From: Antedon mediterranea
Lineage: Eukaryota; Echinodermata; Crinoidea; Comatulida; Antedonidae
Reading direction: 5' to 3'
DNA: 64,000 nt
NCBI RefSeq assembly: GCF_964355755.1
Contig: NC_092671.1
Location: 16,897,501 to 16,961,500, forward strand
Every line of letters begins with the position of its first letter. The stretch's first letter is position 1. Positions 1 through 64,000 of this stretch are shown one piece after another. The notes beneath the pieces are model-generated. The model made no database searches. It had not been told where the DNA came from and saw nothing but the letters and a program-made list of their open reading frames with translations. The translations under genes were made by a program, and so were the position numbers.

Positions 1-404
1 TAATAAAGACATAACTTTTTTTCCTCTAGATTTCATTATAAATCAGCCGTATAATTTATCGGTACCTCGAATGCTATAGACGCGATCACAGAAAAGTGAA
101 AAATATGATGAAATTGCAAAAAGAGTGTGCACTACCGTTTAACGCGCACACGTCATGGCAACGCTTAAAATTGCCTGAAACGTACTCTAATTTCATCGAA
201 AATAATTTTTGACAATTTTTTAAATTGTAAGCGCCCTTACGCATGCGTGATATGCGCTACGCACATAATTGTATTGCAATATGATGAAATATGACCTGAA
301 ATGTATAAGTACAAAATTTGGTTTAATTATGATACATTCTTGTGAAGATATGATTTCATACATTTCAACATAATGTCATTAAATCGCGCGCGTCCTTATT
401 ATAT
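1..404. repeat. dispersed repeat, copy A (reverse copy at 42310-42680)
   Basis: No gene is seen. The stretch of about 80-400 is recognisably the reverse complement of about 42310-42680. Shared tracts include the segment around 165-215 (AAAATTGCCTGAAACGTACT) and the CGCATGCG/GCGCTACGCAC block at 240-265. This is an interspersed repeat present at least twice in the window in opposite orientations. The family was not identified. Confidence 0.6.
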
Positions 405-610
405 ATAGCGCATGAGACTTGCAATGCTGTTGTGCCCTGAAAAACGCACGAGAACAAAATTTGAGAAGACGAAACGCATTATGACATGTTACGACGGAAT
501 AAGGGTGACGATCATCAGATCTCGATTGACCCTATAACACAAATGAACCACTACAAAAACTAAGGTCGTTCCTCCTACACGAATTGTTATTAAAATATTC
601 ACACATTTAG
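405..610. repeat. diverged fragment of the LamG-locus inverted-repeat arm
   Basis: This segment resembles the right arm at about 4165-4430 in the same orientation. It shares a GCGCATGAGAC..TGCAATGCTG block near 410-430, ATCATCAGATCTCGA near 512-526, CACTACAAAAACTAA near 549-563 and CACGAATTGTT near 578-590. Divergence is clear (substitutions and small indels), so this copy is older than the two near-identical arms. It implies that a related unit once existed, or still exists, to the left of the window. Confidence 0.6.
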
Positions 611-649
611 AGTCAAAATAAAAGGCAGGTGTGAAAGGGAGCTATTGGC

Positions 650-1148
650 AATATAAGGTCTTGATCTTAGTTTTCTTGATCTTAGGTCTTATTAGGAGGT
701 CTTAGTTTTCGTGATCTTAGGTCTTATTACGGGGTCTTAGTTTTCTTGATCTTAGGTCTTATTAGAAGGTCTTAGTTTTCGTGATCTTAGGTCTTATTAG
801 AAGGTCTTAATTTTCGTGATCTTAGGTCTTATTAGGGGGTCTTAGTTTTCTTGATCTTAGGTCTTATTAGGGGGTCTTAGTTTTCGTGATCTTAGGTCTT
901 ATTACGGGGTCTTAGTTTTCGTGACCTTAGGTCTTATTAGGGGGTCTTAATTTTCGTGATCTTAGGTCTTATTAGGGGGTCTTAGTTTTCTTGATCTTAG
1001 GTCTTATTAGGGGGTCTTAGTTTTCGTGATCTTAGGTCTTATTACGGGGTCTTAGTTTTCGTGATCTTAGGTCTTATTACGGGGTCTTAGTTTTCGTGAC
1101 CTTAGGTCTTATTAGGGGGTCTTAGTTTTCGTGATCTTAAGTTTCGTG
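650..1148. repeat. 35-bp minisatellite
   Basis: About 14 head-to-tail copies of a 35-bp unit containing GGTCTTAGTTTTCGTGATCT followed by TAGGTCTTATTAGGG. Units differ by a few bases (TTCG/TTCT, AGGG/ACGG/AGAA). No coding potential. Confidence 0.9.
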
Positions 1149-1350
1149 ACTTTCTTTCATCATTGCATTTTACGCAATGCTATTGCTACGTTTTGACCTG
1201 TCAACGTTTCAATACAAACATTAGGGTCTGTTAATTCTGGCTCTGGCTTTTTAAGTAAAAAAGACAAACAAATAAACCAACATAAATTTTTAAGAACACT
1301 TTCAGTTCGTTATACAATACCGTAGTGGTACCAAATAGTTATGGAATTTT
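1149..1350. repeat. direct repeat S, copy 1
   Basis: The stretch starting CTTTCTTTCATCATTGCATT reappears in direct orientation at 4729-4930. Downstream landmarks such as GGGTCTGTTAATTCT and a TAAAAAAGAC/TAAAAGACG block are also shared. The two copies bracket the LamG inverted-repeat unit and suggest that the whole unit was tandemly duplicated. Confidence 0.6.
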
Positions 1351-1500
1351 CATTTTTTATTTTATTTTATTTTATTTTATTCAATCAAAACCAACAGCGA
1401 TAAATACCGCCACTAACAGGTTTGAAACATAAAACAATACAACATCAAAAACGGTTAACAATAAAATACAGATAAAATATATATATATATATATATATAA
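1351..1500. repeat. simple repeats (TTTTA)n and (TA)n
   Basis: A TTTTA pentanucleotide run lies near 1351-1380 and a TA run near 1475-1498. The rest up to 1799 is AT-rich sequence with no gene seen. Confidence 0.8.
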
Positions 1501-1799
1501 AACATAGATTGGCATGCCATAAATAATTTCAATTAAAACAGGTTATGCAGACTGTTCAAGAAGTGAACACATCATCGTCCTCTTAAAATAACCAAGTCTA
1601 TCATTAAAAATATCGATATGATTGCTATTTAGATTATTAAATGTATAAGGTAGTCTATGAAAAAGTCCCCTCTTAGTACAGTCGACACGGCTAAAAGGAA
1701 TATGCAATAAATGTCTATTTCGTGTACGACCAGGAACATTTAAACTAAATAGTGAAATTAATGAACAGTCATATTTAGAATTTAAAATATTATATAAAA

Positions 1800-2637
1800 T
1801 TTTTTTTTTTATAATAGATATACCGAATAGGCTATAAAAAAGCTGCGCTTGCTTTTACTTTTCACAAGGCCTTTCATTTCATATATTTATTTGACCAACA
1901 AACCATAATATAAAATATACAGAGATGAATTGGTCAGAGACTGCTAAAGTAAATAAAATTGCTATAACTGCAAGAGTCAGCAGTCAGCAGTTTCATGAAC
2001 TAAAATAAATTCATAATAAACAGTAATTTAACTTGAATATGTTAAGAACAATTCGTGCACGTGGGAACTAGTTTAGTTTTTGTAGTGAGTCATTGTGTCA
2101 TGGAACAGTCGAGATCTGATAATCGGCACTATATGCCAACTTTCCGTCGTTCTGCAGTCGGGAATTTCGTCAGTAAGTAATGGAGTAAAGAGAGACGTCA
2201 ACATTGTGTCCTATGCTTTTTATATAGGTAAGGTACGTAACTTATCACGTGCGCTTTTCTAGGCACGTCAGCATTGCAGTCTCTCATGCGCTTTAATATT
2301 CACGTCGACGCATATATCCGCCTCTCATGCGCTTTTATTATGGAGCGTCAATCAAAGATGTCTCATACGTCTCATAATTACAAAATATATTGTATATTTT
2401 TTGTCTGCAAATCAGTATCTTTTATTAGTAAGAGCAACTATAAAAAATAATTTTGTAATATAGAATCGAGAAATGATAAATCAGTTGTTGCTTTGTTATA
2501 GTTTGAATGTAACAAAAATTAGCAAAACATTTTCATTTTCGTCAGAAAAGTTGATTTCGTTAACTATAAAGGAACGCACATTCAAAGATTCTTACCGGAG
2601 TTAATAATAATGTTAGTTTTCTGTTTAAGTTGTAAAC
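1800..2637. repeat. left arm of ~838-bp inverted repeat around the LamG gene
   Basis: This arm is the reverse complement of 3820-4658 across its whole length, with only occasional mismatches or one-base indels (for example near 2105 versus 4351, and at the outer poly-T). The inner boundary is the GTTTAAGTTGTAAAC tract at 2623-2637. The arms are collinear with a single centre at about 3229. The arm includes several degenerate GCGCATGAGA...GACGT motifs between about 2205 and 2350. Confidence 0.92.
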
Positions 2638-2799
2638 CAATGTATGGAAAACCTTGGACCTGACTGTCCTTTACCTCAGATTTACGAAACACCTTTTCCT
2701 GACGACGGACATAAACAACCTTAACATAACACCACGGATTAACAAAATAAAAAATGTTGGATTATGGTATTAAAAAAAGGAAATCTAACAGGACATAAG

Positions 2800-2815
2800 T
2801 TTATTATAAATACGG
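2800..2815 (+). promoter_or_regulatory. candidate TATA box of the LamG gene
   Basis: A TATAAATA-type element near 2805-2812 lies about 55 bases before the ATG at 2865, a sensible distance for a short 5' UTR. It sits between the inverted arms, so the promoter core belongs to the unique spacer and not to the repeat. Confidence 0.45.
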
Positions 2816-2864
2816 CGATAGTTTTTTCTGAGATGAACATTCATTTTATCATCATTTAGTCACA

Positions 2865-3734
2865 ATGAAGGTGTGGGTAGGATTATTCTACATACTGTTT
2901 CTTATCGTCAACGGGATTCAGTCCTGTAAAGAGAGATGCGACACAAGTTTGAACGTCAATCTTTCTGGTACGGATGACTCACAATGCGCATACGTGTTTT
3001 CGATTCCCGCTAAAGTTAATGGAAAATGTCCTCCATTAAAAGAGGCCGTAAAACAACTCTGCGATAAATACGATTCGGAAGACACACTGGCCCAACACCT
3101 GATTGGATACTACCCGTTTGACAGGGATTCCCTGGACTACTCTGGAAATGAACGAAACGGTGCCATAACCGGAGGATTGTCGTACGACAGCGGAATAAAA
3201 GGCAAAGCTGGTAAATTCGATGGCAGCACTAAAGTTGTTGTAGACGACTTTCGTAATTTCAACTTCGGATCAAAGTTTTCTGTCAGCGCATGGTTCCAAC
3301 GAACAACCACAACCAACTACCAAGGTATTGTCAACAATGGGTATTACAGTACCGGCGGCTGGGAGATTCGAATGGGCAGAGAATTTTCTGGACAAATGCT
3401 TGGTGGAGGAATCATAACCAGTGATAGTTCCACAGCGTGGGATTATATCAATCTTAGAGCCGCCCCGAATACATGGCATCATGTTGTTATGACATATGAT
3501 GGACAATTACTTTCGTTCTATCTTGATGGTGAAAAACAAGTTGGTGATGAAGACTGCTGTAGTGGAACCATTTTGGTGAAGAACACTCCGGTAACGATTG
3601 GACAAGCAGGCGTAGGTATGAACCTGGAGTACTTTGTTGGTCTTATTGATGAAGTGAAGCTCTTCGATATATCTTTAACGGCTGACCAAGTGGATGCTCT
3701 CTACAAGGACAATAACATTGGTTTACCTCAATAG
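2865..3734 (+). CDS. secreted LamG/concanavalin-A-like domain protein, intronless
   Basis: A single open frame of 289 residues. Residues 1-20 form a hydrophobic signal peptide ending before a Cys-rich stretch, so secretion is predicted. From about residue 80 to 285 the protein reads as a LamG-like jelly-roll domain: the entry motif GYYPFDRDSLDYSGN, then SVSAWFQ, WHHVVMTYDG, SFYLDGE and a closing GLIDEVKLFDISLT. Such domains usually bind glycans or matrix ligands; the ligand here is unknown. No intron is needed, and the frame is intact despite lying inside a large inverted repeat. Whether it is a host gene duplicated with its flanks or cargo of a foldback-type mobile element cannot be settled here. 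The start is the only sensible ATG for the signal peptide. Confidence 0.85.
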   Translation: MKVWVGLFYILFLIVNGIQSCKERCDTSLNVNLSGTDDSQCAYVFSIPAKVNGKCPPLKEAVKQLCDKYDSEDTLAQHLIGYYPFDRDSLDYSGNERNGAITGGLSYDSGIKGKAGKFDGSTKVVVDDFRNFNFGSKFSVSAWFQRTTTTNYQGIVNNGYYSTGGWEIRMGREFSGQMLGGGIITSDSSTAWDYINLRAAPNTWHHVVMTYDGQLLSFYLDGEKQVGDEDCCSGTILVKNTPVTIGQAGVGMNLEYFVGLIDEVKLFDISLTADQVDALYKDNNIGLPQ

Positions 3735-3819
3735 ATGTTTTTTCTGTCTAATACTGTACTAAAATTAATTAATTTTAATTTTAATTAATTAAAACTGATT
3801 TGTTTATTAATACCACTTT

Positions 3820-4658
3820 GTTTACAACTTAAACAGAAAACTAACATTATTATTAACTCCGGTAAGAATCTTTGAATGTGCGTTCCTTTATAGTTAACGA
3901 AATCAACTTTTCTGACGAAAATGAAAATGTTTTGCTAATTTTTGTTACATTCAAACTATAACAAAGCAACAACTGATTTATCATTTCTCGATTCTATATT
4001 ACAAAATTATTTTTTATAGTTGCTCTTACTAATAAAAGATACTGATTTGCAGACAAAAAATATACAATATATTTTGTAATTATGAGACGTATGAGACATC
4101 TTTGATTGACGCTCCATAATAAAAGCGCATGAGAGGCGGATATATGCGTCGACGTGAATATTAAAGCGCATGAGAGACTGCAATGCTGACGTGCCTAGAA
4201 AAGCGCACGTGATAAGTTACGTACCTTACCTATATAAAAAGCATAGGACACAATGTTGACGTCTCTCTTTACTCCATTACTTACTGACGAAATTCCCGAC
4301 TGCAGAACGACGGAAAGTTGGCATATAGTGCCGATTATCAGATCTCGACTGGTCCCATGACACAATGACTCACTACAAAAACTAAACTAGTTCCCACGTG
4401 CACGAATTGTTCTTAACATATTCAAGTTAAATTACTGTTTATTATGAATTTATTTTAGTTCATGAAACTGCTGACTGCTGACTCTTGCAGTTATAGCAAT
4501 TTTATTTACTTTAGCAGTCTCTGACCAATTCATCTCTGTATATTTTATATTATGGTTTGTTGGTCAAATAAATATATGAAATGAAAGGCCTTGTGAAAAG
4601 TAAAAGCAAGCGCAGCTTTTTTATAGCCTATTCGGTATATCTTTATTAAAAAAAAATT
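3820..4658. repeat. right arm of ~838-bp inverted repeat around the LamG gene
   Basis: Mirror copy of 1800-2637. It starts with the GTTTACAACTTAAAC tract and ends in an A-rich run near 4650-4658. Between about 4125 and 4265 it carries four degenerate units of the pattern AAAGCGCATGAGA...GACGT. The last of these (TATATAAAAAGCATAGGACA) closely resembles the tandem units in front of the TRIM gene. Confidence 0.92.
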
Positions 4659-4728
4659 CAAATGACACAAACAGCCGATGGCTGAAACCGTAGTCGTACA
4701 TTATAAAGCTTTTTTGAATTGGTAGCCA

Positions 4729-4930
4729 ACTTTCTTTCATCATTGCATTTCCGCAATCCTTTTCCAGCCCGTTGTGTACAGCAGTCGGCTCTGTCAACCT
4801 TACTCGGGTCTGTTAATTCTTTTGACATCGGCTTCTTAAACGTAAAAGACGCCCTTTAGGTCGGCCAAAAACAAATCTTTATTATAATACCGATTTACAT
4901 TGGATGATTATGGTAATATATATTTATAAC
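4729..4930. repeat. direct repeat S, copy 2
   Basis: Direct-orientation partner of 1149-1350, sharing CTTTCTTTCATCATTGCATT and GGGTCTGTTAATTCT with the same spacing order. It lies 70 bases outside the right arm. Confidence 0.6.
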
Positions 4931-4997
4931 AAAAAATACATTATATTTTGCTGTAGTTCTGTTCTCGAACCCTTACGTCTATTGAAACCACCCCGTC

Positions 4998-5395
4998 AAA
5001 GCGCATGATACGGTTATGCCGATGTGCCATATAAAATCGTTTGAGAATGCAATGTCGACGTAACCATATAAAATCGCATGCGACACAAGGCCGACGTACC
5101 ATATAAAATCGCATGCGACACAACGCCGACGTACTATATAAAATCGCATGCGACACAAGTCCGACGTACTATATAAAATCGCATGCGACACAAGTCCGAC
5201 GTACTATATAAAATCGCATGCGACACAAGTCCGACGTCCCATTATAAAATCGCATGCGACACAACGCCGACGTACCATACAAAATCGCATGCGACACCAG
5301 GCCGACATACTATATAAAATCGGATGCGACACAACGCCGACGTACTATATAAAATCGCATGCGACACAAGGTCGATGTACCATTATATGCGACGC
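4998..5395. repeat. 35-bp TATA-containing tandem array upstream of the TRIM gene
   Basis: About 11 units of 35 bp. Each full unit contains CCGACGTAC, then ATATAAAATC, then the palindrome CGCATGCG and GACACAA. Unit starts at 5091, 5126, 5161 and 5196 show the exact period. The left units (about 4998-5090) are degenerate. The array ends about 230 bp before the TRIM start codon. Apparent reading frames inside it are by-products of the repeat. Confidence 0.88.
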
Positions 5396-5625
5396 ACGAT
5401 ATGTATAGTAAAACAGCTCTTCACAACAACATCTGTTGTTTATTGATCAATTCATACACTCACATTATACAGTATTCTTGATAAATGGGACTAACACAGC
5501 TTTTTATTGATTTTATAATTACCGCTAATGGATAGGGATTCACCACATCGATGTATCCTATTGAAATTGAACGTCGGATTATTTAGTATATAGTTCACTC
5601 AAAATTAAGTAATAACAGTTTTAAA

Positions 5626-7407
5626 ATGGCTTCCGACCGTTCAGACGAATATATGCGACTCATCGTGTGTCAGCTCTGTAAAGATGTTTACAACGTGCCG
5701 AAACTTTTAAATTGTCTTCATAGCTTTTGTGAACAATGCTTGCCATTAACGGATACCAATGAGGTGATTTGTAATATTTGTAATCTGTCTACACCTGTCC
5801 CGGATGGAACTGGAAAACTTAAAACAAACAATTTTCTCTTAAAGTTGTCTGGAAAGATTGCTAGTTTTAGCAAATCAATTTTAAGCGATAACCCAATAGT
5901 TTGCACGAGTTGCGACAACGAAGAAGCATTCTTCTGCTGTAATGAGTGCGATGACTTTTTCTGCGACGACTGCAGACACGCCCATTCTAAGGTCAGATTG
6001 ACGCGTAGTCATTTCATCTTTAGCGTCAGTGATATAAAGAACGGCCTGTTTGATATAAGGCATGTTGCAAGAACACTGTTAGAAGAGTGTCCTAGACATA
6101 CTGGTGAGGAAATCCGGTTCTTCTGCAAGACGTGTGGTTATCTCATATGCCGTGACTGCTTATTATGCGATAACCATCTCAAAGGAGATCACGAGTGCAT
6201 CTCTGTGAGGGATGTAGTGAGTTCTTCTAAAAAGGAACTCGATAAGGCGCTGGCGACTGTTCACCAGAAGAAAAAAGAATTAGTAACAGCTTCTGAGGCA
6301 ATAGAGAGTCTATTAGATGATATCGAAAGTGCTGTTTCTGAAGAAGAAAGTAGAGTAAATTTAAGTGCAATACAACGTATTAGAACCATCGAAGAGGAGC
6401 GAGAACAGAAGTTGAAGTTCATTAGATCGAAGAAAAACGACAATGTGAAAGATCTTTCTACTATTCTTGAACAAATCGACATTGGTTTAAGAAATATTAC
6501 AGACATTACGTCCTTTTCGAGCAACCTTGTTGATTTTGGTCAAGCTACTGATATTCTAGTTTTTAAGAATCGAGTTATTACACATGCTAATACGATAGCT
6601 TCAGTAGTAAGTGTACCAACGATTCCTTCTTATGTCAATAACATCACTGTGCCAGAGGTTAAACAGGAGTCGTTTGAAAAGATAGATAAAGCGACACAGA
6701 TCACATCGATAGTGGAAGCAAAAGTAATTGGAGAGGTTCAATCTATTGGAACTTCGACAGATGATTTAGAGGTGATTTGTGAGTTTGAAGAAAATACGAA
6801 AAACGAAACGCCAGACACAAACGGTGATGACGAAGATGATGAAGTTACTATTATCGAGGACAACATGTGCGACACGATACGACAATTTGTATTTGATATC
6901 ATAACTAAAACATTTATCGAACACAAAGAGTATTCTGCTGATGTCATTTCGTCAATCAAACGTGTTCTGGAAAATAAGTTTGGACCTTTTTGGCATATAT
7001 TTACCGGCAAAGCATTCGCTTGGAACATAGCACCGTTGAATTTAGATTACGCAGTACTTGAAGCAGGGGACCAACGTGTCACTGTGTTCTGTTCCGGTTC
7101 TGTCAACGTTCCGAGGCAAACACTGGATCAAAAGGCTATTATCGTTGAAACAGACATGGCTGAGACTATGAAACGAGACGTAGTGCGCTTCTCGAAGCAG
7201 GCCATGTCCAGGTATCCGAACCGTTCCGACATTGCCAAAAACGTTGCTGACGTTTTTCGTAGAAAATATGGAGGAAAGTGGCAGTGTTTTGTTTTGGGTA
7301 AAGGCTCAATGGTTGGGTTCTCTAAATTACTAACTGCTACAAATAGTTGTATATATATTACAATTGGTCCAGAGGTTGTGCTTCTTCTAAAGCTGTCCAG
7401 TAGATGA
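5626..7407 (+). CDS. TRIM-type RING E3 ligase with two C-terminal LC8 (dynein light chain)-like domains
   Basis: An intronless gene of 593 residues. The RING finger is C3HC4 (C15, C18, C30, H32, C35, C38, C49, C52). B-box 1 starts at C93-C96 and B-box 2 runs about 155-195 (C155, H158, C167, C170, C175, C178, H184, H189). A Glu/Lys-rich coiled coil follows (about 200-300), then an acidic linker. Instead of SPRY, NHL or filamin, the tail holds two copies of a DYNLL/LC8-like fold: a divergent one at about 405-493 and a clear one at about 502-593, with ETDMAETM, a KYGGKWQCFV-type core and a terminal VVLLLKL strand. RING TRIMs are ubiquitin ligases. LC8 dimers bind short linear motifs and dynein intermediate chain, so adaptor-driven substrate choice or dynein coupling is a reasonable inference. 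AATAAA at about 7559 may serve as poly(A) signal. Confidence 0.9.
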   Translation: MASDRSDEYMRLIVCQLCKDVYNVPKLLNCLHSFCEQCLPLTDTNEVICNICNLSTPVPDGTGKLKTNNFLLKLSGKIASFSKSILSDNPIVCTSCDNEEAFFCCNECDDFFCDDCRHAHSKVRLTRSHFIFSVSDIKNGLFDIRHVARTLLEECPRHTGEEIRFFCKTCGYLICRDCLLCDNHLKGDHECISVRDVVSSSKKELDKALATVHQKKKELVTASEAIESLLDDIESAVSEEESRVNLSAIQRIRTIEEEREQKLKFIRSKKNDNVKDLSTILEQIDIGLRNITDITSFSSNLVDFGQATDILVFKNRVITHANTIASVVSVPTIPSYVNNITVPEVKQESFEKIDKATQITSIVEAKVIGEVQSIGTSTDDLEVICEFEENTKNETPDTNGDDEDDEVTIIEDNMCDTIRQFVFDIITKTFIEHKEYSADVISSIKRVLENKFGPFWHIFTGKAFAWNIAPLNLDYAVLEAGDQRVTVFCSGSVNVPRQTLDQKAIIVETDMAETMKRDVVRFSKQAMSRYPNRSDIAKNVADVFRRKYGGKWQCFVLGKGSMVGFSKLLTATNSCIYITIGPEVVLLLKLSSR

Positions 7408-9137
7408 AGAGACAACTGTATCATGAATAACCAATTGCATTTTGTTTTAAAGCAAGCCTGCAGAAAAACATAATGGGAAGGTTGTGGGATTAAAGTAGGA
7501 TTAGAAATAGGGGCAGAAAATCCTGTGAAACATTTCTTAATCTAATCACAACTTTACCAATAAACAATATTGTTATATATATATTTAATATTAAATTATT
7601 CTTATTATATACATATACATTGTACAGTATACATCAGATAAAATAACACATAAAATAATCAAACCAAATTCAATGTCTTTGGTGTTTACAAGTGCTAGAA
7701 ATATGTCAATATGCGTACAAAATAATTTGTTTCAGGTCATACTAATCTTTGCCCAGTAGGACCCTGCAGGGTTTCATCATACAGTACATCCTAAAATTAT
7801 ATTTAAGGTTATTTTAATATTTTATACATTTTTAAATAAAAAATAGTTAATTTAAGTCAAAATACTGATTAGATTTATTCCGAAAAACTGAAGACCGCCT
7901 TCTGTGATGAGTGATGTTTTGTGGGGTTGAAGCTGACGATTGATGCATTTAGAATGAAAAGTTTAACAATTACTAATTTCAACTAGTTTCTGGAAATATA
8001 AATATATATATAAGTTTAATTTACCACTAAAGCATGTTAATAATATATACTTGAAATCATTTTATATCATAAAATCAGGCGATACTGGGTCTACCGGACG
8101 AAGATTAATATGATTGTTTGTTTTTCGCATACACCTGGCATACCGTCAAAGTTACTCCATCCATGTGTCATACGTCAGTATTGTCCTGCTTCAGACACAA
8201 AAGCATGGTAGTAATATTAAATTTTTAAATCAATCATCTTTCTTGCTATAGTCTCTATAAAGCTGCATATATGACGAAATTGATTATTAAGGCAAAAATG
8301 TGCATTTTAAAAATACAAAGCAGTGGTTTCATTTCTATGTTTAGAAAACATAAATCTTCACGCTTGGTTGAACGGCTCTAATCAATCATAAAAGTCATTC
8401 ATTGATACGAATCTATTGGCAGACAAAAAGCTCTTAGCCAACCAATATGCCTTTTCACAAAGAAATATCCATGTGTAACAACCTTTACAAGGCACACACA
8501 CTAGATAAAGTAGAAGCCTCATTAGGGACCCACAAAGTGTTCCCTTAATAGGGGTGTCCAAAATGTGGAGTTCAACTATATTGTTTAAAGTTGTTATCTC
8601 TTAAATTAAATGTATATATAAATAACAAAAAATAATTAAGTACTATTTATTACTATTTACACATTTCAATGATTTTTTAGCGATTATTTCACAACTAAAG
8701 ATGTCTAAAATATTGATGTGATTTTCTATAGAATTCGTTAATATTGCAAGTCAAATAACGCACAAGTCTAACTTCATATGAAGCGCACTCTCGGGTATTC
8801 ACAATGTTGTACATGTCGCACCATTGTAAATACCCTCGAGTGCGAGTGCGCTCCACTAACGCACTCCGACTTCTGCATTATTGGTATATTATCAGAATCA
8901 CTGTGGTATCGATACATCGTTTCCATTTGAATCACTTTTGACTACTGTTTTTCCATGCTAGTCACGTTAATCGGTGAAAGTAAAATTGTTTCAACTTTCA
9001 TCGATTACACAATGATTGAATGACATATTTCCAAAATTGCTTTACAAATTTGTACATAAATTATCAAAATGGACAAAATGAAAGCATGAATTTCTTTTTT
9101 TTTGGTCACAAGCTTCTAAAAGTTGTCTACAAATTTC
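7408..9137. other. 3' UTR of the TRIM gene and intergenic region
   Basis: No gene is seen. The stretch contains a candidate AATAAA at about 7559-7564 and TA-rich runs. A degenerate GGGACCCACAAAGTGTTCCC...TAATAGGGGTGTCC motif at about 8525-8562 belongs to a dispersed family. An inverted pair lies at about 8780-8860: GCGCACTCTCGGGTATTCAC versus TAAATACCCTCGAGTGCG. Confidence 0.6.
8770..8885. repeat. small inverted repeat, related to the 12.7-13.2 kb array
   Basis: Arms GCGCACTCTCGGGTATTCAC and GTAAATACCCTCGAGTGCG face each other across a short loop. The core GCGCACTCGAGGGTATTTAC is the same as in each unit of the tandem array at 12750-13205. Confidence 0.6.
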
Positions 9138-12100
9138 TCACCTCTCGGTAGGCCTATTGCTGTCATGCATACCTTTAACAACAGCTTCCAAATTAAACAT
9201 TTTAAATAACATATGCTGTTGATAATTAACTGTGCCACCCTCATACACCACGGCAAAGAATGTAAACTTGCGATGGTTTATGGTTAATTCAAATGTAGTG
9301 ATGTCCGAGTATCCGGCCAAATCCTCGTGGAATATCCATGGTTCTGACCACGTTGAGCAGTCATCCTTGCTAAGACGAACAGACAGAAACTTACGTGTCA
9401 TCCTGTGGGCGGGGTTTGACATTATCATCCAGTATGTAGGATTGACTGGGTTTGAGTTTGGTGCAGGAAAACGAACAAGACCAGCCTAATAAAAATACAT
9501 AAAATAACAATAAATTCAGGATTGGATATTTATCGTATAAACTAAAAAAAATAATTAAAATGATTTAAGTACAGTATCTCTTAAATGAGGATACAAATTC
9601 AAATCTTGTACTCTCCCCAATTACAAGCCAAAAAAATTTAGTCCATGACATATAAGTCAAGTAATCTTTATTATGTTTTCAACAACTGGTATAAAAATAT
9701 ATATTAAAACCCCTCCTTTGAGAAACCCTTATTAAGGAGAGACACTTTCCCATGAAACAAATGGAAGGGAAGGAATTTGTTCCTTTAATAGGGGTTCTAT
9801 TGTATGATGACTCATTTGCTACATGGATATCGCAATTTTTTGTACAATGATCAATGCAGATACATTGTGTACTGTATATGAAATGTGAATCTCTCATAAA
9901 GGGTACAGTACATGTGTGAAAACTATGCACAGTTCATACGAATCTGTATGCTATGTAGGGGAGAAAGATAAAATAAAACAGCTTGTGTCTTCTCGGGTTC
10001 CTAAGATTACTAAACTTACTGCACACCCTCCAGCAGATGCTCTATGCCACTTGTTCTTCTTCTTCTTATAGCCAGGCTCAAAGACTGACGTTAGTAAAGG
10101 TTTTGATAGTGTAACGCCAGCATCAAAGCTATATGCTTGAGACCTTGTGTGATCAGCATCAATCGTGCGACTGTTAATACACACAGCTCCATTATTCAAT
10201 TCCACTGCCTGAAAATTATGAACAAGATTAGATATTTCTACTGTAGTTCATTGGCTAACAATTAAAATTAAAGATTTTGAGGCCTACACTTTATTACGTA
10301 ACTAAATGCTTTAGCAAAGGTATGCCTATATACATATAAAAATACTGTAGGCCTACACATAGTTTCATTATTGAACTAACCCCATTGCCTTAAGCTCTGT
10401 CTACACTATCAAACTAGTTTGAAAAAAAGAGTGTGATGTGTCTAAATATGGTAATGATGACATCATAGTGTCCACATTTGGGCACATCACATTTTTTGTC
10501 ACATACTGTGAAGTTTTGATATAATAGTGTAGACAGAGCATAATAATCATAAAACAGAGAACATAAGCCTTCATTACTAAGTTTCATTATTAAACTTTAT
10601 TGCCTAACAATTCTAACACCCGTATTCTTAAACCGGACTTTAGTTGTAGTTCGAGCTAAAACCTTAAAAATGACGTCATTTTAATTCATAAACCGAACTT
10701 CAACTAAATCGCCGACTAATTCAGGCCAACCTCGACTAAATCGGGACGGATTTTGGTCGATTTTTTTAGTCCTGGAGGGGGCAGGCTAAATGGTCGACTA
10801 AATGGTTTTTAAACAATGTTTATGAAAAACGTAACAGTCATTGAGTTTTTATATTGGCCAGATATTGAAGAATGAAATAACTATCTTTATATTAGCTTAA
10901 TTAAATATACATTGGTATAAGTTATAATAATGAAAATCATCTTTATTTACAACCGTATACAAATTACATTATTTTCTTTGCGCAAGTCCTACGTCACGCC
11001 ATTGCGACAATGGCAGATGAGGAAATTAACCACGCGATGGAATGTTTAGGGGGCCTAGCGCTTTCTTGTCACACTATGAAGTGCGTGGTTCGTCGCGATC
11101 ATACTTTGGCTGCTCCTCAAATACTCTCTTGTCATTGGCCAATGTATAGCCTTTGTTACCCAGACGTGTGCAACTCGACTAAAAGCTTGACTTCATTAAG
11201 TCGAACTGCAAAATTTGACTACTTTGTTTATGAATCGGTCTTGAAGTAATAACTCAAACTCCTTTTTTAAGTCGAACTAAAGTCCGGTTTAAGAATACGG
11301 GCGTAATACTTTTAATAGGTACGCCTGCATACATGGTTAATTATTTTACATGGTTAGGAATAAGTAAGTAATGTAAGCTTACGCAAATCTTAATTATTAT
11401 TTAACTTTACTGTCTACAAACCGCCTGGAAACTGCCTGGACAGAACACTCATTAAGGTCTTCTTGTCAAGGCAGGTAGTGGGGTATGTGAAACAAGCAGC
11501 CCTAGTATTTAATTCACTGCGCTGTGTAGAAATTATGTAAATAACATTTTGTAAAGCCATGCAAAAGGAGATATACTTTATATATCATCCAAGACAACAA
11601 AATATGACAAAGCTATTAAAAAAACTGATAACAGCTTTTTAATATTTTTGTTAGATTCAAGAAGCTAGTAGTTTACAGTACCAAAATAGAAATTCGGAAC
11701 AATCCCTCCTTGAGACACCCCTATTAAGGGAACATCCCTATTAAGACGTTGGGTCCCGAAAGTGTCCCTTTAAAAGAGCTTATATGATTGTGATTACCTG
11801 GACTTCATTTGGCTGGATTGGGATTCCCTGCTGATCTTCCGTGTAAGGGGTTGATCCACCAGCGTGCCAGGAAACACCGCCGTCATCACTGTAGAATATA
11901 TTGCAGTAGTTGGTACAGTTTCTACAGAGATGAGGATATTCTCCTGAAATGTAGTTTTAAATTAAATAATGTTTAAAACACAAAGCAACATATGCAAATC
12001 TTTTTAATATAAATTGAATGTGGATTTATTTTAATTAATATGCATTAAGTAAATTTAATCATGTATTGAGCACAAATAAATGCATTTTCAAAAGCATTGT

Positions 12101-15100
12101 TGTTATCTCTGAATGTCATTGTAAATATAATTATAAGCAGTAGCTCCAGGTAATGAATCTATAGCTTGTTGTAATTTGCATGCCTTTCAATCCAAAGATA
12201 CAAGGTGTACTCCTGGCCCAGCGCCAGGGTTCACTTCTGGCCTAGTGCCATGTTTCAATCCTTACCTGGAATTGGCAAGTTACTTTGGATATGTATGAAA
12301 TAAAAATTAAGAAAATCAAAAATTAAAAACAGTACTTACTGCTATATCTATCTACTTGAAAATAATTGCCTGGTACTATAATGCGACCACAGCTTAACTG
12401 TATAGAATGACCAGGCCCTGATAAAAAGGAAAAGAATCAAATAAAAAAGTGCATAAATCAAATGACTTCAGCACAATATACTTATTAGTATAATATTCGT
12501 TCTTCTATAGCGCTTATTGCACAATGTTCTAAGCGCTTCACATTATTACCCCTGTCATTTTTTGGGATCAAGAGCGTATGGAAACATACTCCAATAATGC
12601 AGCTAGTAATCGGTGCGAAGACAATAGACAGATTCAGGAATCTGGGGTATAATCTAAATCAAAAATTTCACACAAAAATGGTCCATGTAGACAAAGTACA
12701 TTTTAGCTGGTTGCTAAATTGTATACGAAAGTGGGACTCCTGTATAGTGTACAAATAATGCATGAGTGCATTAGTGGAGATACGGCGCACTCGAGGGTAT
12801 TTACAATTGCACAAATAATGCATGAGTGCATTAGTGGAGATACGGCGCACTCGAGGGTATTTACAAATAATGCATGAGTGCATTAGTAGAGATACGGCGC
12901 ACTCGAGGGTATTTACAATTGCACAAATAATGCATGAGTGCATTAGTAGAGATACGGCGCACTCGAGGGTATTTACAATTGCACAAATAATGCATGACTG
13001 CATTAGTAGAGATACGGCGCACTCGAGGGTATTTACAAATAATGCATGAGTGCATTAGTAGAGATACGGCGCACTCGAGGGTATTTACAATTGCACAAAT
13101 AATGCATGAGTGCATTAGTAGAGATACGGCGCACTCGAGGGTATTTACAAATAATACATGAGTGCATTAGTAGAGATACGGCGCACTCGAGGGTATTTAC
13201 AATTGCACAACATTGTATTGTACTCCAGTGCATGATAGTGAAAAATTAAAGACAGGGCTGCAAATTAAGGGGTATTTGGTCGCATTTGCGACCTAATTTT
13301 TCTGTTTGCGACTAAAGCAACAGAATAGGTCGCGCATAGCGCGACAAGATCGTCTGCTTGTGCGAGTTGTTTCAAATTGAAGTCAGGTGTGTTTTCCCTA
13401 TTTAACTGTGTTGTAATTTAATCTCTCTCTACTCTTACGGAAGGCTCAGGAGTTTCCACTAGTCACCGCCGCCGCAAAGGAGTCAGGTTCATTCAAGCGT
13501 ACAAAGCCCCTAAACATTTTACACTCGTTGTGATTGGAAGTTCGTCCATTTATTGTATGCTGCCTTACCCAATCACACAAAAGGACACCAAATACACAGC
13601 ACAGTGTGACGCGCGGGCGACACAAACCTCGTGGAAAAATCACCTCCGTTTTAAAGAAGGAATATAAAAAAACAATTGTACCGCCGTACACAGAAGTTAG
13701 CCAGGGCGGGCGCGGCAGATACTAAGGATTGTCGCCGCGCAGCCATCAGCATTTTTTAGGCAGTATAATGGTTCATGATTACTAAATAATGTAATTAATG
13801 ATATATATAATAATATCTATTCATTATATAGATTAAACAGCAGTATTGTTTATCAGTAGATTTAATACTTTATTCCAGATTCTGATTATCGAAAATTATA
13901 TATCAGAGAAAATACCGCAGCTTTTCCTACGAAGTAGCTTCGTAGATAAAACAGGCTACGTTGTTGGCTTTGTAGGTTACATTGTTTGGCTTCGTTAGTA
14001 ACCTCAATAAACAACCTCACGATGTTCTATAGTAAGTAAGGTGTGAAAACTATTATTTAATGTGTTAATTTTGACTGGCGGAGGAGGACCAATTTGTACA
14101 TTACTAAGAAATATATAATATAATATTTTTTATTCGTAAATGTTTCATTCGTGTGTGTTTTTTTACTCTCAACAACGGTGAATATAAATTTCCTACAATG
14201 TATACGAGACACGATCCAACACAATGAACTATGCCAACTAATAAAAATAATATAGCGAACGTCCAGTCGATCCAAAAACATGCAAACAAAAAGATCGTAA
14301 ACAATTCATTCTAAATATAGTATCAGAACGTTCAATCGGTCGCTCAAAAAGACTGCCGACAGAAGATCGTAATTAATACAGACCTAGTTTTTTGGTCACA
14401 TGTCATGAAACGCGATACTCTGTTTTACCACGTGGCTACAAAACAGAGTACCTGAATTTTGCGTCACATGAAACGTAATACAGCTCTATAAACTGTTCCC
14501 ACGATTCGCACGTTTTTCCCCTCCAAATTCTGGTCGGGCCTTTTATCGTAATAATAATTTACAAAGGCCTATGTTAAATCTTAACATGGAATATATATTT
14601 ATTTTGCATATATTTTGTTTGCGTCCTAGCCAAGGTGTTGTTGTTTTTATAATTCGCTAAACCAAGGTAGGATTGAATGGCCGGATTGAATCATGTAGGC
14701 CGCCGAAACTCTCTCTGCGTGAGTTGAGGGCCTTGGGCCCGATGTCGTCTCGTCGGCGGATGTCCTGCCAAATTAGGACAACCGATGTGTAGGGCGGCTA
14801 CAAAAATTAACGTCTTCTACTAGGATTTTAATTAGCCAACAAATACATGTTTGTTTCCATTATTCATGCTCCTAAAGGCGATGACATTGGTGTATCGACG
14901 CGTAGATATTATCATAAACAATACATCGTAGGCAACGAACAATACTTTGTAAATTGCAGGATACGTTTAGAGAACAATGACCTACGGTCTATTTACGCGT
15001 AGGCTACGAAAGGTTACGCGTATATACTGTACAAAGCAGTAATTTCTTTCCGTACCGTAAAAAGAATAAATCTTGCGTGAATATAAGTGGCGCATCAGGA

Positions 15101-18100
15101 CCAGTGCCTAAAATGTGCATAACCCAATTTATGTGCTCAGAAATCGATTGAAACAACATATAATTACTTAAAAATCCCCACCCCCCCAAGCGCCGGGGGG
15201 GGGGGGGGGGCTTTTATTTTTATACCTCCTCCCCCCCCCCCCCAACTAAACTAAAAACGGATCTGCGCGGATGGGGTTTGAGGGAAGGGGGTTGTTGTCG
15301 ATGAAAAGGTGCTACTAAAAAAATTGGTGGTGCTACCAAAAATTATTATGAGCCATCATACAAATTTGATAGTGCTACCAAGTAAAAAAGTTAATTTGCA
15401 GCCCTGAAAGAGCACACACGTGACTTATTTCAGCACGTCTGATTGGTTTACATCCTTGTTGAATGTTATAAAAATGAATAAATATCATAGGTGATGATTT
15501 TAAATAACATTCTTTACCTGGAACAAATAAGGTTGGAAATGGCTCTAATCTAGCTATTGTGCTGTGTGTTATAGACACTGGATCAGTCCAGGATAGACCT
15601 AAATCATAACTCTGTAAAAGTAAAAACAATTAATTATTATATTGAACGACTTATATAAATAATGGTATTCAATATGGTATTCTAACTACATACATCAGAT
15701 AGTTGTTTCCCTTCGAACTCCAGCATCTGCCAAGAGTCACTATTAGGAAATTACACAACTATGACTAAATCGCAACACATACCATTTTAATTATCATTCA
15801 TGCGTGCATACAAAATGCATACCATTCATTGTTAGTGATAAACTTAAAATGACAGTATTATTCTTGTTGGAATAAATCATCATTTCACATGCCTTTTACT
15901 ACAGACAAATGTTATATTTATCCCTTGTCTAAACTATACAATACAAAAGTTAAGTATCCACCACAGGATATCATTACACACTGTAACTTTTTACTTAATT
16001 GTTACTTAATTAATATATATATTATTATTGTATGTTGTGAATACTATTAGCATTTTGCAAAGCACGCTCGTTGAGTTTGGGCACTCTTTGTGTTCATAAT
16101 CAGTGTATCATGTCCCGCATACCTGGCTCAGCCTATATATTGTGCCAGTTCTGCAGTACATTTCATTTCGAAACCTGAGCTGCACTGACGAGATCTAATA
16201 AGATTGAACCAGTACTGTCTGCAGATTGGATATTATACAAATAATGAATGTTTATGAGTGTAATGGTACAAATAATGGCATGAGGTGAATGATGAAAGGT
16301 TATATCAACGAGGCAACGCCGAGTTGATATAACTTTTCATCATTCACCAAATGCCTTTATTTTTACCATTACACGAATATAAAACATTCATTATTTGTTT
16401 TATATAACATATAAATAGATTCCTGTCATTTGAATCAAAAAAAGGTAGCCCTAGTCAACAAGAGGCCTACATTTCATTCACAATTGATTAAAACAGTAAC
16501 ATTTGGTTTTTAATATTATATTAAATGTTATATTTATATGGATTTTATAAACACTCCTACTTTAGTGTTAATTATGACAACAAACAACCAAACAATCCTA
16601 AAACGCCTAGGCTAGGCCTAGCCTAATACTAACAGGCCTAGCTAGGCTAGACCTATGAAATTAGTACATATATATCTCCAAATCGTAAACCAAAATCTGC
16701 TGCTGTTGCATATCTCGCGGTGGTGTTTACAAACAACAGAGGCAGGACAACAGGTGGCGCTGTTGTATTTCACAGTAATTTTTATATACTAGATTTTTTT
16801 TCATCCGCGAAACATTTTTTTTTTCGTACACAAAAATGTTTAAAAAAGTACTATTAAACGATTGTTTAATAGTGCATACTATTGCACGCCATGTGACCCA
16901 CAATCGTCCAATCAAATGACAGGAATTTATTTAGGTGTTATATAATATTGTATATATATTGCTTATATATACTGTAAATTGTGGCCTTGAGGAAAAAAAT
17001 ATAAATTAGTATCTTGAATCAAATTAAACATCTGACAAAATGTTCAGATCAGTATATAAAATACTAAATAAACAATCATGAGTGATAATGAATTTTCCTT
17101 ACTTACCTTAACTACATATACATCAGATAGCTGTTTCCCTTGAAACTCAAGCATCTGCCGAAAGTCCATATCAGTAGGAAAGGTACTGAACACAACTAGT
17201 ATAACATCACGTTGTTTATCTACTACCGGGCTTGGATTCATAGTCCTGACGAAGGTATAAACAAAAGAATTATTTCAATCAATTGAAGACAGTAAAATCC
17301 CTGAAAACATGACTGTACTACACAACATTTAAATAAAGTGTTATTGAATGTCGCTCTAGCATAACATGACATTGTTTATCTACTACAGGGCTTGGATTCA
17401 CAGACCTGACAAAGGTATAAAGAAAACAATTCAATCAATTATTAAAGGCACTAAATCCTTGAAAACATACGACTGTACTATACACAACATTAATAAAGTG
17501 TTATTGAATGTCGCTCTAGCATAACATGACATTGCTTATCTACTACATGGCTTGGATTCACAGACCTGACAAAGGTATAAAGAAAAGAATTCAATCAATT
17601 ATTAAAGGCAAAAAATACCTGAAAACATATGGCTGTACTACAACATTGATAAATTATTATCAAATCATCTACATTCATATTCTATTGTATTGGTTTATTG
17701 ATCAGGTGCTGTTTTAATGTTGATTTAATGTTTGTTACACAAATTAGATTATTGTGTGTTTAATATAAATAATTTACACAACTGTACACTACAAAATCAA
17801 CTCTAATATTTGGAACATACAGTATTAATCATTATTGAGCACTAACTCGCAGTACAATTATCTACTGATAGTAAAGCCTCTGGCTAGCAAACATATCGCA
17901 GATGCAAAAATGGTGTACTTGTATATGCTAAAATAGAAGGCTATTTTAGCTATCTAATCCCCCTATCCAGCTAATTTGAAAATATTATGAAAGATCCTAC
18001 ACATACATTACTGTTGCAATTTTAATAGATCTGGCATTAGACTAGGACCCACAAAAACCAATCTATGTACAGGAAGTCGTTTGTTGTAAATAAAATATGT

Positions 18101-21100
18101 ACAATTCTAATGGTTGACAATAAATCTTATTTTGAATTTTAATTGTTTCAATAGTATTTTACAGGGCCTATGGCGTTTCTGCAATCTGAATTTTTTAATA
18201 GTTAACAGTATTTTAACATAGGCCTATAAATAGTATTTTAACATTACCTTTTGCAATTTGATGTATTTTTCTTTGTTGTCTTATCTATATATAAATTTAC
18301 GTAAGGGCAAAATTCGGTAAATCTCGGTTTATTTCTAGAATTTCTACTCGATGGTTGGTTCATACTTTCGGTACTGATTTTAACCATCTGATGTAACCCT
18401 GTTTACTAATTAAATTGAGTTAGGTAATTAGTTATTGACGATTAAAACGAATTTAGGTTCAACGATTTGCCCCAAATAGGGGTGTTTTCCGATCGTGGTA
18501 TACACTGTCTAATGGATGTCCATCTTGAAAAATACCCGCCACAAAAATACGAGGAGGCTTCGCATTTTCCTATCTCCTCCTACGATAATTGTTTTTAATA
18601 GCTGAAAACTGGTTGAACAGCTAGAGTACAGCATCATAATGTTGAAGACAGGCCGATTTTCTTAAAAAAATACTATTTTGATAGATTTAATATACGATTA
18701 TACAAATGTATTGATTTGCGATGAATGGAACATTCCAATCTCTGTTTCACAAGTGTCTATTCCCTCAGGCGTCGTAAAGGCAAGTACAGTACTGTATACT
18801 CGAAATTCGATCCATTTTTGTTTTCAATCTGTGCTGCAGAGGTTGGATATAATTCAACAAAGTATTACTTCGCAATGTTTTACTGTGTTTAGTGGTATAT
18901 TATTTGTAAAACATGAAAGCAATTAATATTTCGTTACTAAATGGATAAAGAATATATTTTAACATTGTTCCTCTTTGCACCCATCCTCTTCCCCATCCCT
19001 CAACCCTAATGTTACATACAAAACACAAATTAAGTTTGTTTAAATTTGACTTAAACAATTGGTCTTATTTGTGATAAGTTTCTCTTTCGGAAGTAATAGG
19101 GTGCTGATTTTAGTTGAGTACATAAATCACAGTGTCTATTTATTCGTTCCTGTACACGACATGTATTATTGTCCTGCGGTACGTACATTTGAAATCGCCA
19201 GTTTTTTAACGCTGAAATTATTATGTATTCGAGAACCATCTGTGGGCACGACCTAGATGGTACGCGAGCGAAGCGAGCGTACCATCTAGTTGTCTTAATT
19301 ATGTCAAGAAAAACAAATTTCCATTTTAAAGTGGACCAATAAAATTTCTTGAATTTGAATAATTACTGGTGTACTGGTGCATCTTATCCCCTGCCATAAT
19401 GGACAGATGAATGAGCACTGTTTGGTGTAAGTTTGAAAAGAAGGGAAGATAGAAGATTGTTGTATGTGTCTTTGAGATGGTTATAGTATAAAGTGCAATA
19501 TAAAAAATACAAATACATTACATTCCATTTTATATCCAGGGCTATTGAATTTGGATGTTGAAACTTACCTGACATATGGCAGAGAGGCAATTACCTGAAA
19601 CCTCTCCCATTCCACCTCTAATCCTTGACGAATTCCTCGTCTTAAAACAAGTTTCATTCGGCCATAATCTTGGCTACCTTCTAATCTTGCCTCGCAGAAA
19701 ACAAAAAATATATCTCGGTGGTAAACTATTGCTGGTATTCTAATAAAAAATAAAGAAAATTTGAGTTTATTTACACTTAATAAAAAGTAAGCTTTGTGGT
19801 TGAAACGGCTGCTTATTAAACCCAAAGCAACATGGTTAAAATTTTAGCTAATTTATCAAGATTCAGTATCTCTCATAGCTGTTACGGAGCTTTGAATTTG
19901 CGACGACCGACAACTAACCTAGGTCAGGTCAATTGATTGTCGTCAGTCAATGCCTGGACCTAGCTAGCAGAAACTATCAAATCTGCATCGAGGTGAGGAG
20001 CCAGGACACACGTCTCAATATTTCTGCATGCGCACAATGAACTAACATGACGTAGTTTGGTCATCGGTCATACTGTAGCTAAGCTCCCTATTAATACAGC
20101 CTCTACTCATACAAAAAAAGAAAGTATGCGGTCGTTTTTCAAGTTTACTTGCTGTTGGACTTTTTTTTAAACTGTCTATACATACAAAATAACATTTACA
20201 AGTTGGTCTTTCCTATTTACACAGATTTCTTATCTCTTAAAACATATTCTACTTCTCTGTCTCGGTTTTACTTTACTATTGTAAAGTATAGACACATATC
20301 TTATCAATCACGCATCACATACTGTAATATACTAGTATAATATATATTCCATTTAAAATGTTATTTATTATTGTACAATTCTTTAAAAAATCATTCCTTA
20401 CCTTGCCTTAAATAATGTGAAGGAAGGTGAATCATATATAGATTGCGTATAAATAACTGAAAATATAAATTATTAAATCATTTAATCACACTGTACATTA
20501 TATCAGGAAGTTGTTACTCCCTGATTATATTATGCATACTTTGATATTATACTAATATCTAATAATAAAAGCCTCACAAGCATAGTATTCATACAATCAC
20601 CACCTTAGATTTACATTGTATTGTTCTAATCAAATGTCAACAATGTTTTAAATATAATTATTAGCCTGTCTCAATTGTTAAGACTGTATAAAGCAGGCTT
20701 GGAGAATTTGAACCCTGTGATTATTTTAAATTCACAATTACAATATATTGTACTTTTATTATATACTGTATGTTTTTAAAATTAATTTACACATTCAGTA
20801 TATTCATTAAGGCATATTCATACAATACACCATGCTTAATTGTAATGATCAATAAAGTGTTCTTTTACAGTAGTAAAGCATAAAGAAATATAAGCATCTT
20901 TTATTTTAGCTTCTAGATTTTTTTATTATTTACAATTTACATTTCCTGTGAATGTTCTCATACTCATTGCAGCTGTGTAATTCTGATTATCAAATATTGA
21001 CATAAAAAATGTGAATATGGCAGCGAATATTAATTCTTCTTTTTTAAAAATTTTATTTATTTGTTGGAGTGGCACGCCTAACATGGCAACAGAAGCTGTT

Positions 21101-24100
21101 GGACTCTTTTGCCACTTCTTGGCGCAATCAATCTGTTGTTGTTGTCTGTTTATGTTTGCCAAAATTAATAAAATGAAATTAATATTATAATTATTCTTCA
21201 CTGCAACCAAAGATTTTTTTTTTCTCTTTTGTTGGGGTCACTCACATTTATTCATTCTGTTAATGTTATACGGTACCTTATACAAAAATATATATATTAT
21301 ACATACATTTTTGTAAAAATATAAAAAGAATAAAATTCAATGTAACCAAAGGTAATAATAAAAAGAGAGAGAAAAAAACCAATAAGCAGTGAAAAGAAAT
21401 GGAAACAGGTGGCAAGCATCCCTACACTACACCCCCAACTACCTTTAAAGGCATCATAATATTGAAAAATCACATAATTACCTCCGCCAAGGAGGTTATG
21501 TTTTCACCCCTGTATGTTTGTGTGTTTGTGTGTCTGTGAACAGCCTGGAGGCCACAGTTTTTATCCGATTCTCACCAAATTTGGCCACAATGATCTATGC
21601 CCCAAAAGCTCGGACGAGTTCGAATTTGAGGGGAAAAGGTCATAGGTCAAGGTCACAACTAACAAAAAACTATTTTACTGCCTAGAGACTACAGTTTTTA
21701 TCCGATTCTCACCAAACTTAGCCACAATGATCAATGACTCATCATATAATTGTGGTTACATTTTGAAGGATCAGGGTTAAAGATCAAGACCCACAAAAAA
21801 AAAAAATAATTTAAAAAAAAACCTCAGCGGGACTTGAACCAGGGATCTCAACTGTAAGAGGCTGGATACATAACCATTACACCAAACTCTCATCCACTAC
21901 TTTGTAGTGTGCAGTTAGCCTATTTACACTTAGAACTAATAAAAAGTGTAAAAAAAACAAAAAAACATTTTCAAGGGGAATTTTATGTAGGGGAATTTTA
22001 CAGTAGGCGGAGGTTTGTACTCTCTGAGTACCCTCTAGTTTATCCCATATGTACATACTGTACATGGAAAAAAAATGTGATTTTCATATTAATAGAATAA
22101 TTGCGAACTTGGCCTTTGAAACACAATCTATAAAACAGGTGTGGCTGTGCTGAATCACATTATAATGTTTGTTAAAGACGTTTTTATTATAAACATTTTG
22201 TTCTTTATTTTTTATTTCATGGCAATACAAAGCATCAATAATAGGTTGAATATAACATAAACAAGTTTTTAAATATGCATTAACTGGGTACAAGGCTGTG
22301 TACTTACTACTACAAGGTAATATGTTTTGAATCATAATTTAATGTACAGTACTAAGTAAGAAGCTTACCTTTAGATGGTGTCTGCCAACCTTTATTTAGA
22401 TCTAATGAATGCATTGTAAAATTATCAAATAAAGGATTCACTTTAAGCGTGCTATTTACATCAGCAAAAGGTGTTGAACATTTCTCTGCAATAAAGTAAA
22501 AAAAAATAAACAAATGTGACATATAATATTCTGTAATATAGCAACATTAATTCACCTTGTAACATTAACAATAATCAAAGACAGATCGTGTTTGCATTAG
22601 TTTGTGTTTTGATTACCTGTACATAAACATCTTGTGCCTACATTTAAATCTAATATTTTAACATTTCTTCTAGAAAGACGTATATGAACCTGTTATTGAA
22701 ATCAACTTCATAGTGAATCATCATCATCATCATCTATATTTAACGCTACTAAATATTTTGCATTATGTGTTCACATTTGGCACACTGATGTTTATAGATG
22801 GGCCGCACACGATAGGCTATGTCACTTTCCTGAATTTTAAGGAAACACTAAAAAAAGGCAAAAAATAGCAGTAATTTGACGTCTCAGCGACCATGTTATG
22901 TCACAAACGACGCAACCTCCTCCATTGTGTAAAATTTAAATGAATAAACTTAACAATTCATGTTTCCGCACAATGTGTTTCATTCGATTTGTGTCCAATT
23001 TTTTATTTTATCCCTATGTATCAAAAAATAATTAATACACCACTAAAAACACCCAAAATAATATAGTTTGGCATTTTATACTTTGTTATGTGTTTGCATG
23101 CATCATCTAATTCACACAGCACAATTTTTCTTTAGCGTCTTTTATTTTCATAAAATCTGAAGTGAACAGTCAAAAGTAAAGTAAGTCTAAAGTTCCATAT
23201 CCACTATTGCTTTAATGTTTTAGCCTACATATATTTTAAAGTGAAGGGATAGTGTATAACAGATCAATGGCCGTAAATACAGTAGTTCCGAATTTTATTC
23301 GTGATAATTTGTTTTTATTTTAATAATTTACTTTAATCAGAGTGCGCTTTTATACTTGCCCATGCAAAGTATATAACCACATATTAAGGCAGAAGAAGAA
23401 GACAGTGTGGAGCACGGGTTACTGCTAGTTTATTATAATTATATTTTTCAGTTTTTATCTTTTTTTTAGAACTTTCTTTTTGTATTGTATACATATACAG
23501 TAAATTGCAAAAAAAAAAAGGTAAAAACACACTTTTTGTTTTTTCAACCCATGGAGAAATGTCTCCATGCTCACCCGAAGGGTTATTTAACAGATAGGGG
23601 TTGGCTGTAGTGTTAAAACATATATTCTATTCTACTCATTTGGTTATATAATAAGGAAAGTGTCTCCTTTATAGAGTATACAGTACAAAAGGTTCTAATG
23701 TAACATATTTCAAAATAGATCATTAATTGAAATAAAAAAATCTTGTATGACGTATTGATCATTAATTTGTACATGAATTTGAAACTGTTTCATTAACCAG
23801 CGAACAGTAGCTAGTTTTGAAACTCTAAATTATACATGGATTCTTCAAAAGTAAACTTCATTATCTTTGGAATGACTTTGGTAACATATGCAAGTTGTGG
23901 ACATATTAGTTTTTAATGAGTTAATATTCTGAATAGACTGACTGCTAATATATACAATTACATTATACTGTAATACTGAAATCAAGTAGACTGTAATGAT
24001 TAAGAGTTCTATTAGTTGTGAAGCAATATAAACCAGCCTAAATCAATATCTTAATGTACACAAAAGTAAACGAACCCATTGAAATAAGGCCTCTTTAAGT

Positions 24101-25136
24101 AAACAATACCAAGTGGAAACATGTACATGTATTTGGTTAATTTCCAGATTCATAAACCCATCTGAGATGGAAGAAATGTTTAGTAATACAGCACTAAAAT
24201 TACATATAAATATACAGTCAACTCGTTTTACTTTATTTACCTATGACTGTGTTACCTACTACAGTAGTCATATCGCTAAATTCGCGGATTATTCTACCAT
24301 TTGTAGGTCTAATCAATGATGACAGTGATGATTCTAATTATCGCAACCAAGTTAAACGAGTTGTAGACTGGTGTAACAAAAACAATCTGTTCTTGAATGT
24401 ATCTAAGACCAAAGAAATGGTTGTAGACTTCCGAAAATCACTTAATGTTGTGGGTGTACCACAAACTGATTTTAAGTTAGTTTGTGGTACACCGCATAGT
24501 TCTGTAAGAATTAATTAATAATAATACTTTGATCGTCGACATTGATGTTTTGTCATACAAACCTTCATCACACAACATATAAACAGACATTACTTTTTTT
24601 TACTTTACTCATTATGTTGTGTGTACTTTATTAAATATATTATTTCATATATCATTCATAATGAGTGGGTTTTGGTTTGAGTCTGTATTTAAAAGCAAAA
24701 TTAGTTTTGTTCATTCTTCTTGTTGCCAAAAAGTTTGATAAAAATACACTTTTAATAATTAAATGTGATTTTAAATACTGTACTTACCCTGTAAAACGCC
24801 TAAAACAGGACGGTTATTAAATGTATTCCTCAGCGTATCCCCAAATTGACGAATCTTATTATTGGAATAACGCATCATGAATGGAACCTTATTGCCTAGG
24901 TCAAACTGTAAGTAACTAAACATCATGAAGAAAGAAAACGATGACAAAAACATGAGGAGAACAAACATGTGATGTAGAAAAGTTGTAGTGTCTTTCCGCA
25001 TCTTGAAAACTTGATGTTGCATGTAACAAGTTGAACTTTCCGCAGCATTACAGTTAGCCTGTGAAATCGATTTAAATTGCGTATAATTTAGTGTGTCCAA
25101 TGCCTTTCTATTGGCTACAACCATAAAAAACATCAT
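9138..25136 (-). CDS. GH33-type sialidase (NEU1-like), membrane-anchored, 10 exons
   Basis: Exons in coding order: 25136-24788, 22485-22369, 20456-20402, 19739-19569, 17245-17107, 15611-15518, 12417-12340, 11943-11798, 10208-10020, 9485-9138. All have GT/AG borders and matching phases, giving 561 residues. The family hydrolyses terminal sialic acids. Visible hallmarks are the RIP motif (174-176) followed by FCEAR, Asp-boxes SYDLGLSW (278) and SDDGGVSW (353), a degenerate one at SKDDCSTW (485), the VPGPGHSIQL turn, NEVQAVELNNGAVCINSR (Arg 397, probable triad member), RKFLSVR (Arg 477 or 483) and AGYSD with the probable nucleophile Tyr 505. A hydrophobic segment at about 55-76 predicts a type II anchor. 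An in-frame stop lies just before the first ATG. A start at Met 46 would leave a shorter cytoplasmic tail. NEU1 orthology is not proven; it may be a lineage-specific paralogue. Confidence 0.85.
10394..10539. mobile_element. MITE, 146 bp
   Basis: Terminal inverted repeats GCTCTGTCTACACTAT at 10394-10409 and its complement at 10524-10539. Non-coding and short. It lies in a sialidase intron. The target duplication is ambiguous. Confidence 0.75.
10617..11303. mobile_element. Harbinger-like non-autonomous transposon, 687 bp
   Basis: Ends are inverted copies of C(A/G)CCCGTATTCTTAAACCGG extending through GGACTTTAGTT. TAA flanks both ends (10614-10616 and 11304-11306), fitting the 3-bp TWA target preference of PIF/Harbinger elements. 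The small frame at 11010-11249 has no recognisable transposase features. Confidence 0.7.
12510..12660. repeat. dispersed repeat fragment (GCGCT...TTTTTGGGATCAA type)
   Basis: The order of landmarks (TAGCGCTTATTGC, TTCTAAGCGCTTCAC, ATTATTACCCCTGTCAT, TTTGGGATCAAGAGCGTATG) recurs, more diverged, at about 56555-56650. A dispersed SINE-like repeat is likely. Confidence 0.5.
12745..13205. repeat. tandem array, 52/60-bp units
   Basis: Eight copies of ACAAATAATGCATGAGTGCA...TACGGCGCACTCGAGGGTATTT. Some units end with an additional AATTGC-type spacer (60 bp) and others do not (52 bp). Translated frames across it repeat only because of the array. It lies in a sialidase intron. Confidence 0.9.
13253..15406. 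mobile_element. hAT-like element with 16-bp TIRs, ~2.15 kb
   Basis: The left end CAGGGCTGCAAATTAA at 13253-13268 is inverted exactly at 15391-15406. CAGGG-starting ends are typical of hAT transposons. A clean 8-bp target duplication is not visible; AAAGA abuts both ends. No transposase is readable, so it is non-autonomous or decayed. It includes the G/C runs near 15180-15245. Confidence 0.6.
15180..15245. repeat. homopurine/homopyrimidine G and C runs
   Basis: A C run, then about 18 consecutive G, a T-rich spacer and about 15 C. The G and C runs are complementary and can pair with each other; the G run alone could form a G-quadruplex on either strand. Length is likely to be unstable and error-prone in assemblies. 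Confidence 0.8.
15677..15765 (-). pseudogene. stray copy of sialidase exon 5 (3' half)
   Basis: On the + strand, ACATACATCAGATAGTTGTT and CCAGCATCTGCCAAGAGTC match the true exon at 17107-17180 with scattered changes. The splice donor is not preserved. It is a decayed partial exon duplicate inside the next intron. Confidence 0.7.
16238..16402. repeat. long hairpin (palindrome)
   Basis: Arms of roughly 75 bp meet near 16315. Paired landmarks are GTTATATCAAC/GTTGATATAAC, GGTGAATGATGAAA/TTTTCATCATTCACC and ACAAATAATGAATGTTT/AAACATTCATTATTTGT. Non-coding; probably a foldback MITE. Confidence 0.75.
16400..16950. mobile_element. TIR-bounded element, ~550 bp
   Basis: TTATATAACATATAAATAGA plus TTCCTGTCATTTGA near 16400-16436 faces its diverged complement near 16907-16948 (TCAAATGACAGGAATTTATT plus TTATATAA). 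An internal palindrome around 16850-16872 (ACTATTAAACGATTGTTTAA) is present. No coding content. Confidence 0.5.
17190..17660 (-). repeat. three tandem copies of intron plus sialidase exon-5 5' end
   Basis: The true exon-5 acceptor region (about 17190-17340) is followed by two more copies of roughly 150-165 bp. Each carries TTTATCTACTAC or TTATCTACTAC..GGCTTGGATTCA and the CCTGAC/CTTTGTC acceptor region. Copies 2 (about 17357-17402) and 3 (about 17530-17566) have exon 5' ends with acceptors but no remaining exon or donor. They are duplicated pseudo-exons upstream of the real one. Confidence 0.8.
18284..19289 (+). mobile_element. non-autonomous Helitron, ~1.0 kb
   Basis: The 5' end reads TCTATATATAAATTTACG preceded by A. 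The 3' end is a GC-rich hairpin (GGTACGC..GCGTACC) followed by AT and CTAG, then T. An A/T insertion site, TC start, CTRR end and terminal hairpin are the Helitron signature. No Rep/helicase frame is readable, so it is non-autonomous. It lies in the sialidase intron between exons 4 and 5. Confidence 0.78.
19855..20105. other. CpG-richer intronic island, weak inverted ends
   Basis: This stretch is less AT-rich than its surroundings, with GGAGCTTTG near its left end and AAGCTCC near its right. It may be an old MITE. No gene is seen. Confidence 0.3.
21479..22040. mobile_element. CCTCCGCC...GGCGGAGG dispersed element with tRNA-like segment
   Basis: It begins with CCTCCGCCAAGGAGGTTATG and ends with TAGGCGGAGG...CTCTGAGTACCCTCTAGTT, in which GGCGGAGG is the inverse of the start. 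Inside, ATCCGATTCTCACCAAA with neighbouring text is repeated twice (about 21560 and 21700). A tRNA-like segment is described separately. Confidence 0.65.
21828..21900 (-). repeat. tRNA-derived segment (pseudo-tRNA)
   Basis: On the minus strand a tRNA-like order is visible: TTTGGTGTAATGGTTATG as A-box side and GGTTCAAGTCCCGC as a good B box. The anticodon arm does not fold cleanly, so this is a SINE-type remnant and not a functional tRNA. Confidence 0.5.
22486..24787 (-). other. large sialidase intron 1
   Basis: The intron between exons 1 and 2 is AT-rich with a short ATC run near 22715-22733 and a decayed reverse-transcriptase fragment near 24255-24518. Nothing else gene-like is seen. Confidence 0.6.
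24255..24518 (+). pseudogene. non-LTR retrotransposon reverse-transcriptase fragment
   Basis: Two overlapping frames read through a CR1/L2-type RT region: SSHIAKFADYSTI (a decayed F-A-D-D box), then a frameshift, then NDDSDDSNYRNQVKRVVDW and LFLNVSKTKEMVVDFRK. The catalytic box is altered and the frame is broken, so it is dead. It is antisense within sialidase intron 1. Confidence 0.8.
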
Positions 25137-26421
25137 TTATTCTATTGTCTCAGCATAGAGTTTGAGAACTAGACTGTCACTGTGTGTTACGATAATAACT
25201 TCTCCAGTAATGACCGCAATAAATCCTTAACTTTTAATATATATATATATGTATTCCGAGTGTAAAACCCTAAATTTACCGTACCTTTCTTTAGTTACTG
25301 TAGACTTAGAAATATACGACGGCACTAAACGTATCAAAATAACATTGTGGGGAATTTTGTACAAAATGTTGGGTTTACATTATGGCCGTCATAACCTACC
25401 TAGCGTACTAGCAAGCAAGGAGAGGCCTCTACCTAGGCCTACACCAAAGATAATAAAGGGAGAAGATACAGTACAACAGTTCCGTTGGCGGTGTAAACCA
25501 CATCCGGGTTACTATTTGCCTACGCCTGAAGGTGGCACATTTCTTTTTCGCTAGAAGAAGTGCGCCACCTTCAGGCGTGGGTAAGGTAAAACTTTTATTG
25601 TAAATATCTATAAAAATGCAAACGATGATTATTTATCAAAATGATTATCAAAATATTAATATCGAGAACACATCAGATCATCACGATCCATCGAAACGTG
25701 GGATTAGACGGGAACCATATCTAGAGCCCGCCGTCGTTCGGCTGCTGGATTCTTACGCATCCATGAAAGCACGTCCGCGTTTCCTATCCTTCTATGTATA
25801 ACAGCGCGTACTGTTGATTCTTTACCTATTTATATTCTTTGCCTTCTACACCTATTATTAATAAGCTATTGACTGCCACCTTACCTATATTGTTGTAGTA
25901 ACTAGTAGGGTGGGTAGGTAAACTATATATCTACTAGCTAGCTAGGCCTATTACTATTATTAGGCCTAGCGCATATAGAGACATCGTTTATTTGCGCTAT
26001 ATAAATCTATCTAGCCTCTAGGCCTATTATTATTATTATTAGCTAGTACGTTGCCTAGGCAGTGCTAATGCACCTTCGCACCACAATCTGTCTAGCTTAC
26101 CAAATTTAAAAACATTCACATGGTGGTGGCGAGTAACTAATGCCCTGTTTTAGGTGCGCAAGTGTAGTAGCGCCGCCTGGGGTAGGTAGGCCCAGCTAGA
26201 CCTAGTAAAGTAGACTAGAACTTAGCACTATACAGCTAATTGTCATTTATGATTTATTTAATATTTGTTTTACCTAATTTATACTACTAGGAAGAGCCTT
26301 TCCCTTCTTCTCTCTCCGTCGTGTGTACCCCTTCTTCCTTCTTCTCAACTTCTTCCCACATACTCGACTCTACTCTCTCAGCTTGAGGGCGCTCTGCTAC
26401 TCGACTCGGTTTTTTCCTCCT
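25137..26421. other. region upstream of the sialidase, promoter side
   Basis: No protein-coding gene is supported. It holds a strong hairpin at about 25515-25590, many CTAGGCCTA motifs (about 25420-26040), and a pyrimidine-rich tract at about 26285-26360. The 5' UTR and promoter of the minus-strand sialidase should lie here. Confidence 0.5.
25515..25590. repeat. hairpin-forming inverted repeat
   Basis: TGCCTACGCCTGAAGGTGGC and GCCACCTTCAGGCGTGGGTA are inverted across a loop of about 25 bases. Confidence 0.75.
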
Positions 26422-26644
26422 TAAACAGGTATATAAACTATACCAAACTGGCGAGTAAATCATGTTTTACTTTTAAAACCTCGCAACGTCTGGTTGAAAA
26501 GGCTACTCGGACCAATAATTTCTATTAGCCTAGGGGTTATTGCGATTTGGACGTTTCTGATTGACTGTAGCCATGGACTATATTGATTAACACTGTTCTG
26601 ATTGGTTGTAGCTTTGAATACATCTTCTCGGAACTCGTCCTTAA

Positions 26645-27430
26645 TACAATAGCAATTTAGCACAGTGTTTTACTATAATTAAATAGCAATTTAGGTAAAT
26701 GTCTTTTGAAATAAAATTAAATAAATTATAACCAATTTGGTTAGAGTAAAACACAATGATAAAGAATAGGAAACATTTAATAATATGATAAATTACATTT
26801 ACATAGCAATTTAGCACTGTGTTTTACTATAACCAATTTGGTTAGAGTAAAACACAATGATAAAGAATAAGAAACATTTAATAACATGATAAATGACATT
26901 TAGCAATTTAGCACTGTGTTTTACTATAACCAATTTGGTTAGAGTAAAGCACAATGATAAAGAATAGGAAACATTTAATAACATGATAAATGACATTCAC
27001 ATAGCAATTTAGCACTGTGTTTTACTATAACCAATCAGATTAGAGTAAAACACAATGATAAAGAATAGGAAACATTTAATAATATGATATATAACATTTA
27101 CATAGCAATTTAGCACTGTGTTTTACTATAACCAATTTGGTTAGAGTAAAACACAATGATAAAGAATAGGAAACATTTAATAATATGATAAATTAAATTT
27201 ACATAGCAATTTATCACTGTGTTTTACTATAACCAATTTGGTTAGAGTAAAACACAATGATAAAGAATAAGAAACATTTAAGAATATGATAAATGACATT
27301 CACATAGCAATTTAGCACTGTGTTTTACTATACCAATTTGATTAGAGTAAAACACAATGATAAAGAATATGAAACATTTAATAATATGATAAATTGCTAG
27401 CACTGTGTTTTACTATACCAATTTAGTTTT
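26645..27430. repeat. ~100-bp satellite array, forward orientation
   Basis: About seven units with TAGCAATTTAGCACTGTG, TTTTACTATAACCAATTTGG, TTAGAGTAAAACACAATGAT and AGAATAGGAAACATTTAATA in order. Each unit contains an imperfect palindrome centred on CCAATTTGG. Confidence 0.9.
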
Positions 27431-27819
27431 GGATAAAGAATATGAATTTAAAGAATGGATATAATATGATATGATACAATATGATTTTCTCCCAATTAGT
27501 AAGACATTTTGGAATACTGCGTGCGTAGTGCACCTAACAAGATCATGTTCGCTATTTAAAACTCACATTTTAAAACCGTAAACGCATAAATTTGCGGACA
27601 TACTCGTAAAACACACTTCCAGAGATTTAATAATTTTAACAGTACTACAAAATCCATAATATAAAGTAGTATAGATTTGTACAAAAAGAGCAGAACAATT
27701 AAATTAACTGTCATTTCATCTACTGAACTGTCTCATTACATCTACTGAAAAATTCATCGCGATGAATTTATTTATAATACACCAATCAGATCACACGCAA
27801 TTAGTATGGAATGCCAGTT

Positions 27820-28085
27820 TAGGCGATGATAAAATCGCGTCGATGATGCAATGAAAATTGCGTCGATGTGATGAAAATTGCGTCGATGAATATAGTATTG
27901 ATGTAATGATGTGATGAACATTGCGTCGATGAAAATTGCGTCGATGTAATGAAAATTGCGTTAATGTGATGAAAATTGCGTCGATGAAAATTGCGTCGAT
28001 GAAAACTGCATCGATGAAAACTGCATCGATGAAAAAAAAAATAATTTTCATCGATGCAGTTTTCATCGATGAAAATTGCGATCTC
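27820..28085. repeat. 15-bp array GCGTCGATGAAAATT
   Basis: Tandem, partly interrupted copies of a 15-bp unit, some with ATG-containing spacers. It ends near a short palindrome around 28030-28055 where the orientation flips. The multiple-of-3 unit produces spurious long frames. Confidence 0.85.
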
Positions 28086-28494
28086 CCTGCCGGTATGATT
28101 TGAATATGATGTCATGGATGCTGGACATCTGGATTTTATGTACTGAACTGGTGGATTAACGGAAGCAATTAGCTAGAAGATATAATGTGTCCGAAAGGAC
28201 AATAATGGATCCATTGCTAAAATGTGTTGACAATAAATCACTAAAATGTTAATCAGTGCATATATTTCAACATTGTTTTAGTGCGCGATCACTGTGCGCT
28301 TGTCTATAACGCGCGCTAGCGCAAGCGGTAAACATGTTTATCATATCAAAATATTCAGAAACCGTCAATTTTTAGCAACATAATAACATTATTAACATCA
28401 TTATTAACATCATCATTTACTTTACTAGTAGTCATTTTCATCATTGATTGAATTAAAACCATTTGGAATTTTCATAATCAATTAAATTCATCAC

Positions 28495-28715
28495 ATCAAT
28501 TTTCATCGATGCAGTTTTCATCGACGCAATTTTCATCGATGCAGTTTTCATCGACGCAATTTTCATCGACGCAATTTTCATCGATGCAATTTTCATCGAC
28601 GCAATGTAAATTGCGTCGACGCAATCTACATTGCATCGACGCAATCTACATTGCGTCGATGCAATTTTCATCGACGCAATTTCATCATCGACGCAATTTT
28701 TATCATCGCCAAAAA
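28495..28715. repeat. 15-bp array, inverse orientation
   Basis: Copies of TTTTCATCGACGCAA and TTTTCATCGATGCAG, the reverse complement of the 27820-28085 array. Confidence 0.85.
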
Positions 28716-28982
28716 CTTGTGTAAAACGGCGTTCCATAAGTGACGAATCGCATATTCGCCGTTTATTGTTGAGGCGCGTAAACAGTGTGCGCAATGCACG
28801 TTTTCTTCCCATGACGAGACGAATCGATATTCGACTCTTCGTGTGACGAATAATCGCCAAATTATAATTAATATAATTAATTAATGAAATAAGATACGCA
28901 GTTGATGTTTGCATCAATTGTTCTTTAGAATAAATACTTTCGAAATACAAAACAAAAAATGTGTGGTGAGTGACGATATGTT

Positions 28983-29028
28983 CAATCATGGACCTATAAA
29001 TTACTAATTTATAGGTCCATGATTCAAT
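28983..29028. repeat. perfect-looking short palindrome
   Basis: ATCATGGACCTATAAATTA and TAATTTATAGGTCCATGAT face each other with almost no loop. Confidence 0.85.
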
Positions 29029-29429
29029 ATCTGTAGCTTCAATTCAAACATAATGTAACAGAAAATTCGAAGCGTAAAAAACGTTCGTTTACACAACACT
29101 TTTTTTATACTTTATTATTGATTATTATATTATACAGGAATACTATTTATTTCCTCATTTCTACCCAAGAATAAACAATTTTTGGATACAAAACTTTGTG
29201 AATTACATTACCAAAATATTAAAATGAGGATAAAAAAACATCGCGTAAAATACTCGTACTCAAAAGCTTCTGAAATTTGTAGATATATGTCATGAAAAAG
29301 AAATTTGACATTCCCAATAATTTTTTTTGGCAAAAATGTAATATATGAAACATACAATTTACATAGTTTATCATTGTTTTTTATTAGAACCAATATGGTT
29401 ACACAGTTAAACATAGTGATAAAGAATAG

Positions 29430-31180
29430 ATACTTGTTAGGTTACTACCCTACCCTCTAGTTTGAAGCGACATTATAAATTCATCGAGAAAAAAAACGTA
29501 TCGTATTCAGAAACGTTTGACATTTTGTATAGATATGTTCAATAAGACAAAACAAATTATAAATTTCAAGACAAATCGATGATTTCCATTATTTGCATTT
29601 CTAAAAATTCACACTTATGAAAAACCATACATTTTCAACATTTCCTTTTTTCTGTGTACCGAGTTTAGAAACTTTTTGAATATATACCAGACGTATTTTT
29701 TTGTGATGCTTTTTCATTTGAATTGTAGTATAAAATGTCATTGAAACGAGATAAAAATCATACAAGACATGTTATAATAGGTTGCTCTATATACATAACA
29801 AAATTAGTTCTTTTTTTTGGTAAGAATCGCCAATGAAGTAGAAAGTTATTTCAGATGTAGTGTGCATTTATACGTCATTAATAGTAGGCCTAAAATATAA
29901 TATTAAATATTATAAAGAATATCAAACATTTTATGTTATGAAAAATAAAATTGACATATAAGTTTATCATTGTGTTTTACTATAACCATTTTGGTTAAAA
30001 GTTAAACACAGTGAGTGATAAAGAATAGAACTGTTTTAGTTTATTTAACCCTAACCCTAGTTTGAAGCGATCACATATTTAATATTCATCGCTAAAAATA
30101 CGTATCGTCTTGAAAAACGTTTGATATTTGGTAGATATGTTCAATATAGGTTCTTACATCTATAATGCAAAAGAAATATCCTAATAGTTTTATTTTGATT
30201 TCTGAGAATCATCAATGAAGTAAAAATGTGTTGGAAATGTATTGTCTTTCATAAGTGTAAATGTTTAGAAATGCAAATTATTAAAATCACGAATTTGTCT
30301 TGAAACTTTTATTTTTTGTTTGTTTTATAGACGTAAGAACCTATTGAACATATTTACCAAATTTCAAATGTTTCTGAATACGATACGTATTTTTTCGCGA
30401 TGAATTAAGTATGTGATCGCTTCAAACTAGGGTTAGAGTTATATAACCTAAAACAGTGTCTATTCTTTATCATTGTGTTTAACTGTGTAACCAAATTGGT
30501 TCTGTAAAACAAGATGATAAACTATGTAACTTGTATTTATTATTATTACATTATATGTATCCTATAATGTAATATGAAAAATAAAATGTACATAGTTTAT
30601 CATTGTGTTGTACTAAAACCAATTTGGTTAAAAGTTAAACACAGTGTTAAAGAATGAACTGTTAGGTTATTTAACCCTAACCCTAGTTTGAAGCGATCAC
30701 ATACTTAATTCATCGATAAAAATACGTATCGTCTTAAAAAACGTTTGAAATTTGGTACATGTTCAATATAGGTTCTTACATCTATAATGTAAAAGAAATA
30801 TCATAATTTGTTTTATTTTGATTTCTGGGAATCATCAATGAAGTAAAAATGTGTTGGAAAATGTATGGTATTTCATAAGTGTACATTTTTAGAAATGCAA
30901 ATTATTAAAATCACGAATTTTTTGTGAAATTTATATTTTTTGTTTGTTTTATAGACGTAAGAACCTATTAAACATATCTAACAAATTTCAAAAGTTTCTA
31001 AATACGATACGTACTTTTTCGCGATGAATTTATTATGTCGCTTCAAACTAGGGTTAGGGTTATATAACCTAAAACAGTATCTATTCTTTATCACTGTGTT
31101 TAACTGTGTCACCAAATTGGTTCTGTAAAACAAGATGATAAACTATGTAACTTGTATTTATTATATTATTACATTATATG
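29430..31180. repeat. palindromic units of about 600 bp with telomere-like ends
   Basis: At least two good units (about 30045-30490 and 30655-31080) and one degraded (29440-29900). Each opens with TTTAACCCTAACCCTAGTTT followed by GAAGCGATCACAT and AAAATACGTATCGT. It closes with the inverse (ACGATACGTA..., GCTTCAAACTAGGGTTAGGG). Confidence 0.8.
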
Positions 31181-31189
31181 TATCCTATT

Positions 31190-33465
31190 CTTTTCATAAC
31201 GTTTAGATAATAAGATATGTTTAATATAATATTTTGCTATGTAAATAATATCATATAATAAATGTTTCATTATCATTGTGTTTTACTGTAACCAAATTGG
31301 CTATAGTAAAACACAATACTAAATTTGTATGTAAATGTATCATATTATTATATGTTTCCTATTCTTAATTTGTGTTTTACTGTATCCAGCACAGTGCTAA
31401 ATATCATTTATCATAGTTAAAATGTTTTACTCTAACCAAATTGGTTATAGTAAAACACAGTGATAAATTACTATGTAAATGTCATTTATCATATTATTAA
31501 ATGTTTCATATTCTTTATCATTGTGCTTTACTCTAATCAAATTGGTTTTAGTAAAACACAGTGCTAAATTTCTATGTGAATGTCATTTATCATGTTATTA
31601 AATGTTTCCTATTCTTTATCATTGTGTTTTACTCTAACCAAATTGGTTATAGTAAAACACAGTGCTAAATTGCTATGTAATGACATTTATCATATTATTA
31701 AATGTTTCCTATTCTATATCATTGTGCTTTACCATAACCAAATTGGTTATAGTAAAACATTGTGCTAAATTGCTAGCTATGTAAATAATCATTATTATTA
31801 AATGTTTCCTATTCTTTGTCATTGTGTTTTACTCTAACCAAATTGGTTATAGTAAAACACAGTGCTAAATTGCTATGTAATGACATTTATCATATTATTA
31901 AATGTTTCCTATTCTATATCATTGTGCTTTACCATAACCAAATTGGTTATAGTAAAACATGGTGCTAAATTGCTATGTAAATAATCATTATTATTAAATG
32001 TTTCCTATTCTATATCATTGTGCTTTACCATAACCAAATTGGTTATAGTAAAACACAGTGATAAATTGCTATGTAAATGTCATTTATCATATTATTAAAT
32101 GTTTCCTATTCTTTATCATTATGTTTTACTTTAACCAAATTGGTTATAGTAAAACACAGTGCTAAATTGCTATGTAAATGTCATTTATCATATTATTAAA
32201 TGTTTCCTATTCTATATCATTGTGCTTTACCATAACCAAATTGGTTATAGTAAAACACAGTGATAAATTGCTATGTAAATGTCATTTATCATATTATTAA
32301 ATGTTTCCTATTCTATATCATTGTGTTTTACTATAACCAAATTGGTTATAGTAAAACACAGTGCTAAATTGCTATGTAAATAATCATTATTATTAAATAT
32401 TTCCTATTCTTTATCATTGTGTTTTACTCTAACCAAATTGGTTATATTAAAACACAGTGCTAAATTGCTATGTAAATGTCATATATCATATTATTAAATT
32501 CCTATTCTTTATCATTCTGCTTTACTTTAACCAAATTGGTTATAGTAAAACACAGTGCTAAATTGCTATGTAAATGTCATTTATCATATTATTAAGTGTT
32601 TCCTATTCTTTATCATTGTGTTTTACTCTAACCAAATTGGTTATAGTAAAACACAGTGATAAATTGCTATGTAAATGTCATTTATCATATTATTAAATGT
32701 TTCCTATTCTATATCATTGTGTTTTACTATAACCAAATTGGTTATAGTAAAACACAGTGCTAAATTGCTATGTAAATAATCATTATTATTAAATATTTCC
32801 TATTCTTTATCATTGTGTTTTACTCTAACCAAATTGGTTATAGTAAAACACAGTGCTAAATTGCTATGTAAATGTCATTTATCATATTATTAAGTGTTTC
32901 CTATTCTTTATCATTGTGTTTTACTTTAACCAAATTGGTTATAGTAAAACACAGTGCTAAATTGCTATGTAAATGTCATTTATCAAATTATTAAATGTTT
33001 CCTATTCTATATCATTGTGTTTTACTCTAACCAAATTGGTTATAGTAAAACACAGTGCTAAATTGCTATGTGAATGTCATATATCATATTATTAAATGTT
33101 TCCTATTCTTTATCATTGTGTTTTACTCTAACCAAATTGGTTATAGTAAAACACAGTGCTAAATTGCTATGTAAATGTCATATATCATATTATTAAATTC
33201 TTATTCTTTATCATTCTGCTTTACTTTAACCAAATTGTTTATAGTAAAACACAGTGCTAAATTGCTATGTAAATGTCATTTATCATATTATTAAATGTTG
33301 CCTATTCTATATCATTGTGTTTTACTCTAACCAAATTGGTTATAGTAAAACACAGTGATAAATTGCTATGTAATGACATTTATCATATTATTAAATGTTT
33401 CCTATTCTTTATCATTGTGTTTTACTCTAACCAAATTGGTTATTGTAAAACACAGTATATTTTAC
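31190..33465. repeat. ~100-bp satellite array, reverse orientation
   Basis: About 20 units of roughly 101 bp (some shorter) reading TCATTGTGTTTTACTCTAAC, CAAATTGGTTATAGTAAAAC, ACAGTGCTAAATTGCTATGT and a TTATTAAATGTTTCCTATTC tail. It is the inverse of the 26645-27430 array and more homogeneous. Confidence 0.92.
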
Positions 33466-33845
33466 CGCAAAATTGTTTATACGTTTATTTTGATTGGCTA
33501 ACTAAAGTACGGTCTAATGAATATTGATATCAGAAGATTCCCTAGCTTAGTGAAAAAGTTTTATTACCAAAAATATGCTGATTACGTCACTACCGGAAGT
33601 TGTAGTCTAGCATGATGCAGACGCAATTGATTATGTACGTTTGTTAAACATATAAAAAGCTGTAAATTACCACAAAACGACAATAGGAAAGAATTCAAAG
33701 AAATGCCCTACGTGTTCAAAATCATTGTTTTAATATAGTCTGTATGTATAACTAACAATTGACCTTGTGGAAGAGCGTATAAATTTAATTTAAAGTAAAA
33801 CATGATTTACTCGCCAATTTGGTATTGGATATATAGCTCCCTTAA

Positions 33846-34107
33846 AAAGAAAAATGTCTGATCAATTATTATTAATAATATTAGAAATTGTTTTTAATTG
33901 ATTTGAATTAAATAAAAAATTATGATACAAATCAAATAAAACTTTATTGTGTTAAATATTTACGTTTGTTTAAAATAATTATTTTTTAGAAATAATTGTT
34001 AAATTGTAACTTTTTACAAAAATAAATCGAGTAAAGAATGTCAGAGGTTACTTAATTTTAAAGCACATGTGAAAAGAAAGTTACGTAAACAAACTTGGCT
34101 TGAGATC
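33846..34107. other. short upstream region of TTLL12
   Basis: AT-rich sequence between the palindromic block and the first TTLL12 exon. The reading frame is open back to 34003 without an ATG, so a 5' exon further upstream cannot be excluded. No clear TATA element was assigned. Confidence 0.4.
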
Positions 34108-37100
34108 ATGAATAATATGATGTCGGTCGAAGGTTTAGATGAATCATTTCGATCATTTATAGAAGCTCACTGTGCCCAGTTAGAATCAAATGAAATTCCC
34201 TCATATTTATGGCGCAAGCTAATGTATAAATTAGACAATGAGGTTAGTTAACCCCCAACACAACCGGCATTAACAACTCGTTAGTTTTGGTTGGGCAGGC
34301 CTTTCTTACTAACTAGATAGAGGAGGCCTAGTTAGAAAGATTAGTAGGCCTGGTTTCTATCTAAACATCAGCAAATTTTACTGCAGTCCGAATGCAAACA
34401 GGGATAATAAAAGTAAATAGAAATGTAAGTGTAGTCTAATGCAAAGACAAACTGTGTTGCGTGTTATAAGATACTCCACTGGACTGCCTCGTCGTCCTTC
34501 ATTCAGGTGAGACATTAAGCCCATCCATGACATGATCCATAAATGTACATAAAAGAACGCTATATACTGTACTATGTACTAATAATAATAGTTACAAATT
34601 TATTGTTAATACTCCTACTTTATTTTTTTATTAATAATGATTAATTAGGGCCTATAATAATTTATTTACATTGATTGATTGTCAAATATTATGGTTTACG
34701 TTTAATAGTTTGCATTTTAATTTGTGACCAGATTTACGATGCTGGAGGAATGTTTATGTTGACACATGTAAACGATGATGAGAGCAGTGAAGAAGATTGC
34801 GATGAAACGGATTTGAAACTGTGTGGCGGTAGTGGTGGACTAAGAGTAGTAGTTTGCAGGGAAGAAGGCATTGAAAAACTTGATCATAATGGGTGAGGAG
34901 GATGCAATACTAATTGCTTAAATGCAGTGATGTAATTATTGTGCTGGAGGGGGAACACCCACTTTTTAAGTCATCCACCCATCCTAATTTCAACATGCGC
35001 CAGCCACCCAAACCTCTGGATGTTTTAATAGAAAATACCCTTTTGACACTCGCTGCTTAATTACATCCCTGCAAATGTATATAATATGACAAAACACAAT
35101 ATAATTGTGGCGAAAGCAAGCTTGTTTCCCACCAGGACGGAACACAAGGACTTAAATCGCAATGCAAGTAATTTGTCCAATCACAATCGATGGATTATCC
35201 GAACTGTTGGATTGTCATTGGTCTACTCGCTTGCATTACAGTATATACATTTATTAATTTCTATCAATTAAGCTTACGTTCTTGTGTTGCATCCTAGTGG
35301 GAACCAACCTCTAGAGTACTGCATACTTTTTCTTTTCATCTAAGACACAAATCTTTGTTGTCCAATCATTATATATTTCTTATACATTGATTTAAATTAA
35401 CCATTAACCAAAAGTCCCATCTTCAAGTATGTGTTCAATTGTTTGTCTAAAAATAAGTTGAAAAAAATGTATTATTTTTAAGGATATATCTTGTTGATCA
35501 TGCATGGACTTATCGAAAGAAAACTGCAAGGAAAAACCTGGAGCAGATACAAGGCTTGTTGGAGCGTATGATGAGTTTAATGGATATAGAACCCAAGGAT
35601 GACAAAGATGAAAACATTGAAACAGTAATGCAAGAGATGTGGAAGTTCAATCTCACTTATCGCCTTGGTAACAAGGTAAACAGACTTGTTGGAATTTAAC
35701 TAAATCATAATATATAGTATATGTATACCATTGTCTTTTGTGCAACTTTTTGATTCCATTTCTAATATTTCTTTTTCTTCCTATGTTAACTCTTTTAGGG
35801 TGCGTCTGGAGAGGAAAGGGAACCAATTTGGTACATGATGGATGAATTCGGAACAAGAATACGCCACTCTGAGGAACCCAACTGTAGAGTTGTTCCATTT
35901 CATTACACGCCAACAGGAATGATGTTCTCCTTATTAATTATTACTAAAGATCTAGAGTATGGAGGTATTACACATACAAAGAAAAATGTATCTAAAAAGC
36001 ACCACTGATAATGAAAACTATCATTATCTCTCTACTTTAATTACAGATGAAGTAACTAGAGACTACATTCCACATCAGAAGAGGAAGGAACTCCGCCCAA
36101 TCAGTTTGTTACCATGGAAACATCAAGATTTTACATCAATTGATCCTACGACGAGGCCAGTCATTAGTAAAGAGATGCTGAAGGCGGTCTGCAATGAAAT
36201 AAAACCCAGATCATTCACTCAAGAGGAAACTAAAAATATCAGGCTGCCGCCTAAAGATGTTTACAAAGTTTTTACAGATTCGCCACATATTTTCTTATAC
36301 TTGAAAGATCCCAAGTTTGAAATAGTTCAAGATAAAAATGAAGCAGATATTCTTTGGCTTGATCAAACAATTAAAGATTATAAGTAAAGTATTTATACTC
36401 ATTTGCTATTAAATTAGTTTTTCGATTATTTATTTGTCACTAAATAGTATGAAGAATACCAATTTATTCAGGTATCAACTCACCTGGGCACAAAACAAAT
36501 TTGGGAGGCGGGTAGACATGTAATGGGATACAAACTTTTGAAATAATGTATCCATTCATAAAGCACATTTATAGTGGTTTTTACCTCAGTTTCACTTTTA
36601 GTTTAAAAAATCAATCATTAGCTTAGTATAATATATTGTTTGAAGGTTTGCATGGCAAAATCAATATGTTGATATCAAGTTTGCAATACACCACGTATAT
36701 ATAGTTCTGGAAAGAACTGTACCGTAAATTTTATATCAACACAGCTCAGTATACGAACACAGATCAACTTTATTTCATCCTTCACAGGAAATTTACATGG
36801 TCACAGTTCAAGAATACAATAATGATTTTGAAAAACATTATTTTACTTATTATATGAAATATCATTTTATATTTTAGTGAGCCTGTTGAGAAAGGCCAAT
36901 TTGTTTGCCAGTTTCCAGGTGAATCTCTTATAACAACAAAAGACATGTTGACGTATGTGGCCAGACGTTCATCCAAGCAAACATACGGACCGGACTGGCT
37001 TCCAGTTACATTTGATTCTGATCACATGCTTCCTCAGTTTGTTTCCTATTTTCAAGCTAGAGAGAAAGAGTGCGTTAAATATAAAACAGGTTTATAATGA

Positions 37101-40062
37101 GAGGTTTAGAATGTAATCTGTATAGATTATAAAGTATTTCATAAGAGGATGAGAATCTAAGTGGGTGAGTGGCCGAGCGGTTAAGACAGTGGAACCGTAA
37201 TTACGTAGCCATAACATCGGCAGGGGTTCGAGGCTCACTCACTCCATGGTTCTGTTGGTAGAACGAGTCTTCTCGTATAAGGACTATAAACCGTAGGTCC
37301 AGTGTACACATCTAGCTCGTGTGCACTTTAAAGAACCTATTACATCTCTCGAGATGAGTAGGGGTTACCCCGGTGTATTATTACATTACAGCCACTGATC
37401 ACCAACTGGGCCCTCTGGGAGACCAGTCTTTGATTGAAGAGGTTACCCAGTATAAATATATATTTCAACCCCTAGCCATCAGCGCCATCTTGGTGGTCTA
37501 GAGATAGGAATGTCAGACTAAAAATATGGCGATTGTGCGTTTAAGTCCCACCCGAGAATTACTGTCAACTTTGTACAGTGTTCTCGATGTACTTAGTATA
37601 AAGTACAAAATTACGTCAGAGTAAGGCAAACATTATATAATAATTATTATAGATATCTTGTACTAGGATAATAAATAAATGAACATGATATTTACAGTGT
37701 TAATTATTATTAATTATTATTAAAAATTATTATTACAATATAAAATACAAACCTACAGCTATTACTTATTAATAAAAAATGTTTGTAAAAGTAAAAGATC
37801 GCTCAAGAGTAACTCTCGTAATCACAGTTAGTAACTATTTATTGATTTTATTATATTTTTATAGAGGAAAACCAAACTATTACATTTGCAAGGCTTATAA
37901 CCTCGCAAGAAGTCTTGACAGTCATATAACAACTGATATAAACAGTATTATACGCCAAACTGAGCTTCTACCCAAGGTAACAAATATATAGTGAAAACGT
38001 ACTTAAAAAATCTTTCAGAAATACAGTAAGAAATTTATTCAGATTAAGTCATAATTTATTTTAATTTATATGTTTCTTGTAGGTTATATGCGAGTACATT
38101 CATGATCCGGTTTTATTCTATCGGTCGGACGTTGGCCACGTCAAGTTTGATTTTCGGTACATGCCACTGCTCATGTCTGCCAAGCCATTGAGTTTGTATG
38201 TGCACGAAGATTTTTACGTCAGATTCTCCAACAGGTTAGATTTTCACAAGAAACTTGTATCGGGGAACAGCGCGTAGCTTGTTCCACGTAGAATCTGTAT
38301 CTATCCTGTATAGTGGTCATAGCTTAGTCTAGGTCCTAGACTGTATTTCAACTTAAAACATTGAAACGTCAACATAAAAATAACAATAAATACAGACTTG
38401 GAACAAGTCTATGGTTAGCCTTGTTTTCAACTTGAAAGTAATTTCATTCAGATTCTAGATAAGATAATATTTTCAAATAACATTATCTATTCTTTAGATC
38501 TACATTGATGCTCTTTTTTTTTTCAGGCCTTACTCATTGGATCATTTTGATGTTTATGAAAAACATTTTACCACTATGAATTATGATGACGAGGTTAAGC
38601 TACATCATGTACGTTTAATTAATAATGCAATATTTATGTTTTTTAAGGAAATAAAAGAAACCTTTTTACTTGCATGTATGTAATCCAGAGAATAAGAACC
38701 TAGTGCATCTTCCAAGATGAGTAGGAGGTTACCCCGGTGTACTAGTACATCACAGCCACTGATCATAACTGGGTCCTTTGGGTCAAATCAATTCAACCAT
38801 CTGCGACTATACTCAAATAAGTTCTGCACAGTATAGCAAGATGATGATGATGATGAACTATATGTACTGTCCACCTCCAACATGGGTGCTCAGCTCTGAT
38901 GATGATGATGAACTATATGTACTGTCCACCTCCAACATGGGTGCTCAGCTCGTGCAGCAATTCTTAATGTTATACGAAATTTGTACAATTTAATTTAATT
39001 TGAATTTTTCTCAAACATAAATCTATAATATTATGTAAAAAAAAATATTATGTCGTCAGTATTGGTTAGTAAAATACCGCAATGACAGAATATTCACATG
39101 TTAACTAATGATATTTATAATCTATTAAACAACATTCAATTTATATACCCAGTGCGATCGTTTAAATTTGTTCATTTAAAAATAAATTTAGTGCAACAAG
39201 TTTTTTTTCACAAGTTTAAATGGTTCAGATTGCGCATAACATTGTTTTCTTTCATTATTTGCTCAGCTTCCATGGCAGAATTTCATCAAGGAATGGGAAG
39301 AGCAATACCCAGAATTCCCTTGGGAAGACATTCAACAGAAAGTATTCCAGATGATAAAGGAATTTTACTGTTCAGCAGTAACGGGAGAGCAGCATGATGC
39401 CATTGGACATTGTCCATACTCTCGGGCAATGTATGCGCTGGACTTGATGTTGAGCTGGGAGACTGATGATAATGGTGGGTAAAGTGTAGTTTAGAAATGT
39501 ATAGTTACACAATTCTCTCCTTTTGATAACTCAATTATAATAAAAACACACACTTGCACTGTAATTTTTCAATAAGAATCTTATAATATTATGTCTGAAC
39601 TGGCGTAATGGCTATGAGTACTCACCAGCTAAACCCAGGGTGCCCGGAGCTTACATGGCCCCTGAGCAGGGCCCAGAGGAAAAAACATGTACAGTATTAA
39701 AATATATGCTAAAAACGCCCAAGGCCTCCACTGATGGGGACCACTTAGGATCCTTAAACCAGGAGCCTCAGGCCTCTGCGTAACGCCACTGTATACAAAA
39801 ATAAAAATAGTATGTTCAAAATGCTTTTTGATTTCAACACACTTAAGTCAAGTTAGGACTTAAGTTCGGATTGTATCCCATGCTTTTGTTTGTTTTGTTT
39901 CTTTCTTTAGGAAAGCGTTACATGCAGCCTAAACTACTCGAGTGCAATTACTGTCCCGACTGTCACCGTGCTTGTCAATACAGACCTAGTTACTTTGACT
40001 CGGTTTTCCGCGCACTATTCCTGAACGAGACAGAAGACCAACCCGTTATTAAGATTGTGTAA
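34108..40062 (+). CDS. TTLL12: tubulin-tyrosine ligase-like protein 12, 11 exons
   Basis: Exons: 34108-34242, 34732-34892, 35483-35675, 35799-35964, 36047-36383, 36878-37069, 37865-37976, 38083-38234, 38527-38608, 39267-39474, 39911-40062. All junctions are in phase with GT/AG borders, giving about 629 residues, close to the vertebrate protein of about 644. Conserved TTLL12 blocks: DNEIYDAG, LVDHAWTYR, EMWKFNLTY, IWYMMDEFG, DEVTRDY, LPQFVSYFQ, YYICKAYNLARSLD, KFDFRYM, FSNRPYSLDHFDVYEKHFT, SRAMYALDLML, PKLLECNYCPDC. The family joins an N-terminal SET-like part to a TTL-like part that lacks normal ligase activity. It is linked to tubulin and histone modification, mitosis and damping of RIG-I-type signalling. 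The start is uncertain: ATG at 34108, with 34117 or 34120 as alternatives. Confidence 0.93.
35119..35310. mobile_element. MITE, family shared with 51933-52089
   Basis: Ends AGCTTGTTTCCCACCAGG...ACACAAGGAC and GTTCTTGTGTTGCATCCTAG...GGGAACCAACCT are inverted. The same ends occur at 51933-52089. It lies in TTLL12 intron 2. Confidence 0.65.
36641..36775. repeat. dispersed repeat fragment (GTTTGAAGGTTTGCATGGC type)
   Basis: Starts TTGTTTGAAGGTTTGCATGG and contains AGTTTGCAATACACCAC and TTCTGGAAAGAACTGT. The fuller copy is at 53645-53800. It lies in TTLL12 intron 5. Confidence 0.65.
37160..37460 (+). mobile_element. tRNA-derived SINE, family 1, full-looking copy
   Basis: The head GAGTGGCCGAGCGGTTAAGA (A box) and GGGGTTCGAGGCTCA (B box) is Leu/Ser-tRNA-like. 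The body contains GTAGGTCCAGTGTACACATC, TGCACTTTAAAGAACCTA and GATGAGTAGGGGTTACCCCG. Related copies lie at 38690-38800, 44660-44880 and 56864-57085. It lies in TTLL12 intron 6. Confidence 0.8.
38690..38800 (+). mobile_element. SINE family 1, 3' fragment
   Basis: Begins near AGAACCTAGTGCATCTTCC and includes GGTTACCCCGGTGTACTAGT and CACAGCCACTGATCATAACT. The tRNA head is missing (5'-truncated). Confidence 0.7.
38840..38952. repeat. 57-bp tandem duplication
   Basis: Two consecutive copies of GATGATGATGAACTATATGT...CCAACATGGGTGCTCAGCTC. It lies in TTLL12 intron 9. Confidence 0.9.
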
Positions 40063-42130
40063 GACTGACGAAAACGAGTAAACTACTGGTATTGGTGAAT
40101 TTATAAAGGAAACTAAGCGATATGTATTTTCTTTTTGAGCGAAAACGAACCATGAACTATTGGAACGAAATGTTACATGGAAACAAGATGACTACAAAGA
40201 AACAAAAACTATTACAAATTATACCATTTCTATTTCACTTTTTTATTTCATTTTCTCATAGTAATTCATACAATAATTAAAACTAGGGTGCCTTATTTAA
40301 ATTAAATGCAAAATCACAAAAATAATATACATATACATATACGGATACGAAATAACTGAATGTCTAAAAATATTAAAGGCCTAATTATAGCACCAATAAA
40401 TTAAAAAAAATATAGAATATACAAATGTCTTTTGTTATTTTTGGTTGATTAATGATACATGAAATCCAATATACATGAATACAAATATCTAAACTATCTA
40501 GAAAAAAACTAAAACAACTATGTCCGTCTAATAACTAAGAAAGACCAAGTCATAAAAATATATATGAGTGTTAAAATTTACAGGTCTTTCTTCAACTAAA
40601 GGATAATTGCTTTTATTTATTATTAGTTATTAAATGGATAAAAAAGATATTAAAAATGTATAGTACAGTAGTAATTATTTCCACTACTAAATCATGAATG
40701 TGTTTAATTGAAAAAAGACCTGCAATAACACAATATTGATTAATCATGACGTAAACATAAATTTTAAATTTCAAAATTATTATCCATTCTTTGTACAAAG
40801 CAATATGGATACATGGCAACGTGTATTACTGAAAAACAGCCATCAAATGTTTATGTCATGCTTTAAAATTCACACCAACCCCAACAGATTTTATAGTCAT
40901 AATTTCATATTTTGCTTTTTACAAATTTAAATTGGTATGAAACTGAAATAAATTCTGTAATGTATTCATTAGAACTTTGTCAACAGCTCAGGATCTTATG
41001 TTGGTTATCTTCAATATTCTGTCTACATCCACATGAATCTGGACATTTTTCCATATACAATGATGAAAAACGTGAATTAAAAATTGGACCTATTGTTCTG
41101 CCATGCACTTGAAATATAGCAATGTTGATCATCCACTGGATTTCATATGTACAGCAACTGAGCACATGTCTTGCAATACAGAATGCCAAATAACATACAA
41201 TAAATATTCTTAACCACGAAGATATTGTCAGACACCAACATAAAAACAGCCATAGTATTAATAATACAGCAACTGGCCAGTCACCTTATCAGCCTTAATT
41301 TGTTTTTGGGATTAAACGTTAGTTAACACAGACACAAGCATAAACATTATATATTGTATACATTTCAACAAAAAAGGAAAAAAAAACAAAACGGTTATCA
41401 ATGATGAAAAGTGTAAACATAAATACAAAATATTTTAATAATTTGTACATAATAAATCAATGATGATATGATATGAATAAATCACCAGTCACCTGCAACA
41501 AAATATAAATCCCATATTAATAATACTTACGTCACCGTCGAACATTAACACTGTAAACAAGGTCCATTTAGTCAAATTCATAATAGATTTTCACCATGAC
41601 ATCTGAGTGTATAAGTTCATGCTTGCAAATATTCAGTCTAATATATAATCTTGTTCAAAGTCCAGTAGGTACAGTAGGTTCATAAAAAAATGTCCGAAAA
41701 TATTTATTGTTTTAAATAATCAAACTGTCATTTTGTACTATTTATTGTTAATTATACAATATATGTTCAAAATGACAAGTTTTATTCATATAAAACATTT
41801 TTTTTTTCTTTTGTAAATATATTTCTTGTATTCAAGCCCTGGTGATACATGTGGACTGCTCAGTTGTAGGTTGGTAAGATTCTGTTGATTGCCAATTCTT
41901 TTAAGTTTATGCCATGCTTTGAGCTTGTACAAACAGCCTGGTTTATGTCGGGGTTACTGCCATGTGCCACCAAAAACAGCAAATACTATCAAAAGAAAAA
42001 ATATCCCAGAATAATTATAAACAAAGAAATACATTCTTTTACCATTAAAATACATTGTCTTTTTGGAAAATGTTTAACAAAATATAACAATACAATGTTA
42101 TGTTGTTAAAAATAATTCTGTGTATGACTA
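40063..42130. other. TTLL12 3' UTR and convergent intergenic region
   Basis: AT-rich, no further gene seen. AATAAA at about 40395-40400 is a candidate poly(A) signal for TTLL12. The 3' UTR of the convergent ZFC3H1 should enter from the right; possible minus-strand poly(A) signals (TTTATT on the + strand) are too frequent to choose between. Confidence 0.5.
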
Positions 42131-42148
42131 GAGTAGTAAATCCATTTT

Positions 42149-42856
42149 TAGTCGCGTGAAAGCGACTCTATAGTTCACGATGTCGGTCGGTCCGGTATCA
42201 CTATGCGTTTTATCGCTTTCTGACCTTATCTTGATATCAGTTTAATCTAGCTAGGTCAATTTTTCACAGTATATTCCTTATGGCCAGGAATCAATGTGGT
42301 TATGTTTTCACGGTGCGCAATAAAAAATTACGCGGTCTACGCATGATTTAACGAAATCACGTTTGTAATCATATCTTCACAACCATGAATCACAATTAAA
42401 TAAAATTTGGTACTCATAAATTTCAGGGCATAAATCATCATATGGCAATACAATTACGTGCGTAGCGCATGTAACGCATGCGCGCTTAACATTTTCAAAA
42501 TTTATTTTCGATGAAATAAGAGTACATTTCAGGCAATTTTAAGCGTTTACAAAATTGCCATGAGTGCGCATATTTTTGCGCGCGCACTGCGCGTTAAATG
42601 TTATTGCGCACTCTTTTTGCCCGATTTCTGTTTTCTTGACTTACTTTTCAACTCGAAATTACGTTATACGAGCACGTCGAAAGTGACAGGCTACGCACGT
42701 GTAAATTAAAAAAAAATAAATGTTTTTAAACATTTCAACATTTTTAAACATGTTCAGTAATTTCGGTCAGTATAGTTCACTATGTCGGTCAGTCGGTCTC
42801 TCTGTCTGTCGGTCCGGTATCACTATGCATTGTAGCACGCGACTTAATGGCTGTTG
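42149..42856. mobile_element. TIR-bounded dispersed element containing the 42310-42680 repeat
   Basis: The ends TTAGTCGCGTGAAAGCGACT and ...GCACGCGACTTAA are inverted over about 11 bases. TATGTCGGTC-type and GGTCCGGTATCACTATGC tracts occur near both ends. The core (42310-42680) matches window positions about 80-400 in inverse orientation. Confidence 0.6.
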
Positions 42857-42988
42857 GCCTTGTTTAATGCCATCTTCGTAACCCGATTCCTGGATATACT
42901 CTGTATGCATACGGAACTATTATTAACAAATTACACTTAAGAATAAACTGTAAAAGTCAATCTGGCCTATATCAACAATACATTTTGT

Positions 42989-45900
42989 CTATGTTAAATC
43001 ATTTTCACTGTTTTTTTTTATACTGTTAAATTCATCAATTGTATTATATTGACATAAGCAAGTGTGACTGTATACATGAAATAAATACAAATGTATATAT
43101 ACATTGATCCAGAGTGGAACAACTAAAGGATTGCTGGAAAGCGCCCTCGTGTACAGATGACGGACCTAAAAAAAGAAGTAAAGACAGAAAGCAGAATTGT
43201 GTTTTATACAAAGTTCATTCGTTTGCGTTTGATGTCTCGTAGGTAAACTTAGTTTATGCCATTTTTTCAATCTATTTTCTTATTTTTCTTTTCTATATGT
43301 TCTTTCTATGTGTCTTTTATTTTATGAGCATATGTACCATACTACAAACCGAGGCACAAATAATACTACAAATAATGTAACCTAATTTGTTTTCCTGTTT
43401 GGTTTTATAGCTGTTTAAACCACTAAATGTGTATATGATTTTTAATATTATTATGATTTCAATGCAATCAATTAAAAACAACCCTTACAAAATACAGTTC
43501 ATAGTTGAAGATGCTGCAATAAAAATGTGAAACATTAAAAATGATCTGTCTGTCTCTACCCTCACTCTCATTCCACCCACAATATCATGCTCATTCACCC
43601 ACATTACCATCCTACTTTAAGCCCCAAATTATCAGTCTTTCTACCCCACTTTAATTCACCCAACTCCCCCAAACCCCACAATCAACAAGGTGATTGAACA
43701 ACATTTCTGAAAAAATGAACAAACATATTGAGTGAATATTAATCATTTCTTAAGACATATGGCATATTTAAATAAAAGAAAATGGCATCTACGAAAATAC
43801 AAATTTGGCATGGATGACTTTTAGTTTATAAAGTTTAGAATTATCTAAAACTATAGACAGATAATAATTCTACCATATCAATATGACAACTTTTTTTTTA
43901 TTACAATATAATATCATCATAACTCTTTATAATTATGAAAATACCAACCTGCTTGTAATTCTTGGTGATGAGTCGTAAGTGAATTGCGCTGTGGAGAAAC
44001 AACACTATGCTAAAGACAAAGAATAAACAGCAATATGTGACATGCAGTGCACAACAGAAACATGTATTTTGTGTGAACCACATGTCAAATTTTCTATACA
44101 TCATGCCTAGATAATCTGTGGATTATTAAGAGATAAACAATGCACTACCTAAGTAGCTCATGGACGGCCCAGCCTAGATATGCTTAGTTTTGTAGGCCTA
44201 GCTGGTAAACAACAGTATTAATGTATGAAGATCATATGCTAGCTATAAGCCTGGCCTGGCGCTGTCTAGTTGATGTATTAATTGTCTTTTTATTTTGGTA
44301 GAATCTATTAATACAAATTGGGGAAAACCTGGTATTTTAGCTGAAAAGTTACGGTTCTTCCCTCTTGTTTTGGCCTTCATGATCGATTGAAAAGTGGGTG
44401 CATCACAGAAGAAAAACAAAAAAATAAATCTGTGCAGAATGCATGCTGGTATTTTTAGGGGGCCGCTAAAATGATTATAATCGACTTATATTCACATTTT
44501 TACCATTTAAAGACGAGAAAAAATTAATGGGCCCATATGATATTTAATTTGACCTAAAAATGCAGTTTAGATAAAAAAAAAACGTAGGAAACGTGTCAAG
44601 ATTAATCTAGGAGCAACAGAGAGAACAAAGGTATGACATCCCCCTATGTTGTTTATATACAGTAGGTTAGTCTTCTCAGATAAACCATAGGTCCAGTGTA
44701 CACATCTGGCTCATGTGCACTTTAAAGAACCTAGTACATCTTTCGATACGGGAATGCGCCGGTGTACTAGTATACACACGAACAGTTATCGTAACTCATC
44801 ATGAGGGGCCCTTGATTATCAACATATGCTGTTTAGGGTCTAAGGTCTCTATAAATAAGGTTGAAAAAAAAAAGTAAACAAAGGTGGATCTACTGTATTA
44901 AGAGTAAAATATAAAAGTGCAATACAAAATAATGACAAAAACATGATAGAATAGTAACTTCAATAAAATACAAAAATCAGTCCACCACAAGAAATGAATG
45001 AAAGCAGATTAATAAAGGGCTTACACTTTCCATGCTTGAATACAGTGGGGTTGATCACGTAGGAATGTTGTACAATGTATAAAGGCCTGCTGGGGGCGCT
45101 CTGCTAACACCGCATATTGACAAACTCTGAAATCAACAAAAATAACAAATAAATATGAATAAAACTGACTATGGAAAATATGAAAAAAAATGTGATATTC
45201 ACAGAAAAGTTTAGTTTTATTTGTAGAAATTTATTTCTTCATAATGCTATGTGACTTCGTCATAACAAGACTGTTCTCCCAAAAGGCCAAGTACAAGACC
45301 ATGATCAGTACATGCAGAATCTTGTTGAATAGTGTATTGTACCAAATTCTATATCATGAACATGAATTGAATTGAATGTGCATTGTATGTACATAGGAGC
45401 AATGGCTTTACATTTCATCAAGAGAAAGAGACAATAAAAGTAAAGTATCTTGCCTCAAGGATACAAGCAATATGGCACAGACAGGTTTTGAACTCATGAC
45501 TCTCACATGCCAGTCAGATATCTTTACCATTATGCCTTATCATTCTCTCTAAAGGTAAAGGTATTTATTCTCGTCCTCAAGCTTATTCATATTAGGCCTG
45601 ATCAGATCAGCAAACCGGGAGACGATCCTCAATTTGTTTACAGGTACAGACAGGCTTGAATCCATGCATATTACATGCTAGTCCTAGTCCTTTGTAATCT
45701 TTGTTGACAAATCTGTCATAATACTCTTGACTAACCTTAATAACAATAGTGTGTTTTTCGGCATCATTGAAAGCAGTCGCTCAAAGACATCCAGCTTGTC
45801 ATCATCTTTAATGGTCGCCATATACAGGTTTACCACCTTATTGTGGAAGCTGTAGTCAATCCAATTCCTGGTAGTGTTGAAAGGTACTGGGAATTTACAC

Positions 45901-48900
45901 GGGGATGTTGCTAAGCATCGCTTGATCAAGTCATGCCAGGTTTGTACATGCTGGGTTTTGTCAGTTGAGGAGGACATCTTGCGTAAATGATATTGTAAGT
46001 AACTTCAACAGAAAATTTGACAATGTTATTTTGTTACACAGGTACAGTATGTGGACTACATGCATGAGTACACATATAGTCATAATAATTATTTGTTATG
46101 TATTAACATATGTAAATACTGTACTTCTTTTATCAAAATCAACCCAGGTAAAAAATGGGCTTGGATAGTTAAATACTTAATAATCACATAAGTCAAAATT
46201 AATAACGCAATAAATATATTTAATAAGCAGTGATTTTATAGATGGGTACTCAGTTGAAGTTGGATAGCCGAGTGGTTAGGACACTTGACTGTCATACAGA
46301 TAGACCCGGGTTCAATTCCCGACAACTCCCAGAAAATACTAGAGAGAAAAAAGGCGGCGTGGAAAGGAACTGGCCACCCTACCACATAATGCCGAGGCTT
46401 AGTACAATGAGCTCCTAACAGCTCATTCCCCTACGTTCAGAGAACACAGGACTCACCTTTACCTTTACTCAGTTGAAATTAAAATATTACGATTGCATAT
46501 TTAATTAAAAATTTCTATGAGAAACGTTTTAAATTTTAATGTTTTGGATCCTTCATAAAATAAAAAAAATGTTTTTCTTCCTTCAATTGTTTAAAGGTTT
46601 ATTTTGTCAATTTATTTGTTATATTTATTCGGGTATAAAACTTAAAACAAGTAGCCACAAGGCTAAAAACGTTGCATTTACAAAATTACTATACAATTTA
46701 CTTTCATAACAATAAAAAGGATGTAATAAAAATGAAATAACAAGTTCAACAATATCACTCTGTCTCTTTGGCTCTATGAATTATTGTATGGATGGGTGAA
46801 TTTTTAATTTTCAGGCTTTTTATGACCATAATCATATACTAAATAGGTCTCTTGAAATTGTTACACATGATAAAACTGTTTCACGGTACACTCACCCTAG
46901 CCAAACTTTATGTACGTCTTTTGTGTTAGTAAGATCATAAAGAGCTACCATATATGCTTCTACTGTTGCCGATTCGCTGCCGTTTATTTCATGTAGTAAT
47001 GCATAACACATCCACAAGTGAACTTTCTGCTGTTTTAAATCATCTCCAACATCTTCAGCATAAGACAATTGATGTGGAATGTAGGGTAACGATTGGTTAA
47101 GAAGTTTACTGTTGAGAGATAAAGTATAATTTTATAATTTAAAATGTATTAAAAAATTTAAGATGGGCTTTTATTAATATGAGATTCTTGTTAAAGATGT
47201 ATCGTGCCCCGGAAAAAATAATTAAAAGCATTTTTGTTCAATATAATTGCTATTCACTTGAATTGGAAAAAGAAATTATTTACCTGTCAAAAATGTATAA
47301 TTTAAAGCAAAAAATAGTCAAATTGACTGGAAGTCAATGGGTTTTTGGTTGAATTCAACCATTTATTTTGGTTTGTGACAAACTTTTTTTTTCTACAAAA
47401 GTGATTAACTTGATTAAAACCGCAAAATAACCTATTCAAAATTTGGGGAACAATACATCTTCATCTATATCTAACATAACAAAAAACTAATTTTTTTGTT
47501 TCTGGGTTTATCTCATAATGTACTTTTGTTTTAGTTAAACTGCTTATTTTATTTTTATATACTGTACATTTAATGATGGAGTAAGGGCTGTCTATTTAGG
47601 CTCATGTCTATTACTTGCTTACTGGTAAATGATGTACTTGTCTTACTAACTAAATATTTGTTTTCATCTGTAAATTACCACCACAAAGTTAATGTATTTT
47701 GTATTTCTTTGAATGTGGTGTTACTCATTACATTAAATTTACTGTTACAATCGTCAGAAATTTTACAGGTTTGTGGTTATATTACTGTAAGTAATTTCAA
47801 ATAAACCTTGCTATTGCAAAAGTAAACATAACAAATTAAATACCAATAGAGGGTTATAGCATCATGATCATCTGCATTTGTGAAGTAGGAGGTAGCACAT
47901 CGATGAAGTAAACTGCGTGATAAATCTTTATTTCGTTTGACGATGGCATAAGATGCAGCTGTCAAAAAGATACCGGGTGATCTGCTGTTATAAGAAAGAG
48001 CTTCCTCTACTACCTGTATCAGAAAAAATGTATATAAATCAATCAATCAATTGATGATGGCATAATTTGCAGCTGTCAAATAGATACCGGGTGATCTGCT
48101 GTTATACGAAAAAGCTTCCTGTACTACCTGTATCAGAAAAAATGTATATAACTCAATCATTCAATCCATTTTTAAAGCGCCATTTCAATGACCATTGCTC
48201 ATAGCGTTGTCAAAAAGAAAAATCAGAACAAGTGAGTTTTTAGAAGTGACTTAAAACTGTTCAAAGATGTAAAGTTACTAATATGTAAAGGCAGATTGTT
48301 CCAAAGCCTAGGCCCAGCAGTACTGAAAGTCTGATCTCCCCAGCTATGTTTGTTGGAATGTGCAAGAGCATTCATTTGCTTGATCTTAGTTCTCTTTTAC
48401 AGAATGCCTCTAAAGAAACGTGTGGATTTTGTTTAGTATAAACTGAACTAATTCATTTATATATGGTCATTTATTCATCTTTTTACTTAAGGCAAGGCAG
48501 TTAAGCAGTGTTAACGTGAAAAATTAAAATGATTTGACATGACAATTGTCAAATCTTAAACAAATCTTTAAGAGAACTTCTTTTTTGTTGAAATGAGTCT
48601 ATGTTAATTAAATTACCTGATTAAAATTTGGTGAATCACATGATTTCAGCGTTTTCAGAAGCAGAATCCAAAGTTGATCGCAACATGGGAATTCTGTTAC
48701 TAAAGCTCTGCATGTTGAAACTGCTTTTTCTGGGCTGTAAAAGAATTTTTTTATAAATTGAATCTATGTAATTATGTTTAATTGTGGCTAAATCTCATGA
48801 GGTATTGTTTTTCTTATACAAGCAGAGCCAGAGTCACAATCTGAGTGCTGGCTAACTGACCATAAGTTTGCAAAAGGATGTTAAGATGTTGGTCTTGTGT

Positions 48901-51900
48901 TTTGGCTAGGCTTTGTGAAAAGGAAAACATTTTGGCATAAACATGGCATTTGATACCTAATCTGGAAAAAAGCCACTGAAAGAAACAAGAGACTTATAGC
49001 AAATCCAGTATTTTATGCATAACAACCACATGTTATGCAAAGTACCTCATTAGGACTGTTTGATGGAATGATGTCTGTTTGTGTACTTATGGTAGATTGT
49101 ATGTGCGAGTGTAGTTTTGAATTTGAGCATAATTATAAATACTAGTGCACGAAATAAGTAAACCACTTACCTGTCACATGCTATATACATTTGCACAATG
49201 TTCTCATATAAAGGCATGCATGTCAGGACACTATCAACATCACTCAGTTCCTTACACCTCTCAATTGCATCATTAAAGTCTTTCTCAATCTCATCCAATA
49301 CAGAAATGCTGCTTTTTGTCCAGGGAGAATAAAACAACTCCTATATAAAAATATAAAAAATCATAACAACATATGTATCTATATATTCTGATGTAGGTGA
49401 ATGAGCCATTAGGAACTCAGACATATATTACCAGATTGGAATCCAGTAATATTTTCCTTTGTGTCGCAATTGTCGACATTTTTGACGTCGTGTAATGATT
49501 TGTTATGTAAATTTACTGAGTCATCAACAATGAGCTTAAGCTCATTGTGACCCCCTGAATTTGTGCTTGCGCAGTTTATATAGAAATCTGAATGTGCATT
49601 AAAGCGCTTTAATTATCACTATTAGATATCACTTTTCTGTTAGGTAGGGCTAATTCCAAATTACACATGATGCGTAATTAACCAATCAAATTGCAAGAAT
49701 GCAATCAGGTGTGTTATAATAGGATATGTAGGCCTTACCTTGGAGACTAGTCTAGATGGAGCTGATTCAGTAGAATCAAATAAACTTTGTGGCAGATGCT
49801 TAAAGTATTTGAAATGTATGTAACACAGCCACACTAAGCATTTATCAGAAGATGTCAACATCTCAAGTATAAGAAATTCATTGGTCTTATAAACACAATC
49901 CTGAAATGTAAAGTAATACAGTATACTATTATATATAAATCATCTTGTAAATTATAGAAACAGTGCTCATATTCGGAACATGATCTCATAATCGCGTCGA
50001 GCATAGCTCATTGGCGAAAGTTCCGTATTTTTTAGTTGTATGAAAAAAATGTCTCTGGCGGGACAGTATACTATTATATATATATATACTATACTGTTAT
50101 TAAAACTAAAGTGTCATTATTTAAAGGAATTACGTGATATTAATATATAACACCAAAAAATAGTCAAAGATGAAATGAGCAAACCAGCATCTTTAATTAT
50201 TTCTATTCTGCTCTGCATTTGCCTCAAGCATATTCGCATACAATTCGCAGGTTCAAGCTTACTTTGTGTGGCACAGTATGTTGGACTACAGATCATCAAA
50301 TCCAAAGCTTGTTGCATTGCTTGTATCCTTTATAGGCAAGACACTTTACTTAAGTTTGCCTCTCTGCCCAGGTTTACAAATGGGTACTTGGTATAGGTCA
50401 AAACACAACTGCACTGATAACAGGCTGCTATATTATGGGAGTATGTTTCCAGACGTGTTTGATCCAAAATATTGCCGGGGTAATAATGTTTAGAGTGCTT
50501 AGTGCATTAGGCACTATATAAAATCAATGTATTATATTTAATATCTGCATAATATATACTGTATGTGTGTATGTATAACAATACATTTTAAAACAGGGTG
50601 TCTAGAAAACTCAGATATTGATATCTGACTTTTCTAGATCTAGAAAACTCAGATATCTGACTTTTCTAGATCTAGAAAACTCAGATATCTGACTTTTCTA
50701 GATCTAGAAAACTCAGATATCAATATCTGGGTTTTCTAGTTCCAAAATGGAACTAAAAAACTCAGATCATCATATGATTGGTTGGTAGGTCATTTGGATC
50801 ATTCCATTATTAATCAGAAGGTAGGTCATTTGAAATACTAGAGTATTATTTATTATTGAAACTGGTTACTGTGTACGTTTTCTTACTAATATTGTAACAT
50901 GTAGAAGCGGCCTACGGCTTAAATCATAAAGAAAATACAGTGCACGTTTACTGTTAAAATGTAGGCTTAAAAATTAGGTATGTACGAGTTGGTGTGGGTA
51001 CGAGTTGGTTGAGGTACGAGTTACGAGTTGACCACTTGTAGCCTAGTACCCGGGCCAGGCCTACTCTTCGTGATACATCGCGATAGCGCCCACACGTTGA
51101 GCCGTAAAATTGAGTTTGCTTAGCTAGGCTCGGCCTAAATGCTAAGCCTACATTTTAAAAGGTGTATACTGTATTTCTTTATGATTTAAGTCGTAGGCCG
51201 CTACTAAAAGTTACAATAATAATTATTATTAGTAAGAAAACGTATAATACTGTAGTATTTCAAACAAGCTACCCTCTGATAATAATAGAACGATTCATTT
51301 GATGATCTGGGTTTTCTAGTTCCATTTTGGAACTAGAAAACTCAGATATTGATATCTGAGTTTTCTAGATCTAGAAAAGTCAGATATCTGAGTTTTCTAG
51401 ATCTAAAAAACTCAGATATATCTGAGATCTGAGTTTTCTAGATCTAAGTTTTCTAGACACGCTTTAAAACATTATAAACTATTATAAATAATAATAACCT
51501 GGATTAATATAGTACTTAATGTACATATCAACTGAAAAAAAAAAATTCTTACTCTGAGTATTTCTAGAGTAAAGTCGTTCTTATTAACTAAACAATGCAA
51601 TTGGCATCTGTATAGCAACATCTCAAGCAGTCTGTGAGAACCAATCTCTGATGGGCTAGATTCTTGTTCATCTTGTAATGCTTGTAGCAAATCTTGACAT
51701 AGATTGTCTTTATCATCAATGGTGTTAGCGATCGATAATGCCTAAATCAAAATTAAATGATAGGAGAAACCAAGTCATTAACCTTTGAACTCATTTGATT
51801 TATAAGCAAGAATCAGGTGATAAGCTGATCATTCACATGGCTCAGACAACTAAAAACTAAATAAATAATAACATACTAAACATAACGTAGCTTTTACCAT

Positions 51901-54900
51901 TAGCATTTATGTATACCGAGAAAACTACTAAAGCTTGGTTCCCACTAGGCCGCAACGCAAGGACGTAAACGCAAAGGAAACGTGTTGAGCAATGACAAGC
52001 GATAGTTCATATAATCTATCGCTTGTGATTGGTCAACTCACTTACGTTGGGTTTACGTCCTTGTGTTGAGGCTCTAATGGGAAGCAAGCATTAGTGATAG
52101 ATAGTTGTTACCTTATGCCAAACTTTGTAGTCATTTGTGTACTGAATACCATGGTTACACATCTCCATCACATCGTCATGGTTGTCGGATCGTTTGTTGT
52201 ACAATGTCAGATAATGAAGCCATAAATCTGGGTCATTTTTGTTATTATCCAAGCCACGTGAAAGGGCATGTAATGCCTTGTCCAAATTACTATTTCTGGA
52301 AACAAATTAATTGGTTTATTACACTGTATTCTTTATATGTTTTTAACAGCCTAAAAGTATATGGTAATGAACTTGATTCTTTTTTAGATCCCTCAGGTTC
52401 TCAATTTAAAAATTTAAGTGCCTATTTCCTTGGATTGTTTAAAGATGTATTGCCCTCCAAAAACATTTTAAATGAAAATTATTAAAATCAGATTTTGAAT
52501 AGGCCATTTTTTGTAATTTTAATGAAGTTAAATCACTTCCACAAAAAAACCAATTTTTTCACTTATAAACAGACAAAACAAATTGTTAAATTTAAACTAT
52601 TTTTTGCTTTCTAATTACAGTTTTTTAGGTAAATAATTTTTTTTTCAATGCAATTTTTAGTCAATTATTATTATGAAAAATCAAATGGCATATTCAACAA
52701 AATTTGATTTTTCCAGGGGGATAATATATCTTTAATCGAGCTAAGTTTCTAATTAAGTAATTACTTTAATTAGTCTTACCCTGGTTTGCTCAACTGCTTG
52801 TAGGCAAGTTTCAACCATAATTGAATATCATCTGGTTTTTGTAGGACGGAATTTTCAAGGTGACCTGTACCAACATCCGATTGAAAATAGCGCAAATCAT
52901 CGTCTTCAATAAAATCTGGGTCAACAAGGCTTATAGGTTTCGTTTCTACAAGAAAAATAACAAACATGATCGTTTATTATTAAGCACTATGATCATTGCA
53001 GAAGTTAGCATTTTTGTACCACCTTTAAGGTTCCGTTGTGTAGAGTTCTAAACAATTTTATTTGGGAATGTTTATTTTTTTTATTTGTAGGTCCACCAAT
53101 GTTGATATTTTTTATACAACAGTACAAACTTCAGGACCCAAAAAAGTGACCCCTTAATAGGAGTGTCGTTTGAATAGCAGTTGGCTATAATATATTTCCC
53201 ACATTCTTTTGATGGTGTCCCCTGAATAGGGGTGTCCCAAATGAGGGGCTCCCTTGTAGTTTTACCTCCGTCCAAAATTATACATCATCACCATGATTTG
53301 TAATTTTTCATTTCATATTTTTTTGTTTCTACCAGTCTGTTAGTGGCAATGATGAAGTATCACGGTGCTGACGTCACAATACCACATAACATCCCTTGTT
53401 ACCCAGCAATATCCCAAGCGTTTAATGACTTTTTTTCCAGGCTGGCGATTCAATAGTGATTCTCTGCTGTCATTTTCAACTGAACATTACTTCCAAATTA
53501 TTTTACAAAACTTTTAGCTGGTAAACGTAATAAGTTAGTCACTTAAAATACACCAGATGTTCTCGTAATTGGGTTATTGCCATGTAACAAGTATTGTGAC
53601 ATCAGAATGCAATACTCTATAAACTTTTAAATAATTTACAAAATATATTGTTTGAAGGTTTGCATGGCGAAATCAAATGTTGATTTAAAGTTTGCGGTAC
53701 ACCACATATATTAGTTCTGAAAAGAACTGTCGAGTTTCTCAATGTTTCGATCAACATGCTTTGATCGTCCTCAGGAGTGAGAATGTGGTGTACCGCAAAC
53801 TTTATATCAATTTACAAAATATTTGACAGGAGAGTGACACTTCCAACCTTGATTGAAGAACATTATTTATTTTTAGGAAGACAAATGTAGACAAATTATT
53901 TTACTATACCAGATACAATTTTGACATCTTCATCTGTCAAAAGTTCTCCATCAGTTTCTAATGTCTTCTTGTTTCTCTGAGTAACCTTCCAACGTCTTGG
54001 TTCAAATCTTAGGGAAGTCCTCTGAGGCTTTGAAAATACTAAATTCATGGTCTTTTCAATCATTTGTTGTTTCTCTTCTTCCGAGTCTGTCTTCAAATCT
54101 TGAACTTTCATTTTGGCAAACAGCCAGACCTTTCTCTGAATTTGTTGCAATGTGCTTTTGTCTGTTGCGCCAACGATGGAAACATTGTAGGAAACAAGAT
54201 GGGCTAATGTTTCCTCAAAGCTCATTTTGAAATCTCGTTCATGTTGCCTATAAAGACACGATAAACAATAATATTTTTTTACTCTCTTTTAAATTGGAGG
54301 AACACTCTCGTAACCAGAGGTTCGACCAACACAAAATGTTTACAAAATGAAATACTGTTCTGAATTAGTTAGAATATATATATATATAAAGTTAATACCT
54401 TGGCTACTCTCCTTTAAAATGGAGGAACAATCTTGTAACAAGAAGTTCGACCCATAAAAAATGTTTACAAAATTAAATACTGTATACAGTACATAATATA
54501 TAGATACAAAAAGTTAATACTGGTTACAATACAACAAGCAGTACAAATTCTACAGATTTATTATAAAATATATTTGTAAGGTTTGAAAGAACCTTCCTTT
54601 TTCCTGAAGACCATCAGCGAAAGTGCTAGTAAATAGGCCTAACTCATCACAATTTATTGTCCAATCCTATACCTAGCCAGCAGACAAATTACTTTCATGT
54701 ACTACGTACTGTAGGCCTTTCAATTTATTTTTTTGTTCAGCTGGTTACACTCGCACTTGCCCTGTAAAGATCCTGGCTATAGGCTTGATAGGGTAAATTA
54801 AAGGTATTATGAATATAACATATTTATTCAACACGTCAAGATATTCACATTAAACAAAAACTTTATTGATAATCTATAATCAGTTGACTTACCATCTACA

Positions 54901-57900
54901 ATCATCATCATTGCATTTTCCATTGAGTTCAAATCGACAAAATATGGCAAATGGATTAATTTTGTTACAGAAAGTTGAACTCCCCTGTGATTCCGATGCC
55001 AATCGCTTGAATAATGGATTTAACCTGTAACAAGATATCAATAGAAATTAGCATAATTAATTTACGACCATTTATATTTTCACACGTCCAATTTCGAGCA
55101 ATAATATTGTACTTTTATTGTTATTGATCATGACGTTTTTTGATTGGATTTTTAAAATTAAATATTATTTTTTATCAAAGATAGTATAAATGGTTATTCT
55201 ATATAAGGTAGTTCTATGAATGAAAACGTTTGTAATGTCTTTTGTATGTTTAAAACTATTTATTATTCATTATCATCCTGGTATGTAGCCTTTGCAATGA
55301 TGGTGGATGAAAATTGTTTTGTAATACTGTACATACAGTAAACCATTTTTGGGACCCTAAAAAGTGTGCTTTGGGTTTTATCTGAATTGGGGTTGGCATT
55401 GTTCGTTTCATGGGAAATTATCCTCTAAATATGGGTGTACTAAGGACAGGGTGTATTGTAATTAATGTGTTACCTGAATACATTCCATGGCATTAAAGGG
55501 CTTTCATAAGTATCTATTGATGTATTTCTGACAAGTTCTTTGACAGAGCTTTGCTGCGATACTAAATCCACTTTAATACCACTAGACAAATCAGATGAAT
55601 CTTTTTTAGAAACACTAGCGTCAATTGAAGACGTCCAATCACAGAACCTCAACACCTTTTCCCGACGTTCTTGTAATTTCTTTAGTTTTTCTAACTCTTC
55701 AGTATTAAAAATGCTAGCAATCTCTGATTTGTCTAATTCCATTTTTTCCGAGTTCTTTACAACTGGTTCTTTGGGTGAAGATTCTGCCGAAAGAGATGGT
55801 TTCATGGTTGAACTCTCTTCATCCAACCAAGATCTCCTTCTGGGGACTTTCAAGTCATTGTTTTCTTCACCATTCATTCCAGAAGCACTCGGAACAGTAA
55901 TTTTGTCCTTCAAATACAGTTGTTTTGAAGGTCTAATGTTCTCACTTATGTTGGCTTCTTTCAGAACTTTGGAAACAGCTGGAGAGGCTATCAATCTCTT
56001 TTTCAATGCCAGTTGTTTGTGGGATTCTTTGTATTTTGCAATTTTTTCTGCATACATTTTTTCAAGTTCTTGCAATTTAATCAGTTCCAGTTTTTCTTTG
56101 GCTAGTATTGTTTCTTTTTCCGAGTTAAGTCTCTGCCGCTTATTTGACTATAAAACAAAAATCAAGAATGTTATGAAAATTATATATTTTTTGCTGGTTC
56201 CCCTCATCCTATCTATCCATCTCATCTTATTATCCATCTATCACATCTATCCACCCTTCTCATCCCACACATCCATCTAATAGGAAATATCCAAAATGAT
56301 AAACAATTTCAACAATATTTCAACAATACTTACCTCGTTTGTTTTTTGTACTCCTGATGAAGTTTTCTTTACCGAAGACGAATTCATCCTGGAATTATTC
56401 AGAGCTCTATAATTGCTAATGATCGTGTCCAGTGGTACACCTTTAATGCCTGCAAGTGTCTCCAATAATTGCGACTCTCTGTTCTTAAGTTGTAATAATC
56501 TTGAATGCAACAGCGTTTTCTATAATAATAATAATGTATATAATAATATAATATAATGATTTATATAGCGCCTAATGTTGTAAAACCTCAAAGCGATGAA
56601 CATTATTATTACCCTAGTCATTTTTTTGGATCAAACACGTATGTCATTTTCAATATATATAACAAATTAAATAAGCACGTCAATTTACACTTAAATCAAG
56701 GATAAATGGGTTCTCTTGTCTCATATTAAGTTGAGTATCTACTAGGATTATTTACTTTTTAATGAATTGGTTCTGCATTGACTACCCTTAAGTTTAATAT
56801 AACAATGTATGTATATATAAAAGGTTGTAAGCTTAAAAAAATGTTAAATCCATCTCATTTAATGAGAGCGAGTAAGTGGCCGAGCAATTAAGACAGTGGA
56901 ACCTTAATTACTTAGCCATAACATCGGCAAGGGTTCGAGGCTTACTCAATTTATGATTCTGGAAGTAGAACAAATCTTCTCGGATAAGGACTATAAACCG
57001 TAGGTCCAGTCTACACATCTAGCTAAAAAAAACCTAGTACACCGTTTGAGATGAGTAGGGGTTACCCCGGTATAACTGCACAAACAAGTTTCTTGCTAAT
57101 GCGGAATTTAATTGTTCTCCGACTTGATCCGATTTACAAAGATATGCCTGGATAACATGTGCAGCTATAGCTATACACTATATCAAATACTACTGTACTA
57201 CAGCTTTAGGCTTCTAAGTAAGCCTTGGTACATCTACCACTTCTATAGGCTTCTAAGTAAGCCTTGGTACATCTACCACTTCTATAGGCTTCTAAGTAAG
57301 ACTTGGTACATCTACCACTTCTATAGGCTTCTAAGTAAGCCTTGGTACATCTACCACTTCTATAGGCTTCTAAGTAAGCCTTTTGTGCTTGCTAGGTCCT
57401 TACCCAACAAGCCTAACTATCCAACTGCCAGCCACAGCCCAAGCAAGCTATGCCCTCATTAGCATAACCCATATGGTTGGTCACCTGTTCACTTGACACC
57501 CTTCAGTGAACACAAGTACAGTATACCTAGCTTGGATTTGGCACTTACACCCGGTATACACACACACACAGCCTCTGTCACACACAGCCACAAAAAAGGA
57601 GTATCTCTGTCTCTTCACTCTGGTGTGGATAAGTTAGAAATGAAGGCACACACTGCCAAACATTTTTAATTAAGATTCCACATTATCTTATCAAGGAATT
57701 ATTGTTGTGAAAAGAAATATATGTAAACAAGTATCTTACGTCATTGTGTATTTTTTTTATGCCATTCTCATTTGCACTTGCAATTTTTCTGACAGTTTCA
57801 AGTTGTTCAGTTAATTTCTTTATTTTCGCCATTGCTAACTTTAATGTTGATTTTTTCTTTTCCAGTTTTTGATCCGCTTCTTCAAACAAGTTTACATCTT

Positions 57901-60900
57901 TTTTAATTGCTAACCTTTAAAAAAAAAGGACTGATTTGTTATGATAGTTTTAAATTATCATGCCAAATTGAAATCGTGTAATTATGTGTGGTCAGAGAAA
58001 ATCTTGAATCAAATTTGAGACCAGGGTAGCTGAAAGAATGAAACATAAAACAGAATAATAATTTAAATTATACCTGAACTTCACTAGTTTCTCCTCCAGA
58101 ATTTTTATTTTCATTTGCTTTAATGCACGTTTTTCTTCTAAAGCTTTTTTCTCCAAATCAGTTTTGTTAATATTTTTTAAATTCTTTGATCCTTGACGGA
58201 CATCTTCCTTCCTGTCAACTTTCTTCTCCAATTTTTTTTCAGTTGTTGCGGAACCCGCAGTCGGTCTTTTAATATTCTTTTCATTTTCATCCTGACTCTG
58301 CGTATCCAAATCAGACTGGACAGGTGATTGATTCATACCACCTTTAATTTTTCTAGTTTTCTCTCGTTTTGCAATTTCTTCTTTCAAACGTTTGTACTCT
58401 TCTTGTTGTGTGGTGGATAGCTGTTTCATAGCTTCTGGTGTTTTTGGTTGCAAGGAGGGAATAGTCTCTTTAAACGAACCTGGTTTATTAGCCTGTATTA
58501 TAAAATATTAAATCATGAATGAGATAAATAAATAGTTTATAGGATATATATGGTTTCTAACTGCAGTTGAAAAACTAAGGAAACCTTTGAATAGAAGTTC
58601 CCTCTGAATAAGAGTTCCCTCTGAATAGCAGTGTCCTCTGAATAGGTGTGCCCTCTTAATAGGGGTGCCATTTGAATAGGGATTCCCTTTGAATAAAAGT
58701 TCCCTCTGAATAAAAGTTCCCTCTGAATAGGAGTGTCCTCTGAATAGGTGTGCCCTCTTAATAGGGGTGCCATTTGAATAGGGATTCCCTTTGAATAAAA
58801 GTTCCCTCTGAATAGGAGTGTCCTCTGAATAGGTGTGCCCTCTTAATAGGGGTGCCATTTAAATAAGGATTCCCTTTGAATAGGAGTGTCCTCTGAATAG
58901 GGGTGCCATTTGAATAAGGGTGCCATTTGAATAAGGGTTCCCTTTGAATAAGAGTTCCCTCTGAATAGGCGTGTCCTCTGAATAGGGGTACACTCTTAAT
59001 AGGGGTGTCCTCTGAATAGGGGTACACTCCTAATTGGGGTGTCCTTTGAATAGGTATACACTCTTAATAGGGGTGTCCTCTTAATAGGGGTGTCCTCTGA
59101 ATAGAGGTGTCCTCTGAATAGAGGTGTTCCAAAGAAAAGATTCTCCTGTACTTACATCAGCTTTTTTACGAGCCTCTTTTAAGAATTGGTCAAGCATATT
59201 GGTGTAGCCAGATGAAGCCCGACTTGAAGTGTTTTCATCATCGCTGCTATCACTATCATTTAAGTTTATCACTACTTCTTTATGAACAGGTATCTATTAC
59301 AGAAGAATAACAATATAAACATGTTATAGTTATCACTGTCATCAATCAAATTGCAATGTGTTGATAATGTGCTGAAAAGTCAATGTAAACAATTTTTTGA
59401 ATATTTATTATAAGTATTTTTACCTTAATAACAGATGGTTTTTTTTTAATAGGTCGTTGAAAACTTGGTGATTCACTTCTAGGAGTTACTACTGGTGACG
59501 GTCCTTGAGAAGCTTTAGATTCCTACAATAAATTGAAATTTATTTTTAAAAATTAAATGCACATTGAAAAAATATGGGGAAAAAAACCTGTTATAAAATC
59601 AAAATTACCTTTGTTCCTTCAGTTGCCTTAACCATCTTTTTTTGTTTCAAGTTTTGCAATAGAAGTTGACGAAGCGCCATTTCCTCCTCATCATCCTCTT
59701 CCTCTGGTTCCGGTGGTTTTGGAAGATCCGATTCCATTGGAGGAGGAGGTGGTAGTGGTGGAGGAGCACAAGGAATGGGTTGTGTGCCAGGGACAGGAGG
59801 CTGGCTAAGCTCTATTGGTTTATCAGTACCAGTTTCAGTTGTTAGGATTTCGACCTTCTCTTCCGATTCTAAATATAAATAATAATACTAATGATACTTA
59901 GGGCAATTTAGATATATTGCCTTTTTAATATAAATGGGCATAATATGCCCTATTAGCCAAATCTGTGACACCTTTGTATTGCTAAAAAATCACGGCAACA
60001 ACAAGTTTCTTCTGGCAATAAAATGAACAAAGTTTGTCATGCATTGTGAAATCTTTGAAGAAAGCATAGTTACGCGCTATTCAATTACTATAATTGGTTA
60101 GTTTAATACCAGTGCAATACACACATGCATGCATTAACTCGGGACATCTCGGAACAGGTCTTTCATCAGTGTGTTTTTGTGAGATTTTCCACAAATTGTA
60201 TTCACACTATGCAAACCTGGTTACAACTTGTTACATTTTGCAGATGTGAAAAGGGTATTAGAAAAAACATGGAAAATATGGCATCTGTAATAAGAAATAA
60301 TTTTCAAAGCATATCAGGTGACTATGGTGTTACAAAAAATGTGTACATACCTTGCAATTCATCGATGTCCATTTCAACTTGTTCATAGTTATCAACACCC
60401 ATGGTTGCTGGAATAGATTCATTACCAGGCATATCTGAACTTTCAGCTTCTGTGGTTTCCTATATATAATTTAATATATCTAATATTTATAAAGTATATT
60501 TAAAAACAGTAATAGTATATTACTGTATGGTCTACTAATTCCTGGTAAATGTGTGTTTTATTACAGATACTAATATTAAAACTTTTCAAATATTCCACAC
60601 AGTCCAAGCTACCTTGATTTAGGTACAATAATAACATTTCATTGCATTCCTTTCATTCAAACTCAACCGCAATAGAGGAATTCTAAAGGCACCGTTATTT
60701 TTTTTTGACAGACCATGGCCGTGTTTCCGCAGCCAAAAATTAACCGATAAAAATTAACTGATAAACTGCCTGTGGACGCGGGGTTTAACTGATTCAACTT
60801 GAGAAAAATTCATTAAAAATTGTCTCTTTCAAATCAGATAATTATGGGATAAATGCGATGTTTAACCTTTGACCTAAAGGAAAAATTTTTGCGATGTGAT

Positions 60901-63400
60901 TGGGCTACTGTACTGGTTGTTTGGTAATGACTGATTATGCGCACTTTATTGGTTAAAAAATAAACTGATAATTTTGTTTTGACTGCCCATACCTTATCAG
61001 TTGAAGTACTACAAGTCATATCTCTTGCTTCTGGTGTTTCTCTCAGGTAGAGCAAGAACTGGTTAATTCGTTCCTCTTCATCGTCAATCTCCAAGATGTC
61101 TTTTGTTGTCCGTGCTCTTGGACCACTAGTTGACCGTGAACGTGGTCTTAGACGCGATTGACGAATGCTATGGCGTCCCTTTCTGCTTCTTGATATTGCA
61201 GATGACCTTCGAGGTGTATCTAGAATTAATTGAAAGAATTTCATCATAAACTTTGTTTAATCCTTTTAGAATGTCATTTTGCATCATTTTATACAAGCAA
61301 CACAAAATCCCACTAGGGTGTGAAGGATTTGAACTTCAAAACCTTATGGCCAACTCAGACAGCGTCAATTTAAACATGTTCTTCCGACAAATAAAAACTA
61401 CACCAGACGCCACTCAGACAGCACTGATGAGTCAAGACGTTTCGTCGTACAATGCTGTCTGAGTTTCCTAATCAGGGCAACACTCTTACAATATTGTTTC
61501 CCCAGGTAAGCAGCCATAATAGATTTAAAATTTAAATAGTTTCTTTATTTACTTGTTCTCTTTTTTGTTGAGTTATTGGACAAACTTTCTGATTTTCTGG
61601 GGAACAAATCTTGTTTTGGTTTACTTTTGTCCTCTTCTTTCTCATTCTTCTGAGCAAGTGATGTCAATGCAGCTAATCGTAGCTCCAAAATATCCTCATC
61701 ATCGTCATTCTCATCTTTTTCCTTTGCACGCTACAAAATAATTTCATGAGCTTAATGGAGAAAGTAGCAATTTATCAAGTATAACTATGTAGTACCCCTT
61801 TTACACCGCATAGCTTAGAACAAACCTGTATCTTGTCCAGATAAATTTTCATTTCACACCTGATCCATTAATCCGTTAATTACACGGGTTGCGTGTATTT
61901 ACACTGCAAACTTTAAAAATACTAACCCATGTAATGTTCAAGACTAAAGGGTCTTTCACACCTGTTCCGGCACAGTTCCGGTCCGGCAAATCCAATTGAA
62001 CGTCAATGTTTCGTTTTCACACTGCTACTTGCATATCGATTAGCGTATAGACGTACATTGATGTTCAATTCGCCAGACCGAAACCGTGCCGGAACAGGTG
62101 TGAAAGACCATTTATGCATGATTAAGAGACACCCTAGTAATGGTCTGCTCATTATACCTCCTACTATTTTTTATTTACATTTATTAATCATGTGCGATAC
62201 AGAAGAAATCTGGATTATTTAACTTACACACTTTGCAGGTTGGACGTCGGATGACATTTCAAGTTTACCAGTAGCTTGGCTTGCATTTAAATTATTTTCT
62301 TCTTGTGTTATGTTTTTTAAGAGGCTTTGGGAATCAATCTCTCCATCATTAAGTTCTTTTTCAGTTTGTTTTATCTTCTCTTTCTCTCTTTCTATCGCCT
62401 CATGTACCATGCGGTGCTCCTTCAGAAGTTGTTCAAAATCTTCGGGATCTTTTTTTTTATTTGTATGAATACCAACTTTTGGAAGTACACTCTTCCCCGA
62501 ATCTATAGTTAATTCATCAAGGATAAATATATGGATGTACTTTTGTTTTGAAGTACACAATCATTACTTGTAAACTACTTCTTCCCCTGAGTGCTGGGAA
62601 ATGATTCCAACAGCATCTAGACACCTTGTATGTATACACTTTATTATTTCCAGTAAAAAATGATTAATGTTGAACGGTTACCAGAAAATCATTTCCACCA
62701 AGAGAAAGTTTTTCTTATTTTAAAAGTAGGACCTACTATTAATAACCTTATAAATAATATATTATTAAAACATCACATTTAAAAAATGTATCTCAAAAGT
62801 CATTTGTCGGAAAAAAAAAAAAAGGATACATGATGATGGTCCTTCTGCGACTCTTTCACGAAAGTTTGACAGGCTTGTTTCTATTGTCTTTTTTGATTTC
62901 TTAAAACTTGTTTCAGGTTTTGTTTCTCTTCTTGAACCATCTTTTCTATTATCATTGTATTTTTTCTCAATAAACTTTGAACCATTTCCATCCATCCAAT
63001 ATCCAGGACCATGGTCATCTTCAAGTTCATGCTGTCTTTTTTTAGCTTTATTTTTGGAATTATCATAATTTCTGTAACAATTATTAATATTATTATCGTA
63101 ATGCTTATCACTACGATAATTACCGGTCCTAGAAACAGGTTTTTCAGACCTTTTAGCAAACCCACTTCCGTGATACGGTCTCTTTCTAGTGGCAGCTCTA
63201 CTTAGGCCTAGGCCTCCGGATTTACCGTCCCTTCGATAGACCTTTCCCGCTTCGTTGAAGGCAGTCACTTTGGCTTTACCACCAAGAAGGCCTGAACTAG
63301 AATCCCTTTTTGTGACATCTATTTCATCGTTTTTAACTACAGTAGTATCACCTGAATCATCTTCAATTTCACCATCTTCTATTTCCCCTTCTTCCATCAT
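42989..63400 (-). CDS. ZFC3H1: zinc finger C3H1 domain-containing protein (PAXT/exosome adaptor), ~26 exons
   Basis: Exons 5' to 3' (low-high): 62830-63400, 62228-62502, 61553-61730, 60993-61219, 60351-60459, 59609-59868, 59424-59522, 59156-59293, 58074-58492, 57740-57914, 56334-56519, 55474-56147, 54893-55024, 53910-54247, 52780-52945, 52112-52295, 51553-51741, 49739-49900, 49171-49340, 48617-48734, 47844-48013, 46896-47108, 45736-46002, 45025-45126, 43949-43988, 42989-43165. All phases agree; about 1912 residues against about 1990 in human. Visible parts: acidic N-terminus MMEEGEIEDGEIEDD, Pro-rich run, coiled coils, one finger C-x7-C-x4-C-x3-H (C1133, C1141, C1146, H1150), and helical HAT/TPR-like C-terminus (DIQLWLKLAYKQL, DPDLWLHYLTLY, HLYTRALSSNP). 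The family links MTR4 and the nuclear exosome to polyadenylated nuclear RNA. The last exon is uncertain: a GT at 43102 could splice to an unseen exon. Confidence 0.9.
44660..44880 (+). mobile_element. SINE family 1, diverged fragment
   Basis: AGTCTTCTCAGATAAACC, ATAGGTCCAGTGTACACATC, TGCACTTTAAAGAACCTAGT and GGTGTACTAGTATACAC follow the order of the 37160-37460 copy. The head is missing. It lies in a ZFC3H1 intron. Confidence 0.7.
45375..45545 (-). mobile_element. tRNA-derived SINE, family 3, minus orientation
   Basis: Read on the minus strand: a head like GGCATAATGGTAAAGATATC with ATGAGTTCAAAACCTG as a weak B box, then ATCCTTGAGGCAAGATACTT. The last part resembles the body at about 50320-50360 (AGGCAAGACACTTTACTTAA). 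Confidence 0.55.
46254..46475 (+). mobile_element. tRNA-derived SINE, family 2
   Basis: The head GATAGCCGAGTGGTTAGGAC is an A box and GGGTTCAATTCCCGAC a near-perfect B box, with ACTGTCATA in anticodon position. The body includes AAGGCGGCGTGGAAAGGAAC and the tail has CACCTTTACCTTTACT repeats. The acceptor stem pairs only partly, so it is a SINE and not a tRNA gene. It lies in a ZFC3H1 intron. Confidence 0.75.
48045..48165 (-). pseudogene. tandem partial copy of ZFC3H1 exon 21
   Basis: A second copy of the acceptor and the first roughly 28 codons of the exon at 47844-48013. It reads VVQEAFSYNSRSPGIYLTAA before running into a stop, with no donor. It lies immediately upstream of the real exon and includes the TGATACAG acceptor context. 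Confidence 0.8.
48167..48370. repeat. dispersed repeat (AAAGCGCCATTTCAATGACC type)
   Basis: Non-coding tract with AAAGCGCCATTTCAATGACC, GGCAGATTGTTCCAAAGCC and AGTACTGAAAGTCTGATCTC. It looks like a common interspersed repeat, based on general appearance only. Confidence 0.4.
50200..50440 (+). mobile_element. SINE-like fragment, family 3
   Basis: Contains ATCCTTTATAGGCAAGACAC, TTTGCCTCTCTGCCCAGGTT and ACAAATGGGTACTTGGTATA. The first of these is shared, in inverse orientation, with about 45440-45475. Small frames here are not genes. Confidence 0.5.
50600..51470. repeat. foldback element with nested TCTAGATCTAGA palindromes
   Basis: The outer arms consist of alternating CTCAGATATCTGA and TTTTCTAGATCTAGAAAA modules (50600-50770 and 51300-51465). 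Internal arms continue the inversion: TAGAAGCGGCCTACGGCTTA near 50902-50921 against TAAGTCGTAGGCCGCTACTA near 51188-51207. The centre is about 51040. Non-coding, in a ZFC3H1 intron. Confidence 0.88.
51933..52089. mobile_element. MITE, family shared with 35119-35310
   Basis: The ends GCTTGGTTCCCACTAG and CTAATGGGAAGCAAGC are inverted. Subterminal GCAAGGACGTAAAC and GTTTACGTCCTTGT are also inverted. It lies just downstream of exon 16 in a ZFC3H1 intron. Confidence 0.75.
53125..53265. repeat. dispersed TTAATAGGGGTGTCC motif
   Basis: CCCCTTAATAGGAGTGTC and CCCCTGAATAGGGGTGTCCC flank a short spacer. The motif recurs at about 8525, 9705, 11700 and 55345, and is amplified at 58580-59130. Confidence 0.6.
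53645..53800. repeat. dispersed repeat with inverted ends (GTTTGCGGTACACCAC)
   Basis: AAAGTTTGCGGTACACCACA near 53679-53698 is inverted as TGTGGTGTACCGCAAACTTT near 53783-53802. The middle has CTGAAAAGAACTGT. A truncated relative lies at 36641-36775. Confidence 0.75.
56555..56650. repeat. dispersed repeat fragment, relative of 12510-12660
   Basis: TTTATATAGCGCCTAATG, ATTATTACCCTAGTCATTTT and TTGGATCAAACACGTATG keep the landmark order of 12510-12660. Confidence 0.5.
56864..57085 (+). mobile_element. SINE family 1, nearly complete copy
   Basis: AAGTGGCCGAGCAATTAAGA and AAGGGTTCGAGGCTTACTC are the pseudo A and B boxes. The body follows the 37160-37460 copy through GGGGTTACCCCGG. Both boxes carry changes. 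It lies in a ZFC3H1 intron. Confidence 0.75.
57205..57380. repeat. 39-bp tandem repeat, ~4.5 units
   Basis: Units AGGCTTCTAAGTAAGCCTTG plus GTACATCTACCACTTCTAT. The period is a multiple of three, so it produces an open but artificial frame. Confidence 0.92.
58580..59130. repeat. 17-bp minisatellite (CTGAATAGGGGTGTCCT)
   Basis: About 30 variable units of 17 bp such as CTGAATAGGAGTGTCCT, TTGAATAGGGATTCCCT and TTAATAGGGGTGCCA. It lies in the ZFC3H1 intron between exons 8 and 9. The open frames across it are repeat artefacts. Confidence 0.9.
60715..60985. repeat. possible old MITE
   Basis: The AATTAACTGATAAACTGC region near 60757 and the TAAACTGATAA region near 60960 are partly repeated. GC-richer blocks (CGCGGGGTTTAAC) interrupt AT-rich intron. 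Weak evidence. Confidence 0.3.
61950..62109. mobile_element. MITE, 160 bp
   Basis: GGTCTTTCACACCTGTTCCG and CGGAACAGGTGTGAAAGACC are perfect inverted ends. The inverted match continues with GCAC and GTGC. It lies in a ZFC3H1 intron. Confidence 0.88.
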
Positions 63401-63640
63401 TACAATTTAAGAATTAAGAATATAAAGCAATGTTTTCTCACGCGGCCTAGGCTAGGCCCCTACTACGCCATGGCATTCATGCGGCTGATGATCTCTCTTC
63501 CGGTTCGGTGTGTACTTCTTTTGTAATAACACATTTTCTACGGAGACCCAGAGGTCATACAATATATATTTGACATACCATTGGTTTATGCCGCGTCCCA
63601 GTCTACGATTAAAATCGGCAATAAGTTTACCACTGTATGT
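63401..63640 (-). promoter_or_regulatory. ZFC3H1 5' UTR/promoter region
   Basis: Sequence just upstream of the ZFC3H1 start codon. It is less AT-rich around 63440-63510 (ACGCGGCCTAGGCTAGG, CTTCCGGTTCGG), consistent with a TATA-less promoter. A CTTCCGG element near 63497 resembles an ETS-type site. Not proven. Confidence 0.4.
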
Positions 63641-64000
63641 GCGCTACACCCATTTTGGTTGTACAGTCATAATAATGAATAGGTTACGATTAAAATCAGC
63701 GATAGTTTAGCACTGTGTCCTACTAGGCCTAGGCCTAGGCCTATACCTTTTTTTTTTATAACTGTGCGCTTCCATACCATGCCAATTATGGTAGTACTTG
63801 AGCACAGTGATAATAAATATGATCTATTTTAGCACTGTACGCTACTATACCCATGTTGTTTGCACTCGCACACAGTGATAATACATAGGATCTAGTTAAG
63901 CACATTGCGCTACCATACCCATTTTGGTAACTACGCGCTACCATATCCATTTTGGTTACACTCGCGCACAGTGATTAAAATAAGATTTAGTTTAGCACTC
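63640..64000. repeat. edge of a second palindromic satellite
   Basis: Repeated modules of about 70-80 bp: TTTAGCACTGT, CGCTAC, CCCATTTTGGTT, CGCACACAGTGATAAT. It follows the CACTGTG...CCAATTTGGTT...CACAGTG plan of the 26.6-33.5 kb arrays with different filler. A CTAGGCCTAGGCCTA run lies near 63724. It continues past the window. Confidence 0.75.

Follow-up and report, generated by a model that had tools for sequence, protein, structure and literature searches.

What kind of reader does a TRIM protein carry when the familiar C-terminal domains are missing? The question is raised by a single-exon gene in a 64,000-nucleotide stretch of the crinoid Antedon mediterranea genome (hereafter, the window). 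A preliminary description had proposed a RING, two B-boxes and a coiled coil, followed not by SPRY, NHL or filamin but by two LC8 (dynein light chain) modules. In window coordinates, the gene and its surroundings read as follows:

5626..7407, forward strand: single-exon TRIM–LC8 gene, 593 amino acids (open reading frame and Pfam domains)
5668..5781, forward strand: RING, residues 15–52 (Pfam and reading of the C3HC4 ligands)
5899..6012, forward strand: B-box 1, residues about 92–129 (ANCHR-like_BBOX stretch under its cut-off; zf-B_box has two stretches)
6085..6207, forward strand: B-box 2, residues 154–194 (zf-B_box)
6208..6570, forward strand: coiled-coil region, residues about 195–315 (homology to a TRIM3 chain)
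6571..6837, forward strand: linker between domains, residues 316–404, acidic at its end (sequence reading)
6685..6705, forward strand: DKATQIT, residues 354–360, LC8-type motif in the linker (pattern [DS]K.[TVI]Q[TVI])
6844..7080, forward strand: LC8-1, residues 407–485, divergent (Dynein_light, 39.6 bits, E = 2.0e-7)
7132..7389, forward strand: LC8-2, residues 503–588, closer to DYNLL (Dynein_light, 50.8 bits, E = 6.0e-11)
7559..7564, forward strand: AATAAA, possible polyadenylation signal 152 nt past the stop codon

The 593-codon frame contains neither a stop nor an intron, and its ATG lies in the context AAAATGG. All eight C3HC4 ligands of the RING are present (C15, C18, C30, H32, C35, C38, C49 and C52), and Pfam zf-RING_UBOX covers residues 15–43 with an E value of 2.6e-5 and 24.6 bits, missing its cut-off of 25.2 by 0.6 bits. 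The proline of the CPxC motif and the arginine after the last cysteine have a role in RING E3 activity; both are present in the relatives on C9 described below and missing from the window RING, which may therefore be a weak E3. Two stretches match zf-B_box (32.4 bits; cut-off 24.1). In a sequence search of the PDB, residues 154–315, which span B-box 2 and the coiled-coil region, matched a TRIM3 chain (8amr) at E = 1.5e-18; we take the part of 8amr beyond the B-box to be the coiled coil of TRIM3, and it is by this homology that the coiled coil of the window protein is assigned. Pfam lists eight families for the window protein up to an E value of 1, and none of them is a C-terminal SPRY, NHL, filamin, Bromo/PHD, MATH, ARF or FN3 domain. 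Elsewhere in the window, a tandem array (35-bp unit, 10.4 copies) occupies positions 5018–5383, about 240 bp upstream of the gene, and a single-exon frame at 2832–3731 has a signal-like start and an apparent LamG/concanavalin-type domain.

The tail was identified with the Pfam family Dynein_light (PF01221), which matches the entire window protein in two stretches (83.2 bits, E = 1.7e-23). Scored singly in a profile search of the genome, both halves exceed the curated cut-off of 29.1 bits. LC8-2 also matched DYNLL chains in the PDB by sequence (best 1pwk, E = 8.8e-11) and is 36–37% identical to the DYNLL of the same genome. An AlphaFold2 single-sequence model of the tail was of low confidence (mean pLDDT 49.7); used as a Foldseek query, it gave a best E value of 2.7e-6 among the matches listed, and all 50 of the listed PDB matches were titled LC8/dynein light chains or dynein and axoneme complexes. 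LC8-1 modelled alone (mean pLDDT 55.1) returned 50 listed matches with titles of the same kinds, the best at 7.6e-3 and none at or below 0.001. A search of viral contigs for LC8 relatives that could deepen the alignment for folding confirmed none. Thus, the architecture put forward in the preliminary description holds for both parts of the protein, RING, B-boxes and coiled coil on one side and a tandem of one divergent and one more DYNLL-like LC8 on the other. The Dynein_light match, whose absence it had named as refuting, is significant in both halves, and the LC8 bounds that it gave (405–493 and 502–593) agree with those from Pfam within 10 residues. We regard the TRIM–LC8 fusion gene as virtually certain to be real.

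The same arrangement recurs in the genome. Dynein_light led to four further sites on C7 and C9, each within a frame of 214–231 residues that has a RING/B-box/coiled-coil frame directly 5' of it. Altogether, a tandem-LC8 exon follows a TRIM exon at six loci, three on C7 and three on C9. The intron that would be spliced out lies between the coiled-coil part and the LC8 exon and is GT–AG and phase 1 in six of six cases (for C9b, the phase was read in the frame adjoining the junction; counted from its ATG, a frameshift makes it phase 2). Four of the predicted joined proteins are intact (C7a, 498 aa; C7c, 498 aa; C9a, 519 aa; C9c, 522 aa), and all four have a RING, a B-box and two Dynein_light stretches in Pfam, with whole-protein E values of 5.9e-11 to 3.9e-12. 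The other two are broken by frameshifts, C7b in the tail and C9b in the TRIM exon; with two of the seven tandem loci affected, the family also decays. That assembly or gene modelling had placed a separate LC8 gene beside a TRIM gene is scarcely credible: this reading, like that of a chance match, was rejected because the window frame is a single uninterrupted ORF and the parallel loci on C7 and C9 repeat both order and intron phase. TRIM–LC8 is therefore a gene family in this genome, beyond the single gene first described, and the window gene is its intronless member.

Genome searches with the C9, C7 and window tails found no further tandem-LC8 exons at E values up to 1. At the same threshold the three kinds of tail did not match one another, so their common origin is indicated solely by the shared Dynein_light match. 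At E values up to 10, Dynein_light yields 17 candidates genome-wide. Eleven are in TRIM genes (two in the window, three on C7, five on C9 and one on C4) and five are frames of free LC8 genes (two on C3, one on C6 and two on C1); the two C1 frames are probably exons of one gene, which we take to resemble DNAL4. The last is a weak frame with an internal stop. Tctex-1 gave 12 matches in the genome, none of them at TRIM–LC8 coordinates. COX1 and the GFP family gave no match in the assembly, a negative that carries no weight for GFP, as the controls of that search were silent too.

On C4, three TRIM exons are followed by a phase-1 intron and an exon with a probable single, decayed LC8, each below the Pfam cut-off:

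L044, 4062–4613: C4 tail, probable single decayed LC8
L045, 3–602: C4 tail, probable single decayed LC8
L045, 4977–5615: C4 tail, probable single decayed LC8

Dynein_light E values for the three were 0.0039, 0.0079 and 0.013. By hhalign, a C4 tail reached a probability of 44% against free LC8 and 14% against C9 LC8-1, and a C4 tail query reached the LC8 exon of C7a at E = 0.074; further profile matches of these tails come from models built from the family itself and run against a tiny database. In two of the three tails, acidic low-complexity stretches follow the decayed LC8, and a fourth C4 copy has an internal stop at C4:29777711. These tails are probably LC8, which is not proven. Between two of the C4 TRIM genes lies a 475-codon open frame (L045, 1908–3332), most of which is a tandem repeat with a unit of about 19 residues. 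TRIM copies are numerous and arranged in arrays across the genome; at C7:25516111-25594372 (G000), equal-scoring TRIM matches are paired on opposite strands and recur about every 15–17 kb, reflecting either young tandem amplification or assembly duplication.

How did LC8 come to stand behind these TRIMs? One ancestral TRIM–LC8 gene was rejected for the TRIM halves by AU tests: placing the LC8-bearing RBCC halves in one clade gave p-AU values of 0.00046 with 27 rows and 0.00063 with 41 rows, the latter hand-picked from matches of the window, C7 and C9 queries. The protein trees were built without the frameshifted C7b and C9b, the second membrane-type TRIM of L010 (5465–4566) and the C4 TRIMs except L041. 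A clade of C7 and C9 was rejected as well (p-AU 0.00011 and 0.00023), and one of C7 and the window gene more weakly (0.015, 41-row tree), whereas window and C9 together were compatible with the data (0.33, and 0.46 with 41 rows). L041, which comes from a C4 gene with a probable LC8 and was counted as belonging to no group, joined C9 with support 89/71 in the 41-row tree. Long branches in that tree (window, L019, L037 and L041) make the placement of the window gene unsure. LC8 tails are thus carried by TRIM halves of at least two lineages, through either repeated capture of the tail or transfer of a single tail exon from one TRIM lineage to another. The phase-1 boundary common to the intron-bearing copies fits both, and a single fusion with later swapping of TRIM halves would equally lead to rejection of one RBCC clade. 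In the tree of LC8 halves, the ten fused halves fall on one side of a branch with support of only 60/80, and a clade of N-terminal halves gave a p-AU of 0.16; the halves are short and divergent, which puts the history of the tail beyond their tree.

The RBCC parts of the C7 genes belong to a fully supported group of 11 rows; of the other nine, seven represent proteins whose end, as judged by eye, is hydrophobic and membrane-like. TRIM-like proteins with such an end are the following:

L010, 9006–7981 and 5465–4566, both reverse strand (the second absent from the RBCC tree)
L033, 475–2460 and 7184–8425
L034, 2827–1439, reverse strand
L035, 3194–1569 and 5845–5024, both reverse strand
L036, 377–1741

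These hydrophobic-end proteins are RBCC kin of the C7 TRIM–LC8 genes, and two of them sit within the C7 LC8 cluster itself.

Both exons are under purifying selection among the paralogues. Between close paralogues, dN/dS was 0.24–0.30 for the TRIM exon (six pairs, C9b contributing part of its exon) and 0.27–0.45 for the LC8 exon (four pairs); the ratios of pairs with C7a are rough, as their dS exceeds 1 (1.10, 1.11 and 1.38). With values well below 1, the TRIM part and the tail both appear to be held by selection. This, and the five intact long frames including that of the window, make it very improbable that we are looking at decaying or neutral genes, a functionless side branch of a large TRIM expansion, which the two frameshifted loci and the abundance of TRIM copies in arrays might otherwise suggest. 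The C9 tail is less constrained (0.35–0.45) than the C9 TRIM exon (0.24–0.29). In the three C9 tails, pN/pS was highest in windows over the alpha1–alpha2 loop of LC8-1 (1.15) and the beta2–beta3 region of LC8-2 (1.03), the same two windows in which pS was lowest (0.24 and 0.22). Positive selection on the tail was considered and rejected on the pairwise C9 ratios, the windows near 1 coming from just three sequences and having low pS. In free LC8, the glutamine of the ligand is described as capping helix 2, and the ligand as adding a strand at the dimer-edge sheet (PMC3078936). The two C9 regions with high pN/pS border the peptide in free LC8, which, given the lowest pS there, is only a hint.

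Does the tail, then, bind what LC8 binds? Partner peptides and the dynein intermediate chain are bound by LC8 in the same way (cf. the title of PDB 2p2t). The grooves that hold partner peptides are reported to lie at the dimer edges and to be lined by Phe62, Tyr65, Phe73, Tyr75 and Tyr77 (PMC3078936). In the three free LC8 sequences of this genome that were compared, the groove strand reads GSYVTHET in two and GFEITHET in one; its final THET is present in all three and in none of the ten TRIM-fused domains compared, a count that leaves out the C4 tails and the two frameshifted loci, C7b and C9b. In the window LC8-2, Tyr75 is kept, whereas Phe73 aligns with Cys and Tyr77 with Thr, single positions that nearby indels make unsure. 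As none of the fused copies in the comparison keeps the groove strand, the tail probably has a ligand other than the standard TQT motif, and the earlier proposals that the tail reads TQT-type motifs or couples the ligase to dynein are, for the same loss, probably wrong. We think that the tail keeps the LC8 fold and most likely its pairing, without the TQT specificity, as judged from sequence; a groove lost in this way is as consistent with a tail that has stopped binding ligands as with one that has changed its specificity.

A canonical LC8 reader of TQT-type motifs, or a dynein dock for the ligase, is therefore unlikely. The likeness of LC8-2 to the DYNLL of the genome speaks for it, but the absence of THET from the ten fused halves weakens it, as do four extra residues in the window LC8-2 between the positions of Trp54 and Gly79. 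Also in its favour is the DKATQIT motif of the protein's own linker, which could dock on the tail or bring in free DYNLL. Measured against the LC8-binding consensus given in PMC3078936, DKATQIT is close, but it has Ile at +1 and Thr, rather than an acidic residue, at +2. Shuffling the linker produced the pattern [DS]K.[TVI]Q[TVI] in 0.28% of cases, and shuffling the whole protein in 0.86%, for a motif that was noticed first and tested afterwards; it is found in none of the four intact paralogues and in none of 36 control TRIM rows, of which the RBCC parts were used. Many TQT-anchored peptides are reported to fail at LC8 binding (PMC6607443). If it binds LC8, DKATQIT could latch onto its own tail or recruit free DYNLL.

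A tail that only oligomerises or scaffolds is doubtful, if a serious contender. The LC8 pairs would then be a second dimerisation module beside the coiled coil, with no substrate bound. TRIM coiled coils already dimerise, which argues against such a role, as do the two pN/pS peaks in the C9 tails, which fall where pS is lowest. Nevertheless, the groove strand is lost while all five intact proteins keep the LC8 tryptophan (Trp54 in DYNLL) in each of their two halves, and LC8 is thought to act as a dimerisation engine (PMC3078936).

The reading that we favour, with confidence evenly balanced, is an E3 ligase whose LC8-fold tail reads substrates through a changed surface. The protein would be a RING E3 ubiquitin ligase of the TRIM type, with the LC8-fold tandem standing in for the usual C-terminal reader (SPRY, NHL or filamin). 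Its two LC8 folds would most likely pair, within one chain or between chains across the TRIM dimer, into an LC8-like dimer, and the pair would offer a binding surface to a protein or short peptide. The RING would then ubiquitinate whatever the tail binds. Such a tail would work like LC8 and read something other than the standard TQT motif.

What might it read? Pathogens that exploit LC8 are a speculative answer. Direct binding of HIV-1 to the dynein light chains LC8 and Tctex1 in vitro has been suggested in a preprint, as cited by a review (PMC11359181); LC8 would on that suggestion be a plausible bait, the virus target here being hypothetical. A tentative and rather unlikely extension holds that LC8 was repeatedly set behind TRIMs as viral bait, with its surface diversified between copies and DKATQIT in the window protein acting as a self-latch released by a stronger ligand.

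As far as the searched literature goes, TRIM–tandem LC8 is not a known TRIM class: our search, which covered the titles and abstract openings listed, with few subscription papers and with proteome databases outside its scope, found none, in line with the preliminary description. A tandem-LC8 tail would add such a class, and the C-terminal domain of a TRIM is said often to determine its interaction specificity (PMC3137616). LC8 is credited with more than 100 partners (PMC6607443). Its presence behind TRIMs of at least one other lineage in the same genome suggests that a hub protein of cell transport was turned into a target-recognition module, and it raises a testable question: can the LC8 groove, freed from its partners, evolve new specificities?

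Among known systems, the TRIM–NHL proteins (the TRIM2/TRIM3/TRIM56 group) are closest in the RBCC part. TRIM3 is the best solved match to the window RBCC, and within the genome an NHL-repeat protein on C4 matches it best (L009, 28–32% identity); an NHL propeller stands there where the tandem LC8 stands here. TRIMs with a C-terminal membrane anchor share the 11-row group with the C7 RBCCs and have a hydrophobic end in place of the LC8 exon. Free LC8 (DYNLL1/2) resembles both halves of the window tail through the Dynein_light match, whereas the tail is a covalent tandem on an E3 ligase and has lost the groove strand. The tegumental-allergen-like (TAL/CaBP) proteins of parasitic flatworms are also covalent fusions with a dynein-light-chain-like part (PMC3317908, PMC12347358, PMC5431922) but, going by their abstracts, have EF-hands and no RING.

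The nearest functional precedent, by analogy, is TRIM5–cyclophilin A (TRIMCyp), in which a small host protein fold has likewise taken the place of the TRIM reader. Retroviral capsids bind cyclophilin A; the fold here is LC8, in tandem, with a diverged groove and no known virus target. TRIM5–CypA is reported to have arisen independently in two primate lineages (PMC2279257), and zebrafish ftr52 is described as a TRIM with a RanBD/cyclophilin tail (PMC3137616). With its tail shared by two or more TRIM lineages of a single genome, TRIM–LC8 would be a further natural case, beside TRIM–cyclophilin, of a hub protein becoming a recognition module.
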